Below, one piece after another: positions 1 through 64,000 of a stretch of DNA of 64,000 nt. Location: NCBI GenBank assembly GCA_035547835.1, contig DASZTW010000007.1, positions 62,001 to 126,000 on the forward strand, in the 5' to 3' direction. This stretch comes from Acidimicrobiales bacterium. Its GTDB lineage: Bacteria > Actinomycetota > Acidimicrobiia > Acidimicrobiales > Iamiaceae. Both the position numbers and the translations under genes were made by a program. The notes under the pieces are model-generated. The model saw only the letters and a program-made list of their open reading frames with translations. It did not search any database and was not told the DNA's origin. Positions within the stretch are counted from its first letter, which is position 1. Each line of letters opens with the position of its first letter.

Positions 1-201
1 GCGCGTGCTCGGGGGCGGCTCCACCCCGAGGGGCACGGTCGGCGCGCGCAGTGGGAAGTCGAGACGGCCGACCAGCCGGCTCAGGCTCGGACGGCTCCGG
101 GCGCTCAAGAGAGCAAGCGCGGTGCGGGCCCGGTCGACCACCTGCTTGTCGAGCGGTGCAGACGCACCGGCCGGGCGTCCACGGCGCAGCTCGTCGGCCA
201 T
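1..201 (-). CDS. N-terminal part of an unidentified protein (cut by window edge)
   Basis: An ATG at 201 opens a frame that stays open for 67 codons to the window edge. The ATG overlaps the TGA of the upstream LarA-like gene by four bases (ATGA), so it is very probably translated as the next cistron of the same operon. The visible part starts MADELRRGRPAG and is rich in Arg, Leu and Pro, with no recognisable motif, signal peptide or membrane segment. I do not assign a function. An acyltransferase would suit the lipid-like operon, but that is only a guess. Confidence 0.6.
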   Translation of the reverse strand, partial: MADELRRGRPAGASAPLDKQVVDRARTALALLSARSRPSLSRLVGRLDFPLRAPTVPLGVEPPPSTR

Positions 202-1793
202 CAGCTGACCTCGGCGACCACGAGGGGCGGGTTGTGGAAGTGGGAGATGGTCGGCGACGGACCCACGACGTCGCTCGCCATCTCGAGCGCGTCGGCCAGC
301 GTGCTGGCGGGCCGGAACCCGAGGCGCCGCACGGACCGAGCCTCGCCGCCGACGATGATCACCTGGCTCAGGTACTGCAGGGCGTGGCTGCCCCAGTACC
401 ACATGTAGAACGGGTGCACCCCGTGATACGCGTAGCTCGTGCGGTACAGGTGGCGGTACCACTCGTCTTCGGCGTAGCTCTTCTCGAACCGCTGCTCGAT
501 CTCGATCGGGTCGGTGGTCTCGGCCAGGACCTGCTCGAAGAAGTCGATGTAGCTCGGGTGGTGGACCGGGTGGAACTCCCAGGGCGTGGGGTGGGTCATG
601 ATCAACACCCCGCCCTGACGCACGAGTGGCTTGCCCCGGTACATGTTGAAGAAGTACCCGAGCCCGAGGCACATCACGAGGATCGGGTTCATCACCGAGT
701 TGACGTTGTACGGGCAGATGTAGGGCAGCCCCATGGTCAGCACGTCGGTCTGACCCTCGACGTGCACCAACTGCTCGGACCACACCTGCTCGAGCGTGCG
801 AGCGTGCACCGCGTCGACGTCGCCGGCTTGCACCGACGTGAGCGCGTAAGGCGCCCGCCAACCCTGGAAGATCTTGCGGGCAGCCTTGGCCGGCATGCGG
901 TCGAGGCCGGCCTTCATGGTCATGAAGGTCGCGCGGTCGCGCCACGTCCACTCCCATTCACGCTTCTGGAGCATCGACAGGGGGGAGTCGGTGCCGAACG
1001 TGTCGTTGTTGACCGTGGTCTCGATCTGGAAGATCTTCGGTCCGTTGCGCTTGAGCACTTCACCCATGCGCCAGTTCGAGTGGTGCAGCTCTGACTTGTG
1101 CCGATCCATGAACGAGGTGCTGTGCTGCATGGTGCGGACGTTGTGGTGGTGGCGCAGGCTCCGGTAGCTCGCCAGCCCGGTGGCCGTGCTCTTCCAGCCG
1201 CCGTCCATCGCCACCAAGTTCAGGTTGACGTATACGACGAGATCGCTTTCCGCGGCCCGACGGTTGATCTCGACTTCCTCGCCCTGGTCGGTTTCGCCGA
1301 GGAAGGCGAGGTTGTCGGCGTCCTCGGCGTCGTGGTTGTACAGGGCGCCGCGGGGCGCGAACGCGTCGTACACCCGGTCGCCGACTGCGTGGCGCAGTTC
1401 GGCCTCCGTCATGCGACGGTGCAGCGCGAGCGCGGCGATCAGGTGGACGTCGTCGACGCCCGCGGCGGCCGCCGCGTCGAGGACCGCCTCGATCACCCGC
1501 TGGCGGATGTCGGGCGCCCGCATCTGCGGCAGCGGGAGGGAGATGTCGTCGAAGCAGATCGTGAGCTTCATGCCCGGGCGGAGCAACGCCGACAGCGGCT
1601 CGGAGTCGAGTGGATGCTCGAGGGCGTGGCGGATCGCGGCGTCGGGGTCCCGGATGCCCTCGTGGGGTTCACCGGGGTAGATGACCCGGCTGCGATCGGC
1701 GGGCAGCTTCTCGAGGCGGAACTGCTCGCCGTGGTGGAACAGGATCGGCGGCGTCGACTTGTCGACCTCGAGGACGAATCCGGGGCGAGGCAT
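201..1793 (-). CDS. LarA-like (DUF2088) nickel-pincer enzyme homologue
   Basis: This 530-residue protein belongs to the lactate racemase LarA family. Visible signatures are HRRMTEAEL (His125), NHD (His154) and GGWKST (Lys201), followed by HHH (His215-217). In Lactobacillus plantarum LarA, His108, Lys184 (covalent attachment of the nickel-pincer nucleotide) and His200 (nickel ligand) are spaced 76 and 16 residues apart. His125, Lys201 and His217 here have the same spacing. The position of the second catalytic histidine (LarA His174) falls near residue 191, in YVNLNLV, which contains no histidine. It is also longer than LarA (about 425 residues). The ATG at 1793 follows a G-rich Shine-Dalgarno-like run. 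The larB, larC and larE cofactor genes are not in the window. It lies downstream of a fatty acyl reductase and an alcohol dehydrogenase, so a lipid-derived hydroxy acid is a possible substrate (inference). Confidence 0.8.
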   Translation of the reverse strand: MPRPGFVLEVDKSTPPILFHHGEQFRLEKLPADRSRVIYPGEPHEGIRDPDAAIRHALEHPLDSEPLSALLRPGMKLTICFDDISLPLPQMRAPDIRQRVIEAVLDAAAAAGVDDVHLIAALALHRRMTEAELRHAVGDRVYDAFAPRGALYNHDAEDADNLAFLGETDQGEEVEINRRAAESDLVVYVNLNLVAMDGGWKSTATGLASYRSLRHHHNVRTMQHSTSFMDRHKSELHHSNWRMGEVLKRNGPKIFQIETTVNNDTFGTDSPLSMLQKREWEWTWRDRATFMTMKAGLDRMPAKAARKIFQGWRAPYALTSVQAGDVDAVHARTLEQVWSEQLVHVEGQTDVLTMGLPYICPYNVNSVMNPILVMCLGLGYFFNMYRGKPLVRQGGVLIMTHPTPWEFHPVHHPSYIDFFEQVLAETTDPIEIEQRFEKSYAEDEWYRHLYRTSYAYHGVHPFYMWYWGSHALQYLSQVIIVGGEARSVRRLGFRPASTLADALEMASDVVGPSPTISHFHNPPLVVAEVS

Positions 1794-1884
1794 CAGCGCA
1801 CCCCCCGCCGGCAACGGGGAGCGGGGGCGGGGTGGGACCGGGACTGGGACTGGGAGTGCGGGTCGCAGATGGAGGGCACGGGCG

Positions 1885-3069
1885 TCATGGGTGTTGGCGC
1901 TCCTTTTCGGCACGCAGGTCGAAGGCGACCTTCACGGCGCCGCGCCGGCCGGCGTTGGCCGCGTGTTCGATGGCGTCGCGGTAACGGGACAGGGGATAGG
2001 TGGCCGACACGAGACGGCCGAGGTCGGCATCGCGGACCACGTCGATGGCCGTGACGAAGTCGTCGCGGGTGTACGCGTAGCAACCCCGCAAGGAGGTCTC
2101 GCGGTGCCACAGCGGAGTGAGGTCGATGCCGATGTGGCCCGGCATGCCGACGAGGATGACGTCGCGCCCGGGCGCCACGACTTGCAGGGCCTGGGCAACG
2201 GAATCGGCCGACCCGACGCAGTCGGCCACGCAGTCGACGCCACTGGTCAGTTGGCCCGCGGCGGGGTCGGACGACCCGAGCACGAACGATCCCGTGAGCG
2301 ACCGGACGGTTCGGGCCAGCTCCCCAGGGGCCACGGTGTGGTCGGCGCCCAGCTCGCCGGCGAGGCGACGCTGGTGCGGGTGTTTGGCCGTGACCACCAC
2401 CGGCCCGGCGACGTCGCCCCGGTGGCGGAGTGCCGCCACGGTGAGGAGCCCGAGCGTGCCCGAACCGAGCACCGCCACCGAACGGGCACCGGTCTCGGCG
2501 ACGGCCCGCGCGGCCCGCACGGCGCACGCGGTCGGCTCGATCATCACCGCCGCCTCGTCGGTGAGATCGTCGGGCACTGACAGAACCTGGGAGGGGTGGG
2601 CGACCAGGCGGGTGCCCCAGCCGCCGCCGGTCTCCGCGCAGAACCCGGTCTGCAGGCCGGCATCGAGGTGGCCGAACGCGAGGCGCTCACAGTGGTTGAC
2701 CCGGTCCGCCGCGCAAGCGGCACAGACCGGTGTGAGCCCGCGGGCTTCGCACGTCAGCACCGGGATCAGCACCACGCGGGAGTCGTCGTCGAGGTCGCCG
2801 ACCACCTCGTGGCCCGGCGTGAACGGGAACGAGACGATCGGTTCGAAGTAAGGCGACGACTTGCCGTCGATCGTGGCGAGGTCGCTGCCACAGATGCCTG
2901 CGAGACGGGGGCGCACGGTCACCCACTCCTCGCTCGGGAGCGCGGGAACGTCGAGATCGGTGGCCAACCGCAACGGGCCGGCGGTCGCACCGCGGCCCGG
3001 GACGATCGAGCCGGCGGCTCGTGCGGCCGCGTACCGGGCGGGTTTGCGCTCGAACTGCAGGGCCTTCAC
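1885..3069 (-). CDS. Zinc-dependent medium-chain alcohol dehydrogenase
   Basis: This 394-residue protein is a medium-chain dehydrogenase/reductase. GICGSD and TPGHE carry the catalytic-zinc ligands. The structural-zinc loop has four cysteines (TCEARGLTPVCAACAADRVNHC). A Rossmann segment, VLGSGTLGLLTVAA, binds NAD(P). The GTG start at 3069 overlaps the stop of the preceding reductase/HAD gene (GTGA), implying translational coupling. Members oxidise alcohols or reduce aldehydes. Next to a fatty acyl reductase, a long-chain alcohol or aldehyde, or a hydroxy lipid, is the likely substrate (inference). The true substrate cannot be read from the sequence. Confidence 0.88.
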   Translation of the reverse strand: MKALQFERKPARYAAARAAGSIVPGRGATAGPLRLATDLDVPALPSEEWVTVRPRLAGICGSDLATIDGKSSPYFEPIVSFPFTPGHEVVGDLDDDSRVVLIPVLTCEARGLTPVCAACAADRVNHCERLAFGHLDAGLQTGFCAETGGGWGTRLVAHPSQVLSVPDDLTDEAAVMIEPTACAVRAARAVAETGARSVAVLGSGTLGLLTVAALRHRGDVAGPVVVTAKHPHQRRLAGELGADHTVAPGELARTVRSLTGSFVLGSSDPAAGQLTSGVDCVADCVGSADSVAQALQVVAPGRDVILVGMPGHIGIDLTPLWHRETSLRGCYAYTRDDFVTAIDVVRDADLGRLVSATYPLSRYRDAIEHAANAGRRGAVKVAFDLRAEKERQHP

Positions 3070-5606
3070 GACGCACCTCGAGCCCGGCGCCCTGCGGCGG
3101 AGGTGCGCGCGCTGCCGCCGCCCGATCGTGCGGCGCGGGCCGTGCGTCGAGTGTGACCGGCCGCCTTCTCGAGCAGCGGGGTCCCGATGGCGGCCGTGAG
3201 GCGGCTGAGAAAGTCGTCGGCCTCGTGCTCGCCGCGTCGGGCGAGCGGCAACGCCGGTGCCGGACCGCCAGGCGTACGGCTCCACTGCTCGACCAACCAC
3301 CCGCGCTTGCGGGCGATCGCGGACAACCGCGTCTCGGGGTTCACGGCCACGGGGAACCCGACTGCGTCGAGCATGGGGAGGTCGCTGGCGGAGTCGGCGT
3401 AGGCCACTGCTTCTCGCAGCGACAGCCCTTCGGCGTCGGCGTAGTCGAAGAGCACTTGCGCCCGGCTCTCGCCAGTGGGTGGCGCGTCGGTGACCCGACC
3501 GGTGTAGCGCTCCACCCCGTCGCGCTCCTCGGTCGACATCCGAGCGCACACGATGTCGTCGAACAGCGGGCGCAACGGGGCGACCACGAAGTCGAGTGCG
3601 CCGGTGATCAGCACGGTGCGGTGGCCCAGGGCCCGGTGCTCGCGCACGCGGCGGATGCCGGCCGGGAAGGCCTTGGTGAGGATGAGCTGGTTGAACAGTT
3701 CGACCGAGTCGACGGCGAGCTGGTCGACCGGCGCGTCCTCGTAGCGACGGTAGAAGTGGCGCAGGAAGTCGGAGCGGTCACGCCGGTCGAGCTTCAACAA
3801 GCCGGGCGCATCGGCGATCAGCTTCGCCGCGAACGTCCGCTTGTCACCGGGGTCGAGATGACGGCTCGCCAACCACGCGTAGCTGGTGACGACGTTCGAC
3901 GCGATCAAGGTGTTCTCGAGGTCGAACGCGGCCAGGTGGCGCTCGGGGGACAGCACTTGGCGCCGCAACCGCTCAGGTCGGCTCTCGCCTTTCGCCCGGT
4001 GGGCGGTGGTCCGCACCCGCGAGTGCTCCACGACCGACGGCAAGTGGATCTCACGCGCGTAGTGGTCCCAGTCGATCACCCGTGGGTCGAAGCAGAACGC
4101 GGCCTGGTCGTCGGCCGGCAACTGGTCCCACAACCCGAGCAGCCGGTCTACGCCGTACAGCGCCTCGCACTCGGTGTACGCGCCGTACAGCTCGACGTAG
4201 GCCAGGGCTCGTGCGGCGAGGTCCTTGCGCTCCTCGATGCGCGCCGACCATTCAGCTTGGCGACCCCGCAACGGCAGCGCATGGAGCAGCTTCTCGGCTC
4301 GCTCCATCAGGTCGTGGCCTCGCTGGAGCTGCGCTTGGACCTGCCCGCGGCCCGGGAAGCTCCACTCGCCGACCACGATCGGTTGGCCGTTGCTGTCGTA
4401 CACGGGGTTCTCGGTGAACCAGTTGCGCACCAGGTCGAACAGCCGCTGGTAGCCGAGCGGGTTCGCGGTGCCCGACGCCACTTGGTAGATCGACGGGTGC
4501 GGCAGTTGGGGCTCGGGGCCTTTCGCCGCGACGCCGATGATCGCGGCGACCACCAGATCGACCGGGATCACGTCGACCACGCCCTCGGGAATGCCGGGGA
4601 ACTCCTTCAGCAGTCCCCGGGCGTACGAGACGATGACCGGCTCGGCCATGCGGAAGCCGCGGATCCAGCCGGGCCGCGGCTCGGCCCACGACGACTCGAT
4701 GATCGATGGGCGGACGGTGCTGACCGGGATGTCGCCCCGGTTCTCGGCCAGCGCAACTTCGCCGAGCGCCTTGGTGTACGCGTACGCGTCGGGCCAGCCG
4801 ACCGACGCCGCACGGACCCTTCCCGCCTCGACCATCTCGGCGCGGACCCACGCCGTGCGGAGCTGCTCGCTCTTGTCGGCCAGCAACGGTGCCCCGGCCG
4901 CGCCCAGCTCGCGGCGAGCTTCGGCCATGAACTCCTTGAGCTTGTCGGGGGTGCGGCTGGCGGCTTCGCGGTCCGCCCGCACGCGCCGGGCTGCATCGAC
5001 TTCCTTGCGCCAGTCGAGGTCGACCCAGAACGGGCTGGCGTTGACCATCGCCTCGGGCGCGGCGCCGCGCCGGTTACCAGCCACGTAACAGGTGGAGACA
5101 GCGATGAGGTGCGGCGCGACGGCGAGGTCATGGAGCGTCTGGGCGATCCGCGTAGGGCCGAGGAGGTTGACTTCGATCGCGCTGTCGAGCGGCGCATCGA
5201 ACGACACGGTGGCGGCCGAGTGCACGACGATGTCGCAGCTCGCCAAGAGCTCGCGGCCGCGGTCGTCGAGACCGAGCCCGTCGCTGCCGACGTCGCCGGC
5301 CACGACCTGCACCCGGCGTGCCACCAACTCGTCGAAGGCCTTCGCACCCCCCACCTCGTCGCGCGCGCGGTCGAAGCAGTCGTTGCGGAAGATCTCGCGT
5401 CTGGCCCGCTGGTCGACCGTCCGCATCCGGCCGGGTCGCACCAACAGCGCGATCTCGCAGTCGGGCACCGAGCGCAGCAGCCGCTCCACGAGCGCGGTTC
5501 CGAGGAACCCGGTGGCGCCCGTGATGAACAAGCGCTTGCCGGCCAGCGATCCGTTGATCGAGAGCGGCGCGGCCACGGCGGAAGGTGCGGCGTCGGGGTC
5601 CGTCAT
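3066..5606 (-). CDS. Fatty acyl-CoA reductase / HAD-IB fusion protein
   Basis: This is an 846-residue two-part protein. The N-terminal half is an extended SDR of the fatty acyl-CoA reductase / thioester reductase type. It has the NAD(P) motif GATGFLG (about residues 29-35), the segments VHSAATVSFD and VSTCYVAGN, and the catalytic pair in YAYTKALGE. Such enzymes reduce acyl thioesters to fatty aldehydes or alcohols. The C-terminal third is a HAD-IB phosphatase-like domain: FDLENTLI (motif I), LITGALDF (motif II) and YADSASDLPML (motif IV). Motif I reads DLENT instead of the usual DxDGT, and the motif III lysine seems replaced by Arg (GESRAQ), so phosphatase activity is uncertain. It is the first gene of a four-gene operon, and its promoter region carries an 18-bp palindrome shared with a divergent TetR gene. 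Confidence 0.85.
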   Translation of the reverse strand: MTDPDAAPSAVAAPLSINGSLAGKRLFITGATGFLGTALVERLLRSVPDCEIALLVRPGRMRTVDQRARREIFRNDCFDRARDEVGGAKAFDELVARRVQVVAGDVGSDGLGLDDRGRELLASCDIVVHSAATVSFDAPLDSAIEVNLLGPTRIAQTLHDLAVAPHLIAVSTCYVAGNRRGAAPEAMVNASPFWVDLDWRKEVDAARRVRADREAASRTPDKLKEFMAEARRELGAAGAPLLADKSEQLRTAWVRAEMVEAGRVRAASVGWPDAYAYTKALGEVALAENRGDIPVSTVRPSIIESSWAEPRPGWIRGFRMAEPVIVSYARGLLKEFPGIPEGVVDVIPVDLVVAAIIGVAAKGPEPQLPHPSIYQVASGTANPLGYQRLFDLVRNWFTENPVYDSNGQPIVVGEWSFPGRGQVQAQLQRGHDLMERAEKLLHALPLRGRQAEWSARIEERKDLAARALAYVELYGAYTECEALYGVDRLLGLWDQLPADDQAAFCFDPRVIDWDHYAREIHLPSVVEHSRVRTTAHRAKGESRPERLRRQVLSPERHLAAFDLENTLIASNVVTSYAWLASRHLDPGDKRTFAAKLIADAPGLLKLDRRDRSDFLRHFYRRYEDAPVDQLAVDSVELFNQLILTKAFPAGIRRVREHRALGHRTVLITGALDFVVAPLRPLFDDIVCARMSTEERDGVERYTGRVTDAPPTGESRAQVLFDYADAEGLSLREAVAYADSASDLPMLDAVGFPVAVNPETRLSAIARKRGWLVEQWSRTPGGPAPALPLARRGEHEADDFLSRLTAAIGTPLLEKAAGHTRRTARAARSGGGSARTSAAGRRARGAS

Positions 5607-5637
5607 CGGGGCATCACCGCGCGCACGGTAGCACGTC

Positions 5638-5655
5638 CTCTACCATTTGGTAGAG
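5638..5655. promoter_or_regulatory. Perfect palindrome, probable TetR operator
   Basis: The 18-bp inverted repeat CTCTACCATTTGGTAGAG has 8-bp perfect arms around TT. It lies in the 49-bp gap between the divergent reductase operon (start 5606) and the TetR gene (ATG 5656) and directly abuts the latter. This placement is typical of an autoregulated TetR repressor that also controls its neighbour. Confidence 0.7.
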
Positions 5656-6318
5656 ATGGTGGCTGTGGATCGAACGAACGGCGAGGCGAACGACGAGCCG
5701 AGCACCGCGGAGCGGGTGCTCGACGCGGCGCTGTCGAGCTTCGCGGCCAGAGGCTTCAACGGCACCTCGCTCGACGACCTCGCGGCCGACCTCGGGATCC
5801 GCAAGCAGACGATCCTCTACTACCACCGCACCAAGGATGCGCTGCTCGACGCCGTGGTCGACCGCGTGGTCAACCAGCTCGTCGACGCGTTCGATCAGGC
5901 CATCGCGGCAGGTCCTGCCGATCCCGATGGCCGGGTGACCGTGGTGGTCGACACGATCTTCCGGCTCGGGAGCCGCCGGCCCGAAGTCCTGGCGCTGTTG
6001 TGGCAAGTGGCGCGCCTGGGCGACCCCGCCGCCGGTCGACTCGCGGTGCGGGTCGAGCCGGTGTTCGAGCACCTCGTCGCCTACCTCGCCGGGCCGGCTC
6101 CTGCGGCTGGTGGCCGTGCACGTGGCGGACGGTCGGTCGCAGAGGAGAGCGCTGCGGTGCGCCGGTCGGTGCTGGCCGCGAGCGCACGGGTGCTCGCGTT
6201 GGCAATGGAATCGGAGCTGCGGCGCCAGCTCGGCATCGCACCCGACCTGGCGTGGCTGCGCCGTCGTCGCGCCGACCTCATCGACGAGCTCACCACTCGA
6301 TCGGGCCGATCTGCGTGA
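5656..6318 (+). CDS. TetR/AcrR-family transcriptional regulator
   Basis: This 220-residue regulator has a classical N-terminal TetR helix-turn-helix (ERVLDAALSSFAARGFNG, then LDDLAADLGIRKQTILYYHRTKDALLDAV) and a variable C-terminal ligand domain. The ATG at 5656 starts immediately after the palindrome. A TTG at 5647 and GTGs at 5659 and 5665 are in-frame alternatives, and no clear Shine-Dalgarno supports any one. It is divergent from the fatty acyl reductase/HAD operon and probably represses both itself and that operon. A fatty acyl or alcohol-type effector is plausible but not shown. It converges with ddl, 27 bp stop to stop. Confidence 0.88.
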   Translation: MVAVDRTNGEANDEPSTAERVLDAALSSFAARGFNGTSLDDLAADLGIRKQTILYYHRTKDALLDAVVDRVVNQLVDAFDQAIAAGPADPDGRVTVVVDTIFRLGSRRPEVLALLWQVARLGDPAAGRLAVRVEPVFEHLVAYLAGPAPAAGGRARGGRSVAEESAAVRRSVLAASARVLALAMESELRRQLGIAPDLAWLRRRRADLIDELTTRSGRSA

Positions 6319-6345
6319 CTCGTCGGCGCGCCCGCGCGGGCCACC

Positions 6346-7437
6346 TCAGCGCTTGGTCGAGAAGTGGGAGCGTCGTTCGTGGCGGGCGAGCGCGAGCCCG
6401 ACCAGGCGGTCGATGAGCTCCGCGTACGGCACGCCCGTGGCTTCCCACAGCTTGGGGTACATCGACTGAGGTGTGAAGCCGGGGATCGTGTTGATCTCGT
6501 TCAGCAGCCAGCCGCGCCCGTCTGCTTCGTAGAAGAAGTCGACGCGGGCCATGCCGCTTGCCCGCAACGAGACGAAGGCGCGGACCGCGAGGGCGCGCAC
6601 TTCGTCGGCCGCGGCGTCCGGGAGCTCGGCCGGGATGCGCAGCTGTGCGCGGTCGTGCAGGTACTTGTCGTCGTAGTCGTAGAACTCGGCGCCCGGCACG
6701 ATCTCACCGGGCACCGACGCTTGCGGATCCAGGTCACCGAGCACGCCGACCTCGATCTCGCGCCCGGCGACGGCTTCTTCGATGACGAGGACTTCGTCGT
6801 AGCTCAACGCCGAGTCGATGGCCGTGGCGAGCTCCGCAGCGTCGTGCGCCTTGCTGATCCCCACTGACGACCCGAGGTTCGCCGGTTTGACGAACAGCGG
6901 GAACCCGAGCTCGGCGGCCGCTCGGACGGCCAAGTCGGCGGGGTTCCCGTGACTGCCCCCTGCCCGGTACTCGATCCAGCGACACTGCGGAAGGCCAGCC
7001 TGGGCGGCCACGACCTTGGCCATCGCCTTGTCCATGCCGACGGCGGAGCCGAGGACACCGGTGCCCACGTACGGCACGTCGGCGAGCTCGAGGAGCCCTT
7101 GTACCGTGCCGTCCTCGCCGTGCGGGCCGTGCAGCAACGGCAACACGACCACTGGCAGGTCCGGGTCGGGGGAGCGCAGCGCCGGGATCGGGTCGACATC
7201 GGTTCCGGCCGGCTCGAGGCGGTCGGGGAGCGCGGCCGTGCCCTCCCCGAGCGTCGCGGCCGCGTCGTCGTCTCGCACCCACGTGCCGTCGCGCGTGATG
7301 CCGATCGGAGCGAGGTCGTAGCGGTCGCGATCGGCGGCGGCCAGGACGTGCGCGGCGGTCACGCACGACACCTCGTGCTCGGCCGAGACCCCGCCGAACA
7401 GCACGACGAGACGGACTCGGCGGGGGAGCTCAGGCAT
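6346..7437 (-). CDS. ddl: D-alanine--D-alanine ligase
   Basis: This 363-residue cytoplasmic ATP-grasp enzyme joins two D-alanines for the peptidoglycan stem peptide. Diagnostic segments are LFGGVSAEHEVSCVTA near the N-terminus, LHGPHGEDGTVQGLLE, GMDKAMAK, the ATP-grasp FVKPANLGSSVGISK, and a C-terminal magnesium site in INTIPGFT with the preceding ARVDFF. The ATG at 7437 gives MPELPRRVRLVVLFGG, which suits the family. It is divergent from murF, whose product adds the dipeptide made here, with about 70 bp of shared upstream DNA that may hold both promoters. Confidence 0.95.
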   Translation of the reverse strand: MPELPRRVRLVVLFGGVSAEHEVSCVTAAHVLAAADRDRYDLAPIGITRDGTWVRDDDAAATLGEGTAALPDRLEPAGTDVDPIPALRSPDPDLPVVVLPLLHGPHGEDGTVQGLLELADVPYVGTGVLGSAVGMDKAMAKVVAAQAGLPQCRWIEYRAGGSHGNPADLAVRAAAELGFPLFVKPANLGSSVGISKAHDAAELATAIDSALSYDEVLVIEEAVAGREIEVGVLGDLDPQASVPGEIVPGAEFYDYDDKYLHDRAQLRIPAELPDAAADEVRALAVRAFVSLRASGMARVDFFYEADGRGWLLNEINTIPGFTPQSMYPKLWEATGVPYAELIDRLVGLALARHERRSHFSTKR

Positions 7438-7508
7438 GGGGAAAGTGTAGGGAGGGTCGCAGCGCCGGCCGGGCATGCAAGGCCGACCGGAGGTGCGGCG
7501 GTACCGTT

Positions 7509-8849
7509 GTGCGGGTGCGGTTCACGACCGAGGAGCTGGCGTCGGCGACGGGCGGGCGGGTCCACGGGCGATCTGCCGAGGTGGACGGCGTCTCGATCGA
7601 TTCCCGCACCGTGCAGGCGGGCCAGCTGTTCGTGCCGATCGTCGCCGACCGCGACGGCCACGAGTTCTTGGTCCCAGCGGTCGCCAACGGCGCCACCGCG
7701 GTGCTCACCTCGCGCCCGGCGTCCGACCTCGGCGACACCGGCGACGCAACGGCGATCGAGGTTTCCGACACGTCGGCGGCGTTGCTCGACATCGGGCGTG
7801 CGGCCCGCGACCGGCTGCCGGAGCGCGTCGTCGGGGTGACCGGATCGGTTGGCAAGACCTCGACCAAGGACCTGCTGGCGGCCGTCTTGTCGTCGACGAT
7901 GGTCACCGCCGCCAGCGAACGATCCTTCAACAACGAGCTCGGGCTCCCCATCACGCTGTCCGGTGCGCGCCCCGACACCGAGGCCGTCGTGGTCGAGATG
8001 GGCGCCCGGTGCGAGGGCCACATCGCGCTGCTGTGCGAGATCGCCCGGCCGACCGTTGGTGTCGTGACCCGGGTCGACGGCGTGCACTTGGAGATGTTCG
8101 GCGACCTCGAAGCGGTGGCGAGGGCCAAAGGCGAGCTCGTAGAGGCGCTCCCCGCCGGCGGGCTTGCCGTGCTCAACGCCGATCAGGACGCGGTGGCCGG
8201 CATGGCCAAGCGCACCGAAGCCGACGTCCTCACGTTCGGTGTGCACGGCGGCGCGGATGTCGTGGCCGAGGACGTCCAGCTCGACGCCGGCCTCCGGGCG
8301 CGCTTCGCCTTGCGCACGCCGTGGGGGAGCGCGCCAGTGGTCCTCGCGGTGCGCGGCGCGCACCAGGTGGCCAACGCGCTGGCCGCGGCGGCCGCGGCGA
8401 TCCCGTCGGGCGTACCTCTCGAATCCGTGGCGTCGGCGCTCGGCCGCGCCGGCATCTCGGGTCTGCGGATGCAGCTCGAGCGGACTCCGTCGGGTGCAGC
8501 CGTGCTCAACGACTCCTACAACGCCAACCCCACCTCGATGGCCGCCGCCCTCGATGCGCTCGCCGAACTGCCCGGTCCTCGGCGCACCGCCGTCCTCGGC
8601 GTGATGGCCGAGCTCGGTCCCGACGCCGCACAGGCCCACCGCAGCATCGGGGTGCGGGCGGCAACGCTGGGCATCCGTCTCGTGGCGGTCGGCGCACCCG
8701 ACTACGGCCCCGACGCGACCCACGTGGGCACGGTCGACGAAGCCGTCGAGGCCGTCGGTCCGATCCGCGAAGGCGACGCGGTCCTGGTCAAGGGCAGCCG
8801 TGTGGCCGCGCTCGAACGGGTGGCGGCCGCGCTGGTCACCGGGAGCTGA
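7509..8849 (+). CDS. murF: UDP-N-acetylmuramoyl-tripeptide--D-alanyl-D-alanine ligase
   Basis: This 446-residue Mur ligase adds D-Ala-D-Ala to the UDP-MurNAc tripeptide in the cytoplasm. The substrate-binding domain includes VSIDSRTVQAGQLFVP. The ATP site is GVTGSVGKTSTKDLL. SERSFNNELGLPITL and VVVEMGAR follow, then the C-terminal NDSYNANPTSMAAALDAL typical of MurF. GTG at 7509 and GTG at 7515 are both possible starts, and neither has an obvious Shine-Dalgarno. It is divergent from ddl, the gene for the enzyme that supplies its dipeptide substrate. It converges with the flavoprotein gene that ends at 8907. Confidence 0.95.
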   Translation: MRVRFTTEELASATGGRVHGRSAEVDGVSIDSRTVQAGQLFVPIVADRDGHEFLVPAVANGATAVLTSRPASDLGDTGDATAIEVSDTSAALLDIGRAARDRLPERVVGVTGSVGKTSTKDLLAAVLSSTMVTAASERSFNNELGLPITLSGARPDTEAVVVEMGARCEGHIALLCEIARPTVGVVTRVDGVHLEMFGDLEAVARAKGELVEALPAGGLAVLNADQDAVAGMAKRTEADVLTFGVHGGADVVAEDVQLDAGLRARFALRTPWGSAPVVLAVRGAHQVANALAAAAAAIPSGVPLESVASALGRAGISGLRMQLERTPSGAAVLNDSYNANPTSMAAALDALAELPGPRRTAVLGVMAELGPDAAQAHRSIGVRAATLGIRLVAVGAPDYGPDATHVGTVDEAVEAVGPIREGDAVLVKGSRVAALERVAAALVTGS

Positions 8850-8906
8850 CCGACCCACCGTCGGCGCAAGGCAGGGGCGGCGATCGGCCGGGTCAGCCGT
8901 CGGGCC

Positions 8907-10553
8907 TCAGCGCAATGGATCGATCAACACACCGGGATTCAACACACCGGTCGGGTCGAGCGCACCTTTCGCTGCCCGCAGCGCCGCAGCGAAGGGGTCC
9001 GGGCGCTGCTCGTCATACCAGCGCCGGTGGTCGCGCCCGACTGCGTGGTGGTGGGTGATCGTGCCGCCACCGGCGAGGACCGCGTCCGAGGCGGCCGCTT
9101 TGATGTCGTCCCACTGGTCGACGAGCGAGCCCCAGCGCCCTGGCGCGTACACGGTGAAGTACGGCGCGGCACCATCGGGATAGACGTGGGTGAAGCGGCA
9201 CGACACGACGCCCCCGCCGCACACGTCCTGCAGGGCCGCGGCGGTCGCGGACATGACCGCTTGGTGGAGGTCGCCGAAGCGGTCCCAGGTGATGGCGGTC
9301 TCGAACGTGTCGACCACGAGTCCCAGCGAGGCCAGCGCGTCGCGGGTGTACGGCGCCCGCAGGAAGCTGTTGCGCCACTCGCCCGCGGCGCCCTCACGGC
9401 TGGCCGTGGCATCGTCTTCGCGCGGCGCGCCAGGCGCGCCCGCGTCGGAGTACCGGACCGGCTCGGGCAGCAACCCGCCGTGGTCGCGGCACAGTTCGAC
9501 GGCTCGTGTCATCGCTGGTTCGACGGGATGGTCAGCCGACTCGAAGCCGAGCACCAGCAGCGCGCCGACCCCGGTGGTGCCGGCCGACAGCGCCGCCTCG
9601 GTGCCGTCGAGCAGCCGGCAGTTCGTCGGGAACAAGGCGGCCTGCGCCAACGAGCGAACTGCCTCGACACCACGCTCGAGCGCGGCGAACGTGACCGACG
9701 TGCCGGCCCGCCAGCGGGGCCGGTCCTGCAGTCGCATCCAAGCCTCGGTGATGATCCCGAGCGAGCCCTCGGAGCCGATGAACATGCGGTCCGGCGACGG
9801 CCCCGCTCCTGAGCCGGGCAGGCGCCTCGACTCACTGATGCCCGAAGGGGTGACGACGCGTAACGACTCGGTGAGGTCGTCGATGTGCGTGTACACGGTC
9901 GCGAAGTGGCCCCCCGCGCGGGTGGCGAGCCATCCCCCCAAGGTCGATCGCTCGAACGACTGCGGGAAGTGCCGCAACGTGAGGTCGTGAGGGCGGAGCT
10001 GGTCTTCGAGGTGAGGGCCCAGCGTGCCCGCCTGGATCCTCGCAGCACGACTGGTCCGGTCGATCTCCAGCACCCGGTCCATCGTGGTGAGGTCGATGCT
10101 CACTGCGCCCCGGTAGCCGTCGCCGACATCGGCCTCCACGCCGCCGACGACCGATGACCCGCCGCCGTAGGGAATGGCCGCGATGCCGTCAGCCGCGCAC
10201 CAGTCGAGCAGGTCGACCACTTCGGCTTCTGTCGTCGGCCGGGCCACGAGGTCCGGTGGGTGCGCTAGGCGTCCCTCCAAGTTGCGGACCACATCTCGGA
10301 ACGCCTTGCCGTGCGTGTGGCCGGCGCGGCTGTTGGGATCATCTGCGCACAGGTGGGCGAGCGCGTCGGGTGCGGTCACGCGAGGTGGCCGGAGCCCGAG
10401 CGTCGCAGGGTCGGGTGGGTCATGTGGTTCGAGCGTCGCCTGGCCGTCGCCGAACAGCCCCGTGACCGATGCGGCGAGCTTGTCGCGCTGTGCAGTGGTC
10501 AGCGCCGCGTCCTCGTAGCCCCAACCCCACCAGGAAGGAACGCGGCCGGCCAT
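8907..10553 (-). CDS. FAD-linked oxidase of the alkyl-DHAP synthase (AGPS) family
   Basis: This 548-residue flavoprotein matches the alkyldihydroxyacetonephosphate synthase group of the vanillyl-alcohol-oxidase superfamily. It has HGKAFRDVVRNLEG (about residues 81-94), the FAD loop PYGGGSSVVGGVE (about 128-140), ERSTLGGWLATRAGG (the human enzyme has FSTVGGWVSTRASG), and near the C-terminus the histidine-rich ITHHHAVGRDHRRW (human ISHHHGVGK). AGPS exchanges the acyl chain of acyl-DHAP for a fatty alcohol, forming the glycerol ether bond. Bacterial relatives include other FAD oxidases, so the exact reaction is inferred. The ATG at 10553 gives MAGRVPSWWGWGYED, a start typical of the family. A fatty acyl reductase (3066-5606) and an alkylglycerol-monooxygenase-like gene (16767-17951) lie nearby. 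Confidence 0.8.
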   Translation of the reverse strand: MAGRVPSWWGWGYEDAALTTAQRDKLAASVTGLFGDGQATLEPHDPPDPATLGLRPPRVTAPDALAHLCADDPNSRAGHTHGKAFRDVVRNLEGRLAHPPDLVARPTTEAEVVDLLDWCAADGIAAIPYGGGSSVVGGVEADVGDGYRGAVSIDLTTMDRVLEIDRTSRAARIQAGTLGPHLEDQLRPHDLTLRHFPQSFERSTLGGWLATRAGGHFATVYTHIDDLTESLRVVTPSGISESRRLPGSGAGPSPDRMFIGSEGSLGIITEAWMRLQDRPRWRAGTSVTFAALERGVEAVRSLAQAALFPTNCRLLDGTEAALSAGTTGVGALLVLGFESADHPVEPAMTRAVELCRDHGGLLPEPVRYSDAGAPGAPREDDATASREGAAGEWRNSFLRAPYTRDALASLGLVVDTFETAITWDRFGDLHQAVMSATAAALQDVCGGGVVSCRFTHVYPDGAAPYFTVYAPGRWGSLVDQWDDIKAAASDAVLAGGGTITHHHAVGRDHRRWYDEQRPDPFAAALRAAKGALDPTGVLNPGVLIDPLR

Positions 10554-10640
10554 GGCGCTCACCCTACGCACCTCCCGGGAGCCCTGCGGCGAGGCTGCGC
10601 GCCCCGAGCAGCCGCTCGCCGCCAGGCGTATCGTCACGGC

Positions 10641-12050
10641 ATGACCATCGACTTCCGCAACGAGACCGTTGGCGAGCTCGCGTCCCGGGTGCAGTCCGGC
10701 GACGTGTCCGCTCGCGAGCTCACGGAAGCCGCGCTGGCGCGCATCGATGAGTTGAACCCCACCATCAACGCGTTCGTCGCCGTCGACGCCGATCTCGCGC
10801 TGCGCGACGCCGACGATCTCGACCGGCGGCGAGCTGCGGGTGACGATGTCGGTCCGCTCGCCGGCATCCCGATCGGCGTCAAGGACCTGGAGGACGCGGC
10901 GGGGTTCCGCACCACCCATGGATCGCTGGTGCACGCCAACGACCCGGTCGCCGTTTCCGACTCCGTGCTGGTGGAACGCATGCGGCAGTCGGGCTGCATC
11001 ATCATCGGCAAGACCAACACCCCTGAGCACGGTCACAAGGCCGACTCGACCAACCTCGTCTTCGGCTCCACCCGCAACCCGTGGAACACCGATTTCTCCG
11101 CCGGCGGGTCGAGCGGCGGGAGCGCGGCGGCCGTTGCGGCCGGCATGGTCCCGCTGTGCACGGCGAGCGACGGCGGCGGCTCGATCCGGATCCCCTCAGC
11201 AGTCAACGGCCTGGTCGGGCTCAAACCCTCGATCGGCCGCGTTCCGGGGGGAGGCCCGACGCCGACGAGCTGGGCGGACCTGTCGACCAAGGGCGTGGCG
11301 GTGCAGCGCGCCGAAGACCTCGCGCTCGTGCTCGACGCGGTCATCGGTCCCGATCCGACCGACCTCCGTTCGCTGCCGATGCCCGAACAGTCGTGGGTCG
11401 ACGCCGTCGCCACCTTGCACACGCCTCGTCGGGCGCTGTGGTCGCCCACGTTGGGTTACGGCACGGTCGACCGCGAAGTCGCCGAGTTGTGCCAGGCCGC
11501 GGTCGACAAGCTGGCTGCCGAAGGCACCGAGATCATCGAAGTGCCGGTCGTGTTCGACGAGGACCCGGTCATGCCGTGGTTGAACCTCGCCATGATCGGC
11601 AGCCTCGCGGCTTTGCGCTCGCTGCGTGACGACGGCCGGTGGGAGCAACTCGATCCGGGCCATGTCGCTCTGATGGAGATGTGCGAATCGCACGCCACGG
11701 CCGCTGACGTCATCGACGCCACTCGGGTCGCGCACGTGTTGAACTTGCGCCTGGTCGAGCTGTTCCACCAGGCGCCGCTGCTGCTCGCGCCGACGGTGGC
11801 AGGGCAGCCGGGCGCGCCGGGGAGCGAGGGCACGATCAACGGCCAAGTCACCCCGAGCTGGGTGGCGTTCACGTACCCGTTCAACCTGACACGCTCGCCG
11901 GCCGGCACCGTGCCCGTCGGCCGCACCGAGTCGGGCGTTCCCGTCGGTCTCCAGGTGATCGGGCCCCAACACGGCGACGCGGTGGTGCTGCGCATGCTCG
12001 CCGTGCTCGAGCGGGTCATCGCCTTTGACGAGCGCGCTCCGCTGAGCTGA
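10641..12050 (+). CDS. Amidase signature family hydrolase
   Basis: This 469-residue amidase-signature enzyme has a visible Ser-cisSer-Lys machinery: Lys in IPIGVKDLED, cis-Ser in SAGGSSGGSAAAVAAGM and the nucleophile in SDGGGSIRIPSAVNGLVGLKPS. Such enzymes cleave amide bonds of small molecules in the cytoplasm. GatA-type activity is unlikely, because gatB and gatC are absent and the C-terminal half (GQPGAPGSEGTINGQ, then a FNLTRSPAGTVPVG segment) looks like catabolic amidases. The ATG at 10641 is 88 bp from the divergent flavoprotein gene. A decarboxylase-like gene starts 6 bp downstream and is probably cotranscribed. The substrate is unknown. Confidence 0.9.
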   Translation: MTIDFRNETVGELASRVQSGDVSARELTEAALARIDELNPTINAFVAVDADLALRDADDLDRRRAAGDDVGPLAGIPIGVKDLEDAAGFRTTHGSLVHANDPVAVSDSVLVERMRQSGCIIIGKTNTPEHGHKADSTNLVFGSTRNPWNTDFSAGGSSGGSAAAVAAGMVPLCTASDGGGSIRIPSAVNGLVGLKPSIGRVPGGGPTPTSWADLSTKGVAVQRAEDLALVLDAVIGPDPTDLRSLPMPEQSWVDAVATLHTPRRALWSPTLGYGTVDREVAELCQAAVDKLAAEGTEIIEVPVVFDEDPVMPWLNLAMIGSLAALRSLRDDGRWEQLDPGHVALMEMCESHATAADVIDATRVAHVLNLRLVELFHQAPLLLAPTVAGQPGAPGSEGTINGQVTPSWVAFTYPFNLTRSPAGTVPVGRTESGVPVGLQVIGPQHGDAVVLRMLAVLERVIAFDERAPLS

Positions 12051-12056
12051 CGCGAG

Positions 12057-12773
12057 ATGTCGGGTTTGGCGGACCGATGGGAGCTGGTCGGAGAGGGCCT
12101 CGTCGCGTTCGCCCGCGCCCGCAGCCTCACCTGGCCGCTGCCCGAGGGCATGACCCGCGCTCCTGGGCCCGCCATGGTCACCGCGCTGCGCTACACCGAC
12201 TCGACGGTCGGGCCGTTCCTCGAACTGGCCGTGGCGCTGCCGGCGAGGATCGGCGGTCACTTCGGTTGGTGCCGCACGTTGGTGGTGGTCGACCGCGGCG
12301 AGGTCCGCAACGCACTTCGCGCACACTGGGGCCTGCCTTGCGCAGTGGGCACGTTGCGGTGGCTCGCCCGCGAAGAATCGCGCGAGCTGGTGTGGGAGGA
12401 GCGCGACCTCGTCGTGCGAGGCCGCGGGCGGGGCCCGGTGGTCCCTTGGATGGCACCCCAGCCGCTGTTCCTCGAGCGCAACCGCGAACCGGTGATCGCC
12501 CCGGGCCGGGCCCGGGGGACCCTGAAGGTGGCGCGGGTCACGGTCCACACCTATCCGGGCGACGACCTTGCCGCGCTGGCCGGCGGCCACCCCGGTGCGG
12601 TGCTGCGGGGCCTCCACCACGTGCGTGGCCCGGCACGGGTCGTGCGGACCGCGCCGGTGCTGGCCCCCCGTGCCGCCGGTTCGCCCGAACCGGTGCTGTT
12701 CGATCCCGTCCGCTTCGAGCGGTTCAGCCACGAGCCGGTCCGCTGCGACGTCGTTGGCTCGAACCTGCGATGA
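12057..12773 (+). CDS. Acetoacetate-decarboxylase-like fold protein, function unknown
   Basis: This 238-residue soluble protein starts 6 bp after the amidase stop. VTALRYTDSTVGPFLELAVALPARIG resembles the core strand and loop of the acetoacetate decarboxylase superfamily. I cannot identify a convincing catalytic lysine in the sequence that follows, so it may be a non-decarboxylating member of that fold. It has no signal peptide or membrane segment. Co-transcription with the amidase is likely from spacing. The family call is tentative. Confidence 0.65.
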   Translation: MSGLADRWELVGEGLVAFARARSLTWPLPEGMTRAPGPAMVTALRYTDSTVGPFLELAVALPARIGGHFGWCRTLVVVDRGEVRNALRAHWGLPCAVGTLRWLAREESRELVWEERDLVVRGRGRGPVVPWMAPQPLFLERNREPVIAPGRARGTLKVARVTVHTYPGDDLAALAGGHPGAVLRGLHHVRGPARVVRTAPVLAPRAAGSPEPVLFDPVRFERFSHEPVRCDVVGSNLR

Positions 12774-12828
12774 CGGCTCGATCCCGGTTCCGGGTGGCTT
12801 CCCGCTTGCGGTAGCGTTCGTCGTCCCA

Positions 12829-12902
12829 GGGCGTGTAGCTCAGTTGGTCAGAGCGCTCGCCTCACACGCGAGAGGTCACAGGTTCAAGTCCTGTCACGCC
12901 CA
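12829..12902 (+). tRNA. tRNA-Val (anticodon CAC)
   Basis: The cloverleaf can be folded by eye. The acceptor GGGCGTG pairs with CACGCCC, the D-arm is GCTC/GAGC, and the anticodon stem CTCGC/GCGAG encloses the loop CTCACAC with anticodon CAC. The T-arm ACAGG-TTCAAGT-CCTGT is followed by discriminator A. The 3' CCA is not encoded. It sits alone between two protein genes. Confidence 0.96.
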
Positions 12903-12929
12903 CTCCTGGCCCCGTCACCCGCGGGTACC

Positions 12930-13331
12930 TCACGACCCGAGCTTGGCTTCCGGTCGGGTCGGCTCGAACAGCTCCACGGGGTTGCCCGAGGGATCTTCGA
13001 CGAGGATCTGCTTGCCGCCCACGCCGGTCACGATCTCGTTGCGGAACCGTGCGCCCTTCGCTCGCAGGTCGGCCACGAGGGCTGCCAGGTCGGCGACCTC
13101 GAGAGAGAAGCGGTTCCAACCGCCAGGGGCCGGCACGGAGCCGTCTGGCATCGCTTGGCCGCCGCCGGGTCCGCCGCCCGGCGCGCTCAACACCAGGCGG
13201 AGATCACCCGCGGAGAGCATGGCGAACGTGGGGGCGGGGTGCATGTCTTCGTGGAAGCCGAGCATTCCGCAGTAGAACGCGATCGCCTCGTCGACATCGT
13301 TCACGATGTAACGCACGCTGACCGTGGCCAT
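12930..13331 (-). CDS. VOC (glyoxalase/bleomycin-resistance) superfamily protein
   Basis: This 133-residue single-module vicinal-oxygen-chelate protein has SVRYIVNDVDEAIAFYCGMLGF at the N-terminus and KQILVEDPSGNPVELFEP at the C-terminus, the usual start and end of the fold, with a metal-ligand Glu in the last strand. A strong Shine-Dalgarno (GAGGAGG) precedes the ATG at 13331. Members are small-molecule-binding or metal-dependent enzymes. Nothing here defines the ligand. It is transcribed toward the tRNA-Val gene and stands alone. Confidence 0.85.
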   Translation of the reverse strand: MATVSVRYIVNDVDEAIAFYCGMLGFHEDMHPAPTFAMLSAGDLRLVLSAPGGGPGGGQAMPDGSVPAPGGWNRFSLEVADLAALVADLRAKGARFRNEIVTGVGGKQILVEDPSGNPVELFEPTRPEAKLGS

Positions 13332-13399
13332 GATGACCTCCTCGTGTCGCACCGCCTTCGGCAAGGTAGCGCGGGCGCGGGCGGGCGCACCGGCGACCG

Positions 13400-14464
13400 T
13401 CACGCCGGGTACGTGGCGACCTCGGTGGCCTTGACCGAAACCCAGACGTGGCGTCCGGGGGTGATGTCGAGCTCGGCGCCCGACGCGGCGGTGATCTCCG
13501 CGACGATCGTGGGTGATCCCGCCACCCGGACGCGCAGGCGCCCGGCGAGTGGTTCGACGGTGTCGACCACGCCCGCCCAGCAGTTGCGGCTCGACCCGGC
13601 GGGTCGCTCGAGGCTGATGGTCACCGCGTTGGGTGACACCACCGCCAGAAGCGGTGTGGCCGGGGCCTCGGCGGTGCCCAGCACCAGCGCGGCGCCCCCG
13701 CCCACGTCCAAGCTGGCGCCGTCGGCGGTCGTGGTGCCGGCGTAGAGGTTGGTGCCGGCCAGCGACGCGACCCACGGCGTGCGCGGCCGGGCAGTGACCT
13801 CGCTCGGCGTGCCTTGCTGCACGACTCGACCGTCCTCGAGGACCACGACCCGGTCCGCGAGCACCGCGGCATCGACAGGGTCATGGGTGATGACGATGCG
13901 CACGCCGGCGAAGTCGCCGAGCTCCCGCGCGAGGTCGTGGCGCACGTCGTGGCGCGTCGTGGTGTCGAGCGCGGCAAGCGGTTCGTCGAGCAACAGCAGC
14001 TCCGGCTCAATCGCGAGGGCTCGGGCCAGCGCGACCCGCTGTGCCTGGCCGCCCGACAGCTCGGCCGGGGCCGCGTGGGCATGGTCGGCAAGGCCCAGCC
14101 GCTCGAGCCACCCGCCTGCGGCGCGCCGGGCGGCGGCCCGCGACGCACCCCTCGAGCGAAGGCCGAACGCCACGTTGTCGAGCGCGCTCAGGTGTGGGAA
14201 GAGGAGGTACTCCTGGAACACGACACCGATCGGTCGGTGCTCAGGCGCCACGAACCGTGCTCGGTTGGTGTCGGCCAACACGAGATCGCCGAGCGTGACG
14301 CGGCCTTCGCTGAGGGGCACGAGTCCTGCGAGCGACTGCAGCAACGTCGTCTTGCCGGCTCCGTTGGGCCCCATCAGCGCCACGGTTGTGCCTGCGTCGA
14401 CACGCAAGGCCGCGTCGAGCTCGAAGCCGTCGCGGCGGACCCGCAGCTGTGCGTCGAGTGTCAT
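13400..14464 (-). CDS. modC: Molybdate ABC transporter ATP-binding protein
   Basis: This 354-residue ABC ATPase powers molybdate (or tungstate) import. Walker A is MGPNGAGKTTLLQSLAG, the Q-loop is VVFQEYLLFPHL, the signature is ELSGGQAQRVALARAL, Walker B is LLLLDEPLAALD and the H-loop is ITHD. The C-terminal 100 residues are a TOBE-type molybdate-binding region. The ATG at 14464 overlaps the modB stop (ATGA). It is the last gene of a four-gene minus-strand operon. Confidence 0.92.
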   Translation of the reverse strand: MTLDAQLRVRRDGFELDAALRVDAGTTVALMGPNGAGKTTLLQSLAGLVPLSEGRVTLGDLVLADTNRARFVAPEHRPIGVVFQEYLLFPHLSALDNVAFGLRSRGASRAAARRAAGGWLERLGLADHAHAAPAELSGGQAQRVALARALAIEPELLLLDEPLAALDTTTRHDVRHDLARELGDFAGVRIVITHDPVDAAVLADRVVVLEDGRVVQQGTPSEVTARPRTPWVASLAGTNLYAGTTTADGASLDVGGGAALVLGTAEAPATPLLAVVSPNAVTISLERPAGSSRNCWAGVVDTVEPLAGRLRVRVAGSPTIVAEITAASGAELDITPGRHVWVSVKATEVATYPA

Positions 14465-15270
14465 CGGGCGGTCAGCCAGCGGTCGCGCAGCGCCACGAGC
14501 ACGAGGAACGACACGCCGAGCAGCACGATGCTCAACGTGATCGCCGAGTCCCGTTCGGTGCCCTGCAGCTTCAAGAACACGAACAACGGCAGCGTCTGGG
14601 TCGTGCCGGGAAGGTTGCCGGCGAACGTGATCGTGGCGCCGAACTCGCCCAGCGCTCGCGCCCAGCACAGGACGGAGCCCGCGACCAGCGACGGGCGCAC
14701 CAGCGGCAACGTGACGCGCCAGAACACCCGCGAGCGCGACGCGCCCAGGGTGCGGGCGGCGTGCTCGAGACGATGGTCGACCGACGCGAACGCCGCTTCG
14801 AGCGTGATCACCATGAACGGCATCGCCACGAACGTCTCGGCGGCGACCGCGCCGGCGGTGGTGTACGGCAAGTGCACGCCGAGCTGGTCGAACGGCTTCC
14901 CGACGAGGCCTCGACGCCCGAAGGCCAACAGCAGCGCCACGCCACCCACGACCGGCGGCAGCACCATCGGCATGGTCGTGATGGCCCGCACCACCCGCTT
15001 TCCCGGGTAGTCGACGTTGGCCTGCAGCCATGCGAGCGGCACGCCGAGCACGAGCGCCACGCCGGTGGCCGACAGCGACGTCTCGAGCGACAGCAGCAGC
15101 GCTTTGCGAGCGTCGGGGCTCGTGAGACGGCTCCACGACCCGTGCCACGGTGCCCGCCAGACGAGCCCGAGCAGCGGCAGGGCGAACAGCGCGGCCGCGA
15201 GCACGCCCGGCACGAGCACCCACAGGGGTGGCACCGTGCGGCGCGAGGTCGCGCCCGTCCGCGTCGTCAC
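14461..15270 (-). CDS. modB: Molybdate ABC transporter permease
   Basis: This 269-residue inner-membrane permease has five or six transmembrane segments and the EAA-loop motif AARTLGASRSRVFWRVTLPLVRP, followed by the ModB-type WARALGEFGATITFAGN. The GTG start at 15270 is 12 bp after the regulator gene, and the stop overlaps modC. It forms the channel used by ModA-delivered oxyanion. The membrane topology is typical of ModB/CysT-type permeases. Molybdate is favoured because of the adjacent ModA and a TOBE-domain regulator. Confidence 0.92.
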   Translation of the reverse strand: MTTRTGATSRRTVPPLWVLVPGVLAAALFALPLLGLVWRAPWHGSWSRLTSPDARKALLLSLETSLSATGVALVLGVPLAWLQANVDYPGKRVVRAITTMPMVLPPVVGGVALLLAFGRRGLVGKPFDQLGVHLPYTTAGAVAAETFVAMPFMVITLEAAFASVDHRLEHAARTLGASRSRVFWRVTLPLVRPSLVAGSVLCWARALGEFGATITFAGNLPGTTQTLPLFVFLKLQGTERDSAITLSIVLLGVSFLVLVALRDRWLTAR

Positions 15271-15282
15271 GGGCGCCGGCGC

Positions 15283-15690
15283 CTACGGCTCCGCCGGCCG
15301 CTCGACCACGACGTTGGTGGCCTTCACGACCGCAGTGGCCACGACGCCGGGCGTGAGCTCGAGCTCGTCAGCCGCCTCGCGCGTCATGAGCGAGACCACG
15401 CGGTGAGAACCGGCCTGGATCTCGACCTGCGCCGTGACCTTGTCCTTCACCACACGCGTGACGATCCCTTGGAAACGGTTCCGTGCCGAGCGGCCGACCA
15501 CGACTTCCGGATCGTGATCGACTTCGTCCGCGGCGGTGACGGCGAAGGCGGCGAGCGACGCCCCGTCGACGAGCCGATGGCCGCCGTGTGGTCGCTGCGA
15601 TGCTATCTTGCCGTCGTCGACCCAGCGGCGGAGCGTGTCGACGCTCACGCCGAGCAGCTTGGCGGCTTGGCCCATCCGATATGACGGCAT
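15283..15690 (-). CDS. HTH (MerR/excisionase-like) plus TOBE/Mop domain protein
   Basis: This 135-residue two-domain protein starts with a MerR/excisionase-type winged helix (YRMGQAAKLLGVSVDTLRRWVDDGKI, residues 4-29, then GGHRLVD). It ends with a single molbindin (TOBE) domain (NRFQGIVTRVVKDKVTAQVEIQAG ... VVATAVVKATNVVVERP). The simplest reading is a molybdate-sensing regulator, a short alternative to ModE. It lies between modA and modB in one operon, 12 bp before modB. An ATG at 15690 and a weak purine-rich Shine-Dalgarno set the start. DNA binding is inferred only. Confidence 0.85.
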   Translation of the reverse strand: MPSYRMGQAAKLLGVSVDTLRRWVDDGKIASQRPHGGHRLVDGASLAAFAVTAADEVDHDPEVVVGRSARNRFQGIVTRVVKDKVTAQVEIQAGSHRVVSLMTREAADELELTPGVVATAVVKATNVVVERPAEP

Positions 15691-15757
15691 TGGCGGGTCC
15701 TCTCGACTCCGGTGGCGGTGGGGTGGGACGTGGGTGGTCGGCGGCGGGCGCTCCAGG

Positions 15758-16576
15758 TCACGAGGCGGGCAGGAACCCCCGCGCGGTCAAGGCGCGCTGG
15801 CCCGAGCCGTGCACGATCGCGTCGACGAAAGCGGCGGCTGCGGCACGGTGCTTGGTGGCTTTCACGATGGCGATCGGGTACGTGGCGATGGCGTTCTGCG
15901 CCGCGGGGATCGCGACGCCTTGGCCCTCGGAGCCGGCGGCCTTCACGTCGGTGACGTAGACGACGGTGGCGTCGGCCTCGCCGGTCACCACCTTGGTGAC
16001 CGCGGCCTTCACGTCGGGCTCGAGCGATTTGGGGTGCGGCGTGAGGCTGGCGGCGCGGAAGATCTGTGTGGCGTACTTGCCGGCGGGGACGGTCTCGTCG
16101 CACAGCACCAGCGTGAGGTCCGACTTCGTGAGGTCGGCGAGAGCCTTGACGTGCTTCGGGTTGCCAGGTGCCACGAGGATCTCGAGCTTGTTGCGCGCGA
16201 ACGTGACGGGCGGCTCCACCAGGCCCTCCTGCACCAGCGTGTGCATCGTGGAGGTGTTGGCGGTGGCGATGACGTCGGCGGGCGCGCCGTTGGCGATCTG
16301 GGTCACGAGCTCGCCCGACCCGGCGAAGCTGTACGTGATCGACAGACCCGGGTCGGACGTGGCGAGGGTGGCCTTCTCGTCGCCGAAGGCTTCCGTCAGC
16401 GACGCCGCGGCAAACACCGTCACGTTGCCGTGCGCGGTGACGGCGGAGGCAGACGTGGTGCTGTTGCCCGCGGTGGCGCCGGTCGACCCGTTGGAGTTGC
16501 CGCAGCCCGCGACGACCGCGACGACCACGGCGAGCATGGCGAGCAGAGAGACGGCGGTGGCGCGGGTGCGGCGCAT
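15758..16576 (-). CDS. modA: Molybdate ABC transporter substrate-binding lipoprotein
   Basis: This 272-residue extracytoplasmic binding protein begins with MRRTRATAVSLLAMLAVV and a lipobox ending VVAGCG, so it is a lipoprotein. The mature part contains VTVFAAASLTEAFGD (the ModA N-terminal motif), YSFAGSGELVTQIANGAPADV and later TGEADATVVYVTDVKAAG. It captures molybdate or tungstate for ModB/ModC. The ATG at 16576 has GGAG upstream. It is the first gene of the modA-regulator-modB-modC operon, so the main promoter should lie in 16577-16700. Confidence 0.93.
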   Translation of the reverse strand: MRRTRATAVSLLAMLAVVVAVVAGCGNSNGSTGATAGNSTTSASAVTAHGNVTVFAAASLTEAFGDEKATLATSDPGLSITYSFAGSGELVTQIANGAPADVIATANTSTMHTLVQEGLVEPPVTFARNKLEILVAPGNPKHVKALADLTKSDLTLVLCDETVPAGKYATQIFRAASLTPHPKSLEPDVKAAVTKVVTGEADATVVYVTDVKAAGSEGQGVAIPAAQNAIATYPIAIVKATKHRAAAAAFVDAIVHGSGQRALTARGFLPAS

Positions 16577-16706
16577 GGCGCTCCAGGGGGAGGTCGGCGT
16601 GGCGGTGCCAACGAACCCTAGCGAGCGTGCAAGGTTTACCCGCTCGAAACCCGCGATGTGCGAGGCACAAGACGTCAGATGGCGTGCACCACCAACCCGC
16701 TTCGGC

Positions 16707-16759
16707 GCGTGGAATGCGACCGTGGCGGTGGGATTTGACGCGCGAAAGGGTGGGTGTGG
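16707..16759. repeat. Dispersed intergenic repeat, copy A
   Basis: About 53 bp, with the core GTGGGATTTGACGCGCG followed by GGGTGGGTG, between modA and the hydroxylase gene. It aligns with 28202-28254 at roughly 80 percent identity with one indel (counted by eye). No coding capacity is apparent. Confidence 0.6.
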
Positions 16760-16766
16760 CGGGGGG

Positions 16767-17951
16767 TCAGCGGCGGGCGTAGGCCCAACCGGGGCCGCGC
16801 AACACGTAGGACAGGCGGTCGTGCCAGGTGGTCGAGCGGCTGACGTCGCGCACGATGTCGGCGTACTCGTGGGTGGCGATGCGCAAGGGGTTGAACGTGT
16901 TGATGTTCTTCGTGAGGCCGTAGATGACCGGGTCGTCGGCACGCTCGCGCTGGAAGGTGCCGAACAGGCGGTCCCAGATGATCAAGATCCCGCCGTGGTT
17001 GCGGTCGATGTAGCGGCTGTTGGAGCCGTGGTGCACCCGGTGGTGCGACGGCGAGTTGAGCGCTTCCTCGGCGGGACCGATCTTGCGGATCGCGTCGGTG
17101 TGCACCCAGTACTGGTACAGCAAGTTCACCCCGCGGGCCTGTTCCACGAGGCGGGGGCGGACGCCGAGGCGGCACATCAGGCCCTGGGGCACGAACACGC
17201 CGAGCACGTCGGCGACGGGCTGGCGCAGTGCCGTGGACAGGTTGTAACGCTCGCTCGAGTGGTGCACCACGTGGATCGCCCACAGCGCCCGCACTTCGTG
17301 CATGAGGCGGTGGTTCCAGTAGTAGATGAGATCCCAGCCGATGATGGCGACCGCCCACGCGGCCACACCCTCGCCGAGGTCGCGTCCGCCGTTGCGCTTC
17401 CACATCGCAGCGGGGCGGTTGTGCACCGCCGCACCGGTCGACGCGGCGAGCGCCCCCGCGGCGATCGTGACCGGGCCACCGACTCGGGCCAACTTGCGAG
17501 CCCAGGCTGCGACGCGGCGACGTCGGGCGGCGCGCGGGCCCGGCGCGGACTCGGTTGGCACCAGCGCAGCGAGCGTCGGCGGCGCGTCGCTGTGGGTCGC
17601 CGTCAGGCCAGCAGCTGAGGTGGGCTCGACACGTGCGTGATCGGCGGCACGCCGGTCGAGCGTGGCCAGGCGATCGGCCACGGTGGTGATGACGGCCGCG
17701 CCCACGGCGGTGCGCACCAACACCTTCGGGAAGCGACCGCTGCCCGGTGCGACGAGTCGCACCAACGCGCCCGCGGCGAACGGCGCGACGAGGCTCGCGG
17801 TGCCCATCGTGAGGCTCGCGATGGTGTCGGACCGCTCGTAGTCCGACGGCTGGGCGCCTTCGCGGCGCGCCCGACGTGCCAGCACGCGGCGTTCTACGGC
17901 CATCGAGCCGAAGTAGAACGGTGTGGCGGCAACCGTCAGATCCATCGTCAC
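16767..17951 (-). CDS. Fatty-acid-hydroxylase family protein, alkylglycerol monooxygenase-like
   Basis: This 394-residue membrane protein is a di-iron hydroxylase of the sterol desaturase superfamily. The histidine boxes are HRLMH (214-218), HVVHH (227-231) and HHRVHH (303-308). The stretches HHSSERYNLSTALRQ, NLLYQYWVHTDAI, and LNSPSHHRVHHG followed by ILIIWDRLFGTF closely follow eukaryotic alkylglycerol monooxygenase (as I recall, HHSSEDYNLSTALRQ and NLLYQFWIHTEVI in the human enzyme). That enzyme cleaves the ether bond of alkylglycerols using tetrahydrobiopterin. Bacterial substrates remain unproven. N-terminal hydrophobic segments and an Ala/Arg-rich linker precede the catalytic part. It has no operon partner. 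Confidence 0.82.
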   Translation of the reverse strand: MTMDLTVAATPFYFGSMAVERRVLARRARREGAQPSDYERSDTIASLTMGTASLVAPFAAGALVRLVAPGSGRFPKVLVRTAVGAAVITTVADRLATLDRRAADHARVEPTSAAGLTATHSDAPPTLAALVPTESAPGPRAARRRRVAAWARKLARVGGPVTIAAGALAASTGAAVHNRPAAMWKRNGGRDLGEGVAAWAVAIIGWDLIYYWNHRLMHEVRALWAIHVVHHSSERYNLSTALRQPVADVLGVFVPQGLMCRLGVRPRLVEQARGVNLLYQYWVHTDAIRKIGPAEEALNSPSHHRVHHGSNSRYIDRNHGGILIIWDRLFGTFQRERADDPVIYGLTKNINTFNPLRIATHEYADIVRDVSRSTTWHDRLSYVLRGPGWAYARR

Positions 17952-18034
17952 CCCCGTCCACGTGGCCGGCCGCTGGCGCCATTGTGGCGCGGACCGCTTT
18001 GGTCGGGCACATCTACGCCACCGAGGAGGGCCTC

Positions 18035-18460
18035 ATGCCCCTGCAACTCGTCCCGCTCTGTGAGATCGACATCACGCTCGGCACGCCGATCGTGATCGGC
18101 GAGGGTCCGGCCGGGATGCGGATGGTGCTGGAGGTCGGCTCGGCGACGATGACCGGCGACCGGATCTCGGGCCACCACCACGGCTCGGCGTCCGCCGACT
18201 GGGTGACCGTGATCGACGGCGTGGGGGCGGTCGACGTGCGCGCCACGCTCGAGACCGATGACGGCGCGCTGGTGCTGGTGCAGTACCGAGGCCGCACCAA
18301 CCTCGCCAGCGGCGAGGCGTCCGCCCCGATCTACGTGGCGCCGACGTTCGAGACGGGCGCGGAGCAGTACCGGTGGCTCAACCTGGTGCAGGCAGTGGGC
18401 GTCGGCCACCTCGACGGCACGGCGCTCCACTACGAGTGGTTCGAGGTGCGCGAACCCTGA
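18035..18460 (+). CDS. DUF3237 domain protein
   Basis: This 141-residue protein resembles the DUF3237 family. It starts MPLQLVPLCEIDITLGTPIV, with ISGHHHGSASADWVTVIDGVGAVDVRATLETDDGALVLVQYRG in the middle and ETGAEQYRWLNLVQAVGVG at the end. The family forms small beta barrels of unknown function. A good Shine-Dalgarno (GAGGAGGG) precedes the ATG at 18035. It is divergent from the hydroxylase gene and converges on the PF10118 gene with a single base between the two stop codons. Confidence 0.8.
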   Translation: MPLQLVPLCEIDITLGTPIVIGEGPAGMRMVLEVGSATMTGDRISGHHHGSASADWVTVIDGVGAVDVRATLETDDGALVLVQYRGRTNLASGEASAPIYVAPTFETGAEQYRWLNLVQAVGVGHLDGTALHYEWFEVREP

Positions 18461-18461
18461 G

Positions 18462-19313
18462 TCAGGCGGCTGTGCCCAGCAGCTTGGTGGTCAGGCGGCC
18501 GCCGTCGCCGAACAGTTGCTCGCGCCACTCGGCGAGCAGCTCGGTGTTGTCGCGATCGCTGGGGTGGAAGCCGGGCACCGAGTAGGCGAGCAGCCCTCGC
18601 AGGACCCGCATGCTGATGAACGGCGATCGGCCGACGGATCGCAGGCTCGCCCACCAGCGCCGGCGGTCGCGGCGCGCCGGGTCACGCCGCACCGAGATCG
18701 TCGTCCAGGCCACGACCGCCGGGATGAACGCGGCGGTGACCACTTGCATGGTGACGATGCGCATCGCCTCGGTGCCGCCGAGGGCCTTGTAGACGTCGAA
18801 CGCCACGGACTTGTGCTCGGACTCCTCGACGGCGTGCCACAGGAACAGCGAGCGCACCTCGTCGTCATCGAACAGCGCGCGTGCGTCGGGGTCGCTCAGC
18901 AGCACCTCGGCCAGCAGCGCCGTGTAGTGCTCGAAGGCCGAGGTCACGGCCAGCTGCACCTTCTTCGGAAGGTGCTCGGTTGCGCGCTGCGCATCCTGCT
19001 CGAGCAGCCGGTCGATGGTGTCGGTGGGGTAGCCGAGCTGGGCGAGCCGCTCGTTGAACTCGCGGTGGTGGTTGCCGTGGGTGGCTTCCTGGCCGATGAA
19101 CCCGGCGACCTGGCGCTTCAGGTCGGGATCGGTGATCTCGTCGCGCACGTTGCGCACCGAGCGGACGAAGAAGTCCTCCCCGGCGGGGAACAGCGCGGAC
19201 AGCACCGCGATGATGTGGCCCCAGAGCAGGTTCTCGTCCGCCATGTAGTGCCGAGGGAGATCGGCCGGGATCTCGAATGCGATCCGCCGTGCCTTGACCG
19301 TCGTGTCGCCCAA
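18462..19313 (-). CDS. PF10118 predicted metal-dependent hydrolase (ferritin-like)
   Basis: This 283-residue, mainly helical protein carries the PF10118 pattern. Acidic/histidine motifs that would bind metal are visible in QEATHGNHHREFNE (mid N-terminal half), FEHYTALLAEVLL and WHAVEESEHKSVAFDV, giving a ferritin-like four-helix arrangement. A hydrophobic segment follows. The start is taken as TTG at 19313 because AGGAG lies just upstream and homologues begin near TVKARRIAFE. A 17-bp palindrome lies 31 bp upstream. The family is often linked to lipid genes in actinobacteria, but its reaction is unknown. Confidence 0.78.
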   Translation of the reverse strand: MGDTTVKARRIAFEIPADLPRHYMADENLLWGHIIAVLSALFPAGEDFFVRSVRNVRDEITDPDLKRQVAGFIGQEATHGNHHREFNERLAQLGYPTDTIDRLLEQDAQRATEHLPKKVQLAVTSAFEHYTALLAEVLLSDPDARALFDDDEVRSLFLWHAVEESEHKSVAFDVYKALGGTEAMRIVTMQVVTAAFIPAVVAWTTISVRRDPARRDRRRWWASLRSVGRSPFISMRVLRGLLAYSVPGFHPSDRDNTELLAEWREQLFGDGGRLTTKLLGTAA

Positions 19314-19343
19314 CGCGCTGCTCCTGTCCGGGGGATGCGGTGC

Positions 19344-19360
19344 TGTTACCGATGGTAACA
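19344..19360. promoter_or_regulatory. Palindromic operator-like site
   Basis: TGTTACCGATGGTAACA is a perfect inverted repeat with 7-bp arms around GAT, 31 bp upstream of the PF10118 gene start. Its TACC/GGTA half-sites resemble those of the palindrome at 5638-5655 but with 3 rather than 4 central bases. No regulator gene is adjacent. Confidence 0.55.
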
Positions 19361-19399
19361 CGCGGCGCGGTGCGGAGGAAGGATCAGCGGAGATGAGCC

Positions 19400-21322
19400 T
19401 CAGTGGTACAGCACCGGCGTCGACGGTTGGCAGTCCATCTTCAGCGGCCACACGGTGGCGCCCGCGAGGTTCATGCCGAGCAGCTGCGCCAACGGCGTGA
19501 CCACGTACTGGTCGACGAGGCCGAGAGCCTGGTTGACCAGCGGCATGATGGCCCCTTGGAGCAGGCTGAAGGTGATCGGGAGGCTGGCGTTCAACAAGGT
19601 CACGCTTCCGCCTTGCAACTGCAGAAGGTTCTTGAGACCGAGCGGGCTCGAGCCGAACGAGCCGCTTCCCGGGCTGAACGACGTGTACTGGTTCGGTCCA
19701 GGGCCGAGCGCATTGAACGTGAGCGGACTCGAAGTGCCGTTGGCTTTCGCTCCGGCTGTGAAGTCGACGCCCGCGAGCACCCCGGAGCCAAGCGTGATGT
19801 CGAAGTGGATCGGCGCGTTCACGGTGGCGGCGCTCAGCTCCGATGGTGTGAGCACCAACCGCTTGTTCGTGCAGTCGATGTGCTGGGTCACGGTGGCTTT
19901 CGCGCCCGTGACCGTGATGGGCACCGAGCCGTTGATGCCGATGGTCAATGACTTGAGCACCGGACCGAGCAGGCAGCCGAGCACCTGGAACAGCCCACCG
20001 AGCAGCGTCGCCAAGAGACTCTGCTCGGCCGGCGGGATGTTGCAGGCGTTCACCGAGTTCGCGCTCGAGAGGTTGAGGTTCGGTGTGACCGTGAGCTGGA
20101 GCTGCTTGGTGGTGACCGACGCGCCTTCGTTCGGGCCGCCGATGCGAGGCGCCTCGGTGACGGTGAGCCCGACTCCGACGCTGGTGAGGCCGGGAATGCT
20201 CAGGCCGGTGTTCGGCACGTTGATGAAGTGGTCGCTGTCGGCGAGGAACACGCTGCTGAGCAGGAGCTGCCCGAGGTTGAGGGAGACGTCGGCGGCCGGC
20301 ACACTGCCGCCGGCATCGACGCCGAGGATGTCGCCGAGACGGATCTTCGGCGCGGTGGGGGCGAGCGACAGCAGCCCGTTGAGCGCCGTCAGGGCTGCGC
20401 TGTCCCCGCTGCCGGCCTGGACCGCGCCGATCGATGCGACGACGAGGTCGTGCATCGACACCATCGTGTCGAGGAGTTGGTCGGGGGAACCGACGGTGAC
20501 GGGCAAGTAGGTCTGCAGCGCGCCGACGGTGACGCTCGTCCTGACGACGCCGGAGTAGCTGAGGGCGGCGGCGCCCGGCAGGACCTGGTTGAGCAACTGG
20601 CCGAGCACCTTGTCGGTGTTGGGGTCGAGGCTCGCCAGGAAGGAACCCACCCTGAACCACGCTTGCGCTGGGCCCTGCGCCGTCACCGCCGATCGCGACG
20701 TGGCGCGTGACGCGGTCGAGAAGAAGTACTTGACGGTGTCCTGCGCCGTCACCCGGACGGCGGTGGGCGGGTCGGACGGACCTCCGGGGTAGCTGCTCGA
20801 CGGGATGAAGCAGGTCGTGCCGTCGGCGCTGGTCGTACTGGTGTCGCAGTACTGGTTCGGTGCCGCACCGATGTGGCCAACGGAGATCGTGACCACCGGG
20901 CCCTTCGGATACGTCGCCCCCGGCGGGAAGTCGTCTCGGTCATAGCACCAGATCGAGTCGTTCGGCGACGCGGTCTGCGGCGGCGCGGCGCGCTGGCATT
21001 GGAATGTGGGCGACGTCAGCCCGTTGCGCTGCGCGCTTGCCTGGGCGGCGGCGATCCAGTTCGCGTCGGTGACGAGCTGGGCGGACTTCGTGTTGGGTGT
21101 GATGTACCGCAACATGTCGAGCGCCATGTCGTCCGCCGTCTTTTGCAGGTCGCGTCGCTTGGCCGACAACGTGCCGATGTCGATGGTGAGCGACGTGGCG
21201 ACAATCAGCACGACCATCGAGAACGCCGCCATCAACAACACGGCGCCGCCTTCGCGCCGCGTCCGCTCGGTGGGAAACCGGGAGCGGATCCCGGAGCCCG
21301 CACGCACGATCGCGCGCTTCAT
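19400..21322 (-). CDS. tadG: TadG-like pilus-associated protein with a large exported region
   Basis: This 640-residue protein has an N-terminal prepilin-like membrane anchor, TRREGGAVLLMAAFSMVVLIVATSLTIDIGTLSAKRRDLQKTADDMALDML, the usual TadG/Tad-secretion start. The remaining roughly 570 residues are predicted to lie outside the membrane. They are rich in Gly, Ser, Thr, Leu and Val, have a few cysteines, and match no domain I recognise. The ATG at 21322 overlaps the tadE stop (ATGA). TadG-type minor pilins help assemble or decorate Flp pili. The main tad genes are 11-20 kb away. Confidence 0.8.
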   Translation of the reverse strand: MKRAIVRAGSGIRSRFPTERTRREGGAVLLMAAFSMVVLIVATSLTIDIGTLSAKRRDLQKTADDMALDMLRYITPNTKSAQLVTDANWIAAAQASAQRNGLTSPTFQCQRAAPPQTASPNDSIWCYDRDDFPPGATYPKGPVVTISVGHIGAAPNQYCDTSTTSADGTTCFIPSSSYPGGPSDPPTAVRVTAQDTVKYFFSTASRATSRSAVTAQGPAQAWFRVGSFLASLDPNTDKVLGQLLNQVLPGAAALSYSGVVRTSVTVGALQTYLPVTVGSPDQLLDTMVSMHDLVVASIGAVQAGSGDSAALTALNGLLSLAPTAPKIRLGDILGVDAGGSVPAADVSLNLGQLLLSSVFLADSDHFINVPNTGLSIPGLTSVGVGLTVTEAPRIGGPNEGASVTTKQLQLTVTPNLNLSSANSVNACNIPPAEQSLLATLLGGLFQVLGCLLGPVLKSLTIGINGSVPITVTGAKATVTQHIDCTNKRLVLTPSELSAATVNAPIHFDITLGSGVLAGVDFTAGAKANGTSSPLTFNALGPGPNQYTSFSPGSGSFGSSPLGLKNLLQLQGGSVTLLNASLPITFSLLQGAIMPLVNQALGLVDQYVVTPLAQLLGMNLAGATVWPLKMDCQPSTPVLYH

Positions 21323-21804
21323 GGGTTCATCTGCACGACGGCCGTCGAGTGGATGTGCCTTGGCAGCACGTTGTCCAACAGCGGCAGCGACGGGAGGATC
21401 GGGTGGCTCGCGTAGTCGTACGTCACCGTGACGGTGGCGCACTTGGCGCTGGCGTTGCCTTGGCACGCCGCGACCGAGATGTTGCAGGTCATGCCCGATG
21501 ACGTGCAGGTCTTGCTCCAGCCGCTGATCGGCCGGTTGGCGGCGAGAAGGGCCGTCGAGGTCACCAGCGCAGTCGAAGCGTTGCCCGACACCGGTGCGAC
21601 CGCACGGGCACCCTCCGCGGCGGACTGGGTGACGGCTTGCTTGAAGCTGAGGATGACGCCGAAGTACAGGATCCCGAACAGGATCAACAGGAGCGGGCCG
21701 ACCACGATGGCGAACTCGACGAGGCTGGCTCCTCGCTCGCCCTCGTCGCGGTGGGCCGCACGGAGCCGGGCCCAACGACTTGCTGGTCGCGACCTTCGGC
21801 GCAC
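21319..21804 (-). CDS. tadE: TadE-family minor pilin
   Basis: This 161-residue protein has a positively charged start, then ERGASLVEFAIVVGPLLLILFGILYFGVILS. This is a type IV-like prepilin motif (Gly before Ala, Glu at +5 or +6) with a single membrane helix, typical of TadE pseudopilins. The mature part carries four cysteines. The GTG start at 21804 has a strong AGAGGAG Shine-Dalgarno. It is cotranscribed with tadG through a 4-bp overlap. The prepilin peptidase needed to process it is not in the window. Confidence 0.87.
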   Translation of the reverse strand: MRRRSRPASRWARLRAAHRDEGERGASLVEFAIVVGPLLLILFGILYFGVILSFKQAVTQSAAEGARAVAPVSGNASTALVTSTALLAANRPISGWSKTCTSSGMTCNISVAACQGNASAKCATVTVTYDYASHPILPSLPLLDNVLPRHIHSTAVVQMNP

Positions 21805-21923
21805 CGCTTGCTCCTCTCGACAGCCCCGATCCGGCGCAGGTACGCCGGTACGAGTTCCTCGTCGGAGCGAATCGACGCGTGTTGAGCCGTTGCGGGCGAT
21901 TTCGCGTGGATCGAATCCTCGTG

Positions 21924-21966
21924 CTGTGAGCAGTTGGCGACCTGCCAGGTGGTCAAGTGCTCACAG
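21924..21966 (-). terminator. Nested hairpin downstream of malQ
   Basis: Outer arms CTGTGAGCA (21924-21932) and TGCTCACAG (21958-21966) are perfect inverted repeats. A second inner inverted repeat ACCT-GCC-AGGT sits between them. The hairpin begins 8 bases after the malQ stop, as expected for a transcription terminator, though no T-run follows. It could alternatively be a regulatory site for tadE. Confidence 0.5.
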
Positions 21967-21973
21967 CTGGGTC

Positions 21974-24112
21974 CTATCGCAGGGTGGGGTCCGCACCGTC
22001 GCGGTCGGGACGGTCGGCGTCGGGACGGTTGGCGTCGGGACGGTTGGCGTCGGGACGGCGGGGGCGCGCGGCACGCAGGGTGGCGGCGCAACGCTGCATC
22101 AGCGGATGTGCCGCGAGGTCCTCCAGCGGTACCGGGAGCGGGAGCGACCAGTTCGCGCGTTGGGTGGCCACGGTGCCCGGCAGGTTGGGACGCGCCGTCG
22201 CGCCCAGCGCGTCATCGAGGCTCAGCGCGACGAGCGCGGCGGGCGACCCGGCCAACGCTCGCACGATGTCGCCGATCACCTCAGCGGTCGGTGGCTCACC
22301 GGTCACCTTGGGTGCGGGCGACGCCCCGGTGCGGTGTTGTGCGGCGGTCGACCCGGAGGTTGACGGGCCCGGCGGGACCGGTTCGCCGGCGGTCGACCCG
22401 GAGGTTGACGGGCCCGGCGGGACCGGTTCGCCGGCGGGCGACCCGGAGGTTGACGGGCCCGGCTGGACCGGTTCCCCGGATGGCACTTCGGTCGTGCGGT
22501 CCGAGGCAGCGGCGACGAGGAGGCGACGTCGCATGGCGGCTGCCGCGGCTTCATCCAGGGGCACGCCAGCGGCGAGCACGTCGGCGGCGTCTGCACCGCT
22601 GAGCAGCCCGGCGACCGTGGGCAAGTCGTGGGTGCTGACCGATGCCATGCACGACTCGGGGTACTCGGCGGGCAGGCCGTCCTCGAACCACACCAGGCGG
22701 GTTCCCAGCACACCTCGATCCGCGAGCAGCTCGCGCACACCAGGCTCGACGGTGCCGAGGTCCTCGCCCACCAGCAAGGTGGCGGTGCGGGCGGCTTCGA
22801 GCAGCACGACGTCGAGCAGCTCGGTGCCGGGGAAGCGGACATAGCCGCCCGCGTCCGGTGTCGCCTCCGGCGGCACCCAGAACAAGCGGAACAGCCCCAT
22901 CACGTGGTCGATCCTGAGGGCAGCGGCCCGTGCGCACACCGCCCGCACCACCTCGACGAGCGGCCGGTAGTGGGCGGCGCGCAGCGCCCACGGGATGAAC
23001 GGCGCGACACCCCAGTCCTGACCGAGCGGCCCGAGCGCGTCGGGCGGAGCACCGATGCGCACCCCCTCGGCCAGCACGTGCTGCCAGCGCCAGCTGTCAG
23101 CACCGCCGGGGTCGACGCCGACGGGGAGGTCGGCCATCACCTGCAGCTCGGCCGTGGCGGCCGCGAGCTGCCGGTCGAGCAGCCATTGCACCCACGTCCA
23201 GAACTCCACGCGGTCGGCCGTGGCGGGCTCGGTGACGGCCGTGGTCGCGCCGGGCCCGGTTGGGTCGCGCAGCGGAGTCGGCCACCGGCGCCAATCGTGT
23301 CCGTGCGCCTCGGTCAAGGCGCGGTGGCGGGCATAGTCGACCAGGCCGTCACCTTCGGCCTCGCGCCACCGCCGGAACGCGGGGTCGGTCCGGGCCGCGC
23401 TCCGGTGGAGCATCCACAGCTGCTCCAGCGCGGCTCGCTTCAGCGACCAGATGCGGTCGCGGTCGATGACCGGTCCGCTGGTGAGGGCGCGGCCGGCGGC
23501 GGCGAGACGCGGTAGGTCAGGGAGTTGGTGCGCGCCCGGGATGTCCTCGATGCGGAGCCAGAGCGGGTGGAGCCAACGGCGGCTCGACGGGAAGTAGGGC
23601 GACGCTTCGCAGACCGGCTCGGTGCGTGCGTCGAACACGGGGTTGACGAGCGTGAGCGACGCACCCGACGCGCGAGCGAACCGGCCGAACGCGGCGAGGT
23701 CGCCCAAGTCGCCGATGCCCCAGCTGTGGCTCGAGCGCAGCGCGTAGAGCTGGGCCGACCACAGCCACGCGCGCAGGTCGGGCGGCAGCGTGGCACGAGA
23801 CGGGTGGACCGCCAAGGTGGTGGTGGGCCCGCCGTCGGGCCGGCGCAGCTGGTGCCAGCCGATCGGGAGGTCGGGCGGGAGTGAGGCGACGCTGCCGAGT
23901 TCGGTGCCGTCCTCGAGCAGCAGTTCGCGCCGGCCGGGGAGCCGCCGTGTGTCACCGGCGACGACGAACTCCAGGGGTGGGCCGGTGGGTGGCTGGTCGC
24001 CGTCGGATCCCATCGCGGCGCGCAGCGCAGATCGGCTGGCCGTCCCGAGCGGTCGCCATGTTCCTGCGACGTCGGTGTAGCCGTCGTCGATCCCCCACAC
24101 ATCGGTCGCCAT
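21974..24112 (-). CDS. malQ: 4-alpha-glucanotransferase (GH77)
   Basis: This 712-residue cytosolic amylomaltase transfers glucan segments between maltodextrins. GH77 catalytic motifs are present: the nucleophile Asp in LRIDHVMGLFRLFWVP, the acid/base Glu in LLVGEDLGTV and the third carboxylate in SVSTHDLPTVAG. SSHSWGIGDLGDLA and QLAAATAELQVMADLPVGVDPGGAD are also family features. Oddities are a Pro/Ser/Thr-rich insert of three 15-residue repeats (GEPVPPGPSTSGSTA type) after the catalytic part, and a C-terminal tail of DANRP repeats, both caused by DNA tandem repeats. The stop is TAG at 21974. It is not in an operon with other glycogen genes here. Confidence 0.93.
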   Translation of the reverse strand: MATDVWGIDDGYTDVAGTWRPLGTASRSALRAAMGSDGDQPPTGPPLEFVVAGDTRRLPGRRELLLEDGTELGSVASLPPDLPIGWHQLRRPDGGPTTTLAVHPSRATLPPDLRAWLWSAQLYALRSSHSWGIGDLGDLAAFGRFARASGASLTLVNPVFDARTEPVCEASPYFPSSRRWLHPLWLRIEDIPGAHQLPDLPRLAAAGRALTSGPVIDRDRIWSLKRAALEQLWMLHRSAARTDPAFRRWREAEGDGLVDYARHRALTEAHGHDWRRWPTPLRDPTGPGATTAVTEPATADRVEFWTWVQWLLDRQLAAATAELQVMADLPVGVDPGGADSWRWQHVLAEGVRIGAPPDALGPLGQDWGVAPFIPWALRAAHYRPLVEVVRAVCARAAALRIDHVMGLFRLFWVPPEATPDAGGYVRFPGTELLDVVLLEAARTATLLVGEDLGTVEPGVRELLADRGVLGTRLVWFEDGLPAEYPESCMASVSTHDLPTVAGLLSGADAADVLAAGVPLDEAAAAAMRRRLLVAAASDRTTEVPSGEPVQPGPSTSGSPAGEPVPPGPSTSGSTAGEPVPPGPSTSGSTAAQHRTGASPAPKVTGEPPTAEVIGDIVRALAGSPAALVALSLDDALGATARPNLPGTVATQRANWSLPLPVPLEDLAAHPLMQRCAATLRAARPRRPDANRPDANRPDADRPDRDGADPTLR
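22002..22061. repeat. 15-bp tandem repeat in the malQ 3' end
   Basis: Four consecutive units related to GCGTCGGGACGGTTG at 22002-22061. They are read in frame on the minus strand as a DANRP-type pentapeptide repeat at the C-terminus of MalQ. Confidence 0.85.
22346..22480. repeat. 45-bp tandem repeat inside malQ
   Basis: Three head-to-tail 45-bp units begin at 22346, 22391 and 22436 and are almost identical. The length is a multiple of three, so they encode a 15-residue Pro/Ser/Thr-rich repeat without shifting the frame. Confidence 0.9.
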
Positions 24113-24139
24113 CGCCTGTCTCCGGGTGGCTTGCTGGCG

Positions 24140-24670
24140 TCAGCCGTTCGGGTGGTCGGGCCCGCGGTTGGCGTGTTCGGACACGAACCGGTGGGCGGCG
24201 CGGACGTCGACCGAGCTGCAGGTCTGCTTGTACAGCCACGAGGTCAGCACCACCCGACCGTCGCGGAGGTCGGGGTTCGGCGCAACAACCACTTTGGTGC
24301 CGGCGAGCGAACGCACCGTGGTGAGCGAACGATCCGAGAGCGCCCGGTACTGCACCAGGACGTTGCCGCCTTCGAGGAGCCCGACCTGGACGGGTTTGGG
24401 GATCGCGCTCGTCTGGACCCCGTGGATCGGCGGCGACGGCTGATGGGGCCCCGACGTCGGTGGATCTGTGAGATAGGTGGGGGTCGGCGCGTTCGGCAGC
24501 ACGTGTTGGATCGAGCGCGGATCGAGCACTTCGCGCTGCACCGGACCGCATGCAGCGGTGGCGTCCGCACCCCCACCCTTGGCGCCGCACCCGGCGGTCG
24601 CGACGAGGCACAGTCCGGCGAACGAAGCGGCCGCGAGCACGCCGCTGATCCGCCGTCGTCCAGTCGCCAT
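24140..24670 (-). CDS. DUF3105-like lipoprotein
   Basis: This 176-residue protein has a signal peptide and lipobox (LAAASFAGLCLVATAGCG), so it is likely anchored on the outside of the cytoplasmic membrane. The segment TDPPTSGPHQPSPPIHGV resembles the DUF3105 motif found in actinobacterial secreted proteins of unknown role. WLYKQTCSSVDVRAAHRFVSEHANRGPDHP at the end is also in keeping with it. The ATG at 24670 is preferred; a GTG lies 6 bases upstream. malQ starts 27 bp downstream on the same strand. Confidence 0.75.
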   Translation of the reverse strand: MATGRRRISGVLAAASFAGLCLVATAGCGAKGGGADATAACGPVQREVLDPRSIQHVLPNAPTPTYLTDPPTSGPHQPSPPIHGVQTSAIPKPVQVGLLEGGNVLVQYRALSDRSLTTVRSLAGTKVVVAPNPDLRDGRVVLTSWLYKQTCSSVDVRAAHRFVSEHANRGPDHPNG

Positions 24671-24761
24671 GCGCACAGTGTCGCAGGGGGGCGCTGCCTA
24701 GACTGCGCGAAGCAGCAACGTCGCCGCGTCCCAGGGGAGACCCCGGGAGAAAGGGGCAAGG

Positions 24762-25358
24762 GTGCCCACCCGAGTCGTCATCGCCGAGGACGAAGCCATC
24801 ATCCGGCTCGACCTCAAGGAGACCCTCGAGGAAGAGGGCTACGAGGTGGTCGGCGAGACGGGTCGAGGCGACGAAGCGGTGCAGCTCGTGCGGGATCTGA
24901 GTCCCGACATCGCGATCCTCGACATCAAGATGCCCGGCCTCGACGGATTGTCGGCCGCTCGGGAGATCGCCGGCGAGCGCCGCGCCGCGGTGCTGATCCT
25001 CACGGCATTCAGCCAGCGCGACCTGATCGAACGAGCCCGCGACGCGGGCGCGCTCGCGTACCTGGTCAAGCCGTTCCAGCGCGCCGACCTGCTGCCCGCG
25101 CTCGAGGTGGCCCTCGCTCGCTTCCACGACATCAAGGCCTTGCACGATCAGGCCACGTCGCTGGAGAAGAAGCTGGAGACCCGCAAGGTGGTCGACCGGG
25201 CCAAGGGCCATCTGATGGACGAAGGCCACATGACCGAGCAGGCCGCGTTCGGCTTCATCCAGAAGACCGCGATGCGAGAGCGGCGGGCGATGATCGAGGT
25301 GGCCAACGACGTGCTCGACGGCACGATCGCGGTGCCTACCGAGTCCACGCACTCCTGA
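24762..25358 (+). CDS. pdtaR: Response regulator with ANTAR RNA-binding domain (PdtaR-like)
   Basis: This 198-residue protein has a receiver domain (IAEDEAIIRLDLKETLEE; phospho-acceptor Asp54 in AILDIKMPG; Lys in YLVKPFQ). It continues to a C-terminal ANTAR domain (LEKKLETRKVVDRAKGHLMDEGHMTEQAAFGFIQKTAM). ANTAR proteins bind paired hexaloop hairpins in mRNA and act as antiterminators. The mycobacterial homologue Rv1626 is phosphorylated by PdtaS, which is not seen here. The GTG start at 24762 follows a purine-rich Shine-Dalgarno. polA follows 93 bp later, the same neighbourhood as in mycobacteria. Confidence 0.9.
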   Translation: MPTRVVIAEDEAIIRLDLKETLEEEGYEVVGETGRGDEAVQLVRDLSPDIAILDIKMPGLDGLSAAREIAGERRAAVLILTAFSQRDLIERARDAGALAYLVKPFQRADLLPALEVALARFHDIKALHDQATSLEKKLETRKVVDRAKGHLMDEGHMTEQAAFGFIQKTAMRERRAMIEVANDVLDGTIAVPTESTHS

Positions 25359-25451
25359 GCAGCCACCCGCCGGCCGCTGCGGTCGCCCATCCCCGACGTT
25401 CCCCGCGGATCCCGGATCCCGCTGTCGGCTCGTCGCTTTAGCATCGGTCGG

Positions 25452-28154
25452 GTGACGCTTCTCCTCATCGACGGCAACTCGCTCACGTACCGGGCGTTCT
25501 TCGCCCTCCCGTCCGATCTCGCCACCGCCGGCGGCCAGGTCACGAACGCGGTGTTCGGGTTCACGTCGATGCTGATCAACCTGTTGCGCGACCACACACC
25601 CGACGGGATCGTCGTGGCCTTCGACCGGCCCGAGCCCACCTTCCGCCACGAGCGGGTCGCCACGTACAAGGGCAACCGCCAAGAGACCCCCGACTTGCTG
25701 GTGCAGCAGTTCGGCCTGGTCCGCCAAGTGATCGGCGCATTGAACATCCCGACGGTGGAAGCGGCCGGGTACGAGGCCGACGACATCATCGCCACGTTGG
25801 CCACCCAGGGCCGCGACAAGGGCCGCGACGTGATCGTCGTGACCGGCGACCGCGACGCCTACCAACTGGTCGAGGACCCCCACATCAGGGTGCTGTACAA
25901 CCGGCGGGGTGTGTCGGACTACGTGTTGTACGACGAGGCCGGCATCGCCGAGCGCACCGGTGTGAAGCCGGCCGACTACGTGCAGTACGCCGCCTTGCGG
26001 GGCGACACGTCCGACAACCTGCCCGGCGTGCCCGGGGTGGGGGAGAAGACCGCCGCCAAGCTGATCAACTCCTACGGCGGCCTCGACGGCATCTTCGAGC
26101 ACCTCGACGAGCAGACGCCGAAGCTGCGCCAGAATCTCGCCGACCACGAAGCGCAGGCCCGGGTCAACGCCGAGCTGATGGTGCTGTTGCGCGACGTGCC
26201 GCTCGACATCGGGCCCGATGACCTCACGTGGTCGCCCGACTTCGACGTCGAGGAAGTCCGGCGGCTGTTCGACTTCCTCGAGTTCCGCACGTTGTACGAA
26301 CGGCTGGCCGAGGCCGTCGACACCGACTTGGGCGCGGCGCCTGGCGGGCTCGAGGTGATCGAAGCCGAGCTCACCCGATGGGACGACGCCGCGGCCGCAG
26401 TCGCGGGCCTCGACGCGCTGGCGGCCCGGGGCGGGTCGTCGGGCGATGAGCTCGCACCGGTGGCGGTCGCCGCGGCCTGGGAGGGTGCGCCCGTCCGTAC
26501 CGCCCTCGAAGGGATCGCGCTGGTGACCGATCCCGTCGGCGCGGACGTGGCCTGGCTCCCCGCGGAGCTGCTGGGCGACGGCGGCGTCCGCCAGGCACTG
26601 GGCGCAGCGCTGGTCGGTCGGCGCTTCGCCGCACATGGCGCCAAGCCGCTGATGCGCGAGCTGCTGCGCGCTGGCCTGGCGGCTGACGGCCTGCACCTCG
26701 ACACGCAGATCGCCGCCTACCTCGTCGATCCGGCCGAGGCACGTTACGTGCTGGAGGAGCTGCTCGGGCGCTACGCGCGCCTCGAGCTGCCGGCCGGCGA
26801 CACCCCGCCTGAGGGCCAGCTCGATCTCGACGGCGGCACGGGCGTCGACGTGGCCCAGGTGACCGCGCGCCAGGCCCTGGCCGTCGACCGCCTGGTCGAG
26901 CCGATCAACGAGGTGCTCGTCCGCGACGGCCTCGACACCCTGAACCGTGAGATCGAGGTGCCGTTGGTGGGTGTGCTGGCGCGCATGGAGGACATTGGCG
27001 TGGGCGTCGACGCGGGCGAGCTCCGGCGCCTCAACGAGTACCTGATCGAGGAGACCCGCGCGCTCACTGCGGCAGTGCACGCCGCCGCCGGTCACGAGTT
27101 CAACGTGAACTCCACCCCGCAGTTGCGGGAGATCCTGTTCGACCAGCTCGGCCTCACCCCCACGAAGAAGACCAAGACCGGTTATTCCACCGATGCAGCC
27201 AGCCTCGAGAAGCTGGTGGGCGAGCACCCGATCGTCGAGCACCTCTTGCGCTACCGCGAAGTCGAGAAGCTGCGGTCGACGTACGGCGAAGGGCTGCTCG
27301 CCGAAGTCGACCCGGCGGACGGGCGCATCCACGCGACGTTCAACCAGACCGTGGCCCGCACCGGCCGCCTGTCGTCCGACGCGCCGAACCTGCACAACAT
27401 CCCGGTGCGGTCGGAGGAAGGGCGGGCGTTCCGCAAGGCGTTCGTGCCGGCCGAGGGTCGTGAGCTGCTGGTGGCCGACTACAACCAGATCGAGCTGCGC
27501 TGCATCGCCCACCTCGCCGAGGATCCGGGGCTGATCGCTGCGTTCGAGGCGGGCGACGACATCCACAACGCCACCGCGTCGCGCGTGTTCGGCGTCGACC
27601 CGTCCGAGGTCACCATCGAGCAGCGGTCGAAAGCGAAGATGGTGTCGTACGGCCTCGCGTACGGCATGGAGTCCTACGGGCTGAGCCAGCGGCTCGGCAT
27701 CCCGGTGGAGGAGGCCTCGGAGATCCTGAACGCCTACTTCTCCGCGTTCCCGGCGGTGAAGGCCTACATGGAGCAGACGGTCAAGGAAGCCCGCGAGCGC
27801 GGCTACACCGAGACGTTGTTCGGTCGCCGCCGGCCGATCCCCGAGCTGTTGAGCGACAACTACCGCATCCGCCAGGCCGGCGAGCGCCAAGCCATGAACG
27901 CCGGCATCCAAGGACTCGCCGCCGACATCTTCAAAGTGGCACTGGTGCGCCTCGACGACGAGCTCACTGCGGGTGGCTTCGCGAGTCGCCTCACGTTGCA
28001 GGTGCACGACGAGGTCCTCCTCGAGGTCGTCCTCGACGAGCACGACACGATGGTCAGCCTGGTCGAGCGCGTCCTGTGCGGCGCCGCCGACCTGCGCGTC
28101 CCCCTCGAGGTGAACCTCGCCTTCGGCGCCAACTGGGCCGACGCCAAGTCCTGA
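25452..28154 (+). CDS. polA: DNA polymerase I
   Basis: This 900-residue polymerase works in repair and lagging-strand processing. The N-terminal 5'-nuclease (LLLIDGNSLTYRAFFAL, VVTGDRDAYQLV, RGDTSDNLPGVPGVGEKTA) is intact. The middle region occupies the 3'-5' exonuclease position, but the expected DTET-type acidic motif reads ALVTDP and the other acidic motifs are not apparent, so proofreading is probably lost. The polymerase has motif A VADYNQIELR, motif B RSKAKMVSYGLAYGM with Tyr at the dNTP-selectivity position, and motif C LQVHDEVLLE. The GTG start at 25452 lacks a clear Shine-Dalgarno. Confidence 0.96.
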   Translation: MTLLLIDGNSLTYRAFFALPSDLATAGGQVTNAVFGFTSMLINLLRDHTPDGIVVAFDRPEPTFRHERVATYKGNRQETPDLLVQQFGLVRQVIGALNIPTVEAAGYEADDIIATLATQGRDKGRDVIVVTGDRDAYQLVEDPHIRVLYNRRGVSDYVLYDEAGIAERTGVKPADYVQYAALRGDTSDNLPGVPGVGEKTAAKLINSYGGLDGIFEHLDEQTPKLRQNLADHEAQARVNAELMVLLRDVPLDIGPDDLTWSPDFDVEEVRRLFDFLEFRTLYERLAEAVDTDLGAAPGGLEVIEAELTRWDDAAAAVAGLDALAARGGSSGDELAPVAVAAAWEGAPVRTALEGIALVTDPVGADVAWLPAELLGDGGVRQALGAALVGRRFAAHGAKPLMRELLRAGLAADGLHLDTQIAAYLVDPAEARYVLEELLGRYARLELPAGDTPPEGQLDLDGGTGVDVAQVTARQALAVDRLVEPINEVLVRDGLDTLNREIEVPLVGVLARMEDIGVGVDAGELRRLNEYLIEETRALTAAVHAAAGHEFNVNSTPQLREILFDQLGLTPTKKTKTGYSTDAASLEKLVGEHPIVEHLLRYREVEKLRSTYGEGLLAEVDPADGRIHATFNQTVARTGRLSSDAPNLHNIPVRSEEGRAFRKAFVPAEGRELLVADYNQIELRCIAHLAEDPGLIAAFEAGDDIHNATASRVFGVDPSEVTIEQRSKAKMVSYGLAYGMESYGLSQRLGIPVEEASEILNAYFSAFPAVKAYMEQTVKEARERGYTETLFGRRRPIPELLSDNYRIRQAGERQAMNAGIQGLAADIFKVALVRLDDELTAGGFASRLTLQVHDEVLLEVVLDEHDTMVSLVERVLCGAADLRVPLEVNLAFGANWADAKS

Positions 28155-28201
28155 GCGCCACGCGCGGAACGGGTGGGGTGCCGCCGCAACGATCCTTCTG
28201 C

Positions 28202-28254
28202 GCGTGGGAGGTGACCGCCGGGGTGGGATTTCACGCGCGGGACGGGTGGGTGCG
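28202..28254. repeat. Dispersed intergenic repeat, copy B
   Basis: Counterpart of 16707-16759, with the shared core GTGGGATTTCACGCGCG then GGGTGGGTG. A shorter third relative (CACGCGCGGAACGGGTGGGG) begins at about 28159. All three lie in the gap between polA and the methyltransferase gene or upstream of modA. Confidence 0.6.
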
Positions 28255-28285
28255 AACGGGTGGGTGCGAACAGGTGGGATGGAAT

Positions 28286-28324
28286 GGGTGGGTCGAGGGT
28301 GGGGTGGGCGCGCGAGGGTGGGGG
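28286..28324 (+). promoter_or_regulatory. G-quadruplex-prone leader
   Basis: Seven runs of at least three G occur within 39 bases on the coding strand, with loops mostly of 1-4 bases. The last run ends one base before the methyltransferase GTG at 28326, so it also overlaps the Shine-Dalgarno region. A quadruplex in DNA or mRNA could influence expression (inference). Confidence 0.5.
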
Positions 28325-28325
28325 T

Positions 28326-29123
28326 GTGACCGATCGCGACCACTGGTTCGAGGACGTGGCCGACCACCTCGGGGCCGCCTACCTCCGCTACTCGTTCACG
28401 AAGGGCACCGAGCAGGAAGTCGGGTTCTTGGTCGACGCGTTGGGCCTCGAGCCGGGGATGTCGGTGCTCGACGTCGGCTGCGGGCCAGGTCGCCACGCGC
28501 TGGCGTTGGCTCGCCGGGGGATCGACGTGACCGGGATCGACATCAGCCAGCGCTTCGTCGACTTGGCCAACGAAGCCGCCGAGGTCATGACGGCCGGCAA
28601 TCCGCCCTCCGACGCCGACGCATCCGGTGCTGAGGCCGGTGTCGAGGCCGGCCGGGCGACGTTCGAACGACGAGACGCCCGCCACCTCGACTACGACAGC
28701 GACTTCGACGCGGCCATCTCGTTGTGCCAGGGGGCGTTCGGCCTCGCCGGAGGTCCCGCGGCGTCGAGCCTCGATCCCGACGTGAGCGTGCTGGCCGGGA
28801 TCGCGCGGGCGGTGCGTCCCGGGGGCATGGTGGCCCTCAGCGCCTTCTCTGCCTACTTCCAGGTGCGCTTCCTCGAGTCGACCGACGACTTCGACGCGGC
28901 GTCGGGGGTGAACCACGAACGCACCACGATCCGCTCCGAAGAGGGCGTGGACACCGAGACCGAGTTGTGGACCACCTGCTTCACGCCTCGGGAGCTGCGC
29001 CTGCTGTGCGCTTCGGTCGGCCTCACCGTGCGCGACCTCTGGTCGGTGTCGACGGGTCGCTATGCCGAGCAGCCCGCCGACATCGATCACCCCGAGTTCC
29101 TGGTGGTGGCGAGCCGCGGGTGA
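28326..29123 (+). CDS. Class I SAM-dependent methyltransferase
   Basis: This 265-residue Rossmann methyltransferase has motif I MSVLDVGCGPGRHALALARRGIDVTGIDIS, motif II FDAAISLCQGAFGL and motif III GIARAVRPGGMVALSAFSAYF. The substrate is unknown; the acceptor part has no marker motif. The start GTG at 28326 follows the GAGGGTGGGGG stretch. An upstream ATG at 28260 would add 22 low-complexity residues and is unlikely. It lies between polA and rpsA. Confidence 0.88.
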   Translation: MTDRDHWFEDVADHLGAAYLRYSFTKGTEQEVGFLVDALGLEPGMSVLDVGCGPGRHALALARRGIDVTGIDISQRFVDLANEAAEVMTAGNPPSDADASGAEAGVEAGRATFERRDARHLDYDSDFDAAISLCQGAFGLAGGPAASSLDPDVSVLAGIARAVRPGGMVALSAFSAYFQVRFLESTDDFDAASGVNHERTTIRSEEGVDTETELWTTCFTPRELRLLCASVGLTVRDLWSVSTGRYAEQPADIDHPEFLVVASRG

Positions 29124-29344
29124 TCCACCAACTGGTCCTCAGGCCGGCGGCCGATGGGTCCGTCTGGAAAGCGATCATCGCGCCGGTGCCGCGTTGGGCG
29201 GCGGAAGCTGGGTTGCGAAGCGCCCAGTGATGCGGGTCTCGCCGCCGGTGTGCGCAGTGGCCACGGTCGCGCAATCGCACCCTGTGGCCTTCCGTTGTGG
29301 CCGGCGCCAAGCCCGCTCGGGCCAGGGCCGGGTCGCTCGGGCGT
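29124..29344. other. Intergenic gap without recognised feature
   Basis: The 221 bp between the methyltransferase stop and the PhyH relic stop shows no convincing gene, RNA or repeat. It may be further decayed remains of the event that truncated the PhyH gene. Confidence 0.4.
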
Positions 29345-29644
29345 TCACCGATAGATGGTGTGGGTCACCATCATGCGGGGCCGGTCGGCGGTGTTGGCCG
29401 ATGCGCAGTGCAGCAGCCAAGGGTGCAGGAGGACGACATCGCCGGCGCTGCCCGTCAGTTCTCGTACACGAACCCGGATGCCGTCGATCTCGGCGTCGTC
29501 GAGCATGAATCGCCGGATGCGCTCAACGGGGTCGTTCGCCTCGGCGGCGGTGAACAGCTCCGCGAACCAGCTGTGGTCTCCCAGCAGTTGCTTGACCACG
29601 GCGGAGCGCCCATTCAGGCCGGGAGCGTGGTGACGATCCGCCGG
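29345..29644 (-). pseudogene. C-terminal relic of a phytanoyl-CoA dioxygenase (PhyH) family gene
   Basis: The readable segment HHAPGLNGRSAVVKQLL ... ELTGSAGDVVLLHPWLLHCAS ... RPRMMVTHTIYR matches the C-terminal third of PhyH-type Fe(II)/2-oxoglutarate dioxygenases, with the distal iron His and the 2-oxoglutarate Arg. The N-terminal two thirds, including the HxD motif, are absent. Upstream sequence runs into the rpsA leader and its frame gives no PhyH similarity. There is no credible start codon or Shine-Dalgarno at the break, so this looks like a truncated remnant. The 5' limit is approximate. Confidence 0.65.
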
Positions 29645-29756
29645 CTGGGGCCTTTCCGCCCGCCTCAGGTGGGGTGGTAGCTTGTCGGGTCCGTGCGTGC
29701 CCGTTTGGCGCGCCCACGTCCCTGTCCCCGAATCCCTGTCCGCCGAAAGAGATCCC

Positions 29757-31175
29757 GTGTCCGACTCGACTGCCACCGTAAACCCCGACGCCCCGACCGA
29801 CGATTACGTCCCCCGCCAGATCACTGCCGACGACCTCGACGTCTCCTTCGAGGAAGCCATCGACGGCACCATGGTGAACGTCGAGGACGGCCAGATCGTC
29901 GAAGGCACGGTGGTCCGGGTCGATCGTGACGAGGTGCTGCTCGACATCGGCTTCAAGTCCGAGGGTGTGATCCCGGCCAAGGAGCTGTCGATCCGCAACG
30001 ACGTCGACCCGTCGGAGATCGTCAAGCTCGGCGACGCGGTCGAGGCCCTGGTCCTCACCAAGGAAGACAAAGACGGCCGGCTGATCCTGTCGAAGAAGCG
30101 TGCGCAGTACGAGCGGGCGTGGGGCGACATCGAGAAGATCAAGGAAGACGACGGGGTGGTGCGAGGGCCCGTCATCGAGGTGGTCAAGGGCGGCCTCATC
30201 CTCGACATCGGCCTGCGAGGATTCCTGCCGGCATCGCTCGTGGAGCTGCGCCGGGTGCGCGACCTGCAGCCGTACGTCGGCCGCACACTCGAAGCCAAGA
30301 TCATCGAGCTCGACAAGAACCGCAACAACGTCGTGCTCAGCCGCCGCGCGTGGCTCGAGGAGACCCAGCGCGAGCAGCGCGAGGAGTTCCTCGAGAACCT
30401 GAAGCCCGGCGAGATCCGCAACGGTGTCGTCAGTTCCGTCGTGAACTTCGGCGCGTTCGTCGACCTCGGCGGGATGGACGGGCTCATCCACGTTTCGGAG
30501 CTGTCGTGGAAGCACGTCGACCACCCCGGGTCGGTTGTGGCAGTCGGCGACGAGGTCACCGTGCAGGTGCTCGACGTCGATCTCGACCGTGAGCGCATCA
30601 GCTTGTCGCTCAAGGCCACCCAGCAGGACCCGTGGCAGGAGTTCGCCGGCAGCCACCGCGTGGGCGAGTTGGTGTACGGCCGGGTCACCAAGCTGGTGCC
30701 GTTCGGTGCCTTCGTGCAGGTGGGCGACGGTATCGAGGGGCTCGTGCACATCTCGGAGATGTCGGCGCACCACGTCGAGCTGCCCGAGCAGGTCGTCACG
30801 CCGGGCGAGGAGCTGTGGGTCAAGATCATCGACCTCGACCTCCAGCGCCGCCGCATCAGCTTGTCGATCAAGCAGGCTGCCGAAGGCGGCGTTGTGGCTG
30901 CCGAGTACCAGGAGCACTTCGGCGAGCACGCCTACGACGACGAGGGCAACTACATCGGCGGCGGCACTGACCCCGACGCCGAGCAGGCCTGGGCCGAGTA
31001 CTACGCCGACCAGGGCGGCGAGGCTGGCGAAGGCGCGCCTGCCGCTGAAGCGCCGGCTGCTGACGTCGCGGAGGCGCCAGCTGCCGAGGCCGCGCCGGCC
31101 GAGTCCGAGGCGGCTCCCGAAGCGGTCGCTGAGGAGGCCCCCGCCGCCGAGCCCGAGGCACCCACCGAAGGCTGA
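29757..31175 (+). CDS. rpsA: 30S ribosomal protein S1
   Basis: This 472-residue RNA-binding protein helps recruit mRNA to the 30S subunit. Four S1 domains can be read at about residues 45-115, 135-200 (VIEVVKGGLILDIGLRGFLPASL), 215-285 (NFGAFVDLGGMDGLIHVSEL) and 300-370 (PFGAFVQVGDGIEGLVHISEM). The C-terminus is a long Ala/Pro/Glu-rich acidic tail. The start GTG at 29757 follows AAAGAGA. Four domains rather than six are usual for actinobacteria. A strong hairpin follows the stop at 31182. Confidence 0.96.
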   Translation: MSDSTATVNPDAPTDDYVPRQITADDLDVSFEEAIDGTMVNVEDGQIVEGTVVRVDRDEVLLDIGFKSEGVIPAKELSIRNDVDPSEIVKLGDAVEALVLTKEDKDGRLILSKKRAQYERAWGDIEKIKEDDGVVRGPVIEVVKGGLILDIGLRGFLPASLVELRRVRDLQPYVGRTLEAKIIELDKNRNNVVLSRRAWLEETQREQREEFLENLKPGEIRNGVVSSVVNFGAFVDLGGMDGLIHVSELSWKHVDHPGSVVAVGDEVTVQVLDVDLDRERISLSLKATQQDPWQEFAGSHRVGELVYGRVTKLVPFGAFVQVGDGIEGLVHISEMSAHHVELPEQVVTPGEELWVKIIDLDLQRRRISLSIKQAAEGGVVAAEYQEHFGEHAYDDEGNYIGGGTDPDAEQAWAEYYADQGGEAGEGAPAAEAPAADVAEAPAAEAAPAESEAAPEAVAEEAPAAEPEAPTEG

Positions 31176-31181
31176 AGCACC

Positions 31182-31201
31182 CCGCCGGGCGATCCCGGCG
31201 G
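31182..31201 (+). terminator. Hairpin terminator after rpsA
   Basis: CCGCCGGG-CGAT-CCCGGCGG is an 8-bp perfect GC stem with a 4-base loop, 6 bases after the rpsA stop. There is no T-run, as is common in high-GC actinobacteria. It also separates rpsA from the convergent membrane-protein gene. Confidence 0.75.
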
Positions 31202-31245
31202 CCAGGTCCGCTCGGCTCGACGTCTGCGCTCGTGGCGCTGGAGCG

Positions 31246-32736
31246 TCACCGCTTCGGGACGAACACGACCCAGTCTCTGTCGTGGTACGCCACGCGCCAG
31301 TCGTTCGACGCCTTCAACAAGTCGGTGAGCGGCGAGCTGCGCTTCCAGAGGATCGCGTCGGGGTGCCACCTCGTGATGACCTCACGCCAGCCGGGCTTCA
31401 CGTTGAGCAGGATGTCGTGCTCGCGGTTCATCTCGTTGGAGTACATGTCGAAGCGGTCGTCGAAGAACACGTTGGCGTTGGTGCCGAATCGGTACTCCCA
31501 GTAGTTCCCGACGATGTCGCGAGCGATCACGCGGTGGCCGGGACCGATCAAGTCGTGCTGTTGGAGGTACGCCGTCGCCCGGACGGGGTAGGCGCTGAAG
31601 TCCCACGACGGCTGGCGCAGCGAGCTGACACCAGCCAGGACGGCGATGGCCACGAGACCGGCCGCGGCCAGGCGCAGTGTGGGCGAGCGCCGTTCGCCGG
31701 CGAGCGAGCCGAGGTCGGACAGCCCGTCGGCAAGCACGGGCACGAGGACCACGCTGGCCACGACGATGTTGCGTGCCCCGAGGAGCGCGCAGGCGACGAA
31801 CGCGGCGGTCAGCAGGCCGTTTCGGTACGACGGTCGACGTGCCACGCACACGATGGCGATCACCGCGGCGACCAGGAAGGCCCGCTGGTCGGTCGCGACG
31901 AACTTCGGCGCCTGCCACTCGACCACGTTCGCCAACACCTTGGTACGACGCACGAGGTCGATGGGGAACGTGAGGGCCGACAAGCCGAGCGGGCCGACCG
32001 CCCCGAGAACGGCGCCGCCGACCGACCACGCGATGCACCGCACGGTGTGCGTGGTCGGCAGGTGGTCAGCGCGACTGCCGACGAACCAGACGGCGAGCAA
32101 CACGAGGCCCAGGGGCCAGGAACCGTGGCAGTTGACGCACAGCCAGAACAGGGGAAGGAGCCAGAACGGTCGGCGGTCCTCGCGGAGGATGACCAGGGTG
32201 ACGGCCAGGAAGATCAGCCCGAACATGTAGGGCCGGCTCGCCCACAAGCCGGCGCCGACCACGAGGGTGAACCCCGCGATCAGCACCCGGGGGACGAGAG
32301 TCTTGGCGTCGCGTGTGAGGCGCCAGACGAGCGCCATGAGCGCCGCGGTCAGGGCTCCGCAGAGCAGCCGGATGGCGGTGGCGCCGGCGATCTTCTCGGC
32401 GGTGGCGTACAGGATGGCGGGGATCCAGCTCTGCGCCACCCACGGTGACCCGTGCGCGGTGAACGAGTACGGGTCGGTGTGCGGGAAGTGGCCGCCGAGG
32501 ATGAGGCGTCCGGTGGCGAGATGGGTGAGGAAGCTGTTGTCGCTCAGCGCGCGTGCGCCCACGAGGAAGGCGACGACCATGAAGGCGATGCCCGCCACGG
32601 CGGACAGGGGGACGCCACCGCGTGCAGGACTTCGGGTCGGGGCTGTCCCGGTGGTGTCGATGTCGTCCGCCGGTGGGCCCGAGGTGGCCGCCTTCGTGGC
32701 TGTCGAGGGGCTTGCTGATGTTGGTGCCATCTGCAT
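31246..32736 (-). CDS. Polytopic membrane protein, possible GT-C-like glycosyltransferase
   Basis: This 496-residue protein has a short Pro/Thr/Ala-rich N-terminal tail and about ten hydrophobic segments. A short loop after the first helix, GHFPHTDPYSFTAHGSPWVAQSWIP, and a C-terminal soluble part, FGTNANVFFDDRFDMYS, suggest a GT-C-type fold or polymer-related protein. The Asp in the first loop (HTDPYS) fits that class. No specific family is recognised. The ATG at 32736 follows GAGAGG; an ATG at 32730 is an alternative. It lies downstream of flp, separated by a strong terminator. Confidence 0.7.
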   Translation of the reverse strand: MQMAPTSASPSTATKAATSGPPADDIDTTGTAPTRSPARGGVPLSAVAGIAFMVVAFLVGARALSDNSFLTHLATGRLILGGHFPHTDPYSFTAHGSPWVAQSWIPAILYATAEKIAGATAIRLLCGALTAALMALVWRLTRDAKTLVPRVLIAGFTLVVGAGLWASRPYMFGLIFLAVTLVILREDRRPFWLLPLFWLCVNCHGSWPLGLVLLAVWFVGSRADHLPTTHTVRCIAWSVGGAVLGAVGPLGLSALTFPIDLVRRTKVLANVVEWQAPKFVATDQRAFLVAAVIAIVCVARRPSYRNGLLTAAFVACALLGARNIVVASVVLVPVLADGLSDLGSLAGERRSPTLRLAAAGLVAIAVLAGVSSLRQPSWDFSAYPVRATAYLQQHDLIGPGHRVIARDIVGNYWEYRFGTNANVFFDDRFDMYSNEMNREHDILLNVKPGWREVITRWHPDAILWKRSSPLTDLLKASNDWRVAYHDRDWVVFVPKR

Positions 32737-32802
32737 GCCTCTCTCGTCGGCCGTGGCAGAGGTGACAAAAGGGATGTGGGGGAAGTGCATCGGAAAACGT
32801 GA

Positions 32803-32832
32803 AGAGGGGGCGGGCCGAAGCCCGCCCCCTCT
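32803..32832 (-). terminator. Strong UUCG-loop terminator after flp
   Basis: Thirteen-bp perfect arms (AGAGGGGGCGGGC and its complement) enclose a 4-base loop that reads TTCG on the transcribed strand, closed by C-G, which is the stable UUCG tetraloop. On the minus strand the stem is followed by TCACGTTTTCC, a partial T-run, 19 bases after the flp stop. Confidence 0.88.
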
Positions 32833-32851
32833 CACCCACCGAGTGGGTTGA

Positions 32852-33040
32852 TCAGCCGATGGTGCTGCCGACCGTGCTCAGGCGCTTGCTGGCATTGGTG
32901 CCGACGAGCTGCATGGCGACGATCGCCGCCACCGCGATGAGGGCCACGAGGAGCACGTACTCCACCAGCGACGCGCCACGCTCGGTCTGACCGAAGCGGG
33001 CACGCAGGAACATGGCGACGTTCTCGTACAGGTTGACCAT
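32852..33040 (-). CDS. flp: Flp-type pilin
   Basis: This 62-residue structural pilin has a short leader ending in a G/A processing site (TERGASLVEYVLLVALIAVAAIVAMQLV), with the Glu and Tyr after the cleavage site that are typical of Flp pilins, and one hydrophobic helix. A good Shine-Dalgarno (GGAGG) precedes the ATG at 33040. Own upstream region and a strong terminator suggest a separate, abundant transcript. Export would use the TadA/TadB/TadC machinery encoded upstream. A prepilin peptidase gene is not present in the window. Confidence 0.93.
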   Translation of the reverse strand: MVNLYENVAMFLRARFGQTERGASLVEYVLLVALIAVAAIVAMQLVGTNASKRLSTVGSTIG

Positions 33041-33123
33041 TGGATTGCCTCCGGGGTTCGCGGCCCCCAGCAGGGAAGCCGTGTGTCTTGTCCCGTATCC
33101 ATCGGTGCCCGGGCGACGACCTG

Positions 33124-33143
33124 AATGGGTCTGATGGCCCATT
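33124..33143. promoter_or_regulatory. Inverted repeat upstream of flp
   Basis: AATGGG-N8-CCCATT forms a perfect 6-bp inverted repeat about 84 bp upstream of the flp start and downstream of the response-regulator gene. It is a candidate binding site for the neighbouring NarL-type regulator (inference). Confidence 0.4.
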
Positions 33144-33208
33144 TGTCGATGGCCCCCTCAGCAGGCCCGGCCGCCCGCGTCTCGGGGGTTGCGGCGTACC
33201 CGCGCGGC

Positions 33209-33853
33209 TCAGGTGAGGCGCACGATGCCGCTGCGCACGGCTTGCAGCACCGCTTGGGTGCGGTCGCGGGCGTCGAGCTTGGCGTAGATCGACGCCAGGT
33301 GGTTCTTAACCGTCTTTTGGCTGATGTACAGCTGCGCGGCGATCTCGGGGGTCGAGCATCCGTCGGCCACGAGCTGCAGCACCTCAATCTCTCGGGGGCT
33401 GACCGCGCACGGGGCCTCGGGTGGCTCGGGCGCGAGCTGCTGCGCCTGCTCGAGCATCGAGGCAGCGATGGCCGGGCTGAGGTGCGTCTCGCCGCTGGCG
33501 GCCTGGCGGATGGCGCAGGCGATGTCGTCGATCGAGCAGTCCTTCACCAGATAACCCGTGGCACCGGCGCGCATGGCGTCGACCACGATCGTGTCGGCCG
33601 TGTGCATGCTCAGCACCAGGATCGGCAGCTGTGGATGCACCCGCCGGATGCGACGCGTGGCTTCCACGCCGTCGACCACGGGCATGGTCACATCCATGAG
33701 GACGACATCGGGGCTGGCGGCGTCGCAGGCGTCGACCGCCTCACGCCCGTTGCCGGCCTCGGCCACCACCTCGAAGCCCTCGGCCTGGAGCGAGCGGCGC
33801 AGGCCCTCTCGGAGCATGCGGTGATCGTCGGCCAGGAGCAGTCGAGTTCCCAC
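33209..33853 (-). CDS. NarL/FixJ-type response regulator
   Basis: This 214-residue regulator has an N-terminal receiver (LLLADDHRMLREGL, Asp54 in VVLMDVTMP, Lys in GYLVKD) and a C-terminal LuxR-type helix-turn-helix (VSPREIEVLQLVADGCSTPEIAAQLYISQKTVKNHLASIYAKL). The GTG at 33853 gives MGTRLLLADDHR. It follows the sensor kinase by 44 bp and is the last gene of the tad operon, placed directly upstream of flp. It probably controls pilus gene expression (inference from position). Confidence 0.92.
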   Translation of the reverse strand: MGTRLLLADDHRMLREGLRRSLQAEGFEVVAEAGNGREAVDACDAASPDVVLMDVTMPVVDGVEATRRIRRVHPQLPILVLSMHTADTIVVDAMRAGATGYLVKDCSIDDIACAIRQAASGETHLSPAIAASMLEQAQQLAPEPPEAPCAVSPREIEVLQLVADGCSTPEIAAQLYISQKTVKNHLASIYAKLDARDRTQAVLQAVRSGIVRLT

Positions 33854-33897
33854 GTGGTTCCATCGGCAGGCGGGCCGGCTCGTTGAGCGGCGCCCGG

Positions 33898-35556
33898 TCA
33901 GGTCGGGCGCAGGTGGAGGCGCAGCACTTGGCGGCCGTCGAACGCCTTCGAGACCGTGAGCTCGGCGCCGAGCGCGTCGGCCCGGTCCTGCAACGTGGCG
34001 ACCTCCATTGCGTCGCCACGGCGGCGGCCTTGTTCGGCAAAGCCGTCGTGAGCGAGCTCCAGCTCGGCCGCGCGCCCGTCCGTCCACCAGCGCACGGCGA
34101 TCGATGACGCGTTCCAACGTCGCTCGGCCGCGAGCACGGCTTCTTGGCCGATGCGCCACAGCTCGTGTTCGACGCGGCGAGGTAGCCGTCCGTTGGCGTC
34201 GCCCTCGAACGCCACCTTCACCTCGCCTCGCTCGGTGACCCGGGCGCAGCAGCGTGCCAGGGCGGCCCCCACGTCGATTTCGTCGCTCACGTCGCTCTTG
34301 AGGTCGAACAGTGTCTCGCGCACCTCGCTCAGCGCGGTGCGCAGGTCGCCTCGCAAGCGGGTGAGCTCTTGGCTGAGGGCCGTGTCGTCGACGCCGCGGG
34401 TGACGCGTTCGAGCTCGAAGCCGAGGTAGGCGAGCGTCTGTCCCACGCCGTCGTGCAGGTCGTGCGCGATCCGCGTGCGCTCCTCGTCGGCGCCGACGAG
34501 GCGCAGGCGGGCGAACCAGCGAGCGTTGTCGATGCCAAGCCCTGCCGGCTCACTGAGGCCCCTCGCGAGCTCGAGTGCCCGATCCGCCTTGGCAGGTTCC
34601 TCGTCGTCGAACTCGATGGCGAGCAGGCCGACCAGCTCGTTTCGGGCCAGGAGCGGCGCGTACACGCCGCATCTGGCTTGGGAGCGCAGACCCGCGGGGG
34701 GACCGGTGCCCTCGGAGCCGAGGTCCACCCTGACGGGCGCGAGGCGGTGCAGCGCCCGCGCCGGCCCGCTGCGCAGCACGGTGGAGTCGAGCACGTCGCC
34801 GTCGATGCCCTCGAAGCGCCCGACGCGCCACTCGGAGGGCTCGCCGAGCTGGTTGCGCAACATGATGGCGGCCGCGTCGTAGCGCAAGTGGTCGCGCAAG
34901 GTGCGGATGGTCTGGTCGAGCACGCCGTCGAGGTCGAGCTCGGCGGGGAGGGCTTGCGCGACACGGTGGAGCGACGAGAGCAGCACGTTGGCATCGGTGA
35001 GCTGCTGCACCCACAGCATCGCCTCGGACTTGTTCGACTCCGCGTCGCCGATCACGCGGCGGGCATAGCCGGCGACGCCGGCCACCATCACGACCTCGAG
35101 GCTCCACTGCCGCGCTGCGGTGAACGACCACGTCACGTCGAACCAGCCAGCCCAGCTCGCTGCCGAGATCACCGCCGCCACGGCGATGGCTGTGGGGATG
35201 CCTTCACGCAGACCTCTGGCGAAGCCGGCGATGGCCACCACGCCGAGGAGCGGGAACACGTACGGCGAGTCCCAGCCTCCGGTGGCGAGGACCGCTGCCA
35301 CGTGGATGGCGAGCGAGCCGGCGACGGCCACCAGGTCGATCGCGCGTCCACGCCCGTGCAACGGGGCGAGGATCCGGGCGGCGTGCACGACGACCAGACC
35401 GAGGCCGACCAGCGCGAGCCGCCAGTGGTCGTTGGAGGCTGCAGGTGCAGCGATGGCGGCGGCGAACGCGAGGCACGCCAGGCGAATCGCCGTGACCGCG
35501 GCCCGGAAGCGGCTCAGGCTGTCGTCGGTTCGATCGGCGGCGGCCAGGGTGGTCAC
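33898..35556 (-). CDS. Membrane sensor histidine kinase (HisKA_3 type)
   Basis: This 552-residue sensor has about five or six N-terminal membrane helices, a GAF-like region in the middle (ELDLDGVLDQTIRTLRDHLRYDAAAIMLRN) and the dimerisation/phosphoacceptor motif DEERTRIAHDLHDGVGQTLAYLGFELE with His365. The ATPase domain is degenerate. The expected EALTNALKHA N-box reads EAVLAAERRWNA, so the Asn that helps bind Mg-ATP is missing, and the G-boxes are poor. It may autophosphorylate weakly or act mainly as a phosphatase or scaffold. The GTG at 35556 lies 5 bp after tadC. Its partner is the response regulator downstream. Confidence 0.85.
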   Translation of the reverse strand: MTTLAAADRTDDSLSRFRAAVTAIRLACLAFAAAIAAPAASNDHWRLALVGLGLVVVHAARILAPLHGRGRAIDLVAVAGSLAIHVAAVLATGGWDSPYVFPLLGVVAIAGFARGLREGIPTAIAVAAVISAASWAGWFDVTWSFTAARQWSLEVVMVAGVAGYARRVIGDAESNKSEAMLWVQQLTDANVLLSSLHRVAQALPAELDLDGVLDQTIRTLRDHLRYDAAAIMLRNQLGEPSEWRVGRFEGIDGDVLDSTVLRSGPARALHRLAPVRVDLGSEGTGPPAGLRSQARCGVYAPLLARNELVGLLAIEFDDEEPAKADRALELARGLSEPAGLGIDNARWFARLRLVGADEERTRIAHDLHDGVGQTLAYLGFELERVTRGVDDTALSQELTRLRGDLRTALSEVRETLFDLKSDVSDEIDVGAALARCCARVTERGEVKVAFEGDANGRLPRRVEHELWRIGQEAVLAAERRWNASSIAVRWWTDGRAAELELAHDGFAEQGRRRGDAMEVATLQDRADALGAELTVSKAFDGRQVLRLHLRPT

Positions 35557-35561
35557 CGGCG

Positions 35562-36497
35562 TCAGCCGAACATGTGGGTCAGGCCGTGCCAGGCGGGCCC
35601 GAGGATCACCACGAACAGCGCCGGGAAGATGCACATGATCAGGGGGAAGATGATCTTCACGGGCAGCTTGCCGGCCTTTTCCCGTGCTCGCGACTGGCGC
35701 TTCTTGCGCATCTCGACCGCCTGGGTCTTGAGCACTTGGCCGACGGGCATGCCGAGCGCGTCTGCCTGCGTCATCGCGACGACGAAGTTGGACAGCTCCG
35801 GGACCCGGGTGCGCCGGCGCATGTTCTGCAGCGCTTCGCGCCGCGTCAGGCCGAGGCTCATCTCCTGGAGCATGCGGGCGAACTCGTGCGAGAGGGGCGA
35901 GCTGAAGTGGTCGCACACGATCGCGACGGCACCTTCGAAGCCGAGCCCGGCCTCGACGCTGATCGCCAGCAGGTCGATGGTGTCGGGGAGCTCGTCGCGC
36001 ATCGACTCCTGGCGCTCGTCGGCCTTGCGGCTGACGACCACCCGTGGGTACAGCGCGCCGAGCAGGGGCAGCCCGATCACGGCGCACATGGCGATGTTGT
36101 CCTTGGCGACGCCGGTGCCGGCGAGCACGAGCCCGATCACGAGCCCGACCCCAGCGAGCAGCAGCTGGGCGGTGATGACCTCCTCGGGTCGCCACGTGCC
36201 CGCCAGCCCGGCGTACGCGAGCTGGCGTCGAACGGTGTCGCGGTAGTTCGACGGCATCACCCGCGACAGCAGCCCGACGATCGACGACCCGAGCGGGCGC
36301 AGCACCCGTTGCAGGAACGGCGTGGTCAGCAGGCGTTCGAACTCGTCGGTCGGGCCGGTGAACGGCTCCTCGTCAAGGCTCCGCAGGTAGCTCTCGAGGT
36401 CGGCGTCGACCGGCACACGGCTGTCGACCACGCCGACGGCGACGGCGGTCCCGCCCGCCGCGACCACGGCGCAACCGAGCATCAGGAGGGGATCCAT
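35562..36497 (-). CDS. tadC: Tad pilus inner-membrane protein TadC
   Basis: This 311-residue type II secretion F-domain protein has several membrane helices and the Tad-type pattern DELPDTIDLLAISVEAGLGFEGAVAIV, then LSNFVVAMTQADALGMPVGQVLKTQA. It forms the inner-membrane platform with TadB. The start ATG at 36497 is 10 bp after the tadB stop. It lies in the operon cpaB-tadZ-tadA-tadB-tadC-kinase-regulator. Confidence 0.92.
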   Translation of the reverse strand: MDPLLMLGCAVVAAGGTAVAVGVVDSRVPVDADLESYLRSLDEEPFTGPTDEFERLLTTPFLQRVLRPLGSSIVGLLSRVMPSNYRDTVRRQLAYAGLAGTWRPEEVITAQLLLAGVGLVIGLVLAGTGVAKDNIAMCAVIGLPLLGALYPRVVVSRKADERQESMRDELPDTIDLLAISVEAGLGFEGAVAIVCDHFSSPLSHEFARMLQEMSLGLTRREALQNMRRRTRVPELSNFVVAMTQADALGMPVGQVLKTQAVEMRKKRQSRAREKAGKLPVKIIFPLIMCIFPALFVVILGPAWHGLTHMFG

Positions 36498-36507
36498 TGG
36501 CAGCCTC

Positions 36508-37473
36508 TCAGACCTTGATCTTCGACATCTTCTGGATGAGAGCGACGCCGGCGGCGACCGACCCTGCGGCTGCGCCGAGCCAGAAGTAGCCCCAGCCCTT
36601 CAACATCGGGTTGATGTAGCCGGGCGAGGTCACTTGCACGGCGAAGAAGACGAACACGGGCAGCCCGCCGACGATCCACGCCGAGAGCCGGCCCTCGGCG
36701 GTCAGCACGCTGACCTCCCGGCGGACCTCCTCACGGGCACGCATGAACTCGGCGAGCGTGTCGAGGAGGTCGGCGAGGGCGCCGCCCACTTCCTGCTGGA
36801 TGCGGATCGCCTGCACCATCCAGCGGGCGTCTTCCACGCCAACCCGTTCGGCCATGCGATCGAGCGCGTCGACGAGCGGGTCGCCGAGCTGGGTCTCCGA
36901 CACGACTCGGGCGAACTCGCTGGCGAGGGGCTCGTCGGCCTCTTCGCACATGATCTGGATGCTGCGCAGGAACGTGTGGCCGGCGGCGAGCGAGGCGGCG
37001 ATGAGCGACAGCGCATCGGGGAGCTGGGCCTCGAACGCCTTGCGGCGTTGGTTGACCTTGTACTCGAGGAAGCCGTGGCTGCCGAGCGGCGAGGCGGCGA
37101 GCACGAGGAGCCCCATCCACCAGTGGCTGGTGATGGCCATGACCAGCGCGCCCGCGATCACGCCGATCGAGCCGACGATGACCACGTACTCGCCGGGCTT
37201 CATCGGGATCCGTGCACGCTGGAGCTTCATGCGGAGCGAGCCCTTGGCGTCAACTTGCTGCACGATGCGCTCGGCGAAGCCGACCGTGCCCTCCACCACG
37301 GGGCTGTGGTTCTCGGTCACGTCCTGCACGTCGACGTCGCTCTCGCCGTGGGGGAGGTCGAGGACCGTGGCCAACCAGTCGTCTTGGCGCTCGGAGCGCC
37401 GGACGAGGCCGGCGGCCAGCAGCGTCAGGCCCCCGAGGACACCGACGACGGCAGCGATCAGTTGCGAGCTCAT
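36508..37473 (-). CDS. tadB: Tad pilus inner-membrane protein TadB
   Basis: This 321-residue GspF-domain protein has an N-terminal membrane helix (AAVVGVLGGLTLLAAGLV), the F-domain core QLPDALSLIAASLAAGHTFLRSIQIM, then a second set of helices near the C-terminus. It pairs with TadC to anchor the ATPase. The ATG at 37473 overlaps the tadA stop (ATGA), so translation is coupled. Confidence 0.92.
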   Translation of the reverse strand: MSSQLIAAVVGVLGGLTLLAAGLVRRSERQDDWLATVLDLPHGESDVDVQDVTENHSPVVEGTVGFAERIVQQVDAKGSLRMKLQRARIPMKPGEYVVIVGSIGVIAGALVMAITSHWWMGLLVLAASPLGSHGFLEYKVNQRRKAFEAQLPDALSLIAASLAAGHTFLRSIQIMCEEADEPLASEFARVVSETQLGDPLVDALDRMAERVGVEDARWMVQAIRIQQEVGGALADLLDTLAEFMRAREEVRREVSVLTAEGRLSAWIVGGLPVFVFFAVQVTSPGYINPMLKGWGYFWLGAAAGSVAAGVALIQKMSKIKV

Positions 37474-38990
37474 CGCAGGCGCTCCTGCTCCACCAGCGCG
37501 CGAGGTGTCGGCGGCTTGGTGCGTCGGCTCGGCACCGACGGCGGCGCCGGCACCGGTGGACGCAGGGCGCTGAGCGGCAGCTCGATGCCCTGCTCCTTGA
37601 GCTTTTCGAGGAACTTCGGGCGCAGACCGGTGGCGACGAGCTCCGCGCCGGGAGTGTCGCCGCGCCGGTTGCGATCGTGGTGCAGCGAGAACAGGTCCTG
37701 CAGCAAGATGACCTCGCCTTCGAGGCCTTGCACCTCGGTCACCGCCGTGACCACACGTCGGCCGTCGGGCATGCGGTCGACCTGCATGATGATGTCGACC
37801 GCCGATGCGATCTGCTCGCGGATGGCCCGTACGGGCAAGTCGAACCCGGCCATCAACACCATGGTCTCCAGACGCGAGATCGCGTCACGGGTGGAGTTGG
37901 CGTGGACGGTGGTCATCGAGCCCTCGTGGCCGGTGTTCATGGCCTGGAGCATGTCGAGCGCCTCCGCGCCGCGAACCTCACCCACGATGATGCGGTCGGG
38001 GCGCATGCGGAGGGCGTTGCGCACCAGGTCGCGGATGGCGACCTGGCCGCGCCCTTCCACGTTGGGTGGCCGTGCCTCGAGGTTGATCACGTGCTCCTGC
38101 TGGAGCTGGAGCTCGGCGGAGTCCTCGATGGTGAGGATCCGCTCGCTCTCGGGGATGAAGGAGGACAGCACGTTCAAGTTGGTGGTCTTGCCGGTGCCCG
38201 TACCACCCGAGACCAAGATGTTGAGCTTGCCTCGCACGCACGCCTCGAGCACCTGCACCAGGCCGAGCGTGTACGTGCCAAAGTTGATGAGGTCCTTGGC
38301 CGTGTAAGGGTCGGTGGCGAACTTCCGGATCGTGAGCACCGATCCGTGGATCGCCAGCGGCGGGATGATGGCGTTGACGCGGGAGCCGTCGGGGAGGCGA
38401 GCGTCGACCATGGGTGATCCCTCGTCGACGCGGCGGCCGACGGCCGACACGATCTTTTCGATCACTTGGCGGTACTGCGCGTCGTCGGCGAACCGCACGC
38501 CGGTGTGCTCGAGCTTGCCGCCGCGCTCGACCCAGATGTCGTTGTGGGCGTTGCACATGACTTCGGTGACGCTCTCGTCGTGCAGCAGCGCGTCGAGCGG
38601 GCCGTAGCCGAGCGTGTCGGCGAGCATCTCCTGCACGAACTTGCGCCGCTCGACGGTCGTGACCTCGACGTCTTCGCGGTCGAGGATGCGGCCCAGCTCC
38701 TCGACGAGCTCGCTCTCCACCTGTTCGGGTGACAGCGACGCCATGCGGGGGGCGAGCTCTTCGAGCACGAGGTCCCGCACTTGGCGCTTCGTGGCCTCCC
38801 ACGAGGCGTCGCGGCCGGTCCGCGCGGTGCCCGGCCTGGCACCTCCGCCGGCGTCGGTCGCGGCCTTGCCCGACGTCTTCGCCGCGCCGGCCCGCAGGGT
38901 CCCCGCCGGACTCCGGTTGGAGGACCTCGTGCCCTCGGTGGGAGCCGGGCCCTCCTCCTCGATGGCGGCGAGCTTCTCAGAGAGCTTCAT
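37470..38990 (-). CDS. tadA: Tad pilus assembly ATPase TadA/CpaF
   Basis: This 506-residue secretion ATPase powers Flp pilus assembly at the membrane. Walker A is ILVSGGTGTGKTTNLNVL, the Asp box is RILTIEDSAELQL, Walker B is RIIVGEVRGAEALDMLQAMNTGHEGSMTTVHANS (which includes the His box). The N-terminal 100 residues are low-complexity (Gly/Ala/Thr/Lys). A purine-rich Shine-Dalgarno (AGAGGACA) precedes the ATG at 38990. tadB follows with a 4-bp overlap. Confidence 0.95.
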   Translation of the reverse strand: MKLSEKLAAIEEEGPAPTEGTRSSNRSPAGTLRAGAAKTSGKAATDAGGGARPGTARTGRDASWEATKRQVRDLVLEELAPRMASLSPEQVESELVEELGRILDREDVEVTTVERRKFVQEMLADTLGYGPLDALLHDESVTEVMCNAHNDIWVERGGKLEHTGVRFADDAQYRQVIEKIVSAVGRRVDEGSPMVDARLPDGSRVNAIIPPLAIHGSVLTIRKFATDPYTAKDLINFGTYTLGLVQVLEACVRGKLNILVSGGTGTGKTTNLNVLSSFIPESERILTIEDSAELQLQQEHVINLEARPPNVEGRGQVAIRDLVRNALRMRPDRIIVGEVRGAEALDMLQAMNTGHEGSMTTVHANSTRDAISRLETMVLMAGFDLPVRAIREQIASAVDIIMQVDRMPDGRRVVTAVTEVQGLEGEVILLQDLFSLHHDRNRRGDTPGAELVATGLRPKFLEKLKEQGIELPLSALRPPVPAPPSVPSRRTKPPTPRALVEQERLR

Positions 38991-39042
38991 CGCAATGTCC
39001 TCTTCTCAGGGGTTCGCATCGTCTGGATGGGCAGCGGGCGCG

Positions 39043-40320
39043 TCAACGGTTGCGTCGGAAGCGCTTGCGCTTGGTGGGCGCGGCTTCGGCATCGATCTGT
39101 GCCTGCGCCTCTGGGGGAAGCAGACGCTTGAGGCCGCCGACCATGAGGCGGCTGACCTCCGAGTCGGGCGAGCTCGCCATCACGGGCATGCCGACGTTGA
39201 TCGATCGGCTCACCTCTTTGGCGTAGGGGAGGACTGCGTCGAACCCCTTCGGAAAGATGCGGCTCACCTGTTCGACGTCGATGCCCACGTCGGTCTCGGC
39301 CTTGTTGAGCAGCAGGCGGACGTTGTCGCTGGAGATCTTGAGCCGCTCGAGCGTCGACAGGAACACGCTCATGTTGCGCACGCTGGGGAGGTCGAGCGTG
39401 GCCATGCTGTACAGCTCGTCGGACAGGTCGAAGGCCGCGAGCACGACCTCCGACAGCGCGGGGGGCGTGTCGACGATGATCCAGTCGTAGTGGTCGCGTG
39501 CCGCTTCGAGCACCCGGGTGACTTCCGGCGGCGAGATCCGATCGGCTTCAGAGGGGTCACGGGGCGCGGCCAGGACGTGGATGCCGGTCTCGTGGGTCAC
39601 CGTGTAGTCCTCGACCTGCTCGTCGATGCGGAGCTCGCCGGCGGCCTCGCCGTCCAGCAGGTCGGAGATCGTGTACTTCGGTCGCAGCCGCAGCGCCGTC
39701 GACACCTCACCGAACTGGAGGTCGAGGTCCAAGATGCAGACCTTGCTCTGGGTGTGGTGCACGAGGAAGTACGCGAGGTTGGTGGCGAAGAACGTCTTGC
39801 CGCAGCCCCCCGTGGCCGACGTGATCGTGATGATCCTGCCGGGCTGGCGGGGAACCGCGGCGGCGGCCGACGGGTTGCTGTCGGCGGCGACGACGGGTGC
39901 AGCCACCACGGCCGGGGGCGGCGGTTCCTGCAGCCGCGAGACGAGCGAGATGGCGAGCGCCCGCTCGATGGCGACGAGCAGATCCTTGTCCTCGGACGGG
40001 AGCTGCACGAGGTCGACAGCACCGGCCTGCACGATCTCGCGGATCGTGGCGTCAGGCCGGCGGCTGAACGCCAGCACCACCGGCATCTCGGGGAGCTCTT
40101 CGCGGATCACCCGGAGGCGGGTCAGGCCGCCGCGGGTGCTGAGGCCGGGGCCGGCGATCAGCACGTCGAACGGGCCGTCGTCCGTGAGGACGTCGCCCAC
40201 GTTGGCCGGTTGGGTGCAGGCCACCACCTCGGGCGCAGGCTGGAGGTCTTCGGCGACCGTCGTCACCTGCGCCGCGAGGGTCTCACCCTTGTCGAGGACG
40301 AGGAGTCGTGGAGTTCGCAT
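39043..40320 (-). CDS. tadZ: TadZ/CpaE-like localisation ATPase
   Basis: This 425-residue protein has an N-terminal receiver-like domain (TPRLLVLDKGETLA...FDVLIAGPGLS...GAVDLVQLPSEDKDLLVAIERALA) and a ParA/MinD-type ATPase with a deviant Walker A (TSATGGCGKTFFATNLAY) and VCILDLDLQFGEVSTALRL, ending in a Lys/Arg-rich tail. CpaE/TadZ proteins place the pilus machine in the cell. The ATG at 40320 is preferred because it lies just after the cpaB stop with GAGCGGA as Shine-Dalgarno. An in-frame TTG at 40332 is less likely. Confidence 0.88.
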   Translation of the reverse strand: MRTPRLLVLDKGETLAAQVTTVAEDLQPAPEVVACTQPANVGDVLTDDGPFDVLIAGPGLSTRGGLTRLRVIREELPEMPVVLAFSRRPDATIREIVQAGAVDLVQLPSEDKDLLVAIERALAISLVSRLQEPPPPAVVAAPVVAADSNPSAAAAVPRQPGRIITITSATGGCGKTFFATNLAYFLVHHTQSKVCILDLDLQFGEVSTALRLRPKYTISDLLDGEAAGELRIDEQVEDYTVTHETGIHVLAAPRDPSEADRISPPEVTRVLEAARDHYDWIIVDTPPALSEVVLAAFDLSDELYSMATLDLPSVRNMSVFLSTLERLKISSDNVRLLLNKAETDVGIDVEQVSRIFPKGFDAVLPYAKEVSRSINVGMPVMASSPDSEVSRLMVGGLKRLLPPEAQAQIDAEAAPTKRKRFRRNR

Positions 40321-40328
40321 CTGTCCGC

Positions 40329-41087
40329 TCAACCCTTCGGGAGCTGGTTGCTGTACTGGACGCCGGAAGTGCTGGCGGGCGCGTTGCCCTTGGCGACGAT
40401 CGTGAAGTACAGGTGGTTCAGCGAAGTGGCGAACACGACGTGCTCAGCCTCTTCAGGGGTGAGGGCGAGCAGGTAGGTCAGGTTCTGGCCCTCGGCTCGA
40501 GGCGTCGTGGCGCCGTTCTGGGCGGTGGTCACGTCGTTGGTGTCGACCGCGGGTGCCACCTGTTGCGACACGTCGAGCACCGTCACGTTCGACACGAGCA
40601 GCTTCGACACCGGCAACGGCGAGCCCGGGTCCGACGGCAACTGGTACGTGTACAGGTTGATGACGTCACCGGCGCCGGCGTAGCCGCCACCCGCCGCCGT
40701 GAAGGGCAACGTCACGGCCACGCCGTTCTTGCCCTTCGGGATGCTGATCGCCTGGGCCCGCAGGGACTGCGTGCGCACCGAGTCGGAGCCGATCTGCTCA
40801 CCTTTGCTGATGCTGCGGATGGTGATCTGGCCGCTCAGTGATCCGGCATTGCTCAACGCGGTCGCGGACCGCTGCGACACCGGCACGTTCTTGACCGCCA
40901 CATGGCCCGACGAGATCAAGTCGTCGCCGGTGGTGCCTTGGGAGATGTTGGATGTCGCCACCAACACGGGGACGGTGGCGGTGTTGCTGCTGCCGCCGCT
41001 GTCGCGGGTGGTCGACCACAGCAACACCCCTCCGATCAGCACCACGGCCACGCCCACCAGCACCAGGACGTTCGCTCGACGTTGCAC
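40329..41087 (-). CDS. cpaB: CpaB/RcpC-like pilus assembly protein
   Basis: This 252-residue protein has one N-terminal membrane anchor (NVLVLVGVAVVLIGGVLLW) and an SAF-type domain (VPVLVATSNISQGTTGDDL; later GAGDVINLYTYQL), as in CpaB/RcpC of Tad systems, where it sits outside the cytoplasmic membrane. The start is set at GTG 41087 because GAGGAGG stands 6 bases upstream. An ATG at 41159 would give 24 more residues but has no Shine-Dalgarno. It is the first gene of the tad operon and is divergent from coaE. Confidence 0.8.
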   Translation of the reverse strand: MQRRANVLVLVGVAVVLIGGVLLWSTTRDSGGSSNTATVPVLVATSNISQGTTGDDLISSGHVAVKNVPVSQRSATALSNAGSLSGQITIRSISKGEQIGSDSVRTQSLRAQAISIPKGKNGVAVTLPFTAAGGGYAGAGDVINLYTYQLPSDPGSPLPVSKLLVSNVTVLDVSQQVAPAVDTNDVTTAQNGATTPRAEGQNLTYLLALTPEEAEHVVFATSLNHLYFTIVAKGNAPASTSGVQYSNQLPKG

Positions 41088-41203
41088 CTTTGGCCTCCTC
41101 GATCCGGGACCCGGAGTGTCGGTCCGGGCTCGGGGAACGAATCGGCCGCGAGGGGTCATTCGTGAGTGGTTTCGCGCACCTACCGAGCCACTACCTTGGC
41201 GCA

Positions 41204-41830
41204 GTGGTCGTCATCGGGCTCACCGGAGGCATCGGATCCGGCAAATCCACCCTGTCCACACGGCTTGCCGCGCGCGGCGCGGTCGTGATCGATGCCGACG
41301 CGATCACCAAGCAGCTCCAGCAGCCCGGCATGCCGGTGTTCGAGGCCATGGTCGAGCGGTTCGGCCCGGCGATCGTCGGCGGCGATGGACAGCTCGACCG
41401 CCAGGCGGTGGCCGACCTGGTGTTCAAGGACCCCCAGGCGCTGGCCGACCTGAACGCCATCGTGCACCCCGCGGTCGGTGTGGAGATCGCCGAGCGGCTG
41501 GCCGCCGAGACCGAGACCGACCACATCGTGATCCTCGACGTGCCGCTGCTGGTGGAGTCGGGGAGGGCTGACCAGGCTGCGACGATCGTGGTCGACGTCG
41601 ATCCCGAGATCGCCTTGCACCGCCTCGTGCAGCAGCGCGGGATGCGTCCCGACGATGCCCGGGCGCGCATGTCACAGCAGGCCAGCCGCGAGCAGCGCTT
41701 GGCGGCGGCCGACTTCGTCATCGACAACTCCGGCACTGTCGGTGACCTGGAGGCCCAGATCGAGGACCTCTGGCCGAAGCTGCTGGCGCTGACCACGGCC
41801 CCGGCCGAGCGGACCGACGAGGGCGAGTGA
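41204..41830 (+). CDS. coaE: Dephospho-CoA kinase
   Basis: This 208-residue P-loop kinase phosphorylates dephospho-CoA, the last step of CoA synthesis. The motifs are VVIGLTGGIGSGKSTLSTRLAARGAVVIDADAITKQL (Walker A), VFKDPQALADLNAIVHPAV and VILDVPLLVESG. The GTG at 41204 starts close to the glycine-rich loop as is usual. It overlaps the downstream SDR gene (GTGA). In Mycobacterium coaE directly follows rpsA; here ten kilobases of pilus genes are in between. Confidence 0.94.
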   Translation: MVVIGLTGGIGSGKSTLSTRLAARGAVVIDADAITKQLQQPGMPVFEAMVERFGPAIVGGDGQLDRQAVADLVFKDPQALADLNAIVHPAVGVEIAERLAAETETDHIVILDVPLLVESGRADQAATIVVDVDPEIALHRLVQQRGMRPDDARARMSQQASREQRLAAADFVIDNSGTVGDLEAQIEDLWPKLLALTTAPAERTDEGE

Positions 41831-42621
41831 CGACGATGCGGGTGTTGTTGACCGGCGCGGGGTCGGGGATGGGGCGCTGCATCGCGGGGCACTTGGCGAC
41901 GCGCGGTCACGAGGTCGTGGCCACCGCACGGCGTCCAGAGGTGCTCGACGACCTCGACGTGGCGGAGCGCCACGCGCTCGACGTGACCTCCGACGAGTCG
42001 GTCGCCCGCCTCGCCGCGCGGATCGGATCGGTCGACGTTCTGGTGAACAACGCCGGGATCAACCAGCGTGGGCCCGTGGAGCGGGTGCCCGTGGCCCGGT
42101 TCCGGGAGTTGTATGAGACCAACGTGCTCGGTGTCGTGCGGGTGGCGCAGGCGTTCGTGGCGGCCATGCGCGAGCGAGGCTCAGGCGTGATCGTGAACAT
42201 CTCGTCGGTGGCGGGCCGGGTCACCGAGCCGCTCGGCGGTGCGTACGCGGCATCGAAAGCCGCGCTGGAGGCCGTCTCTGAAGCCCTGTACTACGAGCTC
42301 GGCCACTTCGGCATTCGCGTGGTGATCATCGAGCCCGGGTTCATCGCGCCGGGGATGCAGAGCCAACCGCCGATCGGCGAGGAGGCGCCCTACGACGAGC
42401 TGCGGCGCCAGCTGTCGGGGGTCGACCAGGTGCTCACCGGCGGCGGACGCCCGGGGCCCGAGATCGTGGCCGACGCCGTGGCGGCAGCCATCGAAGACCC
42501 GTCCTGCCCGCTGCGGTGCCCGGTGGGCGCCGACGCCGAGATGGTCACCGGTGCCCGCAGTTCCCTCGACGACGCCGCCTTCGAGGCCGCCATGCGCGAG
42601 GTCCTCGACCTCACCTGGTAA
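41827..42621 (+). CDS. Short-chain dehydrogenase/reductase
   Basis: This 264-residue classical SDR has the cofactor motif TGAGSGMGRCIAGHLATRG, VDVLVNNAGIN, catalytic Ser in VNISSVAGR and the YAASK motif for catalysis. The Arg pair after the second strand (ARR) suggests NADP(H). The start is GTG at 41827, overlapping the coaE stop, or ATG at 41836. The substrate is unknown. Coupling with coaE is by position only. A long palindrome lies downstream, before uvrB. Confidence 0.9.
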   Translation: MTTMRVLLTGAGSGMGRCIAGHLATRGHEVVATARRPEVLDDLDVAERHALDVTSDESVARLAARIGSVDVLVNNAGINQRGPVERVPVARFRELYETNVLGVVRVAQAFVAAMRERGSGVIVNISSVAGRVTEPLGGAYAASKAALEAVSEALYYELGHFGIRVVIIEPGFIAPGMQSQPPIGEEAPYDELRRQLSGVDQVLTGGGRPGPEIVADAVAAAIEDPSCPLRCPVGADAEMVTGARSSLDDAAFEAAMREVLDLTW

Positions 42622-42663
42622 CGCCCCCGTCCCGTCCCCACCTTTCCCGACCCCACCCCACTT

Positions 42664-42723
42664 TCCCCGTTCTGGGCTGCTTCTTACGCGCTGGGACGCG
42701 TCAAAAGCAGCCCAGAACGGGGA
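42664..42723. repeat. 60-bp near-perfect palindrome between SDR and uvrB
   Basis: Two 27-bp arms (42664-42690 and 42697-42723) match at 25 of 27 positions, the outer 19 perfectly (starting TCCCCGTTCTGGGCTGCTT), around a 6-base loop CTGGGA. The right arm ends exactly before an in-frame GTG at 42724 and 30 bp before the preferred uvrB ATG. It could be a terminator, an mRNA hairpin in the uvrB leader or a miniature mobile element. Confidence 0.85.
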
Positions 42724-42753
42724 GTGTCACAGGCGATCCGTAGGCTGGGGGGC

Positions 42754-44784
<2,031 letters not shown>

Positions 44785-44826
44785 AGCGGCGTTCAACAAC
44801 GGGGCGGGCCGGCCGACGGGTCGGGG

Positions 44827-46635
44827 GTGACCACGACCACGGCACGCCCCGCCACGTCCACGCTCGACTCGCCGGATGCGGCCGGCCCCCTCGACACGGC
44901 GGCCGCGCGCTCGGCCGAGGAAGCAGCGGGTGGGGGCCGCCGCACGATCGTGGACCACTGGTCGGGCCGGCGCCGGAGTTGGGCGAGGACGTTCGCGGCG
45001 GGGCTGGTCCTCCTGATCGCCTACTTCGGCCTATCGCTGCTGAACGCCCCCAAGGGGTTTCTCGGTACCGACACCGGCGGCAAGGTCGCGACCCTGCGCG
45101 CGATGGACCAGCGCGGCTCGTTCACCGACATCGACGTCGGCTACTGGGCGGCCAGGTGGGACGCAGACGGCACGTACCACCCCCTCTGGTACACGACGTA
45201 TGTCGACGGCAAGTGGATCCAGGCCACCACGGTGCCGATGCTGCTGGCAGCCGAACCGCTGTACCGGTTGGGGGGCGAGCGCCTGGCGCTGCTGTTGCCC
45301 ATGCTGGGGGCGGTGGCCTGCGCGTTCACCGCCCGGGCACTCGCCCGACGCTTCGGCGCGGACGGCCGAGCAGGCTGGTGGGCGTTCTGGCTGGTCGGGC
45401 TCGCCTCGCCGGTCACGATCTACGCGCTCGACCTGTGGGAGCACACGCTCGGCCTCGCGCTGATGGCCTGGGGTGTCGTCGCCATGGTCGACCTGCTGGC
45501 CGACAAGGCCCGCCCGCCGCGCCGCATCTGGTTGCTCGGGTTGGCGGGAGGGTGCGCGTTCGGCGCTGCGGCCACCATGCGCACCGAAGCTCTCGTCTAC
45601 GGGGCTGCCTTCACGGCGGCGGCAGGGCTCGTGGCGCTGGGGCGTCGTCGCATCCGCGATGCGTGGCGCATCGGTGTGGGCTCGGGCTTCGGTGTGGTGC
45701 TGTTCTGGCTGGGCAACGCCCGCCTCGAGCACCTTGTCGTCGGCTCCGGCATCCGTGCGGGCCGGGCAGCGGGAACCGCCGCCGGTGGCGGAGACGGTCT
45801 GGCGGAGCGGGTTCGCGAGGGGCTCGTCACGACGTTCGGGTCGCGGGCATCGTTCGACGGCGAGGTGGTCCTGGTTGGAGTCGGCATCGGCCTGGTCGTG
45901 CTGGTGTTGGCCTGGACCGCGACGCGGCGCGACGCGTCGCACCTCATGCGGCTGGGCGCCGCGGGTCTGCTCGTGTTGCTCTACCTGACGGTCGTGGGTG
46001 GTGGCTTGGGCTTCGTCCCGGGGCTGGTGGTGACCACGCCGCTCGCCGTCCTCGGCTGCTGGGCGGCGGTGAGCGGTGCACGGTTCGAGACCCGGGTCGC
46101 GGTGCTCGCGGCGGTGGCGGCCCTGCCAGTGGTCTGGCTGTTCCAGTTCACCGGTGGCGCGCTCCCTCAGTGGGGCGGGCGGTACGTGCTGTGCACCGGT
46201 TTCGTGCTCTCGGTGGCCGCGATGCCGGCGCTGGCCGCGCTCGGGCGGCGGGAGCGGACGGCGCTGGTGGGGTGTGCCGTGGCGATCACCTCGTTGGGTG
46301 TGGCGTGGACCTCCGCGCGGACGCACGACGTGGCACGCGACGTGCCGAAGATCGAGGCGCAACCGGAACAAGTCCTGGTCGCGGACCAGTCGTTCGCGCA
46401 CTTGTGGCGTGAGGGCGGCGCCTTCACCGGGGGCCGGGAGCTGTTGACGATCGGGTCGGGCGGCACCTTGCGCGGCGCCGCAGAGGTGGTCGGGGCGAGC
46501 GGAGCGGACACGTTCGGCCTCGTCCACAGCGGCACCCCGGCCCCTGCGCAGGTCGCCGGGTTCCACCGCACGGGTCGCGTGCGCTTGTCGTTCCTCGGCC
46601 TGTCGGTCGACGTCGACCGCTACGTCCGCAGCTGA
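44827..46635 (+). CDS. Polytopic membrane protein of unknown function
   Basis: This 602-residue protein has a Thr/Ala-rich cytoplasmic tail of about 55 residues, a first helix ([16 protein letters not shown]), then a soluble loop with YLGTDTGGK-like sequence and [21 protein letters not shown]. Ten or more further helices and a C-terminal soluble domain follow. The Asp residues in the first loop hint at a GT-C glycosyltransferase or polymerase-like fold, but no family motif is certain. The GTG at 44827 is the start. It lies 42 bp after uvrB and 74 bp before uvrA on the same strand. Confidence 0.75.
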
Positions 46636-46709
46636 GCGAGTTCGACCGACCCCGAGGCCGAACAAACGTTCTGCACGCGCCACCGGTGACCCGGTAGGCT
46701 GGGCGCCTT

Positions 46710-49607
<2,898 letters not shown>

Positions 49608-49727
49608 ACGTCGGAGCGTCTTGGGGTCTATGGCCCCACAACTCTCCGGAAGTCGACGGCCGGGCCAGGCGGCGAATAGTCCGTTTGGCCCATGCTCGCG
49701 GCAGGTGGTCCTGCCGACAGGACGTCT

Positions 49728-51083
49728 ATGCGACGTGTGGCCAGGATGGGCGTGTATGGCGGCGCGGCCGCAGTCGTGCTCGCGCTTTCCAAGGTCCACG
49801 CGGCGCTGGTCGCCGCTGTTCCGTACTCGTGGCACTCCTCGCCGCGCATGGCGTGGTCGGCGGCCTTCGTGGTGTTGCTCGCCCTTGCCGCCTACGGGCT
49901 CGGCCTGCCCGACCTGGTGCGCACCCGCCGTCGGGCAGTGGCTGCCGCAGTCGTGGCCCCGCTGGGCGCGGCGCTCGCGATGGCGATCCTGCAGCTCGCC
50001 GCGGGCGACGCGCTGCTTCCCCGATTTGTGGTGTTCGGTTCGGCGCTCGCGCTGATCCCGTGGAACCTCGCCTGCCAGACGGTTGCAAACGCCGGGCGTG
50101 GGCGCGCGGAGCACCGCGAGCGGGTCGTGGTGGTGGCGGACCGCAACGAGGTCGTCACTCTGCTGTTCGAGCTCAACGGCGAAGCGGAGCGCCCGGCCCG
50201 GGTGGTGGGATCGCTGGAGATCGCCGAGGCCAGGGCGGGTGCCGCCGGTCCGGGCAGTCGGCCGGTGGCGGAGCTGGTGAGCGCCAAGGAGGCCACTGTG
50301 GTGGTGGTCGACCATGCGGCGCAGCTCGAGGAGACGATCGTGGCCCAGGTGGCCGACCTGCACCAGCGTGGCGTGCGGGTGCGCACACTGGAGCTGTTCT
50401 ACGAGGAGTGGCTCGGCAAGCTCCCCGTGTCGGAGCTGGAGCGCACGTCACTGCTGTTCGACATCGGCGAAGTGCACCAGGCTCGCTACGCCCGGCTCAA
50501 GCGCCTGGTCGACCTGCCGCTCGCGATCGCCGGCCTCGCCGCGCTGGTGGTGGCCATCCCGCTGGTGGCGCTCGGCAACTTGTTCGCCAACCGCGGCCCG
50601 CTGTTCTTCCGCCAGGAGCGGGTCGGGCGCGGCGGACGCACCTTCTCCATCGTGAAGTTCCGCACCATGGCCGCCGCGCCCGCGGGCGCGGCCGAGGCGC
50701 AACATGACCGAGACGCCTGGACGGCCGAAGACGACCCCCGGATCACGCCGTTCGGGCGTCTGCTGCGGCGCAGCCACCTCGACGAGCTTCCCCAGGTGGT
50801 CAACATCATTCGGGGCGAGCTCGCCGTCGTCGGCCCCCGACCTGAGCAGCCCGCGTACGTGGACGAGCTGGCCCACAAGCTGCCCTTCTACCAGCTGCGC
50901 CACCTCGTCCACCCCGGCCTCACCGGCTGGGCGCAGGTGAAGTACGGGTACGCCGGCGACGAGACCGACGCGCTGGAGAAGCTCCAGTACGAGTTCTTCT
51001 ACCTGCGCCACCAATGCGTCGGCTTCGACCTCAAGATCATCGGTCGCACCCTGCGCAGCGTGCTAGGGAGGCAGGGCCGGTGA
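49728..51083 (+). CDS. Polyprenyl glycosylphosphotransferase
   Basis: This 451-residue membrane enzyme starts exopolysaccharide repeat synthesis by moving a sugar-1-phosphate onto undecaprenyl phosphate. It has four N-terminal helices, a Rossmann-like middle region (VVVVADRNEVVTLLFEL), a fifth helix (LVDLPLAIAGLAALVVAIPLVALGNLF) and the catalytic end GPLFFRQERVGRGGRTFSIVKFRTM, TPFGRLLRRSHLDELPQVVNIIRGELAVVGPRPE. The start is ATG at 49728; an ATG at 49692 is an alternative. It is the first gene of a cluster with GTGA/ATGA overlaps through to 55369. Confidence 0.93.
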   Translation: MRRVARMGVYGGAAAVVLALSKVHAALVAAVPYSWHSSPRMAWSAAFVVLLALAAYGLGLPDLVRTRRRAVAAAVVAPLGAALAMAILQLAAGDALLPRFVVFGSALALIPWNLACQTVANAGRGRAEHRERVVVVADRNEVVTLLFELNGEAERPARVVGSLEIAEARAGAAGPGSRPVAELVSAKEATVVVVDHAAQLEETIVAQVADLHQRGVRVRTLELFYEEWLGKLPVSELERTSLLFDIGEVHQARYARLKRLVDLPLAIAGLAALVVAIPLVALGNLFANRGPLFFRQERVGRGGRTFSIVKFRTMAAAPAGAAEAQHDRDAWTAEDDPRITPFGRLLRRSHLDELPQVVNIIRGELAVVGPRPEQPAYVDELAHKLPFYQLRHLVHPGLTGWAQVKYGYAGDETDALEKLQYEFFYLRHQCVGFDLKIIGRTLRSVLGRQGR

Positions 51084-52138
51084 AGGCCTTCCGTGCACCT
51101 GCGGAGGGTGTCGCGATGGCCGGCCACGAGCCATTGGTTTCGGTCGTGATCCCCGCCCGCAATGAAGTGCAGCACCTCGCTCGGTGCCTCGAGGCCGTGG
51201 CCGGGCAGGACTGGCCGCTCAGCCGCCTCGAGGTCATCGTCGTTGACGGCGAATCCGAAGACGGCACTGCCGAGCTGGCTGAACAGGTCTTGGCGACGCT
51301 CCCGTTCGGCCGCACGCAGGTCGTGCAGAACCCGGCGCGCTCCACGCCTTCGAACCTCAACATGGGCCTGGCGTTCGCAAGGGGCAGCTACATCTGCCGG
51401 GTCGACGCGCGGAGCCTCATCCCGCCCGGCTACGTGCGCACCTGCGTGGGCGTGTTGGCCGCGCACCCCGACCGTGCGGTGGTGGGCGGCGCCCAAGTGG
51501 CGGTGCCACCGCAGCCCGGCGCGGTTGGTGAAGGCATCGCTCGAGCGCTGAACAACCGCTACACGATGGGCATGTCGCGCTACCGGCGCGGTGCTTCGAG
51601 CGGCCCGTCCGACACGGTGTACCTCGGGTTCTTCCGCACGGAGGACCTGCGTGCCATCGGCGGCTGGAACGAGCGCTTCGGCACGAACCAGGACTTCGAG
51701 CTCAACCGCCGCATGTCGACCCGCGGTTCGGTCTGGTTCGACGACTCGATCCCCGTCGGCTACATCCCGCGCGCCACCCTCGGCGACCTGTACCGCCAAT
51801 ACCGCCGCTTCGGCGAGTGGAAGGTCCGCTACTGGCGTGAAACCGGCGACAAGCCCCAGCCCCGGCAGCTGGCTGCCCTTGCTGCGTTGCCGGTCGGCGC
51901 GCTCGCCGTTGCGCTTGGTGCGGCCGCGATGGTCGCTCGCCCCCGCTTCCGACGCTCCGCGGGCGTAGCGGTGTGGATTGGGGCTGCCGTCTCGATTCGG
52001 CCGAAGGATCGCCAGGAGAAGGAGATGGCCTTTCGCTCTGGACCGGTGGCAGCGATCGCCGCGATGGCCGTGTCGGGCGGATGGACGGTGGGGGCGTGGA
52101 CGGGGCTCGTTCGGGCCGCGCGCGAACGGGTGCTGTGA
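51080..52138 (+). CDS. Family 2 glycosyltransferase (ExoA-like)
   Basis: This 352-residue protein has a GT-A fold: VSVVIPARNEVQHLARCLEAVAGQDWP, VIVVDGESEDGT (nucleotide-sugar site), YICRVDARSLIPPGYV (DxD-like) and FGTNQDFELNRRM (catalytic ED region), then C-terminal membrane segments. It resembles glycosyltransferases of the succinoglycan ExoA type. The GTG start at 51080 overlaps the preceding stop (GTGA) and has a Shine-Dalgarno (AGGGAGG). It probably adds a sugar to the lipid-linked repeat unit on the cytoplasmic face. Confidence 0.88.
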   Translation: MKAFRAPAEGVAMAGHEPLVSVVIPARNEVQHLARCLEAVAGQDWPLSRLEVIVVDGESEDGTAELAEQVLATLPFGRTQVVQNPARSTPSNLNMGLAFARGSYICRVDARSLIPPGYVRTCVGVLAAHPDRAVVGGAQVAVPPQPGAVGEGIARALNNRYTMGMSRYRRGASSGPSDTVYLGFFRTEDLRAIGGWNERFGTNQDFELNRRMSTRGSVWFDDSIPVGYIPRATLGDLYRQYRRFGEWKVRYWRETGDKPQPRQLAALAALPVGALAVALGAAAMVARPRFRRSAGVAVWIGAAVSIRPKDRQEKEMAFRSGPVAAIAAMAVSGGWTVGAWTGLVRAARERVL

Positions 52139-53184
52139 GCAGCGGGCGATCCATTCTGATCGTGGACTGGCTGGGGCGAGGTGGTGTGGCCCACTGCACG
52201 CAGGCTTGGGCGACGGGATTGGCCGACGGCGGTGCGGAAGTGCGAGTTGCGACTCGCCCGGGGCGAGAGATCGAGCCTGGCGCGTTCACAGTGGAGACTC
52301 CGCCGGCACGGCGATCCCGGTTGACCGCTCATCTCGCGCTCATCCGACAGGCAGTCCGAGTCATTCATGAGTGCCGTCCGGAAGTCGTGATCGTGCAGAA
52401 CTTCGTGATTCCCTCAGTCGAGCGCAGGGTGCACGAGGCCGCACGTGACGTAGGCGCGACACTGGTGTTCGTTGTGCACGATCACAAGCATCACGACCGC
52501 TCTGGCGGCTCGAATGCTGGCCTCCGTGCACTCTTGGAACGGAGCACGTTGACCATCGCGCACAGCGAGTACGTGGCGGATCGGCTGGGCGTCGATGACG
52601 TCGTGGTCTGGCCACTCCCAGCGCAGGTGGGGATTCTGCCGCCCGGATGGGAGGCGGCAGTACATCACCCAGTCGCTCGCAAGGTTGCCCTGCATTTCGG
52701 TGTGGTCGGCCGTGGGTACAAAGGTGGTGACGAATTCGGCCGTCTCGCGGCGGACGCCAGCCAGGAGTGGAAGTTTTTCGCGGCGGGCGTGGGGGCGACC
52801 GGCACTGACCGGGTGACCGCGATCAACCGCTTCCTCTCGGCCGCGGAGCTCGTCCACATCGTCGAGGCCGCGACAGCCTGCGTGTTCCCGTATCGGCACG
52901 CGTCGCAGAGCGGCGCTGTGGCGCTCGCCCAGGCGCTGGGCTCCGTGCCCGTGGCTACCGCTGTCGGCGGGCTTCCCGAGCAGATTGAGCATGGCGTGGA
53001 CGGCCTGCTCGTGGAGCCCGATCACGAAGGACAATGGCAAGCCGCTCTTCGGGAGTTGGAGTCGCCGGAACGGTGTCGCGAACTGGGCCTGGCTGCACGT
53101 GCACGCGCGGTACGGAATCACGATCGATTCACAAGCAACCTGAACCAGCTGCTCGACCTCGTCTTGTGTGAGACGCGCAGATGA
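52135..53184 (+). CDS. GT-B type (family 4-like) glycosyltransferase
   Basis: This 349-residue protein has a GT-B arrangement: N-terminal RSILIVDWLGRGGVAHCTQAWATGLADGGAEVRVAT and the C-terminal nucleotide-sugar region VHIVEAATACVFPYRHASQSGAVALAQALGSVPVATAVGGLPEQIEHGVDGLLVEP. The EX7E-like site is atypical (ASQSGAVALAQALG). The GTG at 52135 overlaps the previous stop. From here to 55369 the base composition is noticeably less GC-extreme than its neighbours by eye, suggesting acquisition. Confidence 0.88.
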   Translation: MSSGRSILIVDWLGRGGVAHCTQAWATGLADGGAEVRVATRPGREIEPGAFTVETPPARRSRLTAHLALIRQAVRVIHECRPEVVIVQNFVIPSVERRVHEAARDVGATLVFVVHDHKHHDRSGGSNAGLRALLERSTLTIAHSEYVADRLGVDDVVVWPLPAQVGILPPGWEAAVHHPVARKVALHFGVVGRGYKGGDEFGRLAADASQEWKFFAAGVGATGTDRVTAINRFLSAAELVHIVEAATACVFPYRHASQSGAVALAQALGSVPVATAVGGLPEQIEHGVDGLLVEPDHEGQWQAALRELESPERCRELGLAARARAVRNHDRFTSNLNQLLDLVLCETRR

Positions 53185-54452
53185 GAGCAACACGGACACG
53201 CCTGCGCCACCAGCTCGGCTATTCAAGCGCGGCGGTGATCGGATCGACGTTGATCTCCGGACTAGGTGGCGCGGTCGGAGCGCGGGCACTCGGAACGGGC
53301 GGGAAGGGCGCGTATGCGCTGTGGGTGCTGGTCGCCACAGGGGTTGGCTCGCTTGGGACAGGCGGTCTCGAGTATTGGATCAATCGGACTGTGGCCAGGG
53401 CAGGCGGTGTGGATTCGCAGGTCCGACGTATCGTCAGGCATCACCTGCGAGTCGTCGTGTGCCTTGCGGTCGCGTTGACGGTTGCGGCGGTTGCAGTTGA
53501 ACCCATACTCACCGGCGGGCTCGACTCCGAGGCGCTCGTTTCAATCTTATTCGCGCTGTCCTGGGTGATTTCGATGCTCGGCGTGGCAATCACATCCGGC
53601 ATGCTCAGACTGAGGCGCATGGCAGCGTGGATGTTGCTCGGTGGCGGGGTGTACCTGCTCTGGTCCCTCGCTCTCTGGGTTGCACAGGTGTCATCGGTCT
53701 CGTGGTTCCTGGCGGGTGCTGCCGTCGGGAACCTCATCCCCGCGGTCTCGTGCGTGCGACTCCTGCAGATTGGCGCAGACCAATCCTCGGACGCACACGA
53801 GACGTATCGCAGTGCCCTGCGCTTTGGGCTCCCCGGTGCGATCGGCGATCTGATCACCTTCGCGGCGCTGCGCGTCGACGTGTTGCTCGTGGCGCTCTGG
53901 CTCGGGCTGCCCGCGGCCGGCATATATGCCGTGGCGAGTGCGGTGGGGGAGGCAGCGCTACTGCTCCCGAACTCGGTGGCGACCGCTCTTCTGCCACGCG
54001 CTGCGGCGGAACGAGATTGGTCGTCCCGAGCCCTGATGCTGTGCACTGCGGTAGCAGCGGCCGTTGCTGCCGCGGGCCTCGCAGCGACGGCTTGGTGGAC
54101 AGTGCCACTGGTTTTCGGCGACGCCTTTCGGCACGCAGCACCGTTGGTGGGCTGGCTCGCTCCTGCCGCCGCGGCCCTGGGCATGGCACGAGTTATGAAT
54201 GCGGACTTAACCGCGCACGGCCGATCAGGCGTGCGCGCGGCCGCGTCGATCGCGGCTGTCGCGGTCATGGTGAGCGTGGACACCATCGCGATTCACCGAT
54301 GGGGTCTGAGCGGAGCGGGGCTTGGTGCGCTCAGCGGCTACGGCACATCGGCCGGCATCAGCTTGTGGTTTTGGCTCCGCCAACAGCGTGCCTCGGAACT
54401 CGAGAGTCGTGCCGCGCCAGTGCCGGGCGTGAGCTCGCTGGTAGTCGGATGA
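53181..54452 (+). CDS. Polysaccharide flippase (Wzx-like, MOP superfamily)
   Basis: This 423-residue protein with about 12-14 hydrophobic helices has the oligosaccharide-exporter pattern (YSSAAVIGSTLISGLGGAVGARALGTGGKGAYALWVLVATGVGSLG at the start). It would move the lipid-linked repeat unit across the membrane. The ATG at 53181 overlaps the previous stop (ATGA). It contains two TTA leucine codons (at 53547 and 54207), rare in such high-GC genomes and in line with foreign origin. No Wzy polymerase is evident next to it. Confidence 0.85.
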   Translation: MRATRTRLRHQLGYSSAAVIGSTLISGLGGAVGARALGTGGKGAYALWVLVATGVGSLGTGGLEYWINRTVARAGGVDSQVRRIVRHHLRVVVCLAVALTVAAVAVEPILTGGLDSEALVSILFALSWVISMLGVAITSGMLRLRRMAAWMLLGGGVYLLWSLALWVAQVSSVSWFLAGAAVGNLIPAVSCVRLLQIGADQSSDAHETYRSALRFGLPGAIGDLITFAALRVDVLLVALWLGLPAAGIYAVASAVGEAALLLPNSVATALLPRAAAERDWSSRALMLCTAVAAAVAAAGLAATAWWTVPLVFGDAFRHAAPLVGWLAPAAAALGMARVMNADLTAHGRSGVRAAASIAAVAVMVSVDTIAIHRWGLSGAGLGALSGYGTSAGISLWFWLRQQRASELESRAAPVPGVSSLVVG

Positions 54453-55369
54453 GGGAACGCGCTGTGGATTCGGTCAGTGTCGTGATCGTCGCCTACCACC
54501 GGCCTGACTCGCTCCTGCGCACGTTGCCGTCGTTGCAACGTGGCGGTATCGACACGGTCGTGATGAACGTTGACGACGACCGTGAAGTGCGCACGGTTGC
54601 GGAGCATCACGGCGCTCGGGTCGTGCCAGTTCTGGGCAACCCTGGCTACGCGGCGGCGGTGAACCTCGGTGTGGCGCAGACAGCGACAGCAAACGTCGTG
54701 TTCGCGAACGACGACGCGGCCCTGACCGGCGACGTCGTCCTCGGTCTGGGCCGCATCCTTGCCGCGAGAGAGGCGGATGTCGTCGTACCGGCAGTCCATG
54801 ACGATTGCGGTCGGGTGGTGGGGACGGTCGCGCCAGTTCTGACGTTGTGGCGCTTTGCGCTCGAGTGGCTCCTGCTACCGGACAAGCCGTTGCTTGCGGG
54901 CCATTCGTTCGGTGTGCAGAAGTGGCGTCGGCCAAGCCGACCGGAGCCGATCCAAGCCGCCGCCGCAGTGGTCGTCGCGTGCCGTACTGATCTGCTGCGA
55001 TCGTGTCCGTTGCCGGAGACGTACTTCATGTATTGGGAGGAGTCGGAGTGGTTCCACACACTTCGCCGCCATGGGCGGAAGGTATCAATTGACCCTGAGC
55101 TGCGCATCGCCCACATCGGTGGACGCCTCGACGTTCGCGCGCAAAAGGATGCACTCCTCGCGCGGAACGCCGTCCGCTGCTTTCGTCGGACGGGTGGGCG
55201 GACGCGAGCGCTGATTGGTTGGCCGCTAGTGGTGCTGTGGCGTGTTCGGCTTCTTGCGGTCGACTCCGTCCGAGGCCTGGCGGGACCGCGGTCTAGTCGG
55301 CGTCAACGGATCGGTGCGCGGACCGCGGGGTTGCGGTCCGCAGTGATGGCCGTGACCGAGATTCGCTGA
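54449..55369 (+). CDS. Family 2 glycosyltransferase (rhamnosyltransferase-like)
   Basis: This 306-residue protein has a GT-A fold: SVSVVIVAYHRPDSLLRTLPSLQRG, NPGYAAAVNLGVAQTATANVVFANDDAALTGDV (NDD motif), QAAAAVVVACRTDLL and YWEESEWFHTLRRHG, as in the WbbL-type rhamnosyltransferase group. The ATG at 54449 overlaps the flippase stop (ATGA). It is the last gene of the overlapping polysaccharide cluster. Confidence 0.87.
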   Translation: MRERAVDSVSVVIVAYHRPDSLLRTLPSLQRGGIDTVVMNVDDDREVRTVAEHHGARVVPVLGNPGYAAAVNLGVAQTATANVVFANDDAALTGDVVLGLGRILAAREADVVVPAVHDDCGRVVGTVAPVLTLWRFALEWLLLPDKPLLAGHSFGVQKWRRPSRPEPIQAAAAVVVACRTDLLRSCPLPETYFMYWEESEWFHTLRRHGRKVSIDPELRIAHIGGRLDVRAQKDALLARNAVRCFRRTGGRTRALIGWPLVVLWRVRLLAVDSVRGLAGPRSSRRQRIGARTAGLRSAVMAVTEIR

Positions 55370-55421
55370 CCGGCCGACGCGGACTGCCGGCGGTCGATCG
55401 CCCGGCGAGGGCGGGCTCCGA

Positions 55422-56309
55422 TCAACCCTCGGCGCTGTGCGGGCGGACAGCTAGCTTCAGCGGCTTGGCGATCTCGCCGAGTGTCGTTCGAACAGGCTGG
55501 CGATGGCTGACGCCAAGGTCCGACGCCCCCTCTAGCAGCCGTCGGTATGACGGACGGAAATCGGAGCAGTCGGATTCGGCGCGAGGTAGGTCGTGACGGA
55601 TGCCCCGCACGGCCCCGAGGTTGCGAAGGTCCAAGTCAGGGACATCGGCCCAGTACACGATCGAGCCCGCGGTGATCTGAGGAGAGCCGAGGAACGTGCG
55701 GTAGTGGAACCCGACGCGTCGCATCTGGCGGGGCAAGAGCACGCTCTTGTGCACTTGCCCCGAGCGAAGGAGGAACTCGTCGCGAGGCATGGGCCCTGGC
55801 TCGCTCGACAGGTGGTGGAGCTGGCTGCGCACCCACGGCCGCGGGACGACGCGCCATGGCGCTGGTGTGCTGATGACCACTCGTCGTCGCGCGACGCGAG
55901 CGAGTTCTGCGATCGCATTCGGCACCTCGTCAGGAAGCAGATGCTCGAGGTTCTCCATTGACATGGCGGTGTCTACGGCGTTCGTGTCGAGTGGGAGCGT
56001 GGCGGCGTCGGCGTGGAGTACACGGTCGTAAACGTGGCCGTGGGAGAGCAGATCGACGGCGAGCTCTGAGTAGTCGATGCCGAGCAGTTCGTCGGGCTCG
56101 GGTACTGCCTCCTCCGACCAAGAGCCGGTGCGGTGCCATGCGGCACGCAGCATGTAGCCGAAGAGTCCCGCGCCACATCCGACGTCGGCCACGCGCGAAC
56201 CAACCACGCGCCGGAGCACCACAGGGCCGAGCTCAGGCGGGCTCGAGACGGCCAGCCGTGCCATCCGCTCGCGGTGGCTCGGCCGTGGCGCGGTGACGGA
56301 TGGCGTCAT
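55422..56309 (-). CDS. Class I SAM-dependent methyltransferase
   Basis: This 295-residue protein has motif I SRVADVGCGAGLFGYMLRAAWH, motif II LLGIDYSELAVDLL and motif III-like NAVDTAMSMENLEHLLPDEVPNAIAELARVARRRVVISTPAP. It converges with the polysaccharide cluster, 52 bp stop to stop, and may methylate a sugar or glycolipid of the polymer, but the acceptor cannot be read. The ATG at 56309 is the start. Confidence 0.87.
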   Translation of the reverse strand: MTPSVTAPRPSHRERMARLAVSSPPELGPVVLRRVVGSRVADVGCGAGLFGYMLRAAWHRTGSWSEEAVPEPDELLGIDYSELAVDLLSHGHVYDRVLHADAATLPLDTNAVDTAMSMENLEHLLPDEVPNAIAELARVARRRVVISTPAPWRVVPRPWVRSQLHHLSSEPGPMPRDEFLLRSGQVHKSVLLPRQMRRVGFHYRTFLGSPQITAGSIVYWADVPDLDLRNLGAVRGIRHDLPRAESDCSDFRPSYRRLLEGASDLGVSHRQPVRTTLGEIAKPLKLAVRPHSAEG

Positions 56310-56506
56310 CGTGATCCATCGGCCATCGCCGGACAGAGATGAGACACGTGGGTGCCAAGGGTCTCCACTCCACTTGCGCCCGATTCAGCCACGTTCGAGA
56401 CCGACGGTGCCGGCCGGTCCATGTCATCCTGTGCTGACACGGCGTGGTGACTTGGACGCGCGCGCGAGGCGGTTCGACGGCGCAGGCTCGACGGCCCGCC
56501 GCGTAG

Positions 56507-56887
56507 TCACACGTTGACGGTTCGCAGATCCGGGTCGAGGCGGTGGAGATCGACGGCGTCGGAGGTCACGACGTGCTGGTCGGCCTCGTGTGCGCAGATC
56601 ACCACGTGGGCATCGGCGATGTCGGCGGTGCCGCTGGCAGCGAGGAGCCGCCCCACGTCGGTGGCGGACACGCGATCCAGCGGTGCGACAAAGGTGGTGG
56701 GCTGGCGCAGGAGTCGGGCGAGGCGAACCTGGCGCGCTGGATCTCGAATCGCCTGCGCGAGGGCCGTCGCGGGGACGGTCACGGTGGCCCCCGTCTCCGC
56801 AGCCCTTGCGAGCAAGACGATCACCTGTCGATTTCCACGATCGAGGGCGATCAGCCCGCCCGCGTCGAGCGTGACCCCCGCGCTCAC
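56507..56887 (-). CDS. PIN-domain toxin (VapC-like), module 1
   Basis: This 126-residue PIN-domain ribonuclease-like protein has Asp8 in GVTLDAGGLIALD, and Asp89 and Asp92 in TADIADAHVV with VTSDAVDL after them. The usual conserved Glu of the first helix pair is Gln45 (TALAQAIRD), a change that may lower metal binding or be typical of this subgroup. The GTG at 56887 overlaps the antitoxin stop (GTGA). It forms a toxin-antitoxin pair with the gene upstream. Confidence 0.82.
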   Translation of the reverse strand: MSAGVTLDAGGLIALDRGNRQVIVLLARAAETGATVTVPATALAQAIRDPARQVRLARLLRQPTTFVAPLDRVSATDVGRLLAASGTADIADAHVVICAHEADQHVVTSDAVDLHRLDPDLRTVNV

Positions 56888-57156
56888 GCGGCGGAGTGGC
56901 GTCGACGCGGCTTGGTCTGCGGGCCCGGGTCGAGGATCCCGTCGGCCCAGGCGCGCTCGTCGTCGGTGAGCGCTCCTCCGGTGTCGCGCAGGGCCTCGGC
57001 GAGCATGGCTCCCCAGCCGGCCACATCATCCAACGACGTCGCGACGGCGCCCTGCACGTACCCCGACACGCTCGCCGCCTTGCCCGCCGTCACGAGCCCG
57101 CGGATCTTCTCCAGTTGCGATTCGTCGATCGTGACGGTGACCTTGCGTGTCGCCAT
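56884..57156 (-). CDS. Antitoxin partner of module 1 (ribbon-helix-helix-like)
   Basis: This 90-residue protein starts MATRKVTVTIDESQLEKIRGLVTAGKAASVSGYVQGAV, a short strand then two helices as in ribbon-helix-helix antitoxins, with a C-terminal part (ALTDDERAWADGIL) that should bind the toxin. The ATG at 57156 is preferred; ATG at 57168 is in frame. A CCATAC direct repeat overlaps the start and suggests autoregulation. Its stop overlaps the toxin start. Confidence 0.8.
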   Translation of the reverse strand: MATRKVTVTIDESQLEKIRGLVTAGKAASVSGYVQGAVATSLDDVAGWGAMLAEALRDTGGALTDDERAWADGILDPGPQTKPRRRHSAA

Positions 57157-57170
57157 ACCAAACACCATAC
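57153..57170. promoter_or_regulatory. CCATAC direct repeat at antitoxin start
   Basis: CCATAC-CAAACA-CCATAC, two 6-bp copies 12 bases apart, overlapping the module 1 antitoxin start codons. Spaced short repeats are typical operators of ribbon-helix-helix antitoxins. The VapB module upstream has CCATACACCAACGATAC at the equivalent place. Confidence 0.4.
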
Positions 57171-57207
57171 TTCCGCACGCTCGGCCTGGCTCGCCCGGTG
57201 CTCGCAG

Positions 57208-57594
57208 CTATGCCACGACAGTGAGACTCGTATGCCGGGCGAGGGTGTCGAAGTCCGCGTCTTGGTGAAGCACGGGTGCGCCGTTGGCGACGGCCACGGC
57301 AGCGATGAGGCAGTCGATGAGCTTGCGCGGGGTCTCTCCGTTGTGGCGACACGTTCGGTACATCTGCGCGGCGGCGTCGTAATGGACCGGCTCGGTCGCG
57401 AGCATCTCCGCCCGTGCCAGGAGGCGGGTCAGCTGCTGGAGCTGGCCTTCGTCGCGGGCGCCGGCGAGCACTTCCATGCGCACCGTGTCGGTGCATGCGA
57501 TCGATTCACCCAACAGTTGGTCAACTCGCTGACAGACGGGGCTTCCCGTGTCGCGGAGGAACTCGATCCACGCCGAGGTGTCGATCAGGATCAC
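57208..57594 (-). CDS. VapC-family PIN-domain toxin, module 2
   Basis: This 128-residue PIN-domain toxin has all expected acidic residues: MILIDTSAWIEFLRD (Asp5), VRMEVLAGA (Glu), LIDCLIAAVAVANG (Asp) and HQDADFDTLA (Asp). VapC proteins cut tRNA or rRNA until neutralised by VapB. The GTG start at 57594 overlaps the VapB stop (GTGA). Confidence 0.9.
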   Translation of the reverse strand: MILIDTSAWIEFLRDTGSPVCQRVDQLLGESIACTDTVRMEVLAGARDEGQLQQLTRLLARAEMLATEPVHYDAAAQMYRTCRHNGETPRKLIDCLIAAVAVANGAPVLHQDADFDTLARHTSLTVVA

Positions 57595-57797
57595 GTGGCG
57601 ACGCGACCGGCGCGCATGTCTTCGAGGTCGCCGTCCCAGCCCGAGCCGCGCAGGGCGCGCGCCTCATCGAGCGCGAGGGGCTCCGACGCCAGATGCTGGA
57701 GTGCGAAGTTGACCGCCTCGCGCTTGGTGGCGAACCGGTAACGCCGCATGACTGCGGCACACGCCTCATCATCGATGTCGATGTTGGTGCGTGCCAT
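57591..57797 (-). CDS. VapB-family antitoxin, module 2
   Basis: This 68-residue protein reads MARTNIDIDDEACAAVMRRYRFATKREAVNFALQHL, the standard VapB start, then a short acidic end that should bind VapC. The ATG at 57797 is used. Coupled with its toxin by a 4-bp overlap. Immediately next to the module 1 pair, on the same strand. Confidence 0.9.
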   Translation of the reverse strand: MARTNIDIDDEACAAVMRRYRFATKREAVNFALQHLASEPLALDEARALRGSGWDGDLEDMRAGRVAT

Positions 57798-57868
57798 ACA
57801 CCAACGATACACCCCCCGCTGTGCAGTCCCGCTTCCGGGCGAAGTGCGCGCACATCAGGGGCGCTTGG

Positions 57869-59641
57869 TCAAGGCCGGGTGTGGTCGGGGTCGAAGGCGT
57901 TGGGCTGGCGGGCGGCATACGCGAAGGCGTCGGCGGCGCGGAAGGGCTCGAACTCGGGCGGCACGTAGAGGCCATGCACGCTGGCCCGGCTGCCGAAGTA
58001 GCCCGCGGCGTCGAGCACGCCGTTGGCAGCCGTGCGGCCGCCCTGGTTGGCGCCGTCCATGGTGGTGACGTTGATCTTGGTCTGCACCCAGTCGCCCGCC
58101 AGGAACAGGTTGCGCACCTTGGTGGTCGACGTCGGGCGGTTGTACCAACCGCCCGGGTCTTGCACGAACAGGGGCGTGTCGTTGGTGACACCCGACGTGC
58201 CGGGGTTGATGATCGCCGGGTCGAGATACCACGAGTGCAACATGTCGTCGCTCAGCACGACCCCGGTGTCGTTCACATGGGCTTTGATCTGGGCCCAGAC
58301 CTCGTTCGCGATCTCCTGGGGTGTGCACTCCTTGGCGGTCTTGCCGTAGAGGATCCCGGGGGTGACCCAGTCGGAGACGATGGTGGAGAAGGACTCCTTC
58401 ACGGTGCCGTCGCCGTATTGGGAGAGGTCCCGTTTCCAGAACTGCGCCTGGCTGATCGAGGTCACCGCGAACGGCGAGTCGACGTAGTTCACGTGGCCGT
58501 TGGTGAGGTCGAGACGCTCTCGAAGGTGGAACACCAAGCCGTTCATCCAGTCGGTCTTCAGCTTGGCGATCCCCGCGAGCGACGGGTCGGCGGCGAGCAG
58601 TTGCGGGCTGAGCAGCGCGGCCATGCGCTCGCACGGGATGGCGCACACGTAGTGGTCGGCGGTGACCTGGTGCATGCCGCCTGACGCGTCGGCCGCGGTC
58701 GCGCCGGTAATGGCTCGGTCGGCTACGTCGAGCCCGGTGATCGTGGTGCCGAGGTTGAACGTGACACCCAGGCTGGTGAGGTGGTCGACCCAGTGGCGGA
58801 GCCACACCTCGCTGGTCGGGCCGTTCAGCACTCGGTCGACGGTGCCGTTCACGTCGTTGCCCTGCCCGATGATGCTCATGACGGTGGCCAGGCCGACCAG
58901 GCCGATGGCGTGGGTTGACGCGTCGCTCGACTTGGTGGCCGCGAGGTTTCGGACCAGCGAACGCGAGACGATCTTGCGGTACTCGGCCGACATGTCCGAC
59001 TCACGGATGAAGTCGCTCCAACTGACGTACTCCCATTGGCCGAGGCGTCGGGCGTCGCAGCTCGACACGTACGTCCACAGCTTCGCCACGAAGTACGCGG
59101 CCTCATCGGCCGGCAACAGCGACAGCTCTTTGAACGCCGCGAGCACCGTCTGCTCGAAGGCGTCCGGCGTGTAGCCCATCGGCGGGAGCGACAGCGGCAC
59201 GGTCAGGTCGGCGCGGCCCTCGAGCGCGGTGCGGTAGGTCGAGGCGCGCACGAGTTGGTCGTAGGTCGTTCCGCCGCCCGGCAGCGGCGTGCGGCGCATC
59301 GTGTCGCCGAGGTTGAAGTAGAAGCCGGGGAAGAAGCGGAACCCGTGTTCGGCCATCAAGGGGTCCCGCCCGCCGGTGGCCGACCCGGGCACGTCGATCG
59401 ACCAAGCCTTGCCGCCGAGGTGTTGTGAGCGCTCGTACACCGTCACCGCGAAGCCACGCTCGGCGAGCTCATGCGCCGCGGTGAGGCCGGCGACACCCGC
59501 ACCGAACACGGCTACCGACCGGCCACCAGGGGCGGCCGCGGCCGGCCGAGCGGTCAGCCTCGGGAGCAGCGCGGTGACGGCGGCCGCGGTGCCGAGTCGT
59601 CCGGCGTCCGCAAGGAACTGGCGTCGGGTCGGGTTGGACAT
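57869..59641 (-). CDS. Tat-exported FAD-dependent amine oxidase/desaturase-like protein
   Basis: This 590-residue flavoprotein starts with a twin-arginine signal (NPTRRQFLADAGRLGTAAAVTALLP) and then the FAD-binding SVAVFGAGVAGLTAAHELAERGFAVTVYERSQHLGGKAWS. RFFPGFYFNLGDTMRR and the C-terminal LFLAGDWVQTKINVTTMDGANQGGRTAANGVL match the amine-oxidase/phytoene-desaturase superfamily. It is probably folded with FAD before export. An AAGGAG Shine-Dalgarno precedes the ATG at 59641. The TetR gene upstream on the same strand may control it. Substrate unknown. Confidence 0.88.
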   Translation of the reverse strand: MSNPTRRQFLADAGRLGTAAAVTALLPRLTARPAAAAPGGRSVAVFGAGVAGLTAAHELAERGFAVTVYERSQHLGGKAWSIDVPGSATGGRDPLMAEHGFRFFPGFYFNLGDTMRRTPLPGGGTTYDQLVRASTYRTALEGRADLTVPLSLPPMGYTPDAFEQTVLAAFKELSLLPADEAAYFVAKLWTYVSSCDARRLGQWEYVSWSDFIRESDMSAEYRKIVSRSLVRNLAATKSSDASTHAIGLVGLATVMSIIGQGNDVNGTVDRVLNGPTSEVWLRHWVDHLTSLGVTFNLGTTITGLDVADRAITGATAADASGGMHQVTADHYVCAIPCERMAALLSPQLLAADPSLAGIAKLKTDWMNGLVFHLRERLDLTNGHVNYVDSPFAVTSISQAQFWKRDLSQYGDGTVKESFSTIVSDWVTPGILYGKTAKECTPQEIANEVWAQIKAHVNDTGVVLSDDMLHSWYLDPAIINPGTSGVTNDTPLFVQDPGGWYNRPTSTTKVRNLFLAGDWVQTKINVTTMDGANQGGRTAANGVLDAAGYFGSRASVHGLYVPPEFEPFRAADAFAYAARQPNAFDPDHTRP

Positions 59642-59759
59642 CGGGTGTGTCTCCTTCGAGAGGTTGTCCGCGTGGTCGCCCGTCCAAGTCAGTGGTGGTT
59701 CGGGTTGAGGTCAGGACTGGTTGAGTGGCTCGTCGCAGGTGGCTTCCGTCGGCCGGTGG

Positions 59760-60377
59760 CTACCCGGACGGCACCTCGACGAGCGGTGCGCCTGCCAACG
59801 CCGCGAGGTGGTCGGCGAGCATGCGCGACGCGACGCGGCGTCGACGACCTGCGGCAACGACGCGGGCGCGCAAGCCCAGTCCAGCGAGGAGGACCTCGAG
59901 TCGGTCGGCCTCGTATGTGAGGTCGAGCCCGGACGGAAGGTCGCCGTCGATCACGGCCTCGCCCAGCGCGTCGGCGAGCATGGCCGCGAGCCCGGCGCGC
60001 GCGGTCTCGAGCTCGGACGCCGAGGGCTCGTCGGGCTGCGCAACCGACCAGGCCGCGGCCCACACCTGCCAGGTGAGGCGCCGTTCCTCGTCATAAGGGA
60101 GGAGGGCTTCAGCCATGGCGAGTACCGCACTGGTGCCGCGCTGGCGCTTGCGGGCGGCCACGACGCGTGCCGCTGCCAGCCGGTTGTTGTAGCGGAGCAC
60201 CTCGTCGGCAACTTGTTGCTTGTCGGCGAAGTAGTGCATCACGAACCCCGTGGAGACGCCCGCCTCGTCAGCGATGGCCCGCACAGTCGCTCCTTTGAAG
60301 CCCCGCGCCGCGATCGTGCGGCGCGCGGCTTCGATGACTCGCACGCGGGCATGGGGATCGCGGACCTGCTTGGGCAC
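59760..60377 (-). CDS. TetR-family regulator
   Basis: This 205-residue regulator has the N-terminal helix-turn-helix VIEAARRTIAARGFKGATVRAIADEAGVSTGFVMHYFADKQQVADEVL and a TetR C-terminal domain with a BetI-like look. The GTG at 60377 is chosen because GGGGGA lies just upstream and MPKQVRDPHAR suits the family. A TTG at 60434 would overlap the probable operator. It is 118 bp upstream of the Tat flavoprotein gene and probably controls it. Confidence 0.87.
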   Translation of the reverse strand: MPKQVRDPHARVRVIEAARRTIAARGFKGATVRAIADEAGVSTGFVMHYFADKQQVADEVLRYNNRLAAARVVAARKRQRGTSAVLAMAEALLPYDEERRLTWQVWAAAWSVAQPDEPSASELETARAGLAAMLADALGEAVIDGDLPSGLDLTYEADRLEVLLAGLGLRARVVAAGRRRRVASRMLADHLAALAGAPLVEVPSG

Positions 60378-60432
60378 GAGCGCGTCCCCCTTGGTGCGTC
60401 GGCCAGTTGGGCGACCCTGTCGACAAGCCAAC

Positions 60433-60454
60433 ACAACTGTTACGGAACAACTGT
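60433..60454. promoter_or_regulatory. Repeat upstream of TetR gene, probable operator
   Basis: ACAACTGT occurs twice (60433-60440 and 60447-60454) and the centre TGTTACGGAACA is itself a partial palindrome. It is 56 bp upstream of the TetR start, in a gap of 219 bp with no gene. A likely autoregulation site. Confidence 0.5.
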
Positions 60455-60596
60455 GATGACATGGTGCACGAAGCGCGCCGCCAGGTCAATGGTCTTCGCG
60501 GAGGCGACCAGTGCCGAGGCAGCGCGTCGTGAGGACGCGTGACCGCCGCGGGCGACCCGGGACGGTCTGGGATGCGCCGCTGACGACGCGCCGAAG

Positions 60597-61739
60597 TCAG
60601 CTCTCGGTGATGTCGATCATGCGCTGGAGGGCGACACGGGCCCACTGCGCGGTCTCGGGTTCGACGGTGATCTGGTTGCGAACCTTCCCGTTCACCAGGC
60701 CGTCGAGCTGGTAGGCGAGGTGCGGCGCATCGATCCGGAACATGGTCGAGCACGGGCACACGAGCGGGTCGAGTGACACGACGGTCTTGTCGGGCGTCTC
60801 GTCGTTCAGCCGGTTGACCAGGTGGATCTCGGTACCAACCGCGATGACCGACCCCGTGGGCGCGGCGGCCACAGCTTTGATGATGTAGTCGGTGGAGCCG
60901 ACCTGGTCGGCGAGCTCGCACGTCTCATGCGGGCACTCGGGGTGCACGACCACGATGCCGCCAGGGTGCTCGGCGCGGAACGCCTCGATCTGCGAGGGGG
61001 TGAAGCGCTGGTGGACCGAGCAGTGGCCCTTCCACAGCAACATCGTGGCGTCCTTGCAATCCGCATCGTCGAGGCCGCCGAGGTCGAAGCGCGGGTTCCA
61101 CAGCCGCATGTCGTCAGCGGTGAGACCGAGGTCGAAGCCGGTGTTGCGCCCCAAGTGCTGGTCTGGGAAGAAGATGAGCTTGTCGCCGCCGCCGGTGGCG
61201 CCCTGGGTGTCGAGGCCGGCGGGCTTGCCACGCCCGAGGGCCCACTCGACGATCGATCGAGCGTTCGTCGACGTGCACACCGAACCACCGTGGCGACCCA
61301 CGAACGCCTTGATGGCCGCCGAGGAGTTCATGTACGTGATGGGGACCAGTCGCTCGACATCGATCACGTCCGCAAGCGACTCCCACGCTTCTTCGACCTC
61401 GTCGATGTCGGCCATGTCGGCCATCGAGCAGCCGGCGTTGAGGTCAGGAAGGGTGACTTGTTGGTGGTCAGCGGTGAGGATGTCGGCCGACTCGGCCATG
61501 AAGTGCACGCCGCAGAACACGATGTAGTCGGCCGCGGGCCGCTGTTGGGCGAGCACCGACAGCCGGTACGAGTCGCCGCGGGCGTCGGCCCAGCGCATCA
61601 CCTCGTCGCGCTGGTAGTGGTGGCCGAGGATGAAGAGTCGCTCTCCGAGCGCAGCTTTCGCCGCGCCGATCCGGTCAGCGAGTTCGTCGTCGGTCGCGGT
61701 CAAGTACTCCTCGGGCAGAGGCGTCTGGATGCGCAACAT
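60597..61739 (-). CDS. nadA: Quinolinate synthase A
   Basis: This 380-residue [4Fe-4S] enzyme condenses iminoaspartate with dihydroxyacetone phosphate to quinolinate for NAD. It has LFILGHHYQRDEVMRWAD, YIVFCGVHFMAESADIL, DLNAGCSMADM, HPECPHETCELAD and DPLVCPCSTMFRID, with the three cysteine positions that hold the cluster (among them GCSM, CPHETC and CPCS). The ATG at 61739 gives MLRIQTPLPEEY. nadB and nadC are not next to it, as would be usual. Confidence 0.95.
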   Translation of the reverse strand: MLRIQTPLPEEYLTATDDELADRIGAAKAALGERLFILGHHYQRDEVMRWADARGDSYRLSVLAQQRPAADYIVFCGVHFMAESADILTADHQQVTLPDLNAGCSMADMADIDEVEEAWESLADVIDVERLVPITYMNSSAAIKAFVGRHGGSVCTSTNARSIVEWALGRGKPAGLDTQGATGGGDKLIFFPDQHLGRNTGFDLGLTADDMRLWNPRFDLGGLDDADCKDATMLLWKGHCSVHQRFTPSQIEAFRAEHPGGIVVVHPECPHETCELADQVGSTDYIIKAVAAAPTGSVIAVGTEIHLVNRLNDETPDKTVVSLDPLVCPCSTMFRIDAPHLAYQLDGLVNGKVRNQITVEPETAQWARVALQRMIDITES

Positions 61740-62083
61740 GTCGGTGAACCCTCCATGGGGTGCGTGCTCCGTGAACGGACGGTGGGGGCAGCCGGGTCGC
61801 CTCGCCACGGGGATGTCGTCCTGGGAGCAGATATGTCGCCGTAAACCCGGTCGGCGTAGGGGCAGTGTACTTCCGCGGCACGTCGGCGCCACGTATCGAC
61901 GGGTTCGCGCGGCGGAAGGATCGCGTCCCCGACACGCACGTCGTGCACTTCGGCGGCGACGCGAGGCTCGGTCGGCCGACGAAGCCGCAGCTTGCGGCCC
62001 CGAGGGCTGCGCCATCTGACGTGGTCGCAGGTCGACGCGTTCGGCCCATCACCCCGGGCGCGCAACCACGACGCACGGGCATC
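61740..62083. other. Intergenic region between nadA and the phosphoesterase gene
   Basis: 344 bp divergent gap that should hold both promoters. Open frames run through it on both strands but have Arg/Pro-rich composition with no family likeness and no Shine-Dalgarno. A small GCACG-T-CGTGC palindrome is seen at about 61938-61948. I find no RNA gene or riboswitch. Confidence 0.4.
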
Positions 62084-63691
62084 ATGGCGGCCATGGACCG
62101 TCGACGATTCCTCGCTGACAGTGCCCGGCTCGCGGCGGGTGCCGGGGCGCTGGCGGTGGTCGGCGGGGCGCTGTCGGGCTGCGGGCCGGATGGCAAGCCG
62201 GCTGGGCGCGGGGGCCTCGGTGGCAGTGGTCCCAGCATCACCGCGCCGAAGCGGGCGCTGAGCGACGAGCCGCTGCTGGCATCGCCCGCAGCCAGCTCAC
62301 CGATCGACCACGTGGTGGTCGTGATGATGGAGAACCGTTCCTTCGACCACTGGCTCGGCTGGTTGGCGACCGATCACGCGTGGCTGGAGGCCGGACGCTC
62401 CCGTTACGGCAAGACCTTCAGGGTCGAGGCCGACCAGCGCCAGACCTTCGCCGGGCCGAACGGTCCGGTGGCCACACGCCACTGGCCGGGAGGACGAGCC
62501 GCAGGTGACGGGTTCCGCGGGTGTGGCCACCCCGACCCGGGCCACACGTGGACCCAAGGGCGCGCGCAGCGCGATCGGGGCTTTCTCGGCACGGGAAGCG
62601 GCAACGACGAGTTCGCGCTGGGGTACTACGAGGCGGCGGACCTCCCGTTCACGTCTGCCCTGGCGCGACGCTTCACCGTGTGCGACCACTCGCACGCGTC
62701 GCTGCTCGCGTCGACGTATCCGAACCGGATGTATCTGCACTCCGCGCAGTCCGGCGGCATCAAAGGCAACCAGCTCCCGCCCGCCGGCGGGCTCCCGTGG
62801 GACACGATCTGGGACCGTCTCGCGAAGGCTGGTGTGTCGGCCCGCTACTACTCGACCGACCTGCCGGTCACGCTCCTTTGGGGCACGCGGCTGCTGTCGA
62901 TCAACAGCCAGGTCGACGACTACTTCGCGGACTGCAAGGCCGGGAAGCTGCCGGCTGTGACGATGGTCGATCCCGGCTTCATCGGAGGCAGCCGCACCGA
63001 TGACCATCCCCACGGCGACGTCCACGCGGGCGAGCGGTTCCTGCAGGACGTGTTCCGCGCGTTCGCAGCGTCGCCGCACTGGGAGCACGGGCTGTTCGTG
63101 TTGACCTACGACGAATGGGGTGGCTTCTTCGACCACGTCCGTCCGGCCACGTTCGCCGATCAGCGCTTGTCGGCCGAGGACTCGGAGAACTTCGGGCAGG
63201 GCGGGTTCCGGGTGCCCACCGTCGTCGCCTCGCCGTACGCCCGGCGCGGTTACGTCGACCACACCGTGTTCGACCACACCTCGATCCTGCGCTTCATCGA
63301 GTGGCGGTTCCTCGGCGCGCCCGCGGAGGGCGCCGGCCATCCGGGACCCGGCGCGGCGTCGTGGGCGTTGACCGAGCGCGACACCAACGCCAACAACATC
63401 GGCGTCTCGCTGGTCCGTCGCCGCGATGCCGCGGTCGACTTCGATGTCGATGCGGCGATCCCCGCGTCCACTGCGGCCTGTGCGGGTGCTGCCGAGGGGC
63501 TTGCGTGGAGCCCTGCGGTCACCGGCGAGGTTGGTGGGCCGCAAGCTGTCCCGATCCGATCGAGGACCGGGTCGGCGGGCTGGACTCGAGCGGTGCCGGA
63601 CCACGAACTCGCCCTGTTGGCGACGACCGGCTGGCTGGAGCGTGAAGGCCTCTCGTTCGAGCCGTCGACGATGGCGACCCGCTGGGTCTGA
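62084..63691 (+). CDS. Tat-exported phospholipase C-like phosphoesterase
   Basis: This 535-residue protein of the PF04185 (phosphoesterase / phospholipase C) family begins with a Tat motif ([31 protein letters not shown]) that ends in a lipobox cysteine, so it may be a lipoprotein. Family motifs are [42 protein letters not shown] and [17 protein letters not shown]. It should act outside the cytoplasmic membrane on phospholipid or other phosphate esters. The start is ATG 62084 or 62093. uvrC starts 64 bp downstream. Confidence 0.9.
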
Positions 63692-63755
63692 ACCGCGCGG
63701 CCCACCGCCCGCACGCTGGGACGCACGGCGCCCGACCCTCCCTACGATGGGGCCG

Positions 63756-64000
63756 ATGGTCCAGCGTCCACCAGCCGGCACGATCCCCGACGCGCCCGGC
63801 TCCTACCAGTTCAAAGACGGCGCTGGCCGCGTGATCTACGTGGGCAAGGCGAAGTCCCTTCGCCAGCGCCTGTCGAACTACTTCCAGAACCCGCGCAACC
63901 TGCCGCCGCGCACGGCGCAGATGGTCGCCACCGCCGAAACCGTCGAGTGGATCCAGGTCAACAACGACGTCGAAGCGTTGATGCTCGAGTACAACCTCAT
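63756..64000 (+). CDS. uvrC: Excinuclease ABC subunit C, N-terminal part
   Basis: The first 81 codons of UvrC are visible before the window ends. [21 protein letters not shown] and [21 protein letters not shown] form the GIY-YIG nuclease core (here GSYQF and IYVGK), followed by [24 protein letters not shown]. This nuclease cuts 3' of the lesion held by UvrB. ATG 63756 is taken as start; ATG 63747 is in frame. Confidence 0.95.

Follow-up and report, generated by a model that had tools for sequence, protein, structure and literature searches.

Dispersed palindromes in bacterial chromosomes are mostly explained by RAYT transposases. The available portions of two papers (PMC3116915, PMC3733652) describe REP/RAYT systems as short dispersed palindromes, mostly intergenic and near gene 3' ends, with a lone gene between copies and several repeat–gene pairs per genome. 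REPs tagged with CGTC are presented in the latter (PMC3733652) as having no dedicated transposase; what moves families of this kind is left open in the portion available, and no endonuclease partner is mentioned in it. I-Bth0305I is, according to the accessible part of a review (PMC3943268), an EDxHD homing enzyme that acts as a dimer at a target site nearly 60 bp long, and it is placed there among phage and group I intron enzymes. The accessible part of a further paper (PMC3710099) gives MTES_1575 as a Vsr-type REase. A link of DUF559, MTES_1575, AbiEi or EDxHD nucleases to dispersed palindromes was not found in open-licence papers; subscription or bioRxiv-only work could hold one.

The element described here resembles the REP or REPIN elements with their RAYTs (GTAG REPs, "REPtrons") in its dispersed palindromes near gene 3' ends, its one bracketed gene and its several pairs per genome. 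It differs from them in its enzyme, a Vsr-like EDxHD nuclease with an AbiEi-like N-terminus instead of a Y1 tyrosine transposase, and in its palindromes, which carry no GTAG tag. With the CGTC-tagged REPs it shares dispersed palindromes without a RAYT, whereas no CGTC tag was noted and a putative endonuclease partner is at hand. The predicted catalytic fold and the E-D-x-H-D residues are those of homing endonucleases such as I-Bth0305I; in contrast to the latter, the gene stands alone in the chromosome, it is fused to an AbiEi-like part, and its presumed target, which has many solo copies, lies on both sides of the gene. The Vsr repair endonuclease and the DUF559 and MTES_1575 REase families belong to the same nuclease superfamily, but, unlike Vsr, the protein is no mismatch-repair partner of a cytosine methyltransferase. 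An AbiEi-like domain is also found in AbiE toxin–antitoxin systems. The palindrome probably represents a dispersed selfish element, of which it is a non-autonomous copy; the partner of this element would be a gene for an AbiEi-like wHTH joined to a DUF559 (EDxHD/Vsr-like) nuclease.

The window (the whole stretch of DNA analysed, 64 000 nucleotides) was taken from the source genome G000 (3.70 Mb, 22 contigs, 96.7% complete). The following features were used:

21922 to 21968, no strand: one copy of the second palindrome family of G000, GCTGTGAGCA...TGCTCACAGC (nuclease gene of that family at G000:C5:99945-100820).
41827 to 42621, plus strand: SDR-family oxidoreductase, upstream neighbour (45 bp from its stop codon to the core).
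42664 to 42723, no strand: whole palindrome; the conserved family unit is the 54-bp core, 42667 to 42720 (covariance-model match at G000:C7:104666-104721, 77.7 bits).
42667 to 42679, no strand: left outer arm CCGTTCTGGGCTG (from the 27-copy alignment; the CGTTCTGG end is common to related families).
42680 to 42685, no strand: left 6-nt linker CTTCTT (only partial pairing in most copies).
42686 to 42701, no strand: inner stem ACGCG / CGCGT with the 6-nt loop CTGGGA (loop TGGG or CCCA, depending on the copy).
42702 to 42707, no strand: right 6-nt linker CAAAAG (from the alignment of copies).
42708 to 42720, no strand: right outer arm CAGCCCAGAACGG (from the 27-copy alignment).
42754 to 44784, plus strand: uvrB, downstream neighbour, likely start ATG 42754 (gene reading and UvrB model match).

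The inverted repeat (arms 42664-42690 and 42697-42723, 27 nt each, 93% complementary, 6-nt loop) has exactly the 27-bp arms with two mismatches that were claimed in the earlier note, and a GTG at 42724, in frame with uvrB, does follow immediately on the last base of its right arm (42723). Among the 13 short-range inverted repeats listed in the window, this one is the strongest; the fold z-score of the region was -3.9, with none of 200 shuffles equally stable. A tolerant search found one copy of this family in the window (chance expectation 0.00). The GTG is probably not the uvrB start, because, with translation from ATG 42754, the UvrB models (TIGR00631, E = 0) match the protein from its residue 3 onwards; about 30 bp therefore separate the end of the hairpin from the likely start downstream. 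That short distance is what speaks for a leader hairpin specific to uvrB and limiting its translation, as had been proposed, but the other 29 copies in the genome adjoin other genes and the likely start lies downstream, and this reading is hardly credible. With regard to uvrB, the insertion of the element between this gene and the SDR gene is most likely incidental. The long arms of the window hairpin are partly special to this copy: among the 27 copies first aligned, 24 have 0–3 of the six possible linker pairs and three have 4–5, the window copy having 4. It is one of three nearly perfect palindromes among the G000 copies, an outcome that template switching at a quasipalindrome would give. 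The orientation of the loop (TGGG or CCCA) and that of the linkers change independently from copy to copy within the genome.

A 14-base piece of the arm gave 18 exact matches in the 3.70-Mb genome, and a covariance model built from 27 copies located 30 distinct places, each matched on both strands. The genome search for further copies that had been proposed earlier thus found the element to be multi-copy. All 30 copies fitted a single 54-bp layout (13-bp arm, 6-nt linker, ACGCG, 6-nt loop, CGCGT, 6-nt linker, 13-bp arm) when up to six substitutions were permitted, the 27 aligned copies having been preselected for exact 10-bp arms. Within these 27, chosen by their exact arms, 29 of 56 columns are invariant, and the linkers are mostly unpaired. 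According to simple gene calls of our own, 11 copies lie in convergent, 14 in tandem and five in divergent context, and six extend 14–37 bp into the 3' end of a called gene. Convergent gaps are over-represented among the copies, because 11 of 30 fall there whereas such gaps make up 15% of intergenic sequence (in bp, measured on 800 kb of G000; p = 0.0035). The neighbouring genes of these copies have no evident common theme.

The strong fold, the preference for convergent gaps and the closeness to gene 3' ends would also suit bidirectional RNA hairpins, that is, terminators or stabilisers of mRNA ends kept for an RNA function. No U tract and no terminator-like site were found, however, and the terminator was rejected as a candidate on the latter ground; Rfam gave no match at the gathering score, only sub-threshold, chance-level microRNA hairpin matches. 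Moreover, it is sequence that is kept (the invariant columns above), not structure alone, and an RNA function leaves the nuclease brackets described below unexplained. It is accordingly a rather improbable explanation, although a secondary RNA effect can be compatible with the selfish element.

Mobilisation by a RAYT was considered with the Y1_Tnp profile (PF01797, E ≤ 0.001), which gave no match in G000 and none in G004, G007, G027, G029, G035, G036, G041 and G047; a Y1 transposase was present in 10 of the 61 genomes searched. No common GTAG was seen at the foot of the hairpin, where the aligned copies have CCG/CGG. Behaviour of REP kind is evident in the dispersed, intergenic placement and in tandem doublets at approximately 70–73 bp spacing (G010 and the second family of G000), so that the copies might be REP/REPIN elements moved by a missed RAYT, with the nuclease as a passenger. 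The absence of Y1_Tnp, on which the RAYT/REP candidate was rejected for G000, and ends reading CGTTCTGG, not GTAG, make this very unlikely. In the relative G055, 27 Y1 transposase matches were obtained, many with stop codons, and CGTTCTG palindromes are lacking; in that genome the two system types do not go together.

Equally slight is the probability that the palindromes are MITEs of a DDE transposon with the nuclease gene as cargo. The conserved terminal 8–9 bp with genome-specific interiors speak for MITEs, but target-site duplications did not exceed those of shuffled flank pairs in 30 own and 61 other copies, and the DDE-type MITE was rejected on this account; complementarity of the flanks was likewise at the level predicted from composition, no higher. 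MITEs seldom have a fixed length and a palindromic interior, and one nuclease family recurs inside unrelated palindromes.

One pair of copies in G000 (C12:148227 and C12:149301, on a contig other than that of the window) brackets a single gene, which encodes a 314-aa AbiEi-like plus DUF559 nuclease. In the genus g42, a palindrome pair in G401 encloses a gene; its product has matches to MTES_1575 REase and DUF559 and aligns with the G000 nuclease at 42% identity. Two other close pairs in G000 (C17:208171/208963, L072, and C17:142709/143923, L078) bracket single unrelated genes, and for this reason brackets alone are no proof of mobilisation. These two genes read like a putative acyltransferase and a putative secreted hydrolase, which would fit cargo capture or chance clustering.

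The two nuclease proteins were searched by tblastn over 302 palindrome-bearing loci. Hits were obtained in seven genomes only, with palindromes directly beside each gene, on both sides in six of the seven (one flank is in view at L258). An independent test was needed because the 302 loci had been chosen for holding palindromes. A profile was therefore built from six such proteins; it matched 186 of the 397 genomes of the order at E ≤ 1e-15. For each gene, 350 bp to its left were aligned with 350 bp to its right, and a score of at least 43 was counted as positive. Among the 30 best profile loci minus the three query genes, 23 of 27 were positive; the upper tail of the shuffled-pair control for these 30 loci is inflated, because some of its pairs share a palindrome family. 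A phylum-wide sample gave a profile match in 88 of 296 genomes and a positive flank test at 15 of 27 new loci (control maximum 30), the rate being lower outside the class. Loci picked by protein alone thus have a flank pair in 38 of 54 cases, which is the unbiased figure. Another 40 nuclease genes, hand-picked mostly from element-rich genomes and including two repeats of earlier loci, gave 32 positives, including one simple repeat, with 42 as the highest control score. Taking all unique nuclease loci together, 71 of 95 have similar, mostly palindromic sequences of approximately 50–60 bp on both sides (one of the 71, L387, is a simple G-rich repeat), and 24 have no clear flank pair. Control genes of 750–1200 bp on 800 kb of contig C5 reached the score of 43 in one of 250 cases, and this one was the second nuclease gene of G000; the other genes gave 0 of 249. 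The flank segments are markedly self-complementary (median 38, against 18 for gene-body windows; p = 1e-14).

Nuclease genes bracketed in this way occur in many genomes, and each time the palindrome has a sequence of its own. The flanking palindrome differs by gene (G074, G010, G124, G204 and G100 each have another), and known dispersed families enclose a nuclease gene in G010, G019, G041, G089, G115, G214, G228 and G317. G222 has two palindrome subfamilies, each enclosing one nuclease gene. Palindrome and protein co-diverge weakly (Mantel r = 0.12, p = 0.0025).

When palindromes were taken from the flanks of a nuclease gene and searched for elsewhere, they turned out to be dispersed in both genomes in which this was tried. 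In G418, a single-contig genome from another order of the same class, the flank palindrome was found in eight copies, two beside the gene and six elsewhere (reversed-pattern control 0). The second nuclease gene of G000 lies between tandem copies, three on one side and two on the other, of a palindrome different from that at uvrB, and this second family has 19 copies in 12 clusters on 800 kb (reversed control 0).

The covariance model of the uvrB-type family gave matches in 11 of 60 relatives, in several of which the element is multi-copy, and the relatives' elements have the same ends, CCGTTCTGG...CCAGAACGG, with genome-specific interiors. A pattern of these ends was present in 112 of the 397 genomes of the order, 54 of which have at least three matches; the highest counts were 101 (G380), 54 (G010), 53 (G089) and 48 (G222), and the reversed control never exceeded 2. 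This census undercounts, because only exact ends were taken (22 of the 30 places in G000 are recovered). A pattern specific to G000 gave no match in the contigs of the other genomes. Among the matches listed, the named records that bear elements are mostly Acidimicrobiales/Acidimicrobiia, and a number from other phyla are not palindromic. The nuclease (E ≤ 1e-15) occurs in 50 of the 54 genomes with at least three pattern matches, against 136 of the other 343 (Fisher p = 3e-14, kinship ignored). The four element-bearing genomes without it at this threshold are G236, G258, G261 and G304; the listed G261 hits are not palindromic.

One orthologous site in genus g42 was found in four states. G138 has 17 bp between the two genes and no element; G217 (L299) has a short palindrome of about 35 bp with the same ends, CCCGTTCTGGC...GCCAGAACGGGG, which suggests that conserved ends alone persist; G258 and G056 each have one full element between the same two genes; and G401 has element, gene and element, with outer flanks like those of G258. 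The G401 state would fit copying of the gene and one element into a pre-existing element, at a single site and in a single event, the direction of this change being read from the states of the other species. The earlier suggestion of a miniature mobile element or a REP-like repeat is well supported by 30 dispersed copies, a flanked cognate gene and orthologous sites that are either occupied or empty within a related genus. With no Y1 transposase found in G000, the element does not qualify as a REP of the RAYT kind.

The N-terminus of the nuclease is AbiEi-like (PF13338; PADLOC AbiEi models) and the C-terminus is DUF559/MTES_1575 (Pfam, PADLOC). In an alignment of 97 members, two of which are duplicate loci, E207 is kept in 95, D239 in 96, E250 in 95, H257 in 95 and D266 in 96. 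A structure model of modest quality (four sequences, pLDDT 70, pTM 0.51) was compared with known structures. Its residues 50–200 matched the AbiEi antitoxin 6y8q (Z 12.3, 2.9 Å, 135 residues), and its residues 207–310 matched both the homing endonuclease I-Bth0305I, 3r3p (Z 10.5, 3.6 Å, 92 residues) and Vsr, 1cw0 (Z 9.5, 3.0 Å, 98 residues); the top Foldseek match was I-Bth0305I, at a weak E of 0.003. The nuclease is accordingly predicted to resemble I-Bth0305I and Vsr, with the E-D-x-H-D residues in a Vsr-like fold. A symmetric site with a fixed length of 50–55 bp would suit the need of a dimer like that of I-Bth0305I.

AbiEi antitoxins bind inverted repeats. The palindromes might therefore be operators from which the AbiEi-like part regulates its own gene, the dispersed copies forming a regulon or decoys; the N-terminal AbiEi matches, the AbiEi fold of the model and the symmetric sites of fixed length are consistent with this. 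Operators would not account for copies on both sides of the gene, for the preference for convergent gene ends with only five of 30 copies in divergent, promoter-bearing gaps, for neighbour genes without an evident theme, or for site occupancy that varies between congeners. We regard regulation of this kind as unlikely, if less so than the other alternatives.

In the selfish-element explanation, the palindrome would be both recognition site and passenger of its cognate nuclease. Two nuclease subunits would bind the two halves of the symmetric site of approximately 50–55 bp through the N-terminal DNA-binding part, and the nuclease would cut or nick in or near the palindrome. In a manner similar to homing, repair from an element–gene–element copy would then place the gene together with another palindrome at the site of the cut, and solo palindromes would be targets or remnants. 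The system, for which we infer mobilisation, is best read as analogous to REP/RAYT but based on an unrelated nuclease.

A palindrome–nuclease selfish system seems not to have been described previously. The balance of evidence leans slightly towards a new class, in which free-standing EDxHD/Vsr-like endonucleases would home into and spread dispersed chromosomal palindromes, with one palindrome per enzyme lineage and several pairs per genome; such a class would be a convergent counterpart of REP/RAYT and may explain other palindrome families without an enzyme. An unrelated nuclease family, common in the phylum, is tied by position to dispersed palindromes, and a specific enzyme–substrate pair is now open to testing. 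The "unknown function" family DUF559 is given a possible job in the AbiEi-like plus DUF559 architecture, and nuclease flanks offer a rule by which palindromic repeat families can be sought in each genome.

Two minor observations concern the arrangement of copies in G000. Second-family copies on contig C5 are often tandem, with 73-bp spacing. In the uvrB-type family, single additional arms, which read CAGCCCAGAACGG or its reverse and are in some cases imperfect, are found approximately 5–30 bp beyond a full palindrome at L074, L075, L078, L085 and L097, and are perhaps remnants of tandem copies.
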